Source of the DNA: Stachybotrys elegans
Lineage: Eukaryota; Ascomycota; Sordariomycetes; Hypocreales; Stachybotryaceae
DNA: 64,000 bases
Reading direction: 5' to 3'
Assembly (NCBI GenBank): GCA_020746835.1
Contig: JAGPNK010000004.1
Span: 806,001-870,000, forward strand
Position 1 is the first letter of the stretch; each line of letters starts with the position of its first letter. A program made the position numbers and the translations under genes. Under the pieces are notes generated by a model. It saw nothing but the letters and a program-made list of their open reading frames with translations. It ran no database searches and was not told the DNA's origin. Shown in pieces: positions 1-64,000 of this stretch.

Positions 1-153
1 GCTCCCCTCCCCACAATAATTCAATAATTCCCCTTCTGCAGCCAAACCACCACTGATGCTCGTCAACTCAACTCCACCATCCCAAACCTCAAAAGTCGCC
101 TCTCGACTCCCATCCGCCACCGAACGACTTTCACCTCCAGCCCTATCCCAGCC

Positions 154-587
154 ATGGCACCCCACTGGTGGGCACTTCGTATCATTGCGGCATTCGAGGT
201 TCGTCGCCCTCAAACCAGCTCTCCTAGATGCCTCAGCTAACCTTTCGACAGGATCGCATCATCGCCGCCGTACGACACCCTCCTCAATCCCACGCAACCT
301 CATACCCCGTCTGACCAAACGTCTATAGATCCTCCGCCAGCCAGGCTTCCATCGCGCCGTTGGCAGAATCCACCGAAGCGTCCACGAGATGCAGCACGGC
401 CGAAACCCGCACGAGCCGCTCGCACCGGGCGAGGCGACAGGTACGCACGCGAGTCTGGCTACAAGCCACTGCAGAGGAAACTGACGGGTATGCAGCCGAT
501 CCGATGGCGGCATCGCGGCGGCAGAGCTTCTTCAAGCATTTTGTCCAGGAGCTGAAGAATCAAGCAAAGGGGAAGCCTACCGAGTAG
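154..587 (+). CDS. Mrx7-like mitochondrial (MIOREX-type) small protein, four exons
   Basis: The spliced exons are 154-198, 252-269, 329-440 and 496-587 (introns 53, 59 and 55 nt), giving 88 residues. All introns are GT...AG; the first has CTAAC just before its acceptor, and the other two have CTGAC. The product starts MAPHWWALRIIAAFEDRII, continues with a basic segment containing QPGFHRAVGRIHRSVHE and a conserved-looking HGRNPHEPLAPGEAT, and ends with a FFKHFVQELKNQAKGKPTE tail. This matches my memory of the Mrx7 family (MIOREX complex component 7), small mitochondrial proteins found with the mitoribosome and expression machinery in yeast. Exon 2 is only 18 nt, so the gene is easy to miss. 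The ATG has a good context (CAGCCATGG). The family call rests on the C-terminal half. The function is family knowledge and not shown by this sequence. Confidence 0.72.
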
Positions 588-1367
588 TGAGTATCTCACC
601 TCGACCGAAACTGCGACGACCTCGGCCAGCTCGGCAAGGATGTCGAGAACATTTCCGTTGTGGCAGAACCATCCATTACCGGCTCTCTATCCGCCAGTCT
701 TGTTTTGAGGCCAGCTCGAGCAGCATCAAATCTCAAGCCACACACATCAAGCGACGAGATTCACCTGGCACAGCCGCCACACCAGCTTCACGCCATCCTC
801 CATGGCATGCCGTACGCCGTGGCACAACCAACATGATATCTGGCAACACAGCATCACACCCGCAAATTCGTCTTTCAGATTTGGCGCCTCGGTAAAGGCG
901 ATACACGTACCCTACTCTGCGCCGCCATCTTGGGTAGAGCGGCAAGGCTACCGAGATCGACATGCAGGGCTATATCTTAGACTGCAACTGTCTGCGGATC
1001 AGCACACCAATAGTGCTTGGGAGGCAAGGGATTGTGTATAAGCTCTGCGGCTGCAGATCAGCCCGGGCTCTCTGTGGGTTTAGCCTTGGCAGAGGTGATG
1101 GCTAGGAGGCCGCTATGACAATTGGGCGAGTTATCATGGCGAGAAGTGCTTGACTTTGAAGAGTCGAAAGGGACAGTACTGTCATTGTCGTCTTACACCA
1201 GCACGTGTCACTCTGTATGTCCAGAGGCAATGCCAACACCAATGATTATTACCCGCAATATTCCAAATCACTCTCAATATACCCTTATCCAAGAAACCAA
1301 AGACCAACATCCTGTCAAGCCATACCCGTCATCGCCACAATATACCCAATCCTCACTTACACACCCC
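588..1367. other. Intergenic, 780 bp
   Basis: This is the shared 3' flank between the Mrx7-like gene (+) and the DUF1479 gene (-). Open frames of up to about 100 codons occur, but they lack a convincing start, introns or recognisable motifs. I see no RNA gene here. Confidence 0.5.
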
Positions 1368-1729
1368 CTAAAAACCCAATACCCGATTCGCCCTCTCCAC
1401 AACCTCCCTCTCCCCACGCCTCATGCCCTCCCGCACCTCCAGCCTCTGCATCCCCATGGCCCTCAGCCCTCGCAGCCGCGCCAGGTCCCCCTCCCCCAGT
1501 CGCCCCTCGTGCCGGGCCTCGCCCTCGCCGCCGCCAAAGTCCGGGCCCGGCGCGCCCTGGCGAAACGCCTCGCGCTGCCGCACCATGTACGCCGCGTTCT
1601 GCTCCGTGACGGGGCAGATGGGGATGTACATGACGCTCGAGTCCTGCGTGCCCGCGTGAACCTTGTCGACGGCATGGATTGCTGCGGGGTGCTTCCGTCA
1701 GCCTTTCTCTGACAGCATAAAGAGAAGAG

Positions 1730-1760
<31 letters not shown>

Positions 1761-3021
1761 GAGGAGAGGGGCAAAACTTACTATCGCAGTGCCAGGCAAC
1801 ATAGTCTCCCGGCTTAATATCCGGTACATGCACCATACACTGCCCCAGTTCCAGGTGCGGATGCCACTCCTCGGTATACTCGAGCCCCTTACCCGGCACC
1901 GCGCCCTGCAAATCGCTATTCATCTCCTCGACGCTCATCATCCGCCAGTTGCCCTCCTCCAGGAACCCCTCGGCCCCCCTCTCCGCCGCCGCCGCAACCA
2001 CGGGCCTGAAGAACGGTCGCAGCAGCGTATACGCCGCCGCGTGCTTGACCAGCGGATACACGAGCAGCGTGCCCTGCCCCGGCCCGCTGCGGCTCATGCT
2101 CATCCAGCCCTGCCACATGCGGAACGCGCTGCAGGGGCCGATCCCCTCGTACCGGTTCGTCACGGCGTCGACGCGCCCGCTCGCGTCCCACGCGTCGTAC
2201 GACTCCCACTGGCCCGCGAGGATCTCGTCGTACACGCCGCCCCGGCCGAACCCCTCGGGCTCCCACCGCTCCACGCTGCCGCCGTCCATGTGCGGCCCCA
2301 GCGCGAAGGAGGCGTCCCCGGGCTGTCGGATGCGCAGCCTGTCTGCATAGCTGAATGGCGTGGACATGGATAGCTGCGTCTCTGGAGATGTGTGCCAGAG
2401 GCGCGCCATGAGGAGCTGCTGGACCTGCGTGAAGGACGGGTGTGCCCGCGCCCTGACCTGCGGAGGCGACCAGTACAGCTCATAGACCTGGGGATCATGA
2501 GCCGGAAATGCTGCTTGTCCATCAGAAAAAAGTATTCAAGAAGCAATTCGTCACCCCGGAATCTCACCTCGCGTCCACGGATTTCGCCGCACATAATCCT
2601 CCACTTCCGTCTTATACGCCCTCGCCTCCGCCTCCGGAATCACCCCCTTAACCACCACAACACCCCTCTTCCGAATCTCCTCCTCCTTCTCCCCAATGCT
2701 CCTCTTCAGATCCGAGCACTCCACCTGCGGGATGACGCCGGGCCCCCTCTGCGCGATGATCTCATTCTCACGCCTCAGCTCCCGGAGCAGCCTCCGCCAG
2801 CTCTGCTCGATGGCCGCCTCTCGCCCCTTGACGAGATTCACTTTGAGCTGGCGAAAGATGTCCGGCAGCGGCGCCAGGTCCGCCTGCGACATGGACGCAA
2901 ATGCGTCGGAGATGTCGCCTTCACGCTTGGGTTGGGTGGCTGTCATGGAGACGTGGCGCCGGATCGCCGGAAGGCTGCCCTTCAGCGAGCGCCTCAGCGG
3001 GGACCGCACCATTGGACTCAT
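1368..3021 (-). CDS. DUF1479 family protein (YbiU-like, Fe(II)/2-oxoglutarate oxygenase fold)
   Basis: Three exons on the minus strand (3021-2568, 2510-1782, 1681-1368; introns 57 and 100 nt) give 498 residues. The splices restore the family signatures. The first join gives NPWTRAFPAHDPQVYELYWS, the second WHCDTIHAVDKVHAGTQDSS. A PHMDGGSVERW motif near residue 225 supplies the HxD half of a metal-binding triad, and the histidine of DTIHAVDKVH near residues 397-403 is the likely distal ligand. DUF1479 proteins occur in bacteria and fungi and have the double-stranded beta-helix fold of 2-oxoglutarate oxygenases; their substrate is not established. I chose the ATG at 3021; the frame stays open to an ATG at 3081, and another ATG lies at 2946. 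The Arg-rich start (SPMVRSPLRRSLKG) could be a mitochondrial presequence (inference). Intron 2 contains a (GAAA)n microsatellite. Confidence 0.85.
1723..1760. repeat. (GAAA)n microsatellite inside an intron
   Basis: About nine GAAA units lie within the second intron (1682-1781) of the DUF1479 gene. On the coding strand this gives a long TTTC pyrimidine tract ahead of the acceptor. Confidence 0.9.
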
Positions 3022-4209
3022 ATTATCAGAATAGGCGAATATACAAGATACAGACAGATACAGCAGTGAAATATACAGCACAATTCATAAAAAAGAAAGC
3101 CTTGAAATGCTCCCTAAGACTTATATACCCCGTGTGGGTTGACGTTCGAAGGCGGTATTTCCCAATCCGGAAGTCCGCATTTGTCGTTCCATCTCACCAC
3201 GCCCTCTTCCATGGGGAAACTCGCGGAGCAAAGGAGAAAAGCAAACCAATTTTCGCCGTAGCTAGTGCTGTCCCGGCTTGGGGTACTTGGCAGGGTTGGC
3301 GGTGCCTCGTGATCCCCCCTCCCCCAGAGTGAGGCTGCTGTCACTCCTGCAAGTCATCACGGCCCACATTGCGTCAACAACACCTCATCATGCCATGCCC
3401 ATGGAACCTATAAATTGGAGAACAACAAGGATAGGACTAGAGGGTCTGTAGATTGAATATCCTTAGCATAGGTTTAACAGAGTAGCCGCTGTAATCGGAT
3501 AATCTTTTTGTTCAAGTTCCTGTAGTCAGCTTATAGTAAACATCCCTCGAGAATGGATGCACACGGATAGTTCATGGTTGATGCCTCCGGCGGCCCTTGC
3601 CAGGGAGGCCCTCCTCGCCTGCGGCTCGCTCATTGCTTTATGGAAAATACCCCAACTGCTGCTTTTCACCCTTTTGGCTTACCTTGCACCCGTCCCAGCG
3701 GATCGTTGCTCGCGAACATCCTGGGGTTACATCCGATGAGCGTTCGAAGCCTTCTGCTTCCCCAGTATCGGTGATTCAGTTGACGTTCAGCCGCCTCAGC
3801 CCCGTGTTATGGAAAGCCAACCCAATATCCCGAAGCCTCATAGATATATAGCTCCGTATACAGCTTCAAAGACGTGGCCGGTCCAGGAACGCAGGTAAAT
3901 AACACTCAACACCAATGTCCGTATCATGACTATCCATTTCTCTATCTCTTTCTTTCTGTCTTTCCTCCACCAACACCAGGCCTCCAATATCCATATCATG
4001 CAGTCCTATAAAAAAGAACGGAAGAACGAAACAAGAAAAATGACTTGTGCCCATCCATCATCTCCTTTCCTTCTTCTAAAACGTAACAATACCACGTTTG
4101 CCCATCCAGCCCTTGTAATGGTACAAAATTCAAGACATACTCGCTCAAGGCAGGGCAGAAAAAAACAAGAGAGAGAAAACCATGAAAACAACAGTCCAAC
4201 AGCCACGTG
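3022..4209. other. Intergenic, about 1.2 kb
   Basis: This holds the 5' flank of the DUF1479 gene and the 3' flank of the ApsB/Mto1 gene. Only short overlapping frames occur and none has protein-like composition. The AT-richer part near 3440-3560 shows no recognisable element. Confidence 0.5.
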
Positions 4210-7200
4210 TTACATCTCCGCGTCAGCCACCCGGCGCACCCTCTCCCGTAGGTCCCGATTCTCCGACTCCAGCCCGCCGAGCCGCTGCCGCGCCGCCTGC
4301 CGGTCCTGGTTACGCCCTTCGCGCTCCATCTTGAGCTTGTACTCCATGTCGCGCAGCCGGAGCAGCCAGCGGTTATCGTTGCCGCTGCCGCCCCCTTCCT
4401 CGGGCAGCGCCACGTCCATGCCTCCTGCCGGCGAGGTCCCCGTAGCCGCCGTCGTCGTGTGCGCCCTCGTCATGGTCGTCGTCCTGCTCGCCCGCCCGTG
4501 GCTCGATCGGAGACTTCGATCCTTGTCCTGCTCCCCTGGTCCGCGCGGCACCGATGGCGACGGCGATCCGCTCAGACTTGTCGGTACGAGAGCATCGGCG
4601 CTACCGCCCGACCCGTACGCTGCTCGCGACCGCACTTCTGTCGCCGTCCGGAGCGTTGCATTCTCGACCTTGAGCTGCCGGTACGCATCCTCCAGTCTAG
4701 CCATGCGAAGCTGAAGGTCACCCGATCCGGGCAGCGTCCCCGAGGCAATCGAGTTTCGAACAATCGTCTCCAGTCGGTCCAGCTTCTTAGTCCGCACCTC
4801 CAGGTTGTTCTCCAGCGTCTGGTATTCCCGCTGCAGGTCTCGCTCCACCGACTTGATCCGGGATTGGAACGAGCCCACCAGTGTCTCGATCGCTTTCACT
4901 GCCGCCAGCAGATTCTTTGAGAAGCCAGGCAGCCTGTTGGCCACGACCTCGAGCGACGGCAGCACCTGTCTGTCGATGAGGGTGTTGCTGTTGGCCCACT
5001 CGCGCCCGCAGATGGCGCTGAGCTTATGCCACAGCTGCAGCAGCAGCTCGTTGCGCTCCAGCAGCTGGTCCCGCGCCGACTGCTCCAGCATTGTGAGCTT
5101 CCTTCGGTCCTGGCTCCTTGTAGACTCGAGCTCTGCGATCCGGATGTCTTGTGTGCTGGCCGTCCGCGACAGGTGCTGGTGCGTCTTCTGGAACGTCTCG
5201 TATTGGGATTTGGTGTTGCGGTGAGATACACGCTCCTTCTCTAGTAGTTCGCCCAGTTTGCGGCTCTCGAGTGCGTGCGACTCGAGCAGCGAGTCGCGTT
5301 GCTTGATGATGCGGTCCTTTTCATTCACAGCAGCCTTGGTCTTATCCAGTTCGCGAACCGTGTCCTCCAGCTCGCGTTGCATCTTGGCAATGGACTGAAA
5401 AGGGGTTAGCATTTGTAGAGAAGCATGAAAAGGCAGACATACCTTGAGCAGCGATGATCGGGTGCCATTTAGGTCACCCAGAGCCTCTCTGAGATTGCTC
5501 TCCAGTTCCAGCAGCCTCTCCTTCCACTCAGTAGCCTCGACCTCGCGAGACGACAGGCTCTTACGCAGCCGCCTCGCTTCATCCTTGGCTGCCGACGCCT
5601 CGCGGTTGAGCTCGTTGACAAACTGCTGCACCTCCTCCTTCTCCCTGTCCGCCACAATCTCTCGTTGCGCGCGCTCCTGCTGCAGCCGTATCTCAAGGTC
5701 CCTGGCGCGCTCCTTTTCGTCTCGTACACTCTGCTCTACGCTCGCCAGCAGCGCCTCCAGGTCGCCGATCCGGATCTTGTCGCCCTCCTGCTCTTCGCGC
5801 AAGAAGGCAATCTCTCCCTGGGAAGACTCCTGCTGTACCAGGAGTCGCTGGTTCTTCTCGTTAGACTCCAACAGCTTCTGTTCCAGTTCCTCGAGTTCCC
5901 TATTAGCGTTGTCGAGTTCCTCTTCCAGCTGCTGAATTCGCCGGTGCTTGTTGTTCTGCTCATCCTCCAGCCGAATTATCGAGTCGCTCAGAACTCGCAT
6001 CTCCTCTTGTAGTGCGTCGAAGTTTTCGGAGCGCTCGGCCACATCGGCCTGCAGTCGCTGGATCTCCTCGGTCCGCTGGTCTGCCTCGGCCTCGAGAACG
6101 TCAATCTCCTCCTGCGCCTCCTTACGCAGCGCCTCGAACTCGTTTTCCATCTCGGACTGCTCCCTCAGCGCCTCATCACGCTCCGCCTGTAGCGCCACTA
6201 GGTCGTTCATGGCGGTGTCGATGTCTTCCTGCAGGTTGAGGGCGGCCGCCTCGGCTTCTCGCTTGCCAGCAATGGCCACCTCAAAGTCCTCCATGCAGGC
6301 CTCGAGCTCGCGCTGCAGCTCCTGGTTCCGTAGCTTGACTTCGCTGACCTTGTCTCGTGCCTCGGCCAGTTTATTCTCCAGGTCCTCTCGCTCCATGTCA
6401 TCTTCGAGCGCCGTCTGTCTCGTCCGGGCACTACCCCTCGAGTGCGATCGCTCGTGGCCGCCTGCGCGAGAGGCTGAGCGCTCGAGGAGGCTGTCGATGG
6501 TGGAGGGCGCGGGTCCAGCCCGTCGCTGGGCCATCTTGAGATCCTCAATCTCTTGGTACAGGCGTTCCTTCTCGCGGTTCCTAGAAGTCAACATGGACGT
6601 CTGCGCGCCCACCTCTCGTCGGAGCTCGGCGTTCTCGTGGCGAAGCTGCTCCGTCTCTCGGCGCAGCTCGTCGACGAGGGTGCTCGCTGCGCTCAGGTTG
6701 GCATTGGAGCCCTCGACGTCTCCTGATAGACCGGACACTGGCCGGCTGGGCGATCCGGCGCGTTCTCGCTGTTTTCTGGTAATGTTGTAGATGTTGGTCG
6801 TATGGTGCAAGCCGCCAGTCTGCGACGCCGCTCCCGAGACATCCTGCTTCATCCTGAAAATTTCATCGCGTAGTCGGCGGTTGTCCTCATCGGCTTGCTC
6901 TCTGCGAGCCGTCTCTTGCTCCAGCAAGTCCTTCCAGACATCGGCCTCATCCTGTCTTCCCAGCCCATCTGCGGGGTGCTCGCTCATCGACCGAACAAGC
7001 TCGGTCAGTTTGCGCTTTTCCGATTCCCTGTGGAAGTTTTCGGTCCTCAATCGCTCAATCTCTTCGGCGTACTCTTCGACACGCTCGCGCAGGTATATCA
7101 GCTCCTCCTCCCTCTCTGCAGCATCCTCGTCGTCCATCTTGGCTGTCTGATCCGTCGAGGACGTGCCGCTTCGGGCCGTGCTCGGCCTCTCGTCGTCGTC

Positions 7201-8838
7201 CTTGATCCGCTTTTCGAGCTCCTTGACCCTCCGCCTCAGCACTTTGTTGTCTCGCTGCAGCACGGCAAGGCCCGTCTTGAGATCGACATTCTCCGAAATC
7301 ATCTCCTTTATGCCTTCTTCCGAGAGCTTGTCCAGACGGTCGCTCAGAAACATGACCTTGAGCTTGAGATCGAAATTCTCTTTAGACAGTCGTTCAATGG
7401 TGCTGCTCTGCTCCTTTAGGGTCATTGTCCTTCCTCCAGCGCGCCCGAGCGTGCCTTGTATCGATGCAAGGCCACCTGAAGGCCTCCTGGGCGTCTCCAA
7501 TCCGCTCTTGAACTTGTACTCTTGGGCCAGCGACTCGGGAACCTGGACATTCCTCACGTGCCTAGCGATGACGGTGTCAGTAGGTGCAGGGCCGATGTTC
7601 TCCTTGGAAGCTTTCGGTGTTTTGGGGAGCTGCTCTCGACGAGGTCGCTCGGGGCTTTCAACCTCCACAAGCGGCTCAAGCTGGCCGGGGACGGTCTCGG
7701 TGAAGTCGTCAGCACCCATGCCGGACACCATGCTGCCCATACTAATGGATCGCGGCATCGGGTTGCTGGCCAGCCGTTGCATGCCGAGGGCGGGCACAGC
7801 GCCGCCGGACTGCAGGGCATAGTCCATTCCCATACCGACGGTCAAATCGCTGCCGTCGTGAGACTCGGGGTTGGTGGTGAAGGATGAGGTGGAGGATCTC
7901 TGGCTACCGAAGCGGCTACGGAGATACTTTGGGCGCTTGCTGCGCAGCGAATGGCCCGGGGTGCTGCCAGCATCGAGCCGGGGCTGGTCGTTCTCGCCTG
8001 CGGCGCTGGAGGTGGAGACGAAGGAGATCTCGCGGTCGTCGTTATCGTCGTCTTGGTTATTGTTGGAGTCGGTAGAGGCAGAGGTGTCGGCAGGGGTGTA
8101 GGAATCGTAGGCGGGAATAGATCGGGTAGCAGTAACGGCAGAGGTGGCCGTGCTGACAGCGCGAGAGATGGTCCTAGCCGCAGCGGCAGCTGTCGGGGAG
8201 GAGTCGAGTCTCTCCAGGCTGGAGGTGTTGTCGCCGACAATGGACGAATCATTTGGGTTGGGCAGAGGTCGCGGGGGCGGTGGCATCTGCATGGCGGCCT
8301 TATTGGGCGAGTCGAAAAGGTACGTGTCGTCGACCCCGCCGCCGCCTCCGTTGGTCGAGCCGGTCGGGATGGGCGACAGGGCGGGGAGGAAGCTAGACTC
8401 TACATCTCGCAGATGCTCGCGGACGGCCTCTTCGGTGAGGGAATCGTCGATGTCGCGGCCGGGCTCCATGGTGACGGCGTCGAAGTAGCTGCTGTCCGGG
8501 GGCAGGACGGAGCGACGAGCAGCAGCAGCAGGGGTAGCAGCCGTCGAAGGAGCCGCGACGGCAGGAGAAGGCGAATGTGACGGCGAGGTAGGGAGAGGCG
8601 GCATAGCAGCAGGGAGAGAGGAGGCGCTGGGCCGGGCAGAAGCAGGCGGCAGAGGCGGCGACAGGGTGCTGTTCCTGGCGGCGAGGGACGACGGATCCGG
8701 GGTTTCGTCGGTCGTGTCGTAGGCGGGGAGGGCGGAGGAATTGGCACCAGCATCAGCGAGCTGCTGGGCCGACAGCACGCGCCGAGCCGTGGATGCGCGC
8801 GACACGGGGCGATGGGGGGAGTCTTCAGCGTCGGCCAT
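4210..8838 (-). CDS. apsB: ApsB/Mto1-type microtubule-organising centre protein (Cnn_1N/CM1 domain, coiled coil)
   Basis: This frame encodes a very long coiled-coil protein. A disordered Ser/Pro-rich N-terminus of about 460 residues precedes a centrosomin-type CM1 segment (TLKEQSSTIERLSKENFDLK, then MFLSDRLDKLSEEG), which in Mto1 and ApsB recruits and activates gamma-tubulin complexes. Heptad-rich coiled coil follows for about 700 residues. The end contains a conserved LWHKLSAICGREW block and a C-terminal MASC-like motif (WLLRLRDMEYKLKMEREGRN) that in Mto1 and Spc72 targets microtubule-organising sites. A canonical 48-nt intron (5395-5442, GTATGT, CTAAC, CAG) sits in frame and has no stop, so the open frame reads through it. 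Splicing gives 1526 residues, read-through 1542. The family role is nucleating cytoplasmic microtubules at spindle pole bodies and septa, with effects on nuclear positioning. The ATG at 8838 is the first in frame. Confidence 0.88.
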   Translation of the reverse strand: MADAEDSPHRPVSRASTARRVLSAQQLADAGANSSALPAYDTTDETPDPSSLAARNSTLSPPLPPASARPSASSLPAAMPPLPTSPSHSPSPAVAAPSTAATPAAAARRSVLPPDSSYFDAVTMEPGRDIDDSLTEEAVREHLRDVESSFLPALSPIPTGSTNGGGGGVDDTYLFDSPNKAAMQMPPPPRPLPNPNDSSIVGDNTSSLERLDSSPTAAAAARTISRAVSTATSAVTATRSIPAYDSYTPADTSASTDSNNNQDDDNDDREISFVSTSSAAGENDQPRLDAGSTPGHSLRSKRPKYLRSRFGSQRSSTSSFTTNPESHDGSDLTVGMGMDYALQSGGAVPALGMQRLASNPMPRSISMGSMVSGMGADDFTETVPGQLEPLVEVESPERPRREQLPKTPKASKENIGPAPTDTVIARHVRNVQVPESLAQEYKFKSGLETPRRPSGGLASIQGTLGRAGGRTMTLKEQSSTIERLSKENFDLKLKVMFLSDRLDKLSEEGIKEMISENVDLKTGLAVLQRDNKVLRRRVKELEKRIKDDDERPSTARSGTSSTDQTAKMDDEDAAEREEELIYLRERVEEYAEEIERLRTENFHRESEKRKLTELVRSMSEHPADGLGRQDEADVWKDLLEQETARREQADEDNRRLRDEIFRMKQDVSGAASQTGGLHHTTNIYNITRKQRERAGSPSRPVSGLSGDVEGSNANLSAASTLVDELRRETEQLRHENAELRREVGAQTSMLTSRNREKERLYQEIEDLKMAQRRAGPAPSTIDSLLERSASRAGGHERSHSRGSARTRQTALEDDMEREDLENKLAEARDKVSEVKLRNQELQRELEACMEDFEVAIAGKREAEAAALNLQEDIDTAMNDLVALQAERDEALREQSEMENEFEALRKEAQEEIDVLEAEADQRTEEIQRLQADVAERSENFDALQEEMRVLSDSIIRLEDEQNNKHRRIQQLEEELDNANRELEELEQKLLESNEKNQRLLVQQESSQGEIAFLREEQEGDKIRIGDLEALLASVEQSVRDEKERARDLEIRLQQERAQREIVADREKEEVQQFVNELNREASAAKDEARRLRKSLSSREVEATEWKERLLELESNLREALGDLNGTRSSLLKVCLPFHASLQMLTPFQSIAKMQRELEDTVRELDKTKAAVNEKDRIIKQRDSLLESHALESRKLGELLEKERVSHRNTKSQYETFQKTHQHLSRTASTQDIRIAELESTRSQDRRKLTMLEQSARDQLLERNELLLQLWHKLSAICGREWANSNTLIDRQVLPSLEVVANRLPGFSKNLLAAVKAIETLVGSFQSRIKSVERDLQREYQTLENNLEVRTKKLDRLETIVRNSIASGTLPGSGDLQLRMARLEDAYRQLKVENATLRTATEVRSRAAYGSGGSADALVPTSLSGSPSPSVPRGPGEQDKDRSLRSSHGRASRTTTMTRAHTTTAATGTSPAGGMDVALPEEGGGSGNDNRWLLRLRDMEYKLKMEREGRNQDRQAARQRLGGLESENRDLRERVRRVADAEM

Positions 8839-9744
8839 GGTGCATCTTTGCAGGAGGGTACCTGTAGCCAGGGGATTCGAGGGGGGAGCCCAACTAGGCG
8901 AGAGAGAGAGGGAAAAAAGAGCAGGGAAAAAAAAGAGAGAAAGAGGGCGGACAGGTTCAGTTGGTAAGGGCAGTTGGGTGGTGATGATGGATCGTCGTTG
9001 TTGTTATTATTATTTTTTGGTGTCGAGGTTGAGAATTGGGAAGGGGGATTTCCCTTTAGTGCAGAGGTGTTGTGCTCCTCCCGTTTGCCAGCACAATCAG
9101 CAGCAAAGAAAATTGATGAAGCCAAGCTGTTTGTTTCCTCGCCCGCGCTCGAGCCTCCGCAGCATAAAATGGAAAAGTGTCACATAGATACATACACAAA
9201 AAATCCTCACATAACAGACAAGGGGGGGATTTACAGCCCCGATCCGCCGTACCATCGATTTACTCTGGCAGTCTCTGCACCAACCCACGAGGAGATTGAC
9301 AGCTGAAGAAACCCCCCCCCCCCCCTCCCCTGCTCTCCCGTTGTCCGGCCAGCCGGGTCGAAGCCCGATCTATGCACGCGCCATGCTGAGCTGAGGATGG
9401 TTGCATAAGCCAGGGCCGCTGGAGCTGTAGCATCTGGAGCTGTCCCACACAAGCTGTCAAGCCTCCATTCCTCTTCGCCTGAGAGTGGTTGAGCTACCCT
9501 GCACCAATACTGTTTGCGGTGCATTGCTCAACGGGCAGCTTTTGCCAGTGATTATCGCCCTCTAAATAACTCATCTCCTCCATTCGCTTCGTCCCCACTT
9601 GGCGACGTGAAAGCATGTGAAGATACTGGCAAGCACGTGTCATGGTCCATTAATCATGTTTCATTGATTCAGATCTGCTTTATCTATAGTGATCGGTAGT
9701 CATCATACGGAAGAAACCGCTTATCATTATCATCCCAATCCCGC
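8839..9744. other. Intergenic, about 0.9 kb, with purine tract and poly-C run
   Basis: This is the 5' flank of the ApsB gene. It has GA-rich purine tracts (8890-8950; CT-rich on the coding strand, typical of fungal 5' UTRs), a TTATTATTATT run near 9004 and a run of 14 C at 9312-9325. I see no gene. Confidence 0.5.
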
Positions 9745-10089
9745 TTAGTTGGAGATCTTATCAGACACGTCCTTGCTATCGACGGATCAGCATACAATTT
9801 ACCATGTATAATGAACATGCACCACTTACCCAGAGTACTTCTTATAGGCGTCTCGCGCAGCGTCGGTGATCTTCTCGTCGGTGGAGCGGTCAAAGTCGTG
9901 GCCGGCCTTCTTGCTGGCGGCATCCCAGGCTGTTTCTCGTCAGTCGCCAGTCACGGCATCTCAATGTAACGGAGCATGTGTACCCTTGTCGATGAAGTCC
10001 ATCTGGCCATCGCCAGTCTTGTTCTGGTTGGCGTCCTTGTTGCCAGAGCCAGAAGTGGCCTTGCTGACGGCGTCCTTGATAAAGTCCAT
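9745..10089 (-). CDS. Small hydrophilic conserved fungal protein, 78 aa, three exons
   Basis: Exons 10089-9984, 9929-9830 and 9775-9745 (introns 54 and 54 nt) encode a 78-residue protein starting MDFIKDAVSKATSGSGNKDA. The middle is amphipathic (DKAWDAASKKAGHDFDRSTD) and the end is KKYSGKDVSDKISN. It is charged, cysteine-free and lacks a signal peptide or membrane segment. The last exon codes only about ten residues; its KDVSDKISN ending and the perfect GTAAGT donor at 9829 justify it over stopping at the in-frame TAA just after the donor. The long pyrimidine-rich 5' flank with ACTTCACTTCTATCATC before the ATG is typical of well-expressed fungal genes. Proteins of this type are often stress- or conidiation-induced, but that is general knowledge and no function is shown here. 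Confidence 0.8.
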
Positions 10090-11555
10090 GATGATAGAAG
10101 TGAAGTGGAGGTGGAAGAGTAGTAGGAGAGTAGTTGGAGATGGATGCTGTTGGATGGATGGTGAGGATGATGAGACAGGACCCTGACTTTGAAGGGTCCA
10201 GCCCTCTCTTATACCCGTCCGTCTCTCTGCACCGAAGAGAGGGGAAGATAGCAGTGCACTATCGATGGTATCCCCGCGTCCAAGCTCCTCCAAGCTGCAC
10301 GCGGGCTCCCTGCGCTACGTCATATCCAGCAAGGCCTGCCGCGGCCGTCCCAGCACTACCTACTGCCGAATCTGCAGCATCCTTGACCAGCTGGACGCGC
10401 CCTCTCTCTCCCTTCTCGATGAATGCGTGGCTGCTGCGCCGCTCCATCCGAGCTGAGAGAGTTTTGCCGATCCATTCTCTACACACGACGGCCCGATGCT
10501 CGACGCAAGCCATGGCGCTGTCCTCCATACCAACGCCATCTCCCATCTCATCTCATCTGTCTCATCTCCTCTCCTCACAAACCAAGGGCAAGTGGTAAGG
10601 GAAAGTTGGTAAGGGACCTGACGGACGTAGGATCTGCGCCCAGGGCTGTCTATGCTCCACCTGCCCCTCGGCCAAGCTCCCCCCATCTGCTCTCCGTCCT
10701 CATCCAAGCTTTTTCCCTTGAGCAATGCATGTCTTCACCCGGAAACTTGGCTTGCCAACAGCAGCAACAGCCGCCCCCACCCGTCATCCACCAAGCAGGT
10801 TTTTCTTATTTGTTCCCTGCCCGCCATCACACACTGTCTCACCTTGGCTGCGTGTCTCGAGTGCGCTGGTACTGGTGGCTGCGCACTGCTGGGTGAGGGG
10901 TAATATCGTGTTCCAGACCCAGCTCTTTCAGATGGACAGGGGGTCTCGGGGTCTCATGCGGACGCAGACCGAGACTATCTATCCCGATATGATGATCGTT
11001 TGTGGTTGGTGCCATGGTAGCTTGTCGACTAGTATCGCCAGGGTTGCTGTGCTAAGATAACCATCCAAGAATAGTGCAATGATGCAAGCTGCTTATCATT
11101 CTTGGTCACGGCAGTCAAGCATCAAGAAAAGTAAGATGCGTTCTTTTTCCCGGGTTAGCCTGCCGCACGGCCAGGCGAATTATATTCCTTTCAATATGCA
11201 ACTCTTGGTATATCCCTCCTCTTGGTCAACATCTGCCATATATGTTTGCAAAGTCCATGCCCAAACAAAACAAAACAAAAACAAAGGCTCTCCATCTTCG
11301 ACAGCAGCCCGTATCAAAATACGAAAAAACAACAAGCAGATCCCGCTCGTGCAACACCATTCCCAAGTCAAACAATTCCCAGCTCAAGCAACGCCTCTAG
11401 ATGCTATGCATGCCGACCAGTCCCAGAACGATGATAAAGCAACAGCAGCCATACACTCGTCACATCCGGACACCGTCGCCAATGCCCATCTATCGCAAGT
11501 CTCGTTCTCGTTTTCGATATTACGCCTTGTCGTCTCCGCGCGTCGCCAGCCCTCG
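10090..11555. other. Intergenic, about 1.5 kb
   Basis: This covers the promoter of the small hydrophilic gene (about 10090-10300) and the 3' flank of the MARVEL-like gene. The frames present overlap one another in several phases and look non-coding. I see no tRNA or other RNA gene. Confidence 0.45.
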
Positions 11556-12251
11556 TCATGAGTCGGCAAACACCTGGTACGCCATGATCATGATCCAGAA
11601 CAGGAAGATGTTGCCCGTCAGGGCCATGGCAAACACGAGCTGCCACGACTGACCTGCCCCGCTGTCAGCGTCACGTCACACACACGGCAGAAATGAGCAA
11701 GGGGGCACTTACATATACTCCTCTGCATGAGCCACGCCATGGTCCTCTCCGTCTGTCCGGTCGGGTTCACGTCAAAGACATGCAGGTTGCAGTTGCTCTG
11801 CACGGAGCCATTGGGCCCCCAGAGCTGGATGCCCACGATAATCAGGCCCACCAGCCACTGCACGAAGAGCATAAAGGCGCCAATCATGACAATGGCCGGC
11901 AGCAATCTCCGATTGGCAATGAGCCAGAACAGACCCATGATGAAGAGGATCGTGATGCCGCTAACGGTGATGAAGTAGGGGAAATACCTAGACATGAGTG
12001 GTCAGCATCCTGAACGGGTGGGTGACGGACGGGACGAGGGGACAGACGCACCATGGTACGGGTAGCAACAGCTGGTCCTGGATGAGGATAAAGTTGGCAA
12101 AGACACCCATGATGCTCGCCGAGGCCAGCAGCATGACAAATATCCAGAAGTTGAGCTGCAGCGGGGGCCAGTTGTAGGTGCGCACATGGCTGACGACACG
12201 CCGGCTGTAGATGTACGACGTCGCGCCGCTGACTGTGGACGCAACGGCCAT
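11556..12251 (-). CDS. Four-TM MARVEL-like integral membrane protein, 190 aa
   Basis: Exons 12251-12052, 11987-11713 and 11653-11556 (introns 64 and 59 nt) give 190 residues. The splice joins restore PVPWYFPYFITVSG and RSICQSWQLVFAM. Four hydrophobic segments are visible: FWIFVMLLASASIMGVFANF, YFITVSGITILFIMGLFWLI, IVMIGAFMLFVQWLVGLIIV and VFAMALTGNIFLFWIMIMAY. Both termini are short, which is the MARVEL/tetraspan layout. Two cysteines (in SNCNLHVF and SICQSW) lie in the loop between TM3 and TM4 and could form a disulphide. MARVEL proteins act in plasma-membrane domains and vesicle traffic. The family call rests on topology and length only. An exact hexamer repeat abuts the start codon on its 5' side. 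Confidence 0.8.
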
Positions 12252-12276
12252 GGTGACGGTGACGGTGACGGTGACG
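12252..12276. repeat. (GGTGAC)4 hexamer repeat directly 5' of a start codon
   Basis: Four near-perfect GGTGAC units lie immediately upstream of the ATG at 12251 (read GTCACC on the coding strand). The repeat is therefore in the 5' leader of the MARVEL-like gene. Confidence 0.85.
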
Positions 12277-12396
12277 ATTGGCTCGCTCGGTCGTCCGGAT
12301 ACTCGTGTGCGTGTGCGTGTGCGGTCTCCTCTCTCTCTCGACTACCACTTCGTCGTCCCCCCAGCGTACACGTTGGGCTCGGTGCGGGTCGGCGTC

Positions 12397-12428
12397 GGTT
12401 GGTTGGTTGGTAGGTAGGTAGGTAGGTA
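12397..12428. repeat. (GGTT)n(GGTA)n microsatellite
   Basis: GGTT units are followed by GGTA units, about 145 bp upstream of the MARVEL-like start codon. A (GTGTGC)n tract lies nearby at about 12305-12325. Confidence 0.85.
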
Positions 12429-13935
12429 TGAGGCAGATGGCCTTCCGTGGTTGATGTGTTCGTGATGTCGTATAATGTGTATCGTCTTGGTTCGTCGTCA
12501 AATCGGAGCAGGTCGTGTACGGCGGGAAGGAAGAAAAAATGCAAGAAAGCCCCCCCTCGTGGATCTTTCAGGCGCAGGATCAATATATCAATGGCCGTCG
12601 TACACCCTGGCTCGACTCGCCGCCCAATGCTCTCGGCTCGGTAGGGAAAACGAAAGGTCGCTGCCACGTCGAACCTGCAGGTCCAAGACGAGCGGCCTAA
12701 AAAACGCACACACCGGTGGAGCCCAAGAAGAGACAGCCCCCTCGTCGATCTCTCTGTGTGTCTGTGCCGTTTGCCTTCTTTTTTTCTTTCTTCGTCGTTC
12801 AACGGGCGATCATGCGGACAAGTCTTGGACAGGGAAACCTGGAGTAGAGGGAAAGCAAGAAGAAGAAGAAGCAAACCCCAGCAGAAAAAAAAGGGTTGCC
12901 TCACAATTCCGCGGCGGTTTGTTCCCTGGGATACCCCCGGTTGGGCGTGATGGGAGCTGTGATGGGCAGCGGTCCCGGGGCTGGGAGGGACTCTGGAGGC
13001 AGCGAATCGAGTCGATGGATGGTGGGAGCTTTTCCCCGAGGGGTCGGGCTGTGGATCTGGCGTTGCTAGGCGACCCGCTGGCAGTGGGCCCAGAAGTTGA
13101 CAGCACTCACTCTCCTAAATCTGGCTGACGGCTTTCTGTGACGAGACGAGTCAGTGTATGCATAAGATACATATGTAGAAGGGAAAATGGCCAATAAAAG
13201 TGACAAATGATCGAGAGGCACTGTTAATCGACATGTCGTCTTCAAGTTGAAAAAATAAGAGCAAAGAGAAGGAAAGAAGAAAATAAGGAGTTCACCCAGC
13301 CTCCCGTTTCGGCCTCTAGCGGGGAGGCTGGTCGTTGCTTCGACAGACACCAACAGGGGTCTCCTTCGCCTACTAACTCGACCACTCTACCACTCGACCA
13401 TCACTCGGCCACCGTGCAGCCTGTGCGATTCCGCGTGTTCATGCAACCCGGCCCGTAGCACTGGTGGGAGTAGCAAATGCGAAGGGCTGGGTCTCCCCGT
13501 CACGCGGAGCCGAGGAGTCGCGGTGGAGACGCCGGAACTTTGATGGAATTTTGACTTCTATTCTCCCTTTTCTCTCCCACGGTCCAGCTCCGGCTGCCCC
13601 TATCTGCCCATGCAAAGGACTTTCCGATGAACCACTACCCGTTGGCATCTGGAGACCCGGAGCCGTGTCATGTGCAGCGTGTGGGCCCAAGTGAGGCGGT
13701 CTCGGGACCTGCTCGCCCTGCTTTGTTACCCAAACAGTCGGTGAGCTGCCCGGCCACATGTCCAGCCACTGACGGGCCCGTCTCTTCCGGCGACAAGACA
13801 CAAACGAAAGCCAAGTCTCATGCCGTCATCGTTGCAAAGACAACGGGTATCATCTATTTTGTATCGTGACCGCACCCGGTATCGGTATAGCTACTCTCGT
13901 ACAGTCATCCCATGCCCAATGTGTTTGTTATACAT
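12429..13935. other. Intergenic, about 1.5 kb
   Basis: This separates the MARVEL-like gene from the 3' end of arginase, and both genes are on the minus strand. I found no protein with recognisable motifs or intron structure. A stretch near 13370-13430 has a tRNA box-A-like sequence on the minus strand but no matching box B. Confidence 0.45.
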
Positions 13936-15041
13936 CTATAGCAGCGACTCGCCCAGCGCGCATCGCACAATCGAGCATCCCGCCCGCACCGTCTCGTGCG
14001 CGCCCACGTCCTCCACGGGCGCCAGCTTGGGGTTCACCTCGACCAGGTCCACCGCCACCAGGCTGCCCGTCTCGTGTACGCACTCGCAGATGTAGTCGCC
14101 CTCGCGCAGCGTCAGACCACCGCGCACCGGCGTACCCGTGCTGGGCGCCCACATGGGGTCCAACGCGTCGACGTCGAACGAAAGGTGGATGGGCGTGTCG
14201 TTGCCAATGTGTGCGAGCGCCATCTCCATGACGCGGCCGATGCCGTAGCTGCACACCCGTCGTTAGCTGTCGCCATTCTATGAAAGAGCATATACACATA
14301 CCGGTCAATGTCAAACATGCTAAAGGCCTTGATGCCGTTCTCGCGGAGGATGCGCTTCTCGCCGGGGTCGACGTCGCGCAGGCCAATGTAGACCAGCTTG
14401 CGCACGCTGATGCGCATGTCGTCCTGGATCCAGCCAAAGAACTCCTCGTTGTCATCCTTGGCCAGGCCCGTCAGGAAGGCAACGGGCATGCCGTGGATGT
14501 TGCCGCTGCCGCTCGTCTCGGGGGTGTTGATGTCGGCGTGGGCATCGACCCAGATGACGGCCATCTCGCGGCCGAGGCGCTCGCGGATGCCCTTGGCGGT
14601 GCCGGCAATGGTGCCGACGGCGATGCTGTGGTCGCCGCCGAGCGTCAGGACCAGGCGGCCCTTGGAGGCGTGCTCATAGGTCTGCGAGGCGATTCGGCGG
14701 GTGACGGAGGACACGGCGCGGGGGTTCTTCATGTTGCGGTAGTCGGGATCCGACTCGGGGACCAGGTCGGTGTAGAGGTGCACCGTGTCATGGCCGTGCA
14801 GGTTGTAGCCAAGCTCGTCGCGCAGCTGCGTCAGGAGACCCGACTCTATCAGGGCCGAAGGAGCAGCATCGACACCTTCTTTGCACTTTGCGAGGTCAGC
14901 TCACACAATCGGGTTGCGCTCGCAATTGCAAGAAGAGGAGGGGTGACATACTTGACCGCCAGAGAATCCGACAGCAACGACACCAAGATCCTCGGGGTGG
15001 GAGAGGAACTTGCTCGTGATGGGGCTCGTATTCATCGTCAT
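13936..15041 (-). CDS. Arginase
   Basis: Exons 15041-14952, 14885-14302 and 14248-13936 (introns 66 and 53 nt) give 328 residues, the usual arginase length. The Mn-binding signatures are intact: GGDHSIAVGT, DAHADINTPETSGSGNIHG and SFDVDALDPMWAPSTGTPVR, with the DLVEVNPKLAP stretch downstream. The first intron joins GFSGGQ to CKEGVDAAPSALIE, as expected for fungal arginases. The enzyme hydrolyses arginine to ornithine and urea, feeding proline/polyamine synthesis and urease. The first ATG (15041) is chosen; a second in-frame ATG lies two codons later. GATA-type motifs lie just upstream (15063-15100), which could mean nitrogen regulation. No mitochondrial presequence is evident. Confidence 0.96.
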
Positions 15042-15061
15042 GGTTGTGCTGGACGGAAGCT

Positions 15062-15101
15062 ATTATCGATAATGACGACAGAGGGGTGCAGATATCGATA
15101 T
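15062..15101. promoter_or_regulatory. Palindromic GATA motifs upstream of arginase
   Basis: A perfect palindrome TTATCGATAA (15063-15072) carries GATAA on both strands, and GATATCGATA (15091-15100) lies 18 bp further out. GATA factors (AreA type) control nitrogen catabolic genes in filamentous fungi. The sites lie only 20-60 bp from the ATG, possibly within the leader, so a regulatory role is inference. Confidence 0.35.
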
Positions 15102-16459
15102 AGTGGGGTGGGTGCCAGACCTAGAAGAAGGAGGGAAGGAGCGAAGGAGGATGGAAGAGAGGCAGATGGAAGAGTAGTGAGGAAGAAGAAAAGAAAGAAG
15201 AAGAAGCGGGAGAAGAGTGAGACGAGCAGAGGATTAAATGCGGGAAAAAGGGACACTTGGTCTTCGCCAGCGCCGTGAAGCCCAAGAAGTTGAGCTAAAC
15301 TCCTAAGTGCAGGTGGACCGAAGCGAGACAAAGATATTACACATTACCAACGGTAGCACGGTACCCTTTGCTTAGTACCTCGACTCTCTCTCTACCTTCT
15401 TCTGACTCCTCCGGGGGGCGCTCATGACTCTTGGCCGCGCACTGTCAGCGTTGCGTGGGACTGCTTGCGGCGGGATGACGATGGGCGAGGCAGCCACACG
15501 CACTGTGTTGTGCAGCGTCTTTCTGCATGCGCCTGGTACCGGTACGGCTATACCTGCACAAAGGTAAAGTAGAGGCAATTAGTGGACAGGAGGCCCGAGG
15601 TCCGGCGCTGGCGGAGCGCCGATGCAAGCCGCCCTGCATCCCTGCGCCATGGTTTTCCACCCCTTCCATTTCCGACCATGGATGATAATACGGACCAAAA
15701 ATTCGAGATAAGCCGTTTTCTCATGATGCCCATGTTGTGGATACAGCAAACATGAAGATGGTTTTTCGTCCCGTGTCGTTGTGTCGCGGTAGCACGGTGG
15801 CCTGGTTGCATCGGCGACATTCGGCAAAGCCACCGCCGCCACCACCACCACCACCAAACACCAAACAGACGCACATGCACATGCCTGCGCACACCTGCCT
15901 TCCAATCGGCGTCATCTCGATGCACGGCGCACTGCATGGCTCAGCTGATGCGCCTGCTTGGATCGGCACGCACAATAACCTGCTGCTTTTCGCATGTCCT
16001 TGGTGCAGTGCCTTCTTGGCAGACAAGGGGGATCGGCCGAAACAGCCGCTAAAACCAGATGCTGGGGATGGGCTCCGATCTCCAGCGCCCTAGTTTAGTG
16101 TCCTGTATTAACTACAACTACATGTCATGCCAGCAACACTTTGTTCTCAGGGGGAAAATAAGAAAAATACAACGACAATCGAATTTACTGTACAATACCA
16201 TCCATGCCTTCATTTCCAGCAGTTGTCATCATCCAATCATTGGAGGACGAGCCCCCACCGGGTCTCCTCTGCGAGAAGCCTTGAAGTCATCACCTCACTC
16301 GTGCTTCGAAGCGGAAGAAAAGAAAAAGAAACCAAGACTAAAGTGAAGGTGAAATCAAAGAAATCTCAATCCCGGTACCTACATCGGGAGATGGCCACTT
16401 GGCTTGGCCTTGGCGGTGGCCGTGAACCTCTCAACGAAGATCAAGACGCAGAGAGCTTG
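15102..16459. other. Intergenic, about 1.4 kb
   Basis: This is the arginase 5' flank and the 3' flank of the T5orf172 gene. It contains a purine-rich tract (15120-15240) and a (CCA)n run at about 15830-15857. Overlapping frames in this run are composition artefacts. I see no gene. Confidence 0.45.
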
Positions 16460-18349
16460 TTAATATCCCTTGACTGCAATCTCATGCTCCTGGACTCTGA
16501 CGTTTTCATTGTCTTCGCTCTTCCGTTTCATTTCGTCTTCGAAATCGGTAAGCCACCGCGCGACCCCTTGCGCCTTTCTCGTGAGCCACGAAAACTCCGC
16601 GCGCTCATCCTTAGTTCCGTCCTCTACCGTCGCCTCTTCAGGCATCAGACTCATGAATACGCCCGTGACAGCGTCCTCCTTCTCCATACCGATATTTTGG
16701 CTTCTGTTACCCTTCCAGGCCTCGTTCCAGGCGTCGCTCACACGACTCTTGAGACCTTTATACCCCTGACGGAGTCTCTTTGCAAACGCGGCCCCTGATC
16801 CCCGTCTGTCCTCGGCCGTGGAGTTGTGAGTCTCCGTTGTGTCCGAAACCCAGCTTCTCACTGACTCTTGAGATTCCGAAAGGATAGAAATGTCGGCGAT
16901 GCTCTCCTCCTCGTCGAGCTCGGACGCATCCTTCCCGTGGTTGGGTTGTTGTTGCGCCTCCTCGATGGTCGTTTTCAGCGACGCCGGCGAGAATTCGCAC
17001 ATGGATTTGATCTTGTCATGCGCAGCCCCAGAGAGCTTCCAAGTCTCTCCATCCAGCTCGTATGCAGGCAAACGAACAAAGTTCTCCATGATTTCTACAG
17101 TCTCCAACACCGTCCTCTCAGGAGCGCGGAACAAGTTCCTGTGATTGCTGCCACATCTCTCGCATTGCTTGACGGTGAAATTGTGGTGGGAAAGCACCGT
17201 CTGAGCCAGCTTTACGGCCTTTGCCGCTGCAAAGAAAGCTCCCCCGCTCGTTGCGTATATAATTTCCGAGTTCATTATGCGGCAGTGTTTAGATCGGATG
17301 AGTTTGTGTATCGGTTGCGACGTCGAGCCAATGATGAAGAGATCCTCATGCTCTAGGCTTTTACCGACGTAAACAACACCCTCCTGCTGCTGAGGCTTGG
17401 TGAGATACTTGAAAATCTCATTAAACACTGGCGCAGTGTTGCGTAGCGAAGTTCTTCGCTCCAACTTGACCAGCCCACGCGCGATAATCTGTTCGGCAGA
17501 AGGGGTGGCAGGATTGGCATGCGCGCCGGCTTCGTTGATGTCGATGGCTGCGATACCGGTCGTGACGGAGCTCAGTGCGTCATTTTGATGTGTTGGCGAA
17601 GTTGCCTCTGGTTTATCCGGTTCTACGGAGACGGACGCCTGGGGCTGTGCCTCAGCAGCGACAGAGGACGGCGGGGTTAACCCTTCAGCGACAGTACTCT
17701 TGCTGATGCTGTCGCTGGAGGTCCGGCTCTCATCAACTGAAGTTTGACCCTCGTGCGAGGGCGTACTCATCACTGCCCTGGATGTAATCCACCTTTCGAG
17801 GCTTTGCAGTGCAAACTTTGCATGCTGAGTGCAATGCGACTTATCCAAGAAGTCTCTCACTTGATCAAGTAGTTCTTCGTTGTCGGGCCACTTGTCCATT
17901 TTCCTGACTTGATCGCGAAGCTCCCGGCCTTGCTCCAATTTTCGTGGGTTCCTCTTGCATCGTTGTCCGGATTGGACCCGAGCTGGGCAGAATTCAAACT
18001 CCCAGCTCTCCGGGTCTGGCCAGACATTGACAGGCTCAAGGATGACGGTGAGTTGTCTGAACACTGGATGCTCAGAATTCGTTGAGCTGGCCATCTTTGA
18101 GTATCCTTTGGTAGGAGTGGACGAGGAGTGTTTGAAAGTGCTTGCTTGCGCAAGGCGAAGAAGGGAACATCCGTCTTGCGACTTAGGGGTATTTGATGGA
18201 GTAGAGGGCCGACATTGCCCCTGCTTAGGGCTGACGCTCAAGGACGTCGAATCCCTGAAAGGAGAGGCTGGATATGCAGTTGGTTGTTGCAATACACACA
18301 TCGGGAAGGTCAACCCCTGCGCAGGATCGGAAATAGTCTCTGTACCCAT
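16460..18349 (-). CDS. T5orf172 (GIY-YIG-like) domain protein, Mug113 type
   Basis: A single-exon frame encodes 629 residues from the ATG at 18349. The N-terminal third is Ser/Pro-rich and probably disordered. A T5orf172-type domain follows at about residues 325-430, recognisable by VVYVGKSLEHEDLFIIGSTS, then HKLIRSKHCRIMNSEIIYAT and a KQCERCGSNHRNLFRAPE stretch. The C-terminal part is acidic/basic and low in complexity. T5orf172 domains are related to GIY-YIG nucleases and occur in phage proteins and in fungal Mug113-like proteins; their activity is usually unproven. The canonical GIY...YIG residues are not clearly kept, so catalysis is doubtful. The frame stays open upstream but without an ATG. 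In-frame ATGs at 18301 and 18094 are alternatives, and a TATA-like box very close to 18349 favours one of these. Confidence 0.78.
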   Translation of the reverse strand: MGTETISDPAQGLTFPMCVLQQPTAYPASPFRDSTSLSVSPKQGQCRPSTPSNTPKSQDGCSLLRLAQASTFKHSSSTPTKGYSKMASSTNSEHPVFRQLTVILEPVNVWPDPESWEFEFCPARVQSGQRCKRNPRKLEQGRELRDQVRKMDKWPDNEELLDQVRDFLDKSHCTQHAKFALQSLERWITSRAVMSTPSHEGQTSVDESRTSSDSISKSTVAEGLTPPSSVAAEAQPQASVSVEPDKPEATSPTHQNDALSSVTTGIAAIDINEAGAHANPATPSAEQIIARGLVKLERRTSLRNTAPVFNEIFKYLTKPQQQEGVVYVGKSLEHEDLFIIGSTSQPIHKLIRSKHCRIMNSEIIYATSGGAFFAAAKAVKLAQTVLSHHNFTVKQCERCGSNHRNLFRAPERTVLETVEIMENFVRLPAYELDGETWKLSGAAHDKIKSMCEFSPASLKTTIEEAQQQPNHGKDASELDEEESIADISILSESQESVRSWVSDTTETHNSTAEDRRGSGAAFAKRLRQGYKGLKSRVSDAWNEAWKGNRSQNIGMEKEDAVTGVFMSLMPEEATVEDGTKDERAEFSWLTRKAQGVARWLTDFEDEMKRKSEDNENVRVQEHEIAVKGY

Positions 18350-18373
18350 CAAATGGGATACCGATCGTCCCAA

Positions 18374-18382
18374 TTTTTATAG
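18374..18382 (-). promoter_or_regulatory. TATA-like box 5' of the T5orf172 gene
   Basis: On the minus strand the sequence reads CTATAAAAA, 25-33 bp upstream of the first in-frame ATG (18349). If it is a working TATA box, transcription may begin close to or after that ATG, so the protein could start at 18301. Confidence 0.4.
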
Positions 18383-20961
18383 CGACATGCTAGGGTTTAC
18401 CGCAATCTTCCTCGGCATCTATCCTAGCCTGTTTCAATACTGTCAAGGCGGTTGCGACGCTGATGATCGAGCCACACTCGATCTTAGCGGCATAGCGAAC
18501 AAGCATTTGTTGAGAAATTTCGTGTCTACTAGGCGAAGAGTAAGGCTTGGTATAGCCATTGAAGGAAATTCCATACATTCATGATAATCTTCATCCATCA
18601 AGAGGGCATACGTGATCTATGAAGCACTGGGGAGCGTTGACTAGTTCTCCCGTATGTTTCTTTGCTGTGGAGCGCCCTGCTTTAACTGACAGATTGCATA
18701 CACTGCGGATCTTGAGAGCCGGCAAGAATCATTGCTGCCCAAGCTGATGAGAAGTTACAGGAACGACTTGGTAACCGATCTTCCAGGCTTAACTTGGTTG
18801 CACGGAAATAATGGTTCCATTAAGCTACCAATCGGCAAGCGCCATACCTATATCTGGATTGTGGCATTATGTGTTGTGATATTCCGTCTGAGAATTATTT
18901 ATAGGATTGCCGCCGTTAAACATAACACGGAAAGTGTTGAAACACTAAGGATGTGACTCTAGACTCTTGGATTCTGGTAGCTGAGTAGAGGTAAAGACCG
19001 CCGAGTATTATATGGGCTTGCGAAAATTATTTAATATGAGCAGAGGCCGCCCAGTAATTATATGAAGCGAACCCTTAACGGCTATGGGTTGCTAAATACA
19101 CCAACTGTATCCCCCTTCTGCCTGCTTGAACCCAGAGTATTATGTGACTTCGTTACCTGGCGCAGAATGTTTGTGGCACTTGAAATTTAAATCCTCCTGC
19201 TACTCTATTGCCACAAGTATAGATATTGGTTGACTGACCTTTACTGCGCATTGCATTTTGCTAGATCGGGCAGTGGTAGTGCTCACCTAGTAGTTGTGTG
19301 TGGTTGATGTTGGAAGCCGTGGACTGGGCCACAAGTTAGCGGGCACAGATATCAACCATGAGGATACAAAATCATCATAGCTAGTCATCTGACATGTGGA
19401 AGTGACGTGGAAGTGACATCGAAACGATGGTGATGGCTGAAATGTCTTTGGTATGGTAGTGATGGGTTGGTCTGGGACTGGTATGAAAGACCAGGCAAGA
19501 TGACTCTCAGCCTTTGTTGTTGAGTTATATAGACATCTTTGCCCCGGCTGATAAGCACACCATGCAGACAAGAACCATGATCCTCGTTGCCTACATCTAT
19601 ATACAGGTCCCTAGGTGCGTGATGTACTCTTGGACGGCAGACGAGAGCATTGACGCGGTAGACAAGAGCATTGACATGGCGGACGGGAGCATTGACTCGG
19701 CAGATGGGCAAAGGCCACTCCAACGACTTCAATGGCCGTACGGGCACCGCGCCGAGACATGGCTCATCGGACAAAGACGAGGAGTAAAAGGGGCAGTTAT
19801 GGGTCTTTGTATAATGGGCCGTTGAAGGCTGCCATGTGTGTGGGATGAAAAAGGGGCAGGGATCCCGTGGCCAGGAGCCAGTGGACTGGCGTTGGATTGG
19901 CACTTGGACGATTACGGCTGGCTGCATCTGGATTTGCTTCCTTGGCGCCAACCCCTGAACTTTCGCGAATGATGTGAGACAGCAAGGGATTGAGTGAACC
20001 ATGGGGCAGCAATCTCCCTTTACAATGCCCCGAGTCTAGACTTGGCATCCCCATGCCTCGAGTGATGGCAGACGGAACCTGGCGGATTGCAGATGCAGAT
20101 TCAACGGGAGCTTGGGACGGCTGATTCCACCTGCCCCTGATGGCTCGGTTTACCTGCTGGCCCGAGGCGTAGATTAATAGTGCTGAGGTGGACGGCTGCA
20201 TGTGCTAAAAATGCCTGGGAACGAGCCGGTACTTGGTGCCTGGCGAGGGATACAAGATGCGCCCCGCATGGCATGCCGCAAAAAAGGTATTGGGCTTTGC
20301 GCTCCATGTACCCGAGCTGACCACATTCCATCAGCAATTGGTCGCTTACCCTGCACCTTTCCCACTATGGAATGGCTGATCCTAGTGCCGCGTGTCTGCG
20401 TCTTCCTCCAATGAACTAGAAGTGGGTCCTCTTTCTGGCTGACACGAACCAGCGACCTAATCCCCAGCATAATCGTCGCCTAACTGCAAGGTAGCCTCTA
20501 CCTCCCGATTAGCCTCCCGTATCGTCTCTTCCCGCTCCCTGAACCTCCATCACGAACATTCAGTCGAACTCCTTAAGGCACAGCAGCCCCCTCGAGGAGC
20601 TATACGAGCCTCCTACTCATCCGTCCCTGCCGCTTCCTCTCCCTTCTCTTCTTGTCAATTCTTTGCGCTTCCTTATCCCGCTCCTCCTTGCTGCCTGCTT
20701 GGTATGCCACGAAATGGACTGTTGGGATATGTGAAACATTGTCTGGCCACTGCCCTTTTAGCTTTCTCACCGCGACTTTCTTTCGAAAATCCCCTATTCC
20801 GACACGCTTCGACAGCCTTGCAAGCAACCTCGTGCTCACGAATACGGCCGCGACGGATAGCACGGTGGTGCCGAAGCAAGCTACGATACAGCCTCGCGCT
20901 TGGGTTCTGGACCTTACCGAATCCTCGACTACTCGACAGCTTTGCCACGAACCTCACCACA
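18383..20961. other. Gene-poor, partly AT-rich stretch, about 2.6 kb
   Basis: No convincing gene is visible. The part at 18600-19280 is AT-richer than its surroundings and carries several similar degenerate phrases (a form of GCCGCCCAGTAATTATATG near 18990, 19050 and 19130). A 21-bp minisatellite sits at 19645-19707. A T-arm-like sequence near 20440 lacks the rest of a tRNA. The last 250 bp before 20962 are a CT-rich leader of the GT90 gene. Confidence 0.5.
19645..19707. repeat. 21-bp minisatellite, three units
   Basis: Three adjacent 21-bp units all begin GAGCATTGAC and end GACAA, GACGG or GATGG. They differ at several positions in the middle. A shorter related phrase precedes them. Confidence 0.85.
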
Positions 20962-23111
20962 ATGCCTAAACTATTGTCGCCCGCCTTCCCTCCGAGACGC
21001 CCATCCGGCTATATTCGCTACGCGCTCGCCGCTGCCGTCATCATCTTCCTCTTCTACTCGTTCCACCACAGCTCTCCCGATGCCCCCAATTTGAGCCATA
21101 CAAAGCCTGGTGCTGTTCCCGCTGAACAGCCCTTCTTCGAGGCACAACCTCCATCGCCCGAGAAGGTAGACCCAAAAGGCGGGAATGCACCTGCTGGTGG
21201 GATTGGCGACTATGCACCCTCAGTAGGCCAGACGCACGAGGACGAGGAGCCACTGATTGAGGAGGAGAAACCCAAATCTCCCAAGGACCCCAAGCCTCCG
21301 GCAGTTAAGCCTCCGGCCCCTGCAGCCGACCACTCTTCCTCTCGCCCCGACTCGTCCGGTCCCGAAAGCGCCCACCCGATCGACAAGCTTATTTACGACG
21401 CCCAGCACGAATTCGCAGGCCTATTATCCAAGGAGACCAAGACCCTCTCCGAAGCAGCCCAGGCCTACCGCAAGCGCCGCGGCCGTCACCCTCCTCCAGG
21501 ATTCGACAAGTGGGTTGAGTTTGCTACGAACAACAACGCCGTGATCGTTGAGGACTTCTTCGACCAAATCTACCATGATTTGACCCCGTTCTGGGGTATG
21601 GACCCTGCCTTCATTCGCAAAGAGTCGGACGATTTCGAAATGACCATCCACATCCGTGACGGCGTTGCTTCGGCTGAGAGCGATTGGTTTTGGACGCAGA
21701 TCTGGCTCAATCTCACCAAGACGGTCGAGCACATGCTTCCCGACATGGACCTGGCCCTGAACGCCATGGACGAGCCGCGACTGGTGGTGCCCTGGGAAGA
21801 CATGCGCGACATCATGAAGATTGCCGACAAGTCCTACGGCCTTCCCAAGGCCAAGGATGTTGTCTCTGATTTCAAGAAGCTGCCCCCTCCCGGCAAGGGT
21901 GATGCAGATATCAAGGCCCGTGACAAGGAGTGGGAGAAGACAAGTAAGCGGCCCCCCTTCATGGCCTTCAGCCACATGCTAACTTTCCAGGTCCGTACTG
22001 GGAAATTGCTCGCCGAGGCTGCCCTCCTGATAGCCTGGCTCGTACGACGCCCGTGGTAGACTCGTACAAGAACCCGCCCACCATCGATGTCTCACACGCC
22101 GATGCCCACTCCTTCAAGGGCTTCGTCTCCAACTACACGCTCTCAACGCAGCTTTGCCACCAGCCTGATCTGCAGAGCCTGGAAGGGATATTGATTTCAC
22201 CACTGTCGACGTCGGCCACCAAGCATTTGTTCCCCATGTTTGGAGGATCCAAGCTTGCCGTCAACAACGAGATTCTCCTGCCCGCACCCATGTACTGGAG
22301 CGAGGAGGAGCGATTTACCGGTGGGGATGACCATGGCGTTCCGTGGGCTTCAAAGTACAACCAGGTCATCTGGCGAGGCGTCGCAACGGGTGGTCGCAAC
22401 ACCGCCGATAATTGGCGAGGATTCCAGCGTCACCGATTTGTGGCCATGAACAATGGTACCACCGTGTCCAACGTCGAGTCAGGTTCTGCCGTGCCGGAAA
22501 ACTTTGCGCTTCCTGACAAGCAGTACTCGCTGCAAGCCCAGGCTGATGGTACGCTGGGGGGGTGGATCAACGAATGGGCCGATGTTGCCTTTATTGACAT
22601 GATGTGCGAGCCTCACGAGGACGAGGGCACCTGCGAATACAACAGCCATTACTATCAGGTAACCCCGGGCCTTACCATGTCGGAGCAGTTCGACTCCAAG
22701 TATGTGCCTGACATTGACGGCAACTCTTTCTCGGGACGCTACCTCGGATTCCTCCGCTCGACGTCTCTGCCCATCAAAGCCACACTATGGCGCGAATGGC
22801 ACGACAGCCGGCTGGTGGCGTGGAAGCACTTTGTTCCCATGGACAGCCGTTTCGGCGACTACTACGGCATCATGGAGTACTTCCTCGGCTACAAGGGCCG
22901 CAACGCGCACGACAAAGCGGCCGAGAAGATTGCCAGCGAAGGCAAAGAGTGGGCCGACAAGGTGCTCCGCAAGGAGGACATGCAGATTTACGTCCTGAGG
23001 CTGCTCCTCGAGTACGGCCGCGTGATTGACGAGCGAAGAGAAAGCATGGGATGGGTGGATGATGTTTTGGCCGACCCAAGCCTGGAAAAGATCTGGAAGG
23101 ACTGGTGGTGA
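20962..23111 (+). CDS. GT90 / CAP10-type glycosyltransferase, type II membrane protein
   Basis: Exons 20962-21943 and 21991-23111 (one 47-nt intron with CTAAC near its 3' end) encode 700 residues. A short cytoplasmic tail is followed by one membrane anchor (YIRYALAAAVIIFLFYSF, about residues 18-35), a Pro/Lys-rich stem, and a luminal CAP10 domain. Landmarks are the splice-restored SPYWEIARRGCPP, YNQVIWRGVATGGRN, WADVAFIDMMC, YLGFLRSTSLPIKATLWREW and WKHFVPMDSRFGDYYGIMEY. GT90 includes the Cryptococcus capsule protein CAP10 and xylosyl/O-glucosyltransferases, so the role is probably Golgi transfer of xylose or glucose to a glycan. The acceptor cannot be told. The frame is open upstream to 20704, but the ATG at 20962 puts the anchor where a type II protein needs it. 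Confidence 0.92.
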
Positions 23112-23663
23112 AGAGCTGGAATGAAGCTCGTTTTTGGCGGAGCCCCTGCGTTTCTGTTTGTAAGATTTGATGTCTTTGGAAGGATGGTAGGCGTTTGTGG
23201 AGTACAATCATGATGCGACAGCAAGGGTTTGGCTTGTCAGGTAGCAGGAGGATATCATTATACCTGGGACGAGGAACAGGCCTTGAGGCTGTGTATAACA
23301 GAGCATATTCAGAGCCATGTACGTCGCGGTAATTGACCTGCATGCGCATGTGTTCGACCTACTGGGCTGAACAAGAATATGGAATGAAATGGTGCCTTTG
23401 TTCACTGATGGGTTCCTTTCGCTAAGCTTTGAGTCGTCGAGAGAGCCCTTTCGTCTTATTCTGCATCCTTGGACTGGCGGCTGAAAGAAAGGGCTTCACG
23501 AACAAGGGCTTGGGACTCATTCACGGACCGCAACAGCGCAGAGCCACTCTGGATTACCGCCGACACTCGGGTTTGTATTTATATACCGGCAGACGAAGCA
23601 TCAACGAGTCCTACTCCCACCATACCAACAAACTCTCCACCCACATAGACCACTGCCAACACG
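23112..23663. other. Intergenic, 552 bp, with TATA-like box
   Basis: This is the 3' flank of the GT90 gene and promoter of the small membrane-protein gene. A TATA-like GTATTTATATACC (23575-23586) lies 78 bp before the next ATG, followed by a C/A-rich leader. Confidence 0.55.
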
Positions 23664-24002
23664 ATGTCAACTTCGACAAGACCATCGCGCCCCGAGCAGT
23701 GCAACAATCCGCCTGCAGACGGACAGGGTGAGCTTGCGAGGCCCTCTCTGGACGACTGGACACCGTCAATTCCCCTGAAAACACTCAGCGGGCCCACTGC
23801 CCATGCCAGCAATGACGAACCAGCTTCGAGCCCCAAGCCTCGCTCTCAAGACAGGCCTCGGCGACGTCGCCTCAAATGCAAAGGCTGCTGTTCCGACGTG
23901 GGCTTAGTGGTCGGTGTTTGTATTATGGCCATTTGTTTGGTGGTCGCTGCGGTGGTGATGTGGTTCGTTATATCGCAGGCAGTGGCGGACAACCAGATCT
24001 GA
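23664..24002 (+). CDS. Small protein with C-terminal membrane anchor, 112 aa
   Basis: An intronless frame starts at an ATG preceded by CAACACG and a TATA-like box 78 bp upstream. The first 70 residues are polar, Pro/Ser-rich and probably disordered. A basic, Cys-containing patch (PRRRRLKCKGCC) precedes one strong hydrophobic segment (VCIMAICLVVAAVVMWFVI, about residues 85-104) and a short tail. The layout is a cytoplasmic domain with a C-terminal anchor; the cysteines next to the membrane could be palmitoylated (inference). I do not recognise the family. Its gene precedes another anchored protein gene on the same strand. Confidence 0.55.
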   Translation: MSTSTRPSRPEQCNNPPADGQGELARPSLDDWTPSIPLKTLSGPTAHASNDEPASSPKPRSQDRPRRRRLKCKGCCSDVGLVVGVCIMAICLVVAAVVMWFVISQAVADNQI

Positions 24003-24516
24003 AATGCCGACCAAGCCAACGACAACAATAAGAATGAGAAGAAAAAAAAACGCGATGTGAAGAGGCACCACAAGACTGCATTCTCTTGTGCCGGACTACG
24101 CGAGGTACTCTAGGACGGCTCGGCGCGAGCAGGCATCAGCCCGTCTGTGGGAGAGGACCTTGGGAATGCTGCGCTGCGCTGGGCGGTGACGGGCGACTGG
24201 CCACGATGAAAGTGGCTGGGGATGGGTAGATGGTGTTGTTTGAGAGGGTGGGAGCGTGAAGGTGAAAGAATAGGGCTCCTCGTCGCCAAGAAGAGGCTGT
24301 GATTCAGAGAATGAGGAGGGCATGCTTGCCAGGTGCTGGCGGCTGGTGCAGCTACATACCAAAATATTTAAACAACTTGATGCATTTTTCTCCCTCCTTT
24401 CTTTCATGTTTGCTACCTCTAACGGTTCTTCTTCTTCCGCCACTTCGTCCTTTGATTGCTCAAAAAAAAAAAAGAGACGCATCTTTCCAGCTTTACCCCC
24501 TTTAAAGACATCGAAG
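24003..24516. other. Intergenic, 514 bp, with TATA-like element
   Basis: This is the promoter of the lectin-like gene. TATTTAAA at 24364-24371 lies about 150 bp before the chosen ATG, followed by a CT-rich leader with a poly-A run. An upstream ATG at 24322, in the same frame, lies before this TATA-like element and is unlikely to be used. Confidence 0.5.
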
Positions 24517-26054
24517 ATGCGCATTCCCTGGCTTACGAACCGTGAGGATCACCAGACCTACAACCTCCGAGGTGGCTTCGCGGAAGAACTCCCACGAAAA
24601 CCCTGGTATGCTCGGCCACGGGTATTCTGCGCCGTGGTGATCTCCCTGGTGTGCGTCGTGGTGGGCGGCATTGTGGCGCTGAGTGTGGTGCTGACGAGGT
24701 CGCTTGGCCGTGACGTGGGGATTTCGGCGGCGGCATTGGAGACGACGAGGGGGTTTGCTTCGCTGACGGAGAGTAGTACCGTGGTGATGGCGTCGTCGAT
24801 GTCGGAGACGGTGACGGTGACGACTGCTTCGACTGTTACTTCTTCTCCCCTTACCACCTCGTCTGGTGCAGCAACCTCCATTTCGACAGAGTTGACCACA
24901 TCCGATTCATCGACTTCTGTCTCGACAACATCTGCATCACCCTCTTCTTCCCTTCCTACGCAGGACGCCAGTGCAATGTCCACCGACTCCCATCTGACAT
25001 CCAGCCGCGCCCAGTTCGTGGAAGATGCACGTACCGTCATCGTGTGGCAGTCCAACGACGGTGACCTCATCGTAACGGAGGAAGAGGACGACGCTGCGAG
25101 GACCTCCATCTACCGCCTTAGTGACAAGCTCGACCGCAGCATGGCCGATGATATCAAGCCTGGCACGCCGCTCGCCTCAATGGTAGACTTGGAAGGCTAC
25201 GTGCACGTCTTTTACGCGAACAAGGAGGACCGGCTGATGCACGTGTACTCGCCTCGCATCGAGGAGTGGCATGAGGTCAACGTCTCGGATGACGGCGGCG
25301 ACATCGTGATGAGCGGCACGACGCGGCTCTCTGCCATCCACCACGTTACACGGTACAACGAGAGCGCCGCGCTGATTCTATTCCAGGAGCCCGACGAGGG
25401 GGAGGCGACGATGCTTATCTCGGGGGATCCGCTGAGCTCGGAGTCCTGGAGGCGCGGGGATATCTCCTGGCTGACCGAGGAGGCCGCGGCGTGGGATTAT
25501 CTGGGCCACGCGATGGTTGACGAGTGGCATGAGCCGACGGGCGTGGAGTGGCGGGACAAGCATTACTTCCTGGTGGCGCTTGAAGGGCCCGATGGCGAGG
25601 TCAAGGCGAGCGAATGCACCATGTCGCGCGCGAGGACTGACCCGATATGCTATGGTATGATGGGAAGTTTTGAGGGTAGGATGCTGGTTCCCAAGTTACA
25701 TGTTACGACGAAGGACGGGGCTGACGGCAAATAGACTCGGACGGCGATGAACTCGTCCTGACGTCACAGGGAACGCAGCTCGCATGGTCACGCACCTTTG
25801 ACGCCGAGAACCCAGACCTGCGGTTCCTCACGCTCGACGCACAGGGGGTCATCAGGGACTACCGCATCCAGGAGCTGGAGCCCCGCGAGAAGGGCACGAG
25901 GAGCTGGGCGCACACGGGGAACCGCATCGGGGCGATGTCGGGGATGCCGGGCGGCAAGATGTTTGCGCGGTGGGAGGACCGCGTGTTTCAGTATGAGCTG
26001 GTGGACGGGGAGTGGGAGGGGGAGGGATATCTGGAGCAGGAAGTCCGGGGGTAG
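24517..26054 (+). CDS. Type II membrane protein with Ser/Thr stalk and lectin-like beta-propeller ectodomain
   Basis: Exons 24517-25675 and 25735-26054 (a 59-nt intron) encode 492 residues. A 35-residue cytoplasmic tail leads to one membrane helix (VFCAVVISLVCVVVGGIVAL, about residues 36-60). A Ser/Thr-rich stalk of about 110 residues follows, very likely O-glycosylated. The ectodomain is made of repeated short beta-blade phrases such as TVIVWQSNDGDLIVTEE, GYVHVFYANKEDRLMHVYS and RFLTLDAQGVIRDYRIQE. This tail-helix-stalk-propeller layout resembles fungal membrane proteins annotated as fucose-specific lectins. I infer a cell-surface carbohydrate-binding role, but sugar specificity cannot be read here. 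The intron joins GSFEG to DSDGDELVLTSQG. Confidence 0.7.
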
Positions 26055-26611
26055 ATGCGTATGTATGAATGGGAATGGGAGGGAGTTTGGGATTCAGGGC
26101 GTTGGGAGGAGTTGAGGCGGATTGGCTGGATGGCATAGAAGAAACATAGAGGACAAGAAAGCCATGTCGAGGTGCCGGTGGCTTTGGCCCGGTTGTCATA
26201 GAAGATCGACGGCCAGTATCAACACGCTCAGCTTTGCCGCGTATTGATTGGCCGCCATCCAACGCGGGGCAAGTGGGTCCAGCCCGGATCCCGGCCGCGC
26301 GGGGCGAGCATGACGCGCTATTCCGCGATAGGCAATTTGTAAACAAAAGCCCAAGCACCACGACAGCAAAAAGAAAAAAAGGGTCTCTAGTTTGGGCCTC
26401 GTTGGACTGCCTTAGAGGGCCGTCCGACACGCCAGAGACACGCCAGAGACACGTCCGTGGATGGCCTTTGTTTACTTTCTAAGGTGGCTTTCTTTTTCAT
26501 GTTTTCTTTCATCAATCCACCTGTATTCCCTCATAAGTTGACCTCTTCTTCTCCTCTTCCTTCATCTTCGTCCTTTGCATATTTCTTTGTGGCCCGGCTT
26601 TGTTGTTGACC
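26055..26611. other. Intergenic, 557 bp
   Basis: This is the 3' flank of the lectin-like gene and promoter of the coiled-coil gene. It includes a direct 13-bp repeat (ACGCCAGAGACAC, twice, at about 26429-26453) and a CT-rich leader. I see no gene. Confidence 0.5.
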
Positions 26612-28705
26612 ATGGACGACGATTCACTCCCCATTGCCCTTAGACGCACGCGTCGAAGCAGCCTCGGCGTGGTAAGCATGGCCGAGCAGCAGCAGCAGCA
26701 ACAACAACAACAACTTCCCGTGGCAAAGACGCCTCGCCGGTCAAAGAAGGCAGTCCGCATCTCGGACCCGGGCCCGTGCAGCGGCTTGACGCCCTTCATC
26801 CGGCGCACCTCGCTCGGCACGCCCCAGCACCGCCGTGCCTCTACTCCAGCAGCAACACGTGCATCCTCCTCCACCACCACCACCAATGCCGAGCAAGCCC
26901 TCATCCACCAGACCGTCGACGGCCGTGTCCAGCGCCGCCTCCGCCGCAGCGGCGTGCGCGACATGCTGCAGAAGCTCGACGAGGAGAAGCGCCGCGAGGT
27001 CCGCGCCTCCAGGGACCAGGTCTCGGCGCTGCGGGCCGAGCTCAAGGCCCGCGACCGCGAGATCTACGAGCTGCAGAATGCCACCGTCGTCATTGACACG
27101 GAGCGCATCTGGGACCTGGAGCAGCAGGTCCAGGACCTCAAGGAGGAGCTCAAGAGGCGGGCTGCCGCCGCGGAGAAATCTGTGCACACTCTCGATTGGT
27201 CGCTTGCCAATAGGAGTCGGTTCGATGTGGATGAGTACATGGACTACATGGACGACGATGATGAGTTTGGCGAGGCGACTCGCGCCCAATTGGTGTGCGG
27301 AACGCCATCCCGAGCCAAGGACTCTTTCCCGACGCCCCCTGCCACGAGTCCTACCGTCCCCAACTCTCCATGTATGAGACCCATTGCACAGCTTCAGACG
27401 CCTACTTCGGATGCCGGTATCCAGGCCTTCTTCCCGGACCTGGAGAAGCAGCATCTCCAGGATGAGCTGGCGTCGCTGCATCTCGAAGTGTCCAAGCTGA
27501 CGACCACGCTCGACTCATACAAGACCCTCACGCAGCGCGTCACAGATCGACTTTCTACTGTCGCTGCCTCCGACGCGGCGTCGCCGGTCGATGCCCTGGA
27601 GGCTCAGGTCGAGTCCCTGCTGCGCACCATGTCGGACCGCACCGCCGCCGTCGAGCAGCTGACATCGGCCATCACTGCCCTCGGTTTCCCCGGCGAGGAT
27701 GCTGCTGGCATGATTATGAGCCTGGCGTCGGGCTTCCGTGCCGCGCGTCTGGAGCTCGAGTATCTGACGCCCGGCGAGATTGCCCTGCCGCTGACCTCGC
27801 ACGGAGCAGAGGTTCTCGACCTGCTGCTCACGCGGCTGCGGGACCTCGCCACGCGCGCCAAGGAGGACGAGAGCTCCATCGACGAGTACCACGACATCGA
27901 GCAGTCCCTGCGGAGGCAGCTCGACACGCGGTGCTCGGCCATGGAGAAGCTCAAGGCCAGCATGGCCAAGGCCGAGGCCCTCATGCGGGACAAGGACAAG
28001 ACGATACAGAACCTCGAGACGGGCAACGAGCGTCTCAAGGGCGCCATGGACGCCTACGTCCGCGACATCCGCGAGCTCGAGAAGCTCGTGGAGCGCCTCG
28101 AGCAGGAGGGCCGCGACTCCAACGCCACGCTCGAGGCGCACCGCGAGTCGAGCCGCCGGCAGCTCCTCGAAAAGGACCACAGCGTCGACGAGCTCCAGGT
28201 GAAGCTCGCCGTGGCCCTCAAGAAGACGGCGGCGCTGCAGCGGGACCTGGAGGAGCTGCACGCCAGCAAGAAGAAGCACATCAACGCGCTCAACGCCCAG
28301 CAGGGCAAGGCGCTGGCCCTGCGCGACGCCCGCGTGGCCGAGCTGCGCGACGAGATCGACCGCGTCAACGAGTCGCTGCGCAGCGCCCACGACACCATCT
28401 GCGCGCTGCGCGTGGACAAGGGCGGCCTGCAGGCGCAGATGGACGAGGACAAGGCCAAGGCCAAGGCGGCCATGGACGCCATGAAGGAGGAGCTGCAGCG
28501 CGCCCTGCAGGTGAGCCAGGATTTCCTCGCCACGCCCAAGCGCAACGCCGACGCCGTGCCGAGCTCCCCGCTCCGGTCGGGCTCGTCTGTCGGCAAGGGG
28601 GGGTTCTTGTCGGGCGACCTGGCGAGGAGGGGGAGCAAGAAGAAGCTGAGGAGGGGGTACGACAGCGGCCTTGGATTTCTGGACGAGGATCAAGTTGACA
28701 TCTGA
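26612..28705 (+). CDS. Fungal coiled-coil protein with polyglutamine tract
   Basis: An intronless frame of 697 residues starts at an ATG with a perfect context (GACCATGGAC). The N-terminus is basic and Ser-rich, holds a short glutamine run coded by CAG then CAA (26685-26713) and a conserved-looking TPRRSKKAVRISDPGP segment. From about residue 110 nearly everything is heptad-rich coiled coil, interrupted by a Pro/Ser linker (PTPPATSPTVPNSP) near residue 235-255. The end carries a short basic cap (RRGSKKKLRRGYDSGLGFLD). It resembles structural or scaffold coiled-coil proteins of filamentous fungi, but I recognise no named family. The CGxGCC-rich third positions produce long open frames on both other phases and on the opposite strand; these are shadows. 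Confidence 0.85.
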   Translation: MDDDSLPIALRRTRRSSLGVVSMAEQQQQQQQQQLPVAKTPRRSKKAVRISDPGPCSGLTPFIRRTSLGTPQHRRASTPAATRASSSTTTTNAEQALIHQTVDGRVQRRLRRSGVRDMLQKLDEEKRREVRASRDQVSALRAELKARDREIYELQNATVVIDTERIWDLEQQVQDLKEELKRRAAAAEKSVHTLDWSLANRSRFDVDEYMDYMDDDDEFGEATRAQLVCGTPSRAKDSFPTPPATSPTVPNSPCMRPIAQLQTPTSDAGIQAFFPDLEKQHLQDELASLHLEVSKLTTTLDSYKTLTQRVTDRLSTVAASDAASPVDALEAQVESLLRTMSDRTAAVEQLTSAITALGFPGEDAAGMIMSLASGFRAARLELEYLTPGEIALPLTSHGAEVLDLLLTRLRDLATRAKEDESSIDEYHDIEQSLRRQLDTRCSAMEKLKASMAKAEALMRDKDKTIQNLETGNERLKGAMDAYVRDIRELEKLVERLEQEGRDSNATLEAHRESSRRQLLEKDHSVDELQVKLAVALKKTAALQRDLEELHASKKKHINALNAQQGKALALRDARVAELRDEIDRVNESLRSAHDTICALRVDKGGLQAQMDEDKAKAKAAMDAMKEELQRALQVSQDFLATPKRNADAVPSSPLRSGSSVGKGGFLSGDLARRGSKKKLRRGYDSGLGFLDEDQVDI

Positions 28706-28914
28706 CATTCGACATCTGACATCGGACATTTGACATATGAACTTGGGAGTTGCATCATCTTTTGGGCGGCAAGGCAGGCAGCATCTGGATTTGCGGGTTG
28801 TACACAAAGCATCACTGGCGTTTTGGAGATGGATATAACGTTCGTTCTATGGAAATTCCCTTTGTTATTATTGCATATAGATATGCCTATCTACGAGTAG
28901 TCTGAACCAGTAGC

Positions 28915-30729
28915 TCAGAGCACCATGTCAGCCAAATTAACCCAACCAACGTCCAGCTCCGTCGCCTTCTGCTCCTCCTTGTCCTCCCCCTCTTCCTTCT
29001 TCTCTTCCTTCTTCTCTTCCTTCTTCTCTTCCTTCTTCTCTTCCTCCTCCTTCTCCTCCTTCTCCTGGTGGAAGTCATCGTAGAACTTCCAGCTGGCCTT
29101 GAAGTCCGGTGTCACCTCCTTCTCCAGCACCAAAGCCCGCATCAGCTCAATGGGCATGGCGCCGTTGCGCAAGACAGCGTCGTGGAACTGCTTGTCGGTG
29201 TAGAGGCCGGTGCCGAGTGCCTCCTTGCGCAGCGCAAACAGCTGCAGCCCGCCGATGAGGGAGACGCAGCGGCGGATCGACGTCTCCTTGGGGTTGAGCC
29301 ACTCGCTGACCTCGAGCCGGGCCACGTCGCGGTCCTGGCCGACCGTCTTGACGAGCAGGTCGACGCACTCAATCTGCCGCTTCTGGCCCAGGTGGTAGCC
29401 GATGATGGAGACGATGCGCGCCCACCGGTGCATGCGCCAGTAGAGCGTGGCGATGCGCTCCTCGGGCGTGACGAAGAAGTCGCCGCGCTCCCACAGCAAC
29501 AGCTCCCAGTACGCAGACCACCCGCCGACGAAGGCGTACGGGGCGAGTGGTCCGCCGCGGTGCGCGTTGACGCGGTGGCTGACGGAAGTGCGCATCACGT
29601 GGCCCGGGACCGTCTCGTGGAAGATGACAGCCTTGCTGAAGGCCGTATTGCCGCGGCTCACCAACGTGGTGACGTCGCGGGGGATGCCCGTCATTTCGTG
29701 CATCGAGAGCCCGTCGTGGCGCGACGTCTTCCAGCACGCCACGCCGTTGTTGAAGGCGGTTATGATGGGCGGCAGGAGAGGAGAAACGGTGACGAGGTCC
29801 TTTTCCTGGACATAGTTGACGGCCTGGTGAGCGAGATAGTTGTGGTAGTCGTGGGCTTGCAGCTCATGAAAGGCCGTCTTGGTGTGCCTGATGCCTAGTC
29901 TCCAGGTCTTGACAAAGGTGAGCTCCTTGGAGGTCTCGACGAGCTCGTTGTGGCACCAGTCGAGCTCCTTTTGGGCAATGTCGAGGAGCTCGCTGGGCGT
30001 GTAGGCAATCAGCTCGCCTTCAAGCTGGGCGCGGAGGCTTTCTTCGCCCATGGGCTCAACGAAGATGTCTTGCTCTTGCTCAAGAGGCCAGCAACTGAAA
30101 GGCTTGTGGAGGAGGGTCCTGGCGTAAAGGTTGATCGAGCCCCTGACAGAGCCCCAGGTGTCTCGTGGGACGAGCATATGGCCTTCGTGTTCGTACCAAG
30201 TCATCAGCGGCCCACGCAGTGCCATGAGCTTCTCATAAGCCGCATACCCAACTCTGCGGGAGAACGTGCGTCTCAAAAACAGGACTTTGAGACTGTTGAA
30301 TTTGTCGTCGGCGGCCTCGAGCCGGTCACAGGCCTCCTTGCAGGACAGCCCCTCGTCGCTCTGCGCGGCGGTGTAGATACTTTGGAGGTCGGATGCAAAG
30401 GGGAGGAGCTTTTCGGCGGCGGTGCGAATGCCATCCTCGGTGCGCAGCTTGTTGATGGTGTGGCTGAGGAGGGTCTTGAGGTGGACGTAGTCGACCTTGT
30501 CCTGGCAGCTAAGGGCGTCGAAGTTGAGATGCTCGAGGGCTTCGAGCTCGTTGCACAAGAGCGGGTAGCCTTGCTGGGACTGGGCGAGATTGTTGGTAGT
30601 GTGTGTGGCCTTTTCCAGGTCCTCGATATCACGGTGGATGCGATGCACGCGGTCTGCCATGGACTCGTCGACATAGACGGGCACATGGACCCAGGGTTCA
30701 TCGCCCGAAGGGGTAGTTGATTGCGCCAT
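28915..30729 (-). CDS. DUF885 family metallopeptidase-like protein with acidic/basic repeat tail
   Basis: A single exon encodes 604 residues. The N-terminal half is helical. The diagnostic DUF885 motif lies at residues 371-377 (HETVPGH, within SKAVIFHETVPGHVMRTSVS), matching the HExxPGH zinc site of the family. It is followed by AFVGGWSAYWELLLWERGDF and later HRWARIVSIIGYHLGQ. DUF885 proteins are related to zinc peptidases and are common in bacteria and some fungi; substrates are mostly unknown. There is no signal peptide, so it is probably cytosolic. The last 40 residues carry a repeated KEEK/KKEE tail encoded by 12-bp tandem repeats (28990-29062). The gene is head to head with the Mpv17 gene, 588 bp apart. 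Confidence 0.88.
   Translation of the reverse strand: MAQSTTPSGDEPWVHVPVYVDESMADRVHRIHRDIEDLEKATHTTNNLAQSQQGYPLLCNELEALEHLNFDALSCQDKVDYVHLKTLLSHTINKLRTEDGIRTAAEKLLPFASDLQSIYTAAQSDEGLSCKEACDRLEAADDKFNSLKVLFLRRTFSRRVGYAAYEKLMALRGPLMTWYEHEGHMLVPRDTWGSVRGSINLYARTLLHKPFSCWPLEQEQDIFVEPMGEESLRAQLEGELIAYTPSELLDIAQKELDWCHNELVETSKELTFVKTWRLGIRHTKTAFHELQAHDYHNYLAHQAVNYVQEKDLVTVSPLLPPIITAFNNGVACWKTSRHDGLSMHEMTGIPRDVTTLVSRGNTAFSKAVIFHETVPGHVMRTSVSHRVNAHRGGPLAPYAFVGGWSAYWELLLWERGDFFVTPEERIATLYWRMHRWARIVSIIGYHLGQKRQIECVDLLVKTVGQDRDVARLEVSEWLNPKETSIRRCVSLIGGLQLFALRKEALGTGLYTDKQFHDAVLRNGAMPIELMRALVLEKEVTPDFKASWKFYDDFHQEKEEKEEEEKKEEKKEEKKEEKKEEGEDKEEQKATELDVGWVNLADMVL
28990..29062. repeat. 12-bp tandem repeat coding a Lys/Glu tail
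   Basis: Four to five units of TTCTTCTCTTCC on the plus strand code for EEKK repeats near the C-terminus of the DUF885 protein, with degenerate TCCTCC units beside them. Confidence 0.9.
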
Positions 30730-31317
30730 GGCAAGACGAATGAAGGACGGGATGATTTGATGTAAAAGCGGTGTTTGAAACGAGGGTATTTGGAAATACA
30801 GAGACGAGAAATCAGGGAGGTATAAACGAGTGCAAGCGGAAAGCCATCCTCCTCATGAAAGGGGAGGACGAGGGCGGTATTTTATACAGCATGATGCCTG
30901 GATTAACGTTGGAAAGTCTCATCAGAAAGGATAAAAGTCTCGTCGTGACCTAGACAACGGCATAAGGTTGGGGTTTATAAGGTTGCACACTGGCCCGGCG
31001 ATTCCCTTATGATGCCAAGAATAGTCGGAGAATGGCGGGTGGCGTTCAAGGTTTGGTGGTTGATAAAAAAATAAAAATAAAATGTCCCGAGATAAGATAA
31101 GCCGGACCTTGCGCAACCTTAATTCTCACTACCCGCCGACTCACTAAACTCACTCACGACTCATCACTTCCCTCCCTTCGCCTTCACCTGGATTTCCTTA
31201 AGTAGCTCTCCGCGCCGCACCGAGGCGTGCGCAACTCTCTTCTTATGCCACCGACGCCCTTCTCCGCTCTCCCATCCATGTCCTCCTTGCATCCTTGATC
31301 TGGTTCCCTCCCTCACC
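30730..31317. other. Divergent intergenic region, 588 bp
   Basis: This is the shared 5' region of the DUF885 gene (-) and the Mpv17 gene (+). An A/T-rich patch (AAAAAATAAAAATAAAAT at about 31064-31081) lies in the middle and a CT-rich leader precedes the Mpv17 ATG. Confidence 0.5.
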
Positions 31318-32133
31318 ATGGCGCCGCTATCGGCATCTCCCTTCCGCCTCGCCCTCCGCCCTTCATCCTCGCCTATGCGCATGCGCCTTCGCCTCACACG
31401 CGCCTCCCACTCCGGCCCTCCCCGCGAAAAGCCAGACACGCCCCCTGTTCCCGGCCCCGTTCCCATCTCTGGCCCGGCACCCGCCCCGCTCCCTCTGTGG
31501 CAGCGCCTTGGGCCCTTGACTCGTGCCGCCGAGGCCTACAGCCACTCGCAGCGCGTGAGGCCCTACCTGACGCAGTTTGTCAGCGCCCTCGTCATCTACT
31601 TTTGCGCCGACATCAGCGCCCAGCGAATCAGCGGCAAGCCCTACGAGCCTGGTCGTACCGTCCGCGGTGTCTTTATTGGCACTCTCGCCGCCATTCCCTA
31701 CTACCGATGGATGCTGTACCTCTCCCACAGCTTCAACTACTCCTCGCGTTGGCTCTCGGTAGCCGCCAGGATCTTTGTCAACCAGACACTGCTACCGCCC
31801 TTTTTTAACTCCTACTTTTTCGGAATGCAGGCCTTGCTGTCGGGCGAGACGCTGGAGGCCGCCGTCGAGAGAATCAAGAACACCGTGCCCATCAGCCTCA
31901 TCAACTCGTGGAAGTTCTGGCCCCTCGTCAACGCTGTCAGCTTCCTGTTCATACCCGTGGAGCACCGTGCAGTCTTTGCAAACATCATCTCCATCGGCTG
32001 GCAGACATACCTCAGCTTCCTCAACCGGCAGGCCGAGACAGAGCAGCATGCTCACCCCTTACCCAGTTCGAAGCTTGTTGAAATAGACGCAAAGGCTACC
32101 GAAATGCTACCGGCGCCTTCCGCCTCAACATAA
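31318..32133 (+). CDS. Mpv17/PMP22 family membrane protein
   Basis: An intronless frame of 271 residues starts at an ATG in good context (CTCACCATGG). The first 60 residues are Arg/Ser/Pro-rich without acids until about residue 40, as in a mitochondrial presequence. The Mpv17/PMP22 domain follows with several membrane helices. Family landmarks are the DISAQRI stretch after TM1, then DQ-less FFNSYFFGMQALLSGETLE and the C-terminal SWKFWPLVNAVSFLFIPVEH with ISIGWQTYLSFLNRQ. The W-P-N-F-PxxxR-type signature of the family is therefore present. Members sit in the mitochondrial inner membrane (Sym1/Mpv17) or peroxisome. I favour mitochondria because of the presequence. Confidence 0.9.
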   Translation: MAPLSASPFRLALRPSSSPMRMRLRLTRASHSGPPREKPDTPPVPGPVPISGPAPAPLPLWQRLGPLTRAAEAYSHSQRVRPYLTQFVSALVIYFCADISAQRISGKPYEPGRTVRGVFIGTLAAIPYYRWMLYLSHSFNYSSRWLSVAARIFVNQTLLPPFFNSYFFGMQALLSGETLEAAVERIKNTVPISLINSWKFWPLVNAVSFLFIPVEHRAVFANIISIGWQTYLSFLNRQAETEQHAHPLPSSKLVEIDAKATEMLPAPSAST

Positions 32134-32352
32134 TGAAAGCTTTTTACGGATATTTTTGCTTAGACGGCGCAATATGGATGGTTACATGTTAGACTCGGCA
32201 TGGGTATTTTCTGCATTAAACGGCATGCATATCGATAGATGGTGATACGCATCAGCATGGACCGGTGTTGGTCATTAGAACCTCAATTATATGGAAATGT
32301 CTAGTCTATTCAATCTGATACCCCAACGCCCAATACCCATGATGCCGTACTC

Positions 32353-34166
32353 TTATTTTGCCTCAGCTAACTTGACATAGCAGACTTTCGGGGTGTTGAC
32401 AAAGGCCTCGACCCGGTCGTCGGTATTCAGATCCTCACGCACCTCACCAAACTCAAACTCCCAGACCAGCAACGTCATGGCCGTCTTGAGGTTCACATAC
32501 CCCAGCTTCTTGCCGAAGCACTGCCTTGGCCCCGCGAGGAACGTGAGCATCGGGCCAGCGAGCGCGTCAAACACCTCCATCTCCTTGCCCGTGGCTTCGT
32601 CCGCCCTCCTCTTGAGCCACCGCTCTGGCTTGAACTCGGCCACGTCGTCGCCCCATGCGGGGGCAATGTTCTTGGCGTCCCTGCTGCCTTCTGATCGGAG
32701 AGATTCGTCGACAGCCACGGCCGGTGCAGTGTACGATGCCCCGTTGAGCAGCAGCATGACATCGGTGCCTTTCGGGATACGGCAGCCTAGTAGCTCGGTG
32801 TCGCAGGTGGCTGTCCGCCAAGTCATGCTGACCACGTCGACACATCGCAGCGTCTCCTCCACTACAGCGTCGAGGTACGGGATGGATGCTGCGTTCATCT
32901 CATCCACACTTGGCCGGCGCTCTTCGGCGTGTGCCGTGGCATACGCCGCCCTCAGCTCTGCGCGGAGGCGACGCTGGATTTCTTGGTGCTTGGACATGAG
33001 CTTTACCCACCAGGACAAGATTGCGCCACCCGTCTCGTAGCCAGCGAGAAGAAATCCCAGAACCTGGACCATGTCAGTGGCAAACTCACTCAAAATGGGC
33101 GTGGTACTGTACCTCGTCCCTGATGGCGGGGCTATAAAGGTCAGGCTCTCGCCCTGCCCTTTGCGCCGCATTCATTTCCCGCAGAAGTAAATGATCCAGC
33201 GCACTCTCGCTGCCAGCCTCACCTGTCACCTTGAGTCTTTCCAAGCTCTTGCGCGTCTGCCTCTCGATCAAAGCCCTGCGGGACCAGAATCCCCTTCCGC
33301 GTCGTGGGCTGACTACGCCAGCAATCACCTGGGCCAGTCGTGAGAAACGGTTCTGCAGTCCAACGGTCATCATGGGTGCAATGTCCAGCAGGGCTTCCGT
33401 GTCGGACGACATTTTCGCCGTGGGGAAGTCGGCGACACCACTGGTACTGTGTTGGCTAGGGAAGCTGAGGTTCTGTACGTGAGTGAGCTCTTGACGCAGC
33501 GAGGCGTCCATGTCTTCCATGCCGAAGGCCACAGCACATATACTGTCGAGAGTGAGGAAAAAGATGTCCTGGCTTGCTTCGAACGGCTGGCCGCCACCCT
33601 TTTCCATCTTGCTGCGCCATAGCGACAAAAGCAAAGAGGTTCGTTCGTACACCCGAGGCGCCGCAATCTTGTCTCGTCAGTTACCAAGAAACATACCAGG
33701 CGTTCAAATAGCGTACCTGTGATAAGAATGCCGGCGTCATCAAGTCTCTCAGCAACTCCCTATGGTACTTGAACCGCGGATCCGTGGACTTCATCGTGAA
33801 ATGGAACTCGGGCGCCACGACCCCAACAACCTTCGCGTGGAAGTAGCCCCGGTCAAACTCCTTTGCTCGTCTGGTGCAAATGTCCAGCACCTCGCGGTAG
33901 TCCGTCACCACCACAACCGGGCTGGCTTGGGTGAAGGGCCTGACGAAGATCTGGGAGATGGCGGAGCCGTGCCTTTTGGGGTGGTCGCGAATCCAAGCGC
34001 GGCGGTATTTGGTGGCCTTGATTTCGGGTATGTCGCCAAGAAGGCTCTCTGCTGCATGCTTGTTGTATGGGATTCCCGGCAGAGGGACGGGCAGCAGGTA
34101 GCGATACAGGGCATAGCAAAGCACGAGGGCGGTGCCAGAGGCAGCCGCGCCGACGAGGTTCCACAT
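32353..34166 (-). CDS. Cytochrome P450 monooxygenase
   Basis: Exons 34166-33717, 33667-33113 and 33063-32353 (two 49-nt introns, both phase 0) encode 571 residues. The N-terminal anchor (ALVLCYALYRYLL) is followed by a proline-rich hinge (PVPLPGIPYN). The oxygen-binding I-helix motif reads GFLLAGYETGG, the ExxR motif is EETLR, the meander has FKPERWL, and the heme loop is FLAGPRQCFGKK with its cysteine ligand. All catalytic motifs are present, so the enzyme should be active in the ER membrane with a P450 reductase. The substrate is unknown, and no clear secondary-metabolite backbone gene lies nearby. The frame is open 17 codons upstream to an ATG at 34217; the ATG at 34166 puts the anchor at the very N-terminus. 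Confidence 0.93.
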
Positions 34167-34312
34167 GCCGCTATGCTGAGTGTGGTGGGATATGGGATCT
34201 GCAGATTGTGTAGGCAAGTAAGTTGTCTTTGCGATCGGAGCTGTACATTATGGCGAGGTGAGCGTTGATCTACATATATATACTCGCTGCAAGATGAACC
34301 TCCAGCAGCCCA
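34167..34312. other. P450 5' flank
   Basis: A short AT-richer spacer contains ACATATATATACTCG (about 34271-34285) between the P450 start and the decayed coding stretch. Confidence 0.4.
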
Positions 34313-35230
34313 GATCTCGACCTCGAACCCAACTTGGATGCTGCCAAGGTGGAGCACCTCGAATATTATGTCCATTTGCGGCAATTTATGGATTTAGACG
34401 AGCTCGCAGATCAGCTTATCAGTTTCTACCAAGCCCTACCACGCGAAACAACTCAGATGCGGTTACATGTCCTGTGTGATATCCACATATGTATGCAAGA
34501 TGTGAGTGCATCTACCCACTCACGATGGCGCAAGGAGTTGATACCCGATGGAGAAGCATACGACGATTGGACTCTCTTGGCTGTTGGCGTCATCGTACAG
34601 AAAGGCGGGCCAGGGGTTGCCGGCTGCTGACTGTGATCCAGCGATATTTGAGTCATTCGCCGTTGCGCAAAGACATCTACTATCGCAACATGGCCTGATC
34701 GATAGACGACCGCCTCAGCCTACCATCGTGCTTATGCCGCCTTTTGTTCTCTCCCCTCAGCCTCATCCCTGTCCGATGTTGGAGTTAATTCTCACGCGAC
34801 CGCTTTTATTAACTGCGGCGGCGAACAAGCCTGCTGCGAGCGCCAGTTGCTGGGGTCAATGTTCTCGATCAGCCTATACAGCGTAGACGAGGCATCTCAT
34901 GCCGGGTGTAGAGGACCTTCACTATCCACCTGATGACGCAGAGAGTCTCTGGCAGCATCTGCATTTCCACCAAAGCAGCATCAAGATGCATTGCCAAATA
35001 TAGTTGAAGTTGAGCTCGTCAATAATTGGGTGTCCATTAGTCGTAAGCCTTTAGAGCGACAGATAATCTCGCCATTTGGAGAACCAAATTGGGGAGGACT
35101 ACAAGTTGCAAGAGTCTCAGACGACCCAGGCACAAAGCGCGCATAAGTTTGCTACGATACCCGCATCCTCCCGCAAGAGAGCCCTCGTGATGAGCTCAAT
35201 GTGAAGTCATCTCTGTTGTTGGCTTGACGT
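34313..35230 (+). pseudogene. Probable decayed protein-coding gene
   Basis: Three consecutive stretches look like parts of one protein but are interrupted by a frame change and stops. The first (34313-34630) includes VEHLEYYVHLRQFMDLDELA and QALPRETTQMRLHVLCDIHI. The second, in another phase (about 34625-34760), includes CDPAIFESFAVAQRHLLSQH. The third, back in the first phase (35003-35230), includes VSISRKPLERQIISPFGEPN and, after an in-frame TAA, VCYDTRILPQESPRDELNVK followed by a TGA. Amino-acid composition is protein-like while no ORF longer than 112 codons survives. Splicing might explain the first frame change, but not the internal stop codons. I do not recognise the ancestral family. 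Confidence 0.42.
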
Positions 35231-36887
35231 TGTAGCAAGAGAGCTTGCGCTGCCGACGGTGCCAGGGCCTGTTTGCTAACATCTCACCATGTTTTGTATC
35301 AAGGTAATCTCGAAGCGCACACCATTCTAGCAACATGGGCTGGAATAGATTATGAGTGTTTCTGCATGCTGTATATACAAGAAGCTTGCGCCGTACTAAG
35401 AATTATAAGTATATGAACAAAGCAGGATTTATGTCGAAGCCTTCCACCCTTCTCCGTTTCCAATCATGTATATCATTGATTAGGATACTGGCGCATCGCG
35501 AAACTTACCTTTGTGAACAGTACCCTGGGAGACCAATGCAGGTGTCTGCAAGGCAGCAGAGTCAGTGTAACCTTTTGTTGGGAGGATAACTGAACGGTAT
35601 GGACCGCGGAAAGACTTCACGAAAGTAATACTGGGCTATCCATCACGGGGCTAGACGGGGTGATACATGCACCCGCCAGCCATAAGAACTCCAAGCCGTA
35701 TCAGTACACAAGCGATATAGAAATGATTCTATGATGTACGTTCCTTAACGGTGTAAGAAGAAAAAGTACGATCCAGGACGGACGCGCACCCTGCTTTCAA
35801 CCCCAGGACGTATTCGCTGGGCATGGGGATTTAAAGTAGTTAGCAGAGAAAAGATGATGCATCGTAAAGAGGACAGACAAGCAAGACATAACACTGGCTG
35901 TAATCCGGTCTGCCTAAACATGAGCGCTGCATTGGTCATGACCTTAGCGACGTCTTCAACCTGCGTTTCAGCCTTATCCGTGAAACAAGACAAAGACAAG
36001 TAGACGTTACGCACTGCACTCTATCCAAATTTCTCACGTACGCTTATACCTGTATAAACAGTCTCAATTATTCATTTGTGTCATATCGGGTGGATTGTTA
36101 TGACATGACCTCTGCGTTGAACATCTACTTGGAATTGATCCAAGTCGTCTTTCCGGTCGCATTATTACACCATGTAGATGTGTCTCTCCTCCTCGCCGCC
36201 TGGACACAATCCCGGCGAGGCGTATTGGACACAAGCACATGTATTACCAGGGGAATGAACTGCACATGCCATAAGCTGTTGGAGTCATGTCTATCCCTCG
36301 TTATCCCAGCTATCAGGCGTCTTCCAGCATTGGAATAGCAACTCGATGGACAAGCTCATCAAACACAAAGCATCAAGAGCTCCGCGACAATGTCGAAATC
36401 GGTTGGATAGTTCGGACCTTTCTAGCCTTTGCCCCTGTATTTCAACATTTCAACACCTTCCAGAACTAGGCCTAGAATGGACCCCTTGAAGCTTGTCTCC
36501 ATCTCCGCAAAAGGGGCTTGCTGGGCTAATACCAGATGAAGCTCCACCATCCCCTTTCGACCAGGGCTCTTGGCAACGGCGAGGAACCAAAGAAGACGGC
36601 TTTTCGCTGCGAGAAATGGCTGAATCAGGCGATGAAGCTCGGGTCTACGAGACGGCTGTGCCTGTGCCACCGCAATGCGCCAACCAGTTTGAGGTCGTGT
36701 TTCTAGATCTTGGACCCTGATCCACCACTTTATCGCAGGGTCCCTTTTTCAAACATTAGCGTGCTCCAATATGAGGCGAAGGGGGTTTTCTGAAAAGCCC
36801 CTTCGTGCCCGTCCGTTCTCTAATAATGGCTTCGTCGACGACCTTTTTGCTATCGTCTAGCATCCAACACACCAGACACTGCCCAAG
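35231..36887. other. Gene-poor stretch, about 1.7 kb
   Basis: The stretch is AT-richer than average. Short coding-like fragments occur, for example a plus-strand stretch ending at 36718 (WQRRGTKEDGFSLREMAESG), but none has a full gene structure. They may be further relics. The final 150 bp are the promoter of the secreted-protein gene. Confidence 0.4.
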
Positions 36888-37760
36888 ATGAGGATACATG
36901 CATCTCTGCCAGCACTCTGGCTCACACTCTGCTCTGTCCCCCAGGGGTCAGCCCAGCAAGTGCCCTTGATGAGAGAAGAAAAGTCCAGTCTGGGTGCCAA
37001 CTTGTGGAAAGAGGCTGTTTCGCAGGCCAACGCCACTACTTCCACACCCGCAATCGGGTACCTCACCACCTCGCGTTACGGTGAAGAAATCCCCGGGTGG
37101 GAGGTCTCGCTGTCGATCGTGGGAAACTACCCTCGATCCTCATCGAGCAGCGTCTCGGGGGCCCAGATCAGCTACGTACCGCCGCGCAGCCTGCAGAATC
37201 GTACAGACGACGAGAGCTGGGGTAGATGCAGCATCCATGTGAGGATTGAGAGCCACCAAGATACCTCAGTCGACCAGGACTGTGGCGGGGTGATATCGGA
37301 TGAGTGTCGGGATGCATTGCTGCAGCGCGTCGAATCGGCGGGGGGCACCTGCGAGCAAATCTACGACAAGGAGAAAAACACAACGATAAGCGCGGCCAAC
37401 ATGTTTCCCGAAGTGTGCGGATTCCAGCCCGATGACATTCACGTTGGCTGGGATCGCTACAGTGTTGCGTTCCAGCAGCCCCTGGATGTGGCCATGCACG
37501 AGCCGGGCGACTTTGCGGCGTATGACCGCCTGTTGCGGACAGTGTGGCTTACGGAGATTGGCTTCTTCCAGTCGATTCCGACAGAGGACGGTTTCGAGTC
37601 GCAGTTTGCCAAATCACCGCGGGGCACCCTCGCGTGTCTTGCTCCAGGAGCCGTCGAGGATGGCAGCCGGACGTATCGAGAGGGCGGCGCCATGATGGTG
37701 AAGCCGGGCGTGGCATTGGCGACGGCCATGGTGGTGGCGCTGGCGATGGGCTTACTTTAA
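36888..37760 (+). CDS. Secreted, probably GPI-anchored protein of unknown function, 290 aa
   Basis: An intronless frame starts MRIHASLPALWLTLCSVPQG with cleavage likely after the following SAQ, a typical signal peptide. The mature part holds at least four N-glycosylation sequons (including NAT, NRT and NTT), and six cysteines, some in the DCGGVISDECRDALLQRVES stretch. The end is a small-residue hydrophobic tail (GVALATAMVVALAMGLL) with nothing after it, as in GPI-attachment signals. It is therefore probably displayed on the plasma membrane or cell wall. I do not recognise a domain. ACCAGACACTGCCCAAG directly precedes the ATG. Confidence 0.78.
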   Translation: MRIHASLPALWLTLCSVPQGSAQQVPLMREEKSSLGANLWKEAVSQANATTSTPAIGYLTTSRYGEEIPGWEVSLSIVGNYPRSSSSSVSGAQISYVPPRSLQNRTDDESWGRCSIHVRIESHQDTSVDQDCGGVISDECRDALLQRVESAGGTCEQIYDKEKNTTISAANMFPEVCGFQPDDIHVGWDRYSVAFQQPLDVAMHEPGDFAAYDRLLRTVWLTEIGFFQSIPTEDGFESQFAKSPRGTLACLAPGAVEDGSRTYREGGAMMVKPGVALATAMVVALAMGLL

Positions 37761-38757
37761 GGGGCTTGCGGGCTTGCGGGCATTTGACTTGATGCGTGGT
37801 TTCTGGGAGGCACTAGAAGGGTTTATCGGTCTACTAATTGATTCAACTGCTGCTCAGGTTGGCTGGGAGTTCGGCTTGAAGCTGTTACGTTCATGTATGC
37901 ATTTAGGGACACGGAAACGGAATACGTTGTAGATTTGCTATGGCCTTTTAGAAAGGTCAGCGGGGTAACGAAGATCTGTGACAGGTCAATTGGTTGAGCT
38001 GCTGGCAATTGGTGAGACTGTGTTAAGGGGTCGAATCGACAGCAAAGGAAAGGGGATGGGGATTTAACTGGGGCCGAGACATGTCGGTGAAGGGTTTAGC
38101 GGTGTGCCGTATGCTGTGCCGTGGCATTGGGGTGCAGCAGCAGGGGGAGCAATTGCTGGTTTAGATGAGGTAGGGATTGTGCGAATCCAGGGGCATAAGC
38201 TCTCGGGTTAGCTATCTCAAATACGACTCCGTATGGTGAAGGCAATTGGGACTGCAATTGATGATTGTCAGAGCAAACAAACCAGAAACAGAACAGAACA
38301 GAACAGAACACAACCAGGGCCCACAGCTCCTGCCGGCTCTCCCCTCATCCCAGTGCAAGTGCAGGTGCAGGTGCAAGTAAGTGCAAGTGCTGGGCAGATT
38401 GGCAGGAGCTAGGACACAAACAGAATCAGAAACAGGATAGAGCGGAGGGCGCTGTTCTGATTGGCCTAGGTCTCCACGGCGGCCCTGGGCCCTATCTTCA
38501 GAGCTGCTGCCCAGCGGGCTACAGGGATCCATTGGCCTGAAAGGTTAATCACAGGTGGTGGATGTGGGTGTGGGTGGCGGGTGGTGGGTGGTGGCATGGT
38601 GGATGAAGTGGTGGTGGATGTGCGTGTCGTGTCCCACAAACCCTTTTCCCATTCCATCCATTCTTTTCTCCTGGAGTCAACCTGCTCCCGCCTCACCTCG
38701 AACCTCATCCTCCTCTGCCGCCGTGTGACGTTCATCTCACACTGAGCCGCGCCCACC
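37761..38757. other. Intergenic, about 1 kb, with short tandem repeats
   Basis: This is the 5' region of the sphingolipid methyltransferase gene. It contains an (AACAG)5 array (38286-38310), a degenerate GTGCAA/GTGCAG array (38353-38390) and a (GTG)-rich tract (38553-38622), then a CT-rich leader ending CCCACC before the ATG. Confidence 0.5.
38286..38390. repeat. Two short tandem arrays in a promoter
   Basis: About five AACAG pentamers (38286-38310) are followed by about six GTGCAAGT/GTGCAGGT-type units (38353-38390). Both lie 370-470 bp upstream of the sphingolipid C9-methyltransferase ATG. Confidence 0.75.
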
Positions 38758-40445
38758 ATGACTTCCACCACCGGCAAGACCGTCCTGGAGAGTGACTTCA
38801 CCTACATCCAGACCCCCGACGTCGAGCCCTCTCCCTACGTCGACGACGACGTTGGCTTCCCCAACACCTCGGTAAGGAGTGCCCAATTGCACATGCTCAT
38901 CGTCATGCTGATCTGTCATGCCAGTCACCAAGCATCTACAACCCCGTCCTGCCCTTTGACGGCCCTGGAAATGAGGGCTTCTCAAACAAGTTCCTCTTTG
39001 GCGTCCTGCTCGGAGTCCCCTCCCTGCTGTCCTTCTTCCTCCTGGGTCTCGGCATCAAGACTGCCATCTTCCTTGGCATCATCCTCTTCTTCCCCCTTCT
39101 CGTCGTCTTCTGGACCTGGACCTCATGGATGAGCCCCCCCACCAACACCAAGGTCAAGCTGCCTGGCCGCCCCGTTGAGCACTATGTCACCTTCAAGGAT
39201 GAGCAGGACAAGGTTCGCTGGGCCGGCCGCTCCAAGGTCCCCATGCCCACCTTTGCTGAGATGTACCTCGACGGCAAGGCTGACTTCAACGGCGACTGCC
39301 TCGACATCATGGAGATGCGCCACGACTGGGCTCACTTTGGCTTCACCATGGAGACCTTCAAGTTCATCCTCGGCACCTTCTTCGTTGACATTCTCCGCCA
39401 CACCAAGGCTGTCGACGATGAGCAGATCCGCCCCACCTACGATGCTGGCAACGACCACTATGCCTTCTTCCTGGGTCCCCGCATGATCTACACCAGCGGT
39501 ATCATCTCCGACACCACCCGCGAGGAGTCCCTCGAGGAGATGCAGGACAACAAGCTGGCCGTCATCTGTGAGAAGCTCGAGCTCAAGGAGGGAGAGACCA
39601 TGCTCGATATCGGCTGCGGCTGGGGCACTCTTGCCAAGTTCGCCAGTGTCAACTACGGCGCCAAGGTCACCGGTGTTACCATTGCCCCCAACGGAGCTGC
39701 CTGGGGTAACGACGTCCTGAAGCGCGCTGGCGTTCCCGAGGAGCAGAGCAAGATTCTGTGCTGCGACTACCGTGATATCCCCAAGACCAAGTTCAAGAGG
39801 ATCACCCAGGTTGAGATGGGCGAGCACGTCGGTATCAAGGCCCTGACCGGCTTCTTCCGCCAGTGCTACGACATGCTCGAGGACGACGGCGCCATGTACG
39901 TTCAGCTCTCAGGACTTCGTCAGGCTTGGCAGTACGAGGACTTTATCTGGGGTCTCTACCTCAACAAGTACATCTTCCCCGGAGCCGACGCCTCTACTCC
40001 CCTCTGGTACTACGTTCTCTGCCTCGAGCGAGCTGGATTTGAGATCAAGAGGTATGTTCAATGATATGGTCCTGACGCTCTTTCATGCTAACAGACAGTA
40101 GCATCGACACCGTTGGCGTCCACTACTCTGGTACCCTCTGGAGGTGGTACCGTAACTGGCTCGGCAACAAGGAGGCCATCACTGCCAAGTTCGGCCAGAG
40201 GTGGTACCGCGTAAGTCCACCGTGTCAATCACCACCGCACACCGCTAACTTCTGCATAGATCTGGGAGCTCTTCCTTGCCTGGTCCACCATTGCTTCCCG
40301 CCAGGGTAGCGCCACCTGCTTCCAGTTTGTCGTGGTCAAGAACCTGAACACCACTCACCGCATCTCGGGCGTCAACTCGCAGAACGGCCTTCTCGGAGCC
40401 ATCGCTGCCAGCGCGGCGGCCGGCAAGTCGAGGATTCTCAAGTAA
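38758..40445 (+). CDS. Sphingolipid C9-methyltransferase
   Basis: Exons 38758-38871, 38925-40051, 40099-40210 and 40260-40445 (introns 53, 47 and 49 nt) encode 512 residues, the usual length. Two membrane helices lie near the N-terminus (about residues 60-105, including FFLLGLGIKTAIFLGIILFF). The SAM-binding domain is of the cyclopropane-fatty-acid-synthase type, with MLDIGCGWGTLAKFAS as motif I, followed by VTGVTIAPNGAAWG and ITQVEMGEHVGIKALTGFF. The third exon join gives FEIKSSIDTVGVHYSGTLWR. The enzyme adds the C9 methyl to the 4,8-sphingadienine base of fungal glucosylceramides in the ER/Golgi, affecting membrane properties, growth and virulence-related traits in several fungi. Strong codon bias suggests high expression. 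Confidence 0.95.
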
Positions 40446-40934
40446 TGGAACCAAGAAGCCTGCTGCACGGCGCGCAGGACTCTGGTCGACTGAAGGAATA
40501 GTGCTGCGTGCTGGCACAGAGGCACACAGTAGGGTTTATATGGTTATGGATGGTTATTTCCGGCAAGGTACTCTCCCGAAGACATGGAAGCTCTCGGCTG
40601 GTTTAATCATAGATTTGTGAAGACAAGGGGAAAGGTGTAAGGGAGGTATGCATCCAGCGTAACTGTTTGAGAGATGGAAACATGTACGGTCTCCGAACAG
40701 CGGCACGAATAACATAATAAATGGATGATGAAATGAATGATATGCAGCGGGTATGTACAGTCAAAGTCCATCCGAAGCACGGGACATGAGAAGGGAGAGA
40801 GCATTTGTTCGGGGTATCCCGGCCCAAGTCTAGCATCACTTCCATTGTAGGTCAAGCTAATATCCCATCGCCAATCGCGACATCAAAGCCCTAACGCCAT
40901 CGCTATGTCAAGACTCCTCTGCTGATACATGAAC
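40446..40934. other. Intergenic, 489 bp between convergent genes
   Basis: This is the 3' flank shared by the convergent methyltransferase (+) and ELYS-domain (-) genes. I see no gene. Confidence 0.55.
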
Positions 40935-41937
40935 CTATTCCTCCTGACCTTGGAGTCCAGCCCTGATTCCCTGCAGCAACGTTCCCCATTGGCCTCCCAC
41001 ACGATGCTTGCCTGCCTCGGCAAGTTGATCTCGAACAATCTTGCGAACCAGTACTGTGTCTTTTGCCTTCTTAAGGCTGTGCCCATCGCCCTCGGTTAGG
41101 TACTCCTCAAACCACTTCTCCTCCACCTTGTCGAGGGGGAAGAAGGCAATATCATTCTGTCCAGCGACGCCATCGAGAGCGTACTCGACCAGCTTGTAGA
41201 ACAAAGCCTCGCGGGTGTGTTCCGAGTGCGTGCGGGAGTACAGAAGGGCCTCGGAGATGCTCGTCTTGGCGAGGGCTTCGAAGAGGAGGCTGAGAGCGGC
41301 CGACGTCTTGAGGATCGGTTGGACAGCGTGGTAGTATGACAGGACGAGGCTGTAGTCGTTGTCTGGAGTATGTCGGACGAGAGCCGTGACAATTTCGTCG
41401 GCAAAGTCGGGGACGAGTGATGGGTGTGCGATGTACTCGAGGGCAGTCTAACATGGTCAGCAACGCCCTGCGCAAACGTCTGCGTGGTACCAACAGCAAA
41501 TTGTTCCCTATCCATGTGCCATAGACCCTTCATAAAGGTGTAGTAGCTCATTGGAAGTCCAAACTGGCTAGAAAACTTCTCCGAAGGCAGCAGCCGGCTG
41601 TTGACGGTGTCGAAGTCGAGAAGCACATAGTAGAAGAGCGACAGTTTGTGGTGTGTGGACATGCTAGCCTCACAGATCTGCTGGTGCAGTTGCCGCAGCG
41701 CCGCATCGTTCTTGGGAGGGTAGATCTTTGCTGCGAAGTGTCAGTTCCGCACTTGAGTCAACAAAAGACGCATCAACACCCACCCTTAGAAAGACCCAAC
41801 GCCTTCAGCACTCGATCGATGAAGAGCACGCCATCTAGCGTCTTGCGATGCGTCTCAATGGAATGGACAATGTCGCGGCCATAGGCAAACTCGAGATTCG
41901 GCGGGAAGACCTGAGAGAAATCGCGGTAGTTGGCCAT
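40935..41937 (-). CDS. ELYS-domain nuclear pore protein (Ely5-like)
   Basis: Exons 41937-41784, 41730-41495 and 41447-40935 (introns 53 and 47 nt) encode 300 residues. The product starts MANYRDFSQVFPPNLEFAYG and is all-helical, fitting the ELYS domain: FIDRVLKALGLSKAKIYPP, FYYVLLDFDTVNSRLLPSEK, YYTFMKGLWHMDREQFATAL and LEYIAHPSLVPDFADEIVTA. ELYS/Ely5 proteins bind the outer ring (Nup107-160/Nup84 complex) of the nuclear pore; fungal forms are short and lack the long vertebrate AT-hook tail, as here. The second intron begins GTTGGT, a weak donor, but it is the one that keeps the frame across the family block. The gene is divergent from SMC4 with 354 bp between the ATGs. Confidence 0.85.
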
Positions 41938-42291
41938 TTTTGCGACGACGGATGCAGCACTGGCAGCGCGTCAACAGTGTTTGTCCGCTGAAGCCATCGC
42001 CAAAATCATTATGGAGAAGAAGCTTTATCGCGTCATCACGTGGATTGCGATAACGGCCAGCCAATCAGCCACACCATGCTCCCAGGGTTGAGGTGGGGTC
42101 TGTGTGATTGTTTACAAGCACGCATTGGGAGATTCCTAAACAAACGCGGGGCGCAACCACTTTAACAACCAACGCGCCCAACGAGAGGCGGTCGATTCAC
42201 TCCTTGATTCACTTAACCCGGCAGGTTCCAATCATTTGGCGACTTGATTCAGCTCGTCCCTTTTTAATAGTTGTTTCTTTTTTGCGCCACC
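41938..42291. promoter_or_regulatory. Bidirectional promoter of ELYS-domain gene and SMC4, with two ACGCG cores
   Basis: The 354-bp gap serves both genes. Two ACGCG cores lie at 42144-42148 and 42172-42176, 28 bp apart. ACGCG is the core of the MluI cell-cycle box bound by MBF-type APSES factors at the G1/S transition. This fits a cell-cycle-regulated condensin gene, but the sites are short and the link is inference. Confidence 0.4.
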
Positions 42292-45200
42292 ATGTCGGCG
42301 TCTTCACCTACGCGGCCGACGAGGCGCGCGACCAGGCGGACCGCCATAATTGAATCCGACGACGAGGATGAGCTCGTCAACTCGACCAAGATCCCCGACG
42401 GTGACGAGGAGGACTTCACCCCCGCAGCCCCCAAGAGTCCGAAGAGACAGACGCGGAGTCGCAAGTCTGCAGCCCCGGCGCAGCCCGCAGCTCCTCGCAC
42501 CCGGGGCCGACCCAAGAAGAGCGTCTCGACCCTCGAGCCCAGTGAGGTCTTTGACGCAGACGAGACTGTCAAGGCCGAACCCGAAACTCCCGCAAAGAAA
42601 CCCGCGCCTCGCAAGCGCAAGAGTGCCGCTCCTCCCGCTTCGACCGCCGAGCCCGCCGATTTGGTGCCGCCTACACCTGAGCCATCCGTCTCGCCAGAGT
42701 CGAAAAAGGTCGAGGCCTCACCGCTTGCCGACATTACCAACACGAGCGTCATCTCGTCGGCAGCGGACGAAACGCAAGCCACGATAAAGCCGATCAAGCC
42801 CATGGATGCCATCTTGGAGAAGCCCATGGATATCGTTCTAAAACAGAGGACCATGACGCTGCCTGTCGTGGAGGATACCACGCCCAAGCCGCGCATCGTC
42901 CTCAAGTATCTGATTCTCAACAACTTCAAGAGTTATGCTGGCAGGCAAGAAGTCGGACCGTTCCACGCCTCCTTCTCCTCCGTCGTTGGACCCAACGGTT
43001 CCGGCAAATCCAACGTTATTGATTCGTTGCTTTTCGTGTTTGGTTTCCGAGCCAGCAAGATGCGACAAGGCAAGATTTCGGCCTTGATTCATAATTCCGC
43101 GCAATACCCAAACCTCGAATTCTGCGAGGTCGCCGTGCATTTTGAAGAAGTCATGGACCAGGTGTGTATTCCACTGCGCATCTTTCTCTTCTCATGCTGA
43201 CAATTATAGCCCGGCGGTGGCCACGAGGTCATTCCAGACTCGGAGCTCATCATTTCTCGAAAGGCTTTCAAGAACAACTCGAGCAAATATTACATCAACA
43301 ACAAGGAGTCGAATTTCACAACAGTCACGACGTTGTTGCGGGACCGGGGTGTCGATCTGGACCACAAGCGATTTCTCATCTTGCAGGGTGAAGTCGAGTC
43401 CATTGCGCAGATGAAACCAAAGGCAGGAAACGAGCATGAGGACGGCCTGCTCGAATACCTGGAAGATATTATTGGTACCTCCAAGTACAAGACCCCGATC
43501 GAAGAGGCCGCAACCGAAGTCGAGACGCTCAATGACATATGCATGGAAAAGAGCGGCCGTGTCCAGCACGTTGAGAAAGAGAAGCACAGTCTAGAGGACA
43601 AGAAGGACAAGGCACTGGCGTATATCCGCGACGAGAACGAGCTTGCCATGAAGCAGTCTGCGCTCTACCAGGTGTATACCCACGAATGCATGAACAACAT
43701 CTCTGTCACCGAGGAAGCCATCAATCAACTGCAGGCCCAGCTGGACGTCGAGTTGGAGAAGCACACCGGCAGTGAGCAGATCATCAAAGACCTCGAGAAG
43801 CAGTACTCCAAGGGCAGCAAAGAATTTGAGGCTCAGGAGAAGCATACCCAGGCTTTGGTCAAGGAGATGTCCAAGTTTGAGCAGGAGCGCGTCAAGTTCG
43901 AGGAGAAGAGAAAGTTCCTCGAGGACAAGAAGAAGAAGCTTGAAAAGACCATCGCCAATGCTGAAAAGTCCTCCGAGGAAGCCGACGAGACAATCCAGCA
44001 GTGCACCGAAGATATCGAGTCGCGCAGCCAAGAAATTGTCGCGCTCGAAGAGCAGAGTAAGGAGGAGGAGGCCGAGCTCGCGTCTATTCGTGATAGCCTG
44101 AAGGGCAAGACGCAAGCTTTCTCGGATCAGATTGCCGTCAAGCAAAAGTCTCTGGAGCCCTGGATGGAAAAGATCAACCAGAAGCAATCGGCCATTGCTG
44201 TTGCGGAAAGTGAAATGAACATTCTCCAAGAAAGGGCCAATGCTGGTGCCGTCGCCCTGCAGGAGCTCGAGGCCAAGATGGCGTCGATCAACGAGAACAC
44301 AGTCGCGAAACAAGAAGAGCTCCAATCCTGCGAAGGAGAGAAGAAGGATCTCCTCAAGGAAAAGGAAAGCATGATTTCCGAGCTCAAGATCCTCTCCGAA
44401 CAGGAGCCCAAGATGCGGTCCAAGATCTCCAATGCTCGGATCAAGGCGGACGAGGCCAGGTCGAGCCTGGCCAGCACACAAACACGTGGCAATGTTCTTT
44501 CGGCGCTGATGCGAATGCGAGACTCTGGTCGTATCGACGGATTCCACGGCCGACTTGGTAACCTCGGCAGCATCGACCAGAAGTACGACGTTGCCGTCTC
44601 CACAGCTTGTGGTGCGCTGGACAACTTCGTCACCGAGACGGTCGAGGCTGGCCAGCAGTGTATTGAGTATCTGCGAAAGAACAACCTGGGGCGTGGCAAC
44701 TTTATCTGCTTGGACAAGCTTAGGCAGCGCGACCTGTCACCAATCCAGACGCCCGAGAATGCGCCGCGACTGTTTGACCTTGTGCAAGCCAAGGACAAGT
44801 TTCGCCCTGCCTTCTACCACGCCATGCAGGACACCCTGGTGGCGACAGACCTGGCACAGGCCAACAGGATAGCTTACGGCGCGAAGCGGTGGCGAGTGGT
44901 GACGCTCGACGGTGAGCTCATTGACAAGTCTGGAACCATGTCTGGTGGTGGCACAACGGTCAAGAAGGGGCTCATGTCGTCCAAGCTTGTTGCCGACACC
45001 ACGACGGAGCAGGTCTCTAAGCTGGAGGCGGACCGCGACCAGTGGGAGGCCAAGTTCAAGGAGTTCCAAAAGTACCAAGCCGAGTGCGAGGCTAGACTCC
45101 GGCAGCTGAATGAGCAGATTCCTCAGCTCGAGACGAGGATGCAAAAGATCACGCTGGAAATCGACAGTGGAACACGAAACCTTGCGGATGTGCAACGCCG

Positions 45201-46826
45201 AATCAAGGAGGTCACCAAGGAGTACCAGCCGTCGGCCTCCGAGACTAGCCGTATTGCTGCCCTGCAAAAGGAAATCTCCAAGCAGCAGAAGGAGCTTGAC
45301 AAGCTTCACGGTGAGACCTCAAGCGTCGAGGAGGAGATCAAGGCTCTACAAGACAAGATTATGGAGGTTGGTGGTGAGAAGCTTCGATCTCAGCGAGCCA
45401 AGATTGATGGCATCAAGGAGGAGATTTCCCAGCACAACGAGGAGATCTCCAACGCCGAGGTCCGCAAAGTCAAGGCGGAAAAGCAAAAGGTTAAGCTGGA
45501 GAAGGACCACGCCAAGGCCACCAAGGAAGTCCAAACCTCGATGCAGGATCTCGAGAAGCTGGAGAGCGACATCAGCAACCAGGACGAGAAGGCGGAGGAG
45601 CTCAAGAGCCAAGCCGAGGAGGCAGAGGAGGGTCTTTCCGCTACTAAGACGCAGCTGAAGGCCCTCAAGAAGGAACTCGACGAGAAGGCTGCTGAGCTTC
45701 ACGAGACAAGGGCTGTCGAGATCGAGATGCGCAACCAGCTTGAGGAGAACCAAAAGGCCTTGGTGGAGAACCAGAAGCGACTACGATACTGGGACGACAA
45801 ACTGTCGAAGCTTGTGCTGCAGAATATTGACGACTTGGTTGGTGGCGCTCCAGCGCGTACAGCGCCTGCCGACACGACACAGGATCAATCGGTTCAGGAG
45901 GACGTGGACATGTCGGACGCGCCAGCCGAGGATGTCGAGATGGCAGACGCACCTGAGGAAGAGGAGGAAGAGGAGGAGGCGGCCGAGGCCACCGTCATTG
46001 CAGGCTCTCAGCCCCAAGAATTCCCCAAGTACACACCTGATGAGATTGCCGACATGAACAAGGACAAGCTCAAAGGGGAAATTGCCGTGCTGGAAGAGAA
46101 GACACAGAACGTCAATGTGGACCTCGGTGTGCTGGCAGAGTACCGCCGCCGAGTGGAGGAGCACGCGGCGCGATCGTCGGATCTGCAGTCGGCCATTGCA
46201 CAGCGCGATGCGGCCAAGAAGCGATGCGATGACTTGCGGCGTCTCCGCTTGGAGGGCTTCATGGAGGGCTTCAGTCACATCTCACTCCGCCTCAAGGAGA
46301 TGTATCAGATGATTACCATGGGCGGTAATGCTGAGCTGGAGTTGGTCGACAGCTTGGACCCTTTCAGCGAGGGTATCCTGTTCAGCGTCATGCCTCCCAA
46401 GAAGAGCTGGAAGAACATCAGCAACTTGTCTGGTGGAGAAAAGACGCTGAGCAGTCTAGCGCTAGTGTTTGCACTGCATCATTATAAGCCCACGCCCCTC
46501 TATGTCATGGACGAGATTGACGCCGCCTTGGACTTCAGAAACGTGAGTGGTACCATTATCTATCTGGCTTTATACTCCTCCATACTAACTCGGCGGCACA
46601 GGTCTCGATTGTCGCCAACTACATCAAGGAGCGGACCAAGAACGCGCAGTTTATCGTCATCTCACTCCGAAACAACATGTTTGAGTTGGCAGCACGGCTC
46701 GTAGGCGTGTACAAGGTCAACCATATGACCAAGAGCGTCACAATCGACAACAAGGACTTTATCGTCCGGCAGGATGGACAACGGACAGTAAGCAATGGCC
46801 AGACGGCAACTTTGGCGCTGCGCTGA
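42292..46826 (+). CDS. SMC4: Condensin subunit SMC4
   Basis: Exons 42292-43161, 43210-46542 and 46602-46826 (introns 48 and 59 nt) encode 1475 residues, normal for SMC4. A disordered, Lys/Pro/Ser-rich N-terminus of about 200 residues, with acidic patches such as ESDDEDE, precedes the head. Walker A is GPNGSGKSNV, the hinge begins GFHGRLGNLGSIDQKYDVAV, and the C-terminal head has the ABC signature LSGGEKTLSSLALVFALHHY and Walker B LYVMDEIDAALD. An insertion before the last coiled-coil stretch contains a run of acidic residues (PEEEEEEEEAAEA). SMC4 pairs with SMC2 and condensin regulators to compact mitotic chromosomes. The sequence around Walker A (ILNNFKSYAGRQEVGPFHAS) separates it from SMC1 and SMC3. 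The last 60-nt intron lies just after Walker B. Confidence 0.97.
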
Positions 46827-47591
46827 TAATGGTAGAATGATGTATGTACATACCAAGGATAGGCACATGTGGGTTTTGGTCAACAGGAGAATGGGTATGA
46901 CGGCAGCGGATTGGCATGAAGAGTGATGATGAACGATATGAACAATGGATACAATTTTCTTGACGGCCACAGCGTGTTTCCAAGATATTGCGTTTGACGC
47001 GAGGGGTGCCAATTGAGTTCCCCAAAGGCTGTGTCCTACCGTCCCGTCTGGCCATTTCGCCGCATCATGGGCTAACATCCTACCTTGCAGGGCTTCACCG
47101 AGGTGCAACTCGCTTAACCGTGCTGGACTACGTGCCACCCCCCTCCCAGATCTACGGGCCTCGCGGCGGTGTCGCACCAAGATCTCGCGGTTATCCCTGC
47201 CCGCTTGCGCCGGCACTCGTGCTCGCCAGCGGTATGTCGGGGAGTGGGTTCTGTCAACGCGCGCGCCGTTACACGCCCCTTCGGCTGGGTGGGTGAGACT
47301 TCCTTCGTCTACGACTGCGGTCCCTGGCTCTCTTCGTCTGGGGGCGTCTCGCGTACGGCGACGGTGTTCGGTGACGATGTCTGAGATAGGCGAGAGGCGT
47401 TTGGCCGAGGAAGTCTGGATGGGGGAGAGGCGCTTGAGAAGCAAGCGAGTTGGAGGGTTATAAGTACGCAGAGGTGAGAGACTCTGATCCGGAGAGAGGC
47501 ACCTCATCCTCGTCTACGACAACAACTCGCAAACCGTGACCCAGCCACTGCCGATCGGTTTTATCTGTCGCTCCCATCTTGTCCCCTCACC
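46827..47591. other. Intergenic, 765 bp
   Basis: This is the 3' flank of SMC4 and promoter of the secreted-protein gene. A long open frame on the minus strand spans it and enters SMC4, but its composition is that of a shadow. I see no gene. Confidence 0.45.
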
Positions 47592-49741
47592 ATGCGGCGC
47601 GCTTTGTTCGCCATTGTCTTGCCCTGGGCTTCCGCCGTGCCGGGCGCTGACGTCAAGAGGGCGGAGACGTGTACGCGGGACGACTTGTACACGTCTCTAT
47701 CGATGGACGGGAGGGGTTTTTGCTCGCGTGTCTTGAATAGTCACTGCGCGGTGGTTACGCCGACGCAGTTCACCATGTTTCGGTCGACGGATATATCTTC
47801 GCAGGTAAGTACATTCTCATCTCTGGTCAAGGAATACAGAAAGAAAAAGATGGAATGACGTGCTAATGGCGGAAGTGTGAATGTGTGCTCACGGCGCAAG
47901 ATGCGGAAACGACGGGGACGAGTACATCGAGAGTGCCGCTGTTGACCGATCCGGCGGAGGCGGTTGTGAATTCGACAAATATTACGAGCGTGCCTGTGCC
48001 GTTGATCACAGGCACGGGGATTCTTCCCTTGCCGACGAGTCCAGGGACGGCTGTGAGCTGGACGATTCCGGTGGCTTCATCGTCTGTAGGAGGGTGGAAT
48101 TCGACGACGTTTGTTCTGCCTGGGACAGGGAGTGTGGGAGCCACCGGCACGGTGTCGGTTGTCTTTCCTACTCCGTCTGTTGCGTCGTCGAGGACGCTGA
48201 ATGTGTCAACGTCGAGTGTAGAATCTGTGACAGTGACATTTCCCACTCAGACGGGTTTCCCAACGTCTTCGCCGTCGTTTCTCACGCCAACAGATACCAA
48301 CATCACTGCGACACCGACATCTATTCCTTCCTCCGCTCCTCCCGTCGTCGATTTCACGCGCGTGTCGCAGACGGCACATATTGCGGAGGAGACGTGCTAC
48401 GCTCTCCCTCCAGATGCTGAGGGGGAGCCAACGCGCCGCGCGCTGCTCTACAACAGCAAGCTCCGAGAGGCGGATGCGACAATCCCTTATCCATACATTG
48501 AGTCGATAGACTTTGACAGCGAGGGTCTCGAGCCGCTGTACATGACGATTCGCGATGTGAACGAGGGGACGCACATGATTGACGTGTCGAACAAGAGCCG
48601 CATCGCCATTGTGGACGTGGATGGGAATGCCATGGTGCTTGATCCTACGGGCATTCACTTCTCGACCAAGGACTGCCGATACGATGTGTCTGTCATGATT
48701 GACGACCTGTATGAGCAGCTGGCGGGCTTTTCTGGCAAGGAGTGCTCTACGGGCGGGTTTAGGCTCATGGAGGACGTGGATTTCCGCCAAAGCCTCATCT
48801 TGACGGATCAGTGCGGCGATCCCGTCACGCGTGCCGTGCGACGGTTCCCGCGACTCACACTGGGACCTACTGAATGCGTAGAAAATACTGTGGATGAGTC
48901 GACGGGGCGCTGGGACTTTGACTGCACGTTTCCGGGGTCCGACTCCAAGGTACTTACGTGCCAGCGCACCGTCACCAACGATATTGTCAACTTCCTATTC
49001 CGCGACCCGTTTGGCGGCGCGTGCCCGGACCTTCCCGCCCTCATCACGACGCTCGCCGCCGTTGGGGAGAGCTATTTTGACGCCGAGTCGCTGCTGACGG
49101 AATTGGACAACCAGGGTCTGACTCCCGGCGAGGGGAGGGAGGCACAGGAGGCGGTGGACAGCTACGTCGGCCTCTGGCTCATCCTGCAGCAGGCCTTCTC
49201 GGTGATTGAATCGCAGCAGCAGCAGCAGCAGCGGGGGCGGCAGCTGAGCGCGCTGGAGGAGTACGTGGCCGTGTACAGCGAGAACCGCAACCTGGAGAGC
49301 GACGTGTGCGAGAACATGCACCACGACGAGATGCCGCTCAAGCTGAGCCTGACGGCGGGCGTGACGCACATTGACACCATCACGACGCTCAACTGGTCGC
49401 CACAGAACGCGCGCGTGTACAACGTCACGATCCAGGACCCGGCGGCCGTGGCGTGCTGCGCGGCCGGCGCGGTGGCGACCTCGGAGGAGGGGGATACGTG
49501 CGCGTACCCGGAGGAGGCGCTGGTGGGCGACACGGGGTGCATCTGCGGGCTGACGGCGGCTGGGGACCCGGTTGCGTTTGTGTTTACGCAGTGCGATAAC
49601 TTTGTGGGAGAGTGTGAGGCCGACGCCGACTGTGGTGATGCTGGGCTTGTGTGTCTGACGGGGACGTGTTGCGGGGGAGGGGTCTGCGTTGATCCGTATG
49701 AGTGTTCGCAGAGCGGGAGGGAGCTTGTTGAGCAGGATTAA
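47592..49741 (+). CDS. Secreted Ser/Thr-rich, Cys-containing surface protein, 692 aa
   Basis: Exons 47592-47804 and 47876-49741 (a 71-nt intron) encode 692 residues. A signal peptide (MRRALFAIVLPWASAVPGAD) is followed by a Lys-Arg processing-type site and a small Cys-bearing domain (ETCTRDDLYTSLSMDGRGFC). Residues 75-200 are Ser/Thr/Pro-rich. The central 400 residues form a globular part with regular cysteines, and a glutamine run (QQQQQQ, 49213-49230) interrupts a helical stretch. The C-terminus is a compact Cys cluster (FVGECEADADCGDAGLVCLT, then CCGGGVCVDPYEC), like small disulphide-knotted modules. No GPI tail or membrane helix is seen, so secretion into wall or medium is likely. I know similar fungal secreted proteins of unknown role, but I give no name. 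Confidence 0.78.
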
Positions 49742-50470
49742 GATTCTATGGGTGAAGGAGTTGAGATATAGATGAGTGGAAGAATTTGTCAAGGGCTGAA
49801 GGAGGGCTTATTGAAGATTTATCGAGAAGTTATGGAGGAGTAGATTGGACACGACGGATAACATCCGGTGGTCAGCGCAATAGAATAATGGATTCAATCT
49901 GCATCATGTTTAAACGTAGCCAGTGATGGCACAATACAAGCAACACAAGTTGGAGAATTGAAGTTTGTGGTGTTGTGTGAATACTAGGGGTTTAGGGTAA
50001 GTCGGTTTATGGCGGTGTGACTTGGTCATAGAAAAGACGTTTTCCCCACCGAGATCTAGATAAACATGCGCATGCCGCATGGCTTCGGGACCTGCCGACA
50101 CTAACCAAACAACCAGTTCAGGTTCCAGGCTTGGATAAGTCTAAAATCTCATGGCTGGGCATGTCCTCTTGGAGGGTACGTGGGGTCTTGGCTGACGCCT
50201 CCACTGCTGAAGCTTGGTGGCCACGTCAATTGACGTCACACGCCGCCAGGGATGCTTCCAAGATACGGCCGTGGGGACCCTGGCGAGACCCTGCTTCTGG
50301 GTGTTCGGGGATCAGCATTTAAGCTCGCGATGGCCTCACCTGCTTCTGGGAGGAATTCTTTGTTTTTGGCCTTGGTGGCGTATTAAGTCAAGTCGCAGCG
50401 CCTACTCACAACAACTCCTATCTCTTGGACACATCTATCTCTGTATTTTGTGGGCTTTTTCTATATCGCC
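49742..50470. other. Intergenic, 729 bp
   Basis: This is the promoter of the GH128 gene. I see no gene or RNA. Confidence 0.5.
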
Positions 50471-51448
50471 ATGAGGACCGCAGCCCTTCCACCCGTCCTG
50501 CTCTGCCTGCTCAGCCAGGTATATGCCCGAGATGTACACGCCAACCTGACATCCAAGCGCGGCCTTGCCTACCAGTACGACAGCCACGAGGGCGACAACG
50601 AGCTGCTCATCTCGGACGACTCGCCCATCTCCTGGTACTACACGTGGTCTATGTGGCCCGCCGAGCCCATCGGCCACTCCGTCATGTTCGTCCCCATGGT
50701 CCACGGCCTCGACGACGCCACGGGAGACGAGCTGCACGAGCGGCTCGACGCCCTGCCCAGGTCCTCGACGCACCTGCTCACCTTCAACGAGCCCGACGGC
50801 GAGACGCACACGGGCGGGAGCAGCGTCTCGCCCGAGGACGCAGCCGAGGCGTACATAGAGCACATTGTCCCGCTGCGCGACGCCGAGGACCGGCGTTGGG
50901 TCATCAGCCACCCCGTCGTCACGGGCTCCCCGCAGGGCCTAGACTGGCTGCGCGACTTTAACGAGAGCTGCTACGACATCAGCGACGATGGGTGCCCAAC
51001 CGACTTTGTCGCCGTGCACTGGTACGGAGAGGCCGAAGGACTGCGCAACTGGCTCGAGGAGCTGCGCGACTTCTACAGCGAGCTGGCCCCCGAGGCGCGC
51101 TTCTGGGTCACGGAGCTAGCCCTCCCGCAGGGCAGCGAGGAGGAGACGCTGGCTATGCTCAACCAAAGCACGGCGTACCTGGACGGCGAGGACGACGTAG
51201 AGGCGTATGCGTGGTTCGGGGCCTTCCGCACGAGCGACGCCAACGACTGGACGGGCGACGGCGTGTCATTCTTCGATGAGGATGGCGGGCTGACGGACGT
51301 GGGCAGCGAGTATCTCGGCGGAGAGGACAATGGTTTCGAGACCGGCCAGTCGGGGGACAACAGCGATGAGTCGGCGGGGAGCCTTGTTTCTGCTTCTGCA
51401 TGTGCCTTGCTGATTCAGATGGTGCTGCTTGCTGCGGTTGTGCTGTGA
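50471..51448 (+). CDS. GH128-type glucanase (Glyco_hydro_cc), GPI-anchored
   Basis: An intronless frame from the ATG at 50471 encodes 325 residues. A signal peptide (MRTAALPPVLLCLLSQVYAR) precedes a TIM-barrel domain typical of the Glyco_hydro_cc/Asl1 group: KRGLAYQY at the start, WYYTWSMWP, LLTFNEPDG with the probable acid/base Glu107, FVAVHWYGEAEGL, and FWVTELALPQ with the probable nucleophile Glu215. The end has a Gly/Asp/Ser linker and a hydrophobic tail (LVSASACALLIQMVLLAAVVL), a GPI signal. GH128 members cleave beta-1,3-glucan, so this enzyme probably remodels the cell wall from the plasma membrane or wall. An upstream in-frame TTG at 50450 is not a likely start. Confidence 0.9.
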   Translation: MRTAALPPVLLCLLSQVYARDVHANLTSKRGLAYQYDSHEGDNELLISDDSPISWYYTWSMWPAEPIGHSVMFVPMVHGLDDATGDELHERLDALPRSSTHLLTFNEPDGETHTGGSSVSPEDAAEAYIEHIVPLRDAEDRRWVISHPVVTGSPQGLDWLRDFNESCYDISDDGCPTDFVAVHWYGEAEGLRNWLEELRDFYSELAPEARFWVTELALPQGSEEETLAMLNQSTAYLDGEDDVEAYAWFGAFRTSDANDWTGDGVSFFDEDGGLTDVGSEYLGGEDNGFETGQSGDNSDESAGSLVSASACALLIQMVLLAAVVL

Positions 51449-51465
51449 GCAGCCTTTTTCCTTTG

Positions 51466-51505
51466 TTGTTTCTTGTTTGTTATGGGAATGATTTGGATGA
51501 TGCCT
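51466..51505 (+). repeat. Dispersed repeat, copy A
   Basis: The core is TTGTTTCTTG, then TTTGTTATGGGAATGATTTG, then GATGATGCCTC. It shares order and spacing with copies B and C and is the shortest. Confidence 0.7.
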
Positions 51506-51619
51506 CGCCCCCAGCTGGTCTGGATTGCAGAACTATATACCTCGCAGCATGATTTACTAGACTAGATTGAACACGAGTTACGAGTTTGTTTACTTTAAAC
51601 GTGGACGTTTTTGGTGGGC

Positions 51620-51676
51620 GATTGTTTCTTGCTTGTTATGATAATGATGGACGATGCCTCCCTACAAGTTCCAGGT
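51620..51676 (+). repeat. Dispersed repeat, copy B
   Basis: The core is ATTGTTTCTTGCTTGTTATG, then ATAATGATGGACGATGCCTC and CCTACAAGTTCCAGGTGTT. The 3' part (GCCTCCCTACA...CAGGTGTT) is shared with copy C. Confidence 0.75.
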
Positions 51677-51902
51677 GTTGAAGCTCGCGCTCGGAGGCAT
51701 TAGCAGGGCTGACAGTTATCCATGCCTTCTGTTTGGGTTCTTTCTGCCTGATCGGGCAGCAGGTGACGTTTTTGTCCCCCGCCGAGGAGCTGATGCTCAG
51801 CCTCATCTGCTGCCTTGCCACTCCATACCACCTAAATGTCAGCTCGTTTCCACGTCTGTAAACTTCCGATCTTCTCAACTACACAACATCTCGCCTAAAA
51901 CC

Positions 51903-53573
51903 ATGGAGATTGCTGGGCTTGCCCTCGGCGCAGTCTCGCTATCTTCACTATTCGTAACATGCTTTGATACCTATGACAAGATCAAGAGCATCCACGGTGC
52001 AGCCGGAGATCTGGCCGATGTGCTCTCGAGACTGGACTTGGAGCTGCAGAAACTCCACTACATCAACAAGAAGCACAGAGTCAGAGAGCTAGACAAAGAC
52101 GCCGAAGACGTCATGATTCTGGCCCAACACCACATCAACCAGCGCCTGGAGACGATATATTCTACAATCGCCCAATACCTGCCAGATGCCTCAGCGAAAC
52201 CGAGCACCCGTGGCTCAAGTGCAAAGCCACGCAAAGTACTGAAATGGGTTGCTAGCGATAGGAAGGCACTAGATGAGCAGCTGGGCAGGCTGCAAAACGT
52301 CACCGAAACACTATGGAGGCTTGCCACAACAGCGCCAGAGAGGGCGCGCGAGGACTATATTCTCAGGGCCAATGCGCTATCTGCCACGAATGCATCTCTG
52401 CTAGTCGCAACAGCGGAGCCTCTTACGAAGCAGTATGCTTCCATTGTCAAGGCCGCCAGAGTCAAGCAACTCCTGTTGCAGTGCATCGAGCGTGGCCCCG
52501 ATGTGTCCAGCAATTCACAGCAGCCTACCAAGCTTGCTCTGCCGCTTTCCTCGTTTGACTGGCGATCCAAAGACGCACGGGAAGTTGTCGACTTGCCGTG
52601 GGTGCCGGGCATTTGCGAAATGACCGAATCGTACCCCAGCGACATTCCCGTCATTGTGGAATGGAGAGGGCCCTTCATGGGACACAGAGACCCAAATAGA
52701 CGCCTTGATCGTCTGTGCGAGTTTCTCAGGGCCATGCACAGAGTTGATGAAGAGTCCGACTTCTCTGACATGGATCTGTATGCCCGGAATGCTGATTTTG
52801 GCATACTCAAGTGTCTTGGCTGGACCAAGTCGTCCGATACATTTGATCGCATCGGGCTGGTGTTCCAGTGTCCCCAGAGGAACTCTTGGCAGCCGGTGTC
52901 CCTGCAAGGCAAGATTCTTGAGATGCGGCCTAAACGCAGGCCTCCACCCCTGGGCGATAGGTTCGATCTGGCCTTTGGCATATGCAGTGCCGTAGCCAAC
53001 ATTATCAGTATTGGGTGGACGCACAGAGCAATCAGGAGTGACAACATGCTGATATTTGACCGCCGCTCAATCCAAAAGGTCTTCCTCGTGGGCTTCACAT
53101 ATGCTCGGCCCTGGGCGCCGGATGGGTCTGATGCGCCTCAAGAACTCTCGAATCTGCCTAATCATCGCGTCTTCGCTTTATACCGCCCAGGATATGTCCC
53201 AGAAGCCCAAGACAATGACGATGATTCGTCCGGGGACGAGGAAATGGGAGATCCGGAGCTGGCTACCCAATCAGAACAATCATCTTTTGGTCCGGGCTCA
53301 GCGGCATTTGACCTCTACGGGCTTGGCATTGTTCTTCTAGAGGTCGGCCTGTGGGAGACAGTCGAGAAGATGAAGGAGCGCAAAAAAGATCTTACGGTTC
53401 AGCAATTCCAAGCTTACGGGCTCAAAGATTTCTTGGCTCAGTTGTCGTATAGATGTGGAGATATCTATCGGGATGTGGTTGAAAGATGCCTGACTCCTGC
53501 CCACTGGAAGCCGGAAACTCTCACAGAGAATATCGGTAACTTAATCGGGGATCTGAAGCAGTGTAGAGCCTGA
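51903..53573 (+). CDS. HeLo-domain plus pseudokinase protein (MLKL-like architecture)
   Basis: An intronless frame from the ATG at 51903 (AAAACCATGG) encodes 556 residues. The start MEIAGLALGAVSLSSLFVTC and the following helical, heptad-like 200 residues fit the fungal HeLo domain, the membrane-targeting four-helix domain of HET-S and related to the MLKL killer domain. A kinase-like fold follows at about residues 220-550. Its catalytic loop reads HRAIRSDN (H374 to N381), so the HRD aspartate is alanine, and the DFG position reads VGF (V396), so the metal-binding aspartate is also lost. I therefore expect a pseudokinase. An acidic loop (NDDDSSGDEEMGDPE) lies in the C-lobe. The frame also stays open upstream to 51654, adding 83 residues that do not look conserved. 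A role in regulated cell death or non-self recognition is inference from the HeLo family. Confidence 0.8.
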   Translation: MEIAGLALGAVSLSSLFVTCFDTYDKIKSIHGAAGDLADVLSRLDLELQKLHYINKKHRVRELDKDAEDVMILAQHHINQRLETIYSTIAQYLPDASAKPSTRGSSAKPRKVLKWVASDRKALDEQLGRLQNVTETLWRLATTAPERAREDYILRANALSATNASLLVATAEPLTKQYASIVKAARVKQLLLQCIERGPDVSSNSQQPTKLALPLSSFDWRSKDAREVVDLPWVPGICEMTESYPSDIPVIVEWRGPFMGHRDPNRRLDRLCEFLRAMHRVDEESDFSDMDLYARNADFGILKCLGWTKSSDTFDRIGLVFQCPQRNSWQPVSLQGKILEMRPKRRPPPLGDRFDLAFGICSAVANIISIGWTHRAIRSDNMLIFDRRSIQKVFLVGFTYARPWAPDGSDAPQELSNLPNHRVFALYRPGYVPEAQDNDDDSSGDEEMGDPELATQSEQSSFGPGSAAFDLYGLGIVLLEVGLWETVEKMKERKKDLTVQQFQAYGLKDFLAQLSYRCGDIYRDVVERCLTPAHWKPETLTENIGNLIGDLKQCRA

Positions 53574-53757
53574 GAAATCTTCTAGTTAGTACGACTCGTC
53601 AACAAAGGAAACACAAGAAGTGCGAAGCTTGCGAGGTTCAACATGAATAAATGGTTGTAGTACAGCGCTTTTGACAACAGAACGTAATAGTTTTTGACAT
53701 AAACCATCTACTCGCTGTACTGAACAACATCCGCTTGATTCATCATGCCGACATTCT

Positions 53758-56700
53758 CTAGATCAACTCTTCCAAAGTCTGCATCTCGTTTTCCAGCACA
53801 TTCTCATCAGAGTTGTTATTAGGCTCGTCGACGTACGCCTCCGCGTCGTCTACTTCTGCTGGGTCACTCACGACGACCTGCAAAAAGCCATCCACCGTAT
53901 CCAACTTATACCGTAACCCCCAGCTCTCGACGTGCTTGTGAAACTGCGACAATGATATTGTATCAGGCTCTGGTACGTCGCGCTCCATCCTCTCGACCAG
54001 GCCTCCCAAACAGAGAATTCGCAGGCTTCCCCATAGCGGCTCGGGGCTGACAGGGAGCTGGAATTTGCGCGGCACTGAGAAGCCAAGCTTGACTAGAATG
54101 AAGACGCACATCATAAAGTACACAAAAAGAAAGGCAAATATCGCCCAATTGACGGCGATTTGAGGCCGCACGTTGAAATATCGAACTTTGAATGATTCGT
54201 TCCTGTCAAAGTCCTTGAGTAGATCCGTGGTCGAGGCAAGAGCTGATATATAGCCTGAGTAAAGCAGTGAGGCGGCTTCTGCCAGATCTCTCTCATCCGT
54301 TTCTGTCGTAGAGTCTGCGAACCAGAAGCGGTGGAGCAGATAAGACATCAAATCTCCCACAAACGCGGTATTGCTAAGAAGATCGTCGTCGGCGGTAATC
54401 CCATCGTTAAGGCGGCTTAAAGATTGTATAGATGCGTTGAGGGTCAGACTAGCTGCCGAGGCGATGTTCTGGTGCTCTTTGGACGCACCAAATGCATTGA
54501 ACTTTCCATTAACGACACTGACTCCGTCGTCAATGTGGTCACCATCGTAGTTTACCAGCATGGTGGCGGTTCCGGGCGTCGTCTTTACCACTGGTCTGCA
54601 TTGCAAACCCACGGCGGAGGGCATTTTATCGAATAACAAGTCCCCTATACCCACAGCTGCTGACACGGTGCCCTCTATCATTGTGATGGACCACTCTGGT
54701 TGGATAACCTCCGGGCTAGAGGTCGTGTTTCGAAGTAACCAGCGGCCGCATCGCGCCCTTTGCGGGGAGGGTAGTGACTTAAAGCCCCCGGGGTGGCTGT
54801 GTTCGTACGTTCTTAGGAGAGTGCATGGGTTAGATACTGATGATACTTCCTTGGAGGTGCCAAGGGCCAGATCGAGCTGCTCCACCTTGTACAGCACTTT
54901 GCCGGATATGTCGTGAGTTGAGGTAGTAATATTGGCACGGACTTTGTGACAATGGAGGCTTCCACTGATCAGGTGGGTATCATAAACGCCATAGAGTGCA
55001 TCACGAGTGGGCCAAGCCTCACTCTTGTTGAATGAAGCCAAGACACCGTTTACTGATGCCCAATCAGACCACTTCTTCGAGGATACCAGGCCCTCCACAA
55101 GATAAGGTAACGCATGTCCGGTTGAGGAGCCAATGATGAAAGTAGACTGGGAAATGTTTTCTCTCCAACCAAATGGCCTTGTCCCCGTGAAAGTCTCAGT
55201 CGGAAGAGCCTTATAAACGGGAGTGTAGAGGCAAGTCGAGGCCAGCGGGATTGCAAGACTTGCGACACTTGCCAAAGCAAGCACACCAACTTCCCAGTGC
55301 CTATGTGCAATCGCCCTCCCGAGGGGAAACCAGCTATTCCAGTAGTCGAGTGTGATGCTGAGGTGTGCTGGCTGAGAGGTTTTCATTGATGCCCAAGGCT
55401 GACGCGTGACATAGAATAGAAAAAGAAGCGGAAGCCAGAAGAAGGCTACGATGAACAACAAGGTGGCTGGAAATATTGAAGAGATGAGTATCCAAAAGAT
55501 GCTGACCTCTCCGATTGTGCCGCCGAGATCTAGAAGAATGATGAGCTGTTGGGCGAGTCGGGGTTGAGAGTAGTCCGAGGACGCGAGGGAAGAAGTCAAT
55601 AGCATAGGTAGTTGGAGGAGGGCGAATAGAAGTAGAGCAATGGCTACACACAAGCCCACTCCGCGAGATATATACCATGGCCAGGTCGGATGGCCGTTTT
55701 TTTGGGTTGCCTCGTCATTTCCCTCTTCCTCTTGTTTGCTCCTAGTTCCCGAAACTAGACGGCGGAAATGAAATGCATTAGCATGATCCATAAGTTTAAA
55801 AGAGGAGGGGGGAGGGGGGGTATGAGGGCCATTACAATCCATTCTGGGTCCGGGACTGTCTAAGCGCCATCCACTCTTCCCTTGCTTCTCATGAACCGAC
55901 CAGTATCCGACATGCAAGCCATGCGGCGGTTTAAGATGCGTGATAAAGGGGAAGAACTGTATAAGCCCGACCTCCTTCACCAGCCAATCTTTGACTGAAC
56001 TGTGTCGTAGCAGGGCTGCTCTGCTCGCAATGGATGAGACGTTCCAACGAAACACATACCCTTCATAGTAGTCTTCAAAACTCTCTCTGCCGTAACGCTG
56101 AGTGGCTGCCAGGGAGATGAAGAGAGCTGAACCTGTTATGAAGAAAAGGGAAGCGAAGCCCAGACCAGACTGGAATACCCACCGATGCATCCAGCTAGCC
56201 TCAATTCTCGCTCCTGTTGTGAAGTGCAGAATCCTTGACTCATTGCCTAGCTCCATCGCTGTCGGTAAGTTCTCTTGCAGCATTAGCCCAGCAGCTGTCG
56301 ACAGTTTACCGACGAACTCGTAGAGTGCGGAATGACCTATCAGTACCAAACAACCAACCGGACGGGCCCGGCCCCAGTATGCATCCCTAAACTCCTCGGT
56401 AAGATGGGCCAACGACCAAGGTCTCTGACGAGCGGTTGCCTGCGTAGCTTGCTGTAAGAATGCTTCACTTAGGCCAAGACTCGAGTCATCGTCCAGATGA
56501 CGACTCTTGTAGACCTCTTCTAGGGGCTCAATTCGATCTATGGCCACGCTTGCTGGTCTAACCGGTGCTTCGTTATGAAGCTTGCCAAACACTTTTGATA
56601 GCTCCAAGGTAGCATCGACCAAGGAAAACTTGGCCATACAGCTAGCTGCTAGTATAGACGATGGCTGGATCTCGGCGTCTTCCTGTAGAAAGGACCGAGA

Positions 56701-57963
56701 CGTCGTCGCGAGAAACAGCTTTGATCCACAGTCGCCTGGCGATTCTCGGTTGGTCGTATGAGTCGCATGCGCCCATACAGGCTTGTATGCGACTTTTCCG
56801 CCGGCATACGAGAGGAGATCTCGGTAATGGTTGATGAGGCCAAGTACCGCTTCCTGGGCGGGAGCGTTAAGTTTGGCGTGGCGAGCCTCTTTCTCCAACT
56901 CAAGTAGATGTTCGAGGACGGCTGCATGCATATTTTCGCCAACTTTGATGCTATTCAATACCACCTCGGTCGAGCAACCGGATGCGTCGCCTATGGTGAA
57001 GGAATATGAACCACCTTCTGGGGATCCAAGTACAGAGATTTGGTCCTGGCTAATATACTCGCACTCAAGTCCAGACCCCAAGGCTTCCGTTTTGATTTGC
57101 CACTTGTGGCTATATTGCATTCGGTCGAAGGGTATTTGCTTTGTTGGCAAAACAGGCTTGTAGACGCCAATCCTGTCGCCATAATCTTCTTGACCATTCC
57201 AATGGTGCTCGTTTGGGCCACGTCCGGCCCCTGGTAGATTGAAGGTAATTGAGTCGGGAAACTGAGCTTTGATATCACTGGACATGACAATCCATCTATC
57301 CGCCGAAGCGCCTGACCATACATTTACTCGCTCGCCAGTCTCTTTTAAGTCGTATAAGGAAGGTAAAGATCCACTGAGCGTAGGGATAATGTCACCCCAC
57401 TTGGATAGAGTGGCATAACCGATAGGGTCATTGACATCCGTCTCCTGAGTGTGGTGGGCGAGATCATAGGAGTGATAAATTGGCTGGCATAGATAGGGAG
57501 ATGCGCAGCAGGTTAGAAGAAGAAGCCACGCGAAAACCCGTTCTGAATGATTGTTGTTCATTGCCCTGGGCAGCTGGTGTATGTGGTGAAGCTCAACCAT
57601 GACCATGCGGCTGACAACAATAATGAGGAGAGCACCTAAGACTGCTGACAAAATTCGCCCATAGGATGAGGAAGTGGACAAGGATGAAACTGGCTCCGTG
57701 CTCAGACGAGATACCAGCGCATTGTGGAGAATGAAGGTCGTGAAAACGTAAAGTAGAATGAGCACTTGCCGCTGTTTCCATCTGGGTAGACCCATCCATT
57801 GTCGAGAGCTTTTTGTTAGGACCGGAGCCGACTCGATCAGTCTCTTATAGGATGTGAATACATCTATATTTAGTCGAGGAGGATCCGGTTCGGTCGCTGC
57901 AGTGGGCTCCGCATCATCCAAGTCGCGGAGAGACACAGCGTCAGTGTCGAGTCGAGGATCCAT
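53758..57963 (-). CDS. Large polytopic membrane protein of unknown family, 1401 aa
   Basis: A single-exon frame from the ATG at 57963 encodes 1401 residues. Hydrophobic segments occur at about residues 66-86 (VLILLYVFTTFILHNALV), 104-124, 143-160, 595-618, 766-792, 819-852, 891-913 and 1271-1295. Two large polar stretches, about 160-595 and 913-1270, carry N-glycosylation sequons and scattered cysteines and are probably extracellular. Each is preceded by about three helices and followed by one, so the protein may be an ancient tandem duplication (inference). The C-terminal 100 residues are acidic and cytoplasmic. I recognise no transporter, receptor or enzyme signature. It is convergent with the HeLo-pseudokinase gene (about 185 bp between stops) and divergent from the kinase-ankyrin gene. 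Confidence 0.75.
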   Translation of the reverse strand: MDPRLDTDAVSLRDLDDAEPTAATEPDPPRLNIDVFTSYKRLIESAPVLTKSSRQWMGLPRWKQRQVLILLYVFTTFILHNALVSRLSTEPVSSLSTSSSYGRILSAVLGALLIIVVSRMVMVELHHIHQLPRAMNNNHSERVFAWLLLLTCCASPYLCQPIYHSYDLAHHTQETDVNDPIGYATLSKWGDIIPTLSGSLPSLYDLKETGERVNVWSGASADRWIVMSSDIKAQFPDSITFNLPGAGRGPNEHHWNGQEDYGDRIGVYKPVLPTKQIPFDRMQYSHKWQIKTEALGSGLECEYISQDQISVLGSPEGGSYSFTIGDASGCSTEVVLNSIKVGENMHAAVLEHLLELEKEARHAKLNAPAQEAVLGLINHYRDLLSYAGGKVAYKPVWAHATHTTNRESPGDCGSKLFLATTSRSFLQEDAEIQPSSILAASCMAKFSLVDATLELSKVFGKLHNEAPVRPASVAIDRIEPLEEVYKSRHLDDDSSLGLSEAFLQQATQATARQRPWSLAHLTEEFRDAYWGRARPVGCLVLIGHSALYEFVGKLSTAAGLMLQENLPTAMELGNESRILHFTTGARIEASWMHRWVFQSGLGFASLFFITGSALFISLAATQRYGRESFEDYYEGYVFRWNVSSIASRAALLRHSSVKDWLVKEVGLIQFFPFITHLKPPHGLHVGYWSVHEKQGKSGWRLDSPGPRMDCNGPHTPPPPSSFKLMDHANAFHFRRLVSGTRSKQEEEGNDEATQKNGHPTWPWYISRGVGLCVAIALLLFALLQLPMLLTSSLASSDYSQPRLAQQLIILLDLGGTIGEVSIFWILISSIFPATLLFIVAFFWLPLLFLFYVTRQPWASMKTSQPAHLSITLDYWNSWFPLGRAIAHRHWEVGVLALASVASLAIPLASTCLYTPVYKALPTETFTGTRPFGWRENISQSTFIIGSSTGHALPYLVEGLVSSKKWSDWASVNGVLASFNKSEAWPTRDALYGVYDTHLISGSLHCHKVRANITTSTHDISGKVLYKVEQLDLALGTSKEVSSVSNPCTLLRTYEHSHPGGFKSLPSPQRARCGRWLLRNTTSSPEVIQPEWSITMIEGTVSAAVGIGDLLFDKMPSAVGLQCRPVVKTTPGTATMLVNYDGDHIDDGVSVVNGKFNAFGASKEHQNIASAASLTLNASIQSLSRLNDGITADDDLLSNTAFVGDLMSYLLHRFWFADSTTETDERDLAEAASLLYSGYISALASTTDLLKDFDRNESFKVRYFNVRPQIAVNWAIFAFLFVYFMMCVFILVKLGFSVPRKFQLPVSPEPLWGSLRILCLGGLVERMERDVPEPDTISLSQFHKHVESWGLRYKLDTVDGFLQVVVSDPAEVDDAEAYVDEPNNNSDENVLENEMQTLEELI

Positions 57964-58487
57964 GGCTTGGAACTGTTGGACATTTAATTAGAGCACTCTG
58001 AACAGTCTCGCTCAGACACAAACAGCAGAAGACTGTCGTGGCCGAATGATGATTGACTTGAATCGCTTCCTCAGTGTAAGAAATAGGCCTTCATCCCTAG
58101 ACGAGGCTCTGGCCCCCGCGATACATTAGGCTGACAGATGCGGATAGGATCAATATGTTTCCGCTCGCATGCAGTCATGCGGCACTGTTTTGGCCCCCAA
58201 GCACGTATTTCATGTGACTCCGTATGCGCATGCGGCTGACTCGATCACCGACTGTCGTCAGCCGCGATCGGCAAGGGCCTTGGAACCTCAGCTTGGCAGC
58301 CTGAATGATCCAAAGCTCGATAGAGCATACAAATCACAAGGAATCAAAGCTTCTGGGCCGTGACAATCACCCTCTTTCTATTTGAATTATAGTGCTCGAA
58401 CCGAAGAGACAGAGTGCGGTCCATCGTCAGTAAGGGTTGTGCTTTCTATATTCTCGCCGTTAGACGTCCAGGAGAGTGCGAGTCACG
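57964..58487. promoter_or_regulatory. Divergent intergenic region between the 1401-aa and kinase-ankyrin genes
   Basis: The 524-bp region lies between two start codons on opposite strands and probably serves both genes. I see no clear TATA box or named operator; the only open frame is 64 codons. Confidence 0.5.
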
Positions 58488-61400
58488 ATGCCACGCCTTA
58501 ACCTCGCCGAGGCGGCAGCCAACGGATCGCCATTTGACATAGAAGGTCTGCTGGCTCAGGCAGAAGAGGAGCAGCGCGCACCCCGAGAGTCGCTAGACGC
58601 GACCCGGCCTTCAGACCCTCTCGACGATGAGGCTCTGATAACAGAAGTGGACGATACCACCAACATGGTGGGGACGGCAGACTCGTGGTACTCGGATCTA
58701 GCTTGGCAAACTTCCAATTTGAGAAAACAGGCAGGAGAGCCCTGGGACTTCATGGCAATGGTGTCTACAATATCTCAGGTATACAAGCGAGGTGCCTACA
58801 TCCGGATGCTGAACCTTGACCGCGACGCCTGGGTTGAGCTTGGGCGTGGCGGAACGTTTCATGTCAGCAGTGCGACTCACAAGATTTCTACTATTCTGCC
58901 AAAGCGAAGCCAAGACAAGGAAACCATCTCTCAGCGGCTTGTATGGAAGCGAACATTTGGCGAGCACCCAACATCTGCAGACATTCGAAGCTTCATTGGC
59001 GAACTGAGGGTGCTGGATCACTTCCAGGCACACCCTTTCATCGTGGATCTGTGCGGAATCGGGTGGTTCGAAGCCCAAGGGGTTGATCGACACGAGCTGC
59101 CGAAGCCCGCTATTCTGCTCGAAGAAGCCACAAGTACCCTCGACTCCATCCTGAGTCCGGACTACTCGCTTTCCTTGGAGGACATGTTGAGGATCATAGC
59201 CGAGGTCGGATTGGCAATACAGGCCCTGCATTCGGCCAAGATAGCTCATGGCGATGTGAAGCCCGCCAACATCCTGTTGTTTCCTCTCATGATCCCTAGG
59301 GACGGGGTCATTGTAAAGTCATACACGGCTAAGCTGTCCGACTTTAGCTCCGCAGTCTTTGACACAGGTGTCGAGCAGCCCTTCCCTAAGGGCACCGAAG
59401 GATACATGGCCCCGGAAGTTGAAGTTGCTTTCAGGGGCGAACACGATATGGCGAATATGGAGGCCATTTCCAAGACGGACATTTGGTCTTTTGGAGTGCT
59501 CTCGGCTGTTTTGCTTTGCGGCTCCCGTGCGGTTCTCAAGCCAGAGAGGACCGCAGAGCTGAGAGTGGAGCGTATATGCTCTGCCGTCAACGAAGTCTTG
59601 GAGAATTCGGCAGCCGAGGGCACCATCCTGCGCGATGTTCGCGTCTTATTAGACAAGTCTGTCCAGATCACGCCAGCCTCCCGCTTTCTAGACCCTATCG
59701 TCAGCTGTCTCAGGGCCTATCATCGGTCCCCTCATCAAGCTCCAGATCACCCCGGCCAGCTCCACCTCGAGTCGACTTCCCGTCTGATGATCAGCTACGA
59801 AAACTTCAAACACGTGCGCGGCCCAATCAAGGAATACATAGTGAAAGAGCTCGAGGTTGTGGTTAACAAGCAAGACGCCAGGGTGGCTTCGGCTTTATGG
59901 GAGTTGGGACTGTTGTATCTTTCTCGCTATGCCGATCCCGATGCCTCAATCTCCCGTGGTCTTGAGTATGTTCGACAGTCAGCGGACTTGGGCGACGTGA
60001 GGGCTCAATGCATGGCACATCGCCTTCATGAAGCCTTTCAAGGGCAGAAGTCGCCAGAGATATCCGGTCATATCTGGTCCGACTGGCTTCTCAAAGCAGC
60101 ACGAAATGGCTCTCTCATTGCTGCAGAAGAACTCAGCTCGGCTAACGCTTTGCTGGCCCAAGAGGCACGGGCTTCTTATGCGGCCTCCTGCTACGAGGTA
60201 CTATACAGTGATGAAGGTGAACCACGCGAGTCTTCAAGTATGTTGCCAAATCGAAAAAGCACGAGATTGCACCAAGCTGCTGCTACTGGCGACTTATCCC
60301 TTGTCAAGTCTCTCTTGGCCAACACATCCATCAACATTGATGCGCGCGATGCAGACGGTGACACTCCATTGCTTTCGTCTTGTCGGTTTGGTCAGCCAGA
60401 CACGGCTTTGCTTCTATTACGAAGCGGAGCAGATGCCTCTCTAACCAACAATCGTGGGGAGAATGGGCTTCACTTGGCATGGTGTTTTGATGATGCCCGC
60501 TGTGAAAGCGTAGTCAATGGTCTCATTACTGGCGGCGCCAGTCTTTGGGCAGAAGCGTTATCGTCAACAGCCGCTGCAGACATGGATATACTGCCTATAG
60601 TATCTGGCACACCACTTCAACGGGCTGCTGCACGTCGTCGGCTTGATCTTGTCTTCATCTTCCAGAGATATGAGAATACCATGGAGCCCAGCAACGGGAA
60701 CAAAGCTAGGCGGATATTCCTATACGCCTTGAGACTACATGACACCAGGCTTCTCGAATACATGATAGACTTTTGCAGAAATCACCCCTCCTCAGACTCT
60801 CGGCTCGTCAACCTCACGGATACGAAATGGTTTTACCAGGGAACCCACCTGTCTCTACCCCAAGCTGCCTGTGCAGGCTGGGTCTCGGGTCATCGGAACG
60901 GGTGCGACCTCCCGCTGCAGATTTGGCTTGCCTGTAGCTTTGGTGGGGACTGGGAAAAGGTTCTGCAAGACTCTCTACAAATCTTCGTGGACTTCTATAT
61001 CCACGAGCAGGAGACCCCGGGCCCGGGCATAGACAAAGCCATCTTGTGGGCCTTTGAGGAAAGATATCACGATACCTTTGAGCGTCTCTACCATCTCAGG
61101 ATACGAAGGCTGAAGGAGGTCTCGGTCCTTGCCAACACTACCGCGCTCAGATGGGAATTTCACGATGCCATCAACGTGGCTGTCATGTAGGCACTCGTAC
61201 ATGGATATCTCGCTTACACAATATACTAACTTTGGGCGTAGACCGCCACAAGAAGCCTACCTTATTGACCTAATGTTCTGGAAGCCAAGTCGGGGTACAT
61301 TGGCTCAGCAGGCATTATTATCGGGTGACCGCAGCATGTTTCGACTTTTAACACGACGATATCGGGCCAACACGCGATTGCCAGCGCCTACTCCCACGCC

Positions 61401-62799
61401 GTCAAAACAATATATCGAAGGACAGTCGGTCCTTGGCAAAAAGATGAATCTCTATTCGGTACTTGCCTACACGTTTCATCGAGACCTTTGGTTTGCGTAA
61501 GTCTTGCGATTCCCCGCGTCATGGCAAACGCAACTGATACGTGGAATTGCATAATGCAGTAAAGAGCTCCGAAGTCTCGAACTTGCACTCACATGCCCGT
61601 GGGAGGCTGTACCTATTCAATCACTGGCCCGAAAATGGAAGAATCGCGACCTCAAATCGGTCATATACTTGCCCCCTCTTTTGCATGCCGTAGGGACACG
61701 GTTTTGGGCCTATGCGTCGTGGCTCATTGAATCGGGTGCGTCTCTTGAGGAGAAGGTGACTTCAGAAGTAGATGTCCTAGGCGCTGTCATGGCCACACGC
61801 TCGATCGACCTTATCAGCTTTTTCTTCAAGGGCTGCCAAAGCGACGAGCAAGGCGCCATGCTCGTACCGGCGTATTACAAGGCAGCTGGGGGCTATTTCG
61901 TCTTCAGAACGTTCTACGAAACCCGGCATCTTTCACTCAAAATGAAAAATCCATCCAATTGCCCAGATTCTAAGGAAACAGACACATCCGACAAAACAGA
62001 GAAGCCGAGAAAGCGTGAGATGGAGGAGAGAAGACTGGAATGTTTCTCATATCTACTTCGCAAATACCCGGAAACCGCAAATTCCGTACCAGGACCAAAG
62101 CTTCTAGGAATAATTCCAAGTCAACAGGTCTCCATTCTACGCCAAGCGGGGACCCTTGGGGTTTCGGAAACAGGTTTCCCCGAGGTGGATTGGTTTGTTG
62201 ACATCTTCAGGCATCTCAACGACCTGGCCACCGTCCATTCTATCCAGCGTACGTTGATACTCGAACCAACCACCTATCTTCGACTTGTGATCACGGCCTG
62301 GGCAAACTCTAAGACGCCATTTCCAAACCAGCATCTTCTCAGCTACTTCTGGGGCTCCCCCTTGGACAAGCTTGGGCCGTTGGAAGTCGACGACCTCCTT
62401 CGGATCGACGGGGCTGTGAACTTCCTCAAAATTTGTCCCAGCATATGCTGGCCCTGGTTTGCCCAATACTTGGCGTTGATAGGGGTCTTCAGCGTCTGGT
62501 CACTATACTGGCAACGCATACAAGCCTTGTCTAATAACTTCCACACGTCACAGATTTTCCATGAATACCCCATGAGGAGCGCCTTATTCGATTTTCAGGC
62601 AGGTATTAACAGCGTTATAGGTTTTGGACTACTTATGGGTATAGTGGTCAATGTGTATGTGTATTGCGTTGCTCTACAAAGGAGACAGGCTCTGTGGTGG
62701 ATTGGCTACTCGATTCTTTCCAATGTTGCCATTGTTATGATCCTCCTGCGGTTACTGGGAGCAATGTATCGCACTAGTCTTGCTGATCGACTAGCTTAG
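58488..62799 (+). CDS. Kinase-like, Sel1-like and ankyrin-repeat protein with C-terminal membrane helices
   Basis: Exons 58488-61186, 61242-61496 and 61560-62799 (introns 55 and 63 nt) encode 1397 residues. A kinase-like domain spans about residues 90-390: Gly-rich loop GRGGTFHV, probable lysine in LVWKRT, catalytic loop HGDVKPANILL (Asp256, Lys258), DFS instead of DFG (D285) and MAPE before the C-lobe. Key aspartates and lysines are kept, so catalysis is possible. Sel1-like helical repeats follow (about 450-570), then ankyrin repeats (for example LHQAAATGDLSLVKSLLA and DADGDTPLLSSCRFGQPDTA) to about residue 720. A long helical middle leads to further ankyrin-like segments and three C-terminal hydrophobic helices (including ALIGVFSVWSLYW and VIGFGLLMGIVVNVYVYC). 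Such proteins suggest membrane-tethered signalling. The upstream GTG at 58476 is not taken as start. Confidence 0.78.
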
Positions 62800-63397
62800 G
62801 AGGACTGAATGGATTTTAGGCGTTTTTAATACAACCTTATTATATTGCGTACTTGAGATAATGCATACTTCAATTTGAGGCCAGCCTTGTCAGATCACAC
62901 ACCAAAGAACGGTATGTATACACATCGAGTCTGCTAGCTGCAGGTCCCCCCTTACTACATACTCTTGTACTTGCTGCTGCTGTCGCTGCTGTAGCCCCCT
63001 TATTGTTCTCTGGCTCCGGCTAACGGGTAATGTTATCTGACAATCCCTTTATTGTTTGACTCTATTTTTTAGTCCTGCGGGCAGCAAGGCCATTATTGTT
63101 CGTATATACTACCGTTCTTCTTTCCACACTGCACGTACCTACATTATATATATTTCAATAGTTAAGAACCAGAAAGACTAGCAATCTAGAATATTATAGA
63201 CCAGCCTACGTGACAAATGACTGATTCTAGACGACAACACCTTTGAGGCCAGCTCCGTAGGTCCCTTTGTTTCCTTTGATAATGATTTCAGTGACCTTTT
63301 GTTTATGGGCGAATGTTTCTGATTTACTTGTTATGAGAATGATTCGGATGGTGCCTCCCTACATCTAACAGGTGTTTAGCCGTACAGCAGTTCAGCC
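62800..63397. other. Intergenic, 598 bp, AT-rich, with a dispersed repeat
   Basis: The spacer lies between the convergent kinase-ankyrin gene and the edge gene. It contains several TTATTGTT phrases (62999-63100), an AT-rich patch and copy C of the dispersed repeat. I see no gene. Confidence 0.5.
63312..63376 (+). repeat. Dispersed repeat, copy C
   Basis: The core reads ATGTTTCTGATTTACTTGTT, then ATGAGAATGATTCGGATGGT and GCCTCCCTACATCTAACAGG, then TGTT. It is in the same orientation as copies A and B, about 11.7 kb away, with a few extra bases in the first third. Confidence 0.7.
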
Positions 63398-64000
63398 TCA
63401 GGACTCAAAGGAGGCATACAACACCGTTTCTGCCCACTCATTCTTCGTCTTACGCTTGATCCAGTCATGGAACTCATCCGAATCAAAGTCTGTCCACTCC
63501 GTGGCCGCCTCCCACGAGTCCCGTCCCATCCTCTCCCACAGATGCTTCTGCCCGATGACGAGCTGCGGTTTGGCCCAGTACAATCTTCCAAAAAGCGGCG
63601 CCGAAAACGCAGCCGAAATCTCAAATGGCAGCCCGTCCGTCTGCAGCAGGACGGCGCACGTCAGCGACTTTGGCACACCGGCACGCAAGTTGCCGTCTCC
63701 CTCGAGCTTCCACTCCATCGCCATGTCGCCGTGCACGAATGAGGTCAATGTCGCAGCACCGACTTGCATCCGCGTCGTGGATCGCTCGAATTGAATCCCA
63801 CCGGCCGAGAATCCCGCCGTAGAAGGCTCAATGGATGCGGTAATTGTCTGAGTCAGAGGCGCCTCCGTCGAGGGGCCACGGGCTTCTTGCGGGAAGCGGG
63901 CCTTGATGAGAATTTCGGCATCTTGGTCTGCGCCACCGCCGACGCTACCGTCAGCTTGTCCTGCGATGGCTTCGTCTACGTCGAGCTTGATTGTCACCTC
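63398..64000 (-). CDS. Unrecognised protein, 5' part beyond the window
   Basis: The frame is open from the stop at 63398 to the right edge without an ATG, so only the C-terminal 200 residues are seen. They are rich in beta-strand-like alternation (for example TLTSFVHGDMAMEWKLEGDG and SLTCAVLLQTDGLPFEISAA) and end in a charged helical tail (WIKRKTKNEWAETVLYASFES without the last residue). I do not recognise the family. There is no membrane segment in the visible part. It converges on the kinase-ankyrin gene. Confidence 0.55.
   Translation of the reverse strand, partial: EVTIKLDVDEAIAGQADGSVGGGADQDAEILIKARFPQEARGPSTEAPLTQTITASIEPSTAGFSAGGIQFERSTTRMQVGAATLTSFVHGDMAMEWKLEGDGNLRAGVPKSLTCAVLLQTDGLPFEISAAFSAPLFGRLYWAKPQLVIGQKHLWERMGRDSWEAATEWTDFDSDEFHDWIKRKTKNEWAETVLYASFES

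Follow-up and report, generated by a model that had tools for sequence, protein, structure and literature searches.

Gene and Domain Organization

The window analyzed here, a 64-kb stretch of Stachybotrys elegans DNA, contains a forward-strand gene encoding a 556-residue protein, P0001, in which an N-terminal HeLo domain precedes a predicted kinase fold. The coding sequence (51903–53573) runs from ATG to TGA as 556 codons, open without an intron. An upstream start in the frame open from 51648 was rejected and the ATG at 51903 was taken as the start, because homologs begin at the residue encoded there. The start column is common to seven of the eight full-length rows of alignment A2, P0009 having six extra N-terminal residues; M1 is invariant in these rows, and their N termini read MExAG (five), MDxAG (two), or MEPVS (one). 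Three protein searches were performed, in which 7,996, 7,996, and 7,994 candidates were scored. The single-sequence search returned at least 13 relatives at E 0.001, not counting the row of P0001 itself, and the named kin are from Phialocephala subalpina (58%), Sarocladium strictum (47%), Hypomontagnella monticulosa (37%), and Trichoderma virens (35%). The features of the gene are as follows:

51903..53573, +: P0001 coding sequence, 556 aa, stop included (single exon; full-length homologs)
51909..51965, +: most hydrophobic stretch, residues 3–21, candidate membrane-inserting HeLo segment (hydropathy KD19)
51915..52343, +: HeLo domain, residues 5–96 and 74–147 (matched in two pieces, Pfam PF14479; HET-s 2wvn match; helix-bundle model)
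52332..52490, +: linker helices 144–160, 164–171, and 179–196, predicted in both models, putatively where MLKL has its brace
52524..53570, +: pseudokinase domain, residues 208–556 (predicted fold and family profile)
52659..52661, +: E253, on the strand leading into helix C, at the expected site of the VAIK lysine (placed by strand order, not by kinase alignment)
53022..53045, +: HRAIRSDN, residues 374–381, catalytic-loop equivalent, HRD Asp replaced by Ala (kinase alignments, family counts)
53091..53099, +: GFT, DFG equivalent, metal-binding Asp replaced by Gly (kinase alignments, family counts)
53148..53150, +: S416, candidate phospho-acceptor in the activation segment (Ser/Thr conservation)
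53190..53309, +: acidic, serine-bearing activation-segment insert, residues 430–469 (11 acidic, 0 basic; low pLDDT)

Downstream, a DUF3433 gene (53758–57987, −) lies between the P0001 gene and a gene encoding a protein kinase with ankyrin repeats (58464–61190, +; first ATG at 58488), which begins 4.9 kb from the P0001 gene and whose catalytic motifs, HGDVKPAN and SDFS, look intact. Among the 18 of 73 window reading frames covered with Pfam, no NLR or known death family was detected as a potential partner gene, and a search on bacterial settings detected no tRNA in the window.

A sequence-only reading of the locus had likened the N terminus of P0001 to the HeLo domain, and the Pfam search that it proposed bore this out: PF14479 was matched with 41.9 bits (E 1.3e-10), above the curated cutoff of 23.2, the best stretch covering under half the length of the model. 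When a family profile was compared with the PDB, HET-s (2wvn) was matched at E 2.7e-10, among the best 60 of 984 matches. The predicted models of P0001 contain a helix bundle in the N-terminal part, which aligns with 6zz1, 6zvo, and 6ka4, a point of likeness to MLKL, as well as the kinase fold. The reading had named as evidence against itself a profile search without HeLo or MLKL match, or a predicted structure lacking a four-helix bundle or a kinase fold, and neither outcome occurred. The N-terminal helix starts at residue 2 in model 1 and at residue 13 in model 2, with pLDDT below 50 for residues 1–8 in both. The KD19 mean of 1.98 from residue 3 is the maximum for P0001, other stretches reaching at most 1.54. 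Among the 130 of 150 proteins included in the hydropathy count, the peak is N-terminal in 74, and many relatives have a weakly hydrophobic N terminus. In the 48 rows of alignment A4, W115 and D119 never vary, and at least 90% have G5.

A Fungal Family of HeLo–DUF7580 Proteins

P0001 is not one of a kind: the combination of HeLo and a kinase-like domain defines a large, little-studied fungal family. A protein search with a paralog returned 360 relatives, and precomputed labels for both HeLo (PF14479) and DUF7580 (PF24476) are found in 119 of the best 120. These proteins, named in databases "Prion-inhibition and propagation" or "Protein kinase domain-containing protein," share with P0001 the domain order and, in most rows, the H...R-S-x-N and GFx motifs. 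DUF7580 was matched at E 1 in 7 of the 13 members of alignment A1 (best 8.9e-6). Because P0001 alone gave no DUF7580 match in Pfam, even at E 10, we regard it as a diverged member of the family.

The nearest named relative of P0001 is from Phialocephala, a genus of the Leotiomycetes, ahead of other Hypocreales, a distribution that could reflect patchy spread like that of non-self genes, or transfer. The phylogenetic tree agrees with this proximity, but the node uniting P0001 with P0002 is weakly supported (0.46).

Both Catalytic Aspartates Are Absent from the Predicted Kinase Fold

The sequence-only reading had proposed a kinase fold on the basis of motifs. The fold itself is supported by the predicted structure and the family profile; no Pfam kinase family, however, was matched at cutoff by P0001 alone, the only match being APH at E 0.23. 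A chance motif match as the source of the kinase likeness was rejected, since the predicted fold agrees with the family profile.

HRAIRSDN and VGF (residues 396–398) had been described as catalytic motifs in which the aspartates are replaced, and the residues are as described: HMMER alignments to TTBK1 and IRAK4 equate A376 with the HRD Asp and G397 with the DFG Asp, so that neither aspartate of an active kinase is present. Comparison with a profile of active kinases confirmed the HRD column and slid past DFG, so the DFG placement rests on the TTBK1 and IRAK4 alignments. Judged by these alignments, P0001 has lost both catalytic aspartates, and both are likewise absent from the 12 other rows of A1 (35 to 63% identity to P0001), which speaks against a chance loss.

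Family counts were made on 146 of 150 proteins, P0014, P0021, P0023, and P0024 being set aside as long and distant, non-family, or a duplicate of P0025. Of the 144 rows with the HRD Asp column, a single one has Asp there (the others being G 121, A 17, S 3, E 1, and N 1), and the DFG Asp column contains Gly in all 144, followed by Phe in 143. Other kinase residues are kept, namely the His of HRD (144/144), the following Asn (141/144), and the helix F Asp (142/142). The position corresponding to E253 is Glu in 139 of 142 rows, its equation with the VAIK lysine resting on strand order, since the N-lobe alignment of the family profile is doubtful. Because 120 of the 146 rows (P0025–P0144) stem from one search with one paralog, cluster representatives were added, 10 at less than 40% and 14 at less than 50% identity, after pieces with fewer than 120 letters in the kinase half had been dropped. 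Among the 10 representatives below 40% identity, the HRD Asp is found in one and the DFG Asp in none, and R402 is, like G397, invariant (10/10); the pseudokinase state has therefore been long kept.

A Conserved Hydroxyl Residue in the Activation Segment

Seventeen residues past the end of GFT lies S416, whose column has the highest Ser/Thr share of the 452 columns filled in 100 rows or more (143/144; T 122, S 21, and C 1). In the set of 10 representatives, the nine that have the column all carry Ser or Thr there, both residues being used, and of 177 kinase-half columns only that of residue 333 equals it in Ser/Thr uniformity. This conservation is only a hint that S416 may be a phospho-switch site. 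In MLKL, according to the available part of PMC6013482, RIPK3 phosphorylates T357 and S358, close behind GFE351.

The insert that follows varies among relatives in length and sequence. In each of the 16 clade rows the insert holds more acidic than basic residues, with few acidic ones in P0006, P0011, and P0017, whereas in eight distant rows the counterpart is short (11 to 26 residues) and more basic, P0013 being even.

Comparison with MLKL, HET-S, and Published Systems

P0001 and MLKL are alike in order, a helix bundle (predicted in P0001) being followed by linker helices and a kinase fold, with the killer-type domain first and the pseudokinase second, as the sequence-only reading had stated; "MLKL-like" here refers to this architecture and to the way in which catalysis was lost. 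Available excerpts of PMC6013482 and PMC5104457 give HGK at HRD and GFE at DFG for MLKL, compared with HRA and GFT in P0001, both proteins thus being pseudokinases without the HRD and DFG aspartates. The GFx likeness is striking, yet such a change can arise repeatedly. MLKL retains the VAIK lysine, in contrast to the Glu at its presumed place in P0001, and MLKL has RIPK3, whereas no counterpart was identified here for P0001. The plant HeLo–kinase proteins also combine a helix-bundle executioner, linker helices, and a kinase fold, and of these, wheat Pm13 is predicted to be kinase-active whereas the AtMLKLs are pseudokinases, as stated in the accessible portion of PMC10951266. The MLKL-like interpretation of P0001 is supported by these likenesses.

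The idea that MLKL is the nearest kinase by sequence was not borne out. MLKL was absent from three PDB sequence searches listed in full down to E 10 (2, 47, and 25 rows), from the best 60 of 984 and the best 60 of 387 PDB profile matches, and from the 50 matches listed for the whole-chain model; a PDB search with a piece bearing a motif thought to be near that of MLKL gave no match. Kinases among the PDB matches listed include LIMK1/2, IRAK4, KSR, BRAF, TTBK1, RPS6KA5, and DCLK1. In the 387-match profile search, a designed repeat protein (4yxx) ranked fourth at 2.9e-7, and the E-values of that search are not wholly safe.

With HET-S of Podospora, P0001 shares the N-terminal HeLo domain. The C terminus of HET-S is a prion-forming region (PMC10197012, in part), whereas the kinase fold of P0001 (208–556) reaches the last residue and leaves no tail, and the trigger probably differs between the two proteins.

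A 2025 review notes, in its accessible part, that some HELL domains sit in proteins with a kinase or pseudokinase domain, reminiscent of MLKL (PMC12881547), so this architecture and its comparison with MLKL are already in print. A fungal MLKL of Basidiobolus is named in PMC11476962. As far as the accessible portions of these two sources extend, the domain is HELL rather than HeLo, and neither a residue analysis, a switch residue, nor the P0001 gene appears. Among early-diverging fungi, homologs of the MLKL transporter class are confined to Glomeromycotina in the excerpt available of PMC8778642, and HeLo domains of fungal NLRs and HET-S are treated in PMC10197012, PMC9815663, PMC5485727, and PMC4986451 (each in part). 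The name DUF7580 was not found in the literature searched. What is added here, from aligned sequences, is the uniform Gly in place of the DFG Asp (144/144 rows) and the identification of S416, in the activation segment, as the best-kept hydroxyl of the family (143/144).

A Possible Mechanism and Its Alternatives

We favor, with guarded confidence, the reading that P0001 is an intracellular HeLo–pseudokinase that, like MLKL, acts as an effector of cell death. Its basis is what sequence and structural models indicate: a HeLo domain matched by profile, a predicted kinase fold placed behind it, the lost aspartates, and the conservation of S416. Autoinhibition, phospho-switching, membrane damage, and cell death would follow by analogy with HET-S and MLKL. 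The HeLo bundle would be the membrane-damaging part and the catalytically dead kinase fold its gate, holding HeLo through the linker helices in the resting state. A change in the activation segment, probably phosphorylation of S416 by another kinase, or the binding of a partner, would act as the trigger, upon which HeLo would be released or clustered at the plasma membrane and the cell killed. We infer, in addition, a role in the non-self response.

The main rival, which we consider rather unlikely, makes the pseudokinase a bait or sensor to which a foreign or modified ligand binds, binding alone freeing HeLo. Plant pseudokinase partners of NLRs, which bind foreign or modified ligands, provide the model. 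The apparently patchy spread of the gene (Phialocephala ahead of Sarocladium and Trichoderma, with only 0.46 support at the joining node), the variable insert, and the pairing in P0014 of a related pseudokinase with an active-looking kinase in front of it would all suit a bait, but the near-invariant Ser/Thr at 416 and the invariant G397 and R402 favor a kept internal switch over a fast-changing bait surface.

Less probable still is a scaffold or regulator that carries HeLo without killing, HeLo and the kinase fold serving as binding modules only. It would fit the weakly hydrophobic N termini of many relatives and the partial coverage of the HeLo model, and a literature search, mostly without full texts, found no functional study or death assay of a fungal HeLo–pseudokinase. 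The invariance of W115 and D119, the near-constancy of G5, and the strongly hydrophobic N terminus of P0001 itself argue against it. Some kinases with altered HRD or DFG motifs stay active, and the retained His, Asn, and helix F Asp could be cited in favor of an unusual active kinase in which other residues perform catalysis, but with the catalytic and metal-binding aspartates gone, the latter from all 144 rows, and Glu seemingly in place of the VAIK lysine, this is very improbable.

If the gating proposed for the MLKL-like effector holds, fungi would possess two routes for firing HeLo, one by amyloid templating as in HET-S and one by a pseudokinase switch like that of MLKL. An MLKL-type switch would then be open to plain genetics in haploid molds, with S416 as a testable residue and GFx as a testable motif, and a function would be suggested for DUF7580. 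More tentatively, and with more doubt than belief, fungal HeLo–pseudokinases might make up a third, widespread group of MLKL-type death effectors in addition to the animal and plant ones. In this group a dead kinase whose activation segment retains a Ser/Thr would replace the HET-S amyloid tail as trigger; in the boldest form of this idea, the fusion would predate the divergence of the animal, plant, and fungal lineages, making these proteins true kin of MLKL.

Paralogs and Related Architectures

Profile searches of the S. elegans genome gave 24 DUF7580 and 20 HeLo matches. At least six loci pair HeLo with a DUF7580-type or pseudokinase match: the P0001 gene (contig C34), C12:2298, C1:3973, C1:5311, C5:1370, and C23:1207. 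Three of these are weaker, the DUF7580 match at C1:5311 being below cutoff, the HeLo match at C23:1207 barely above it, and C5:1370 being split over two frames. At the last of these (C5:1370755–1372509), HeLo and the pseudokinase are in adjacent frames with one stop between them, indicating either an intron or a broken gene, and its kinase part (P0150) is the sole row with the HRD Asp.

P0014 (Phialocephala subalpina PAC_18697; 923 residues) consists of an active-looking kinase followed by a DUF7580-type pseudokinase below the cutoff of that family. Plant tandem kinases likewise have a kinase and a pseudokinase in one chain. P0021 (1009 aa) carries HGNINSSS in the catalytic loop of its kinase-like domain, beyond which a long C-terminal region extends. 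PF17111 was matched 33 times, on contigs C7, C15, C19, C22, C32, C46, and C47, and the identical scores on C15, C32, and one of the C47 matches hint at recent copies.
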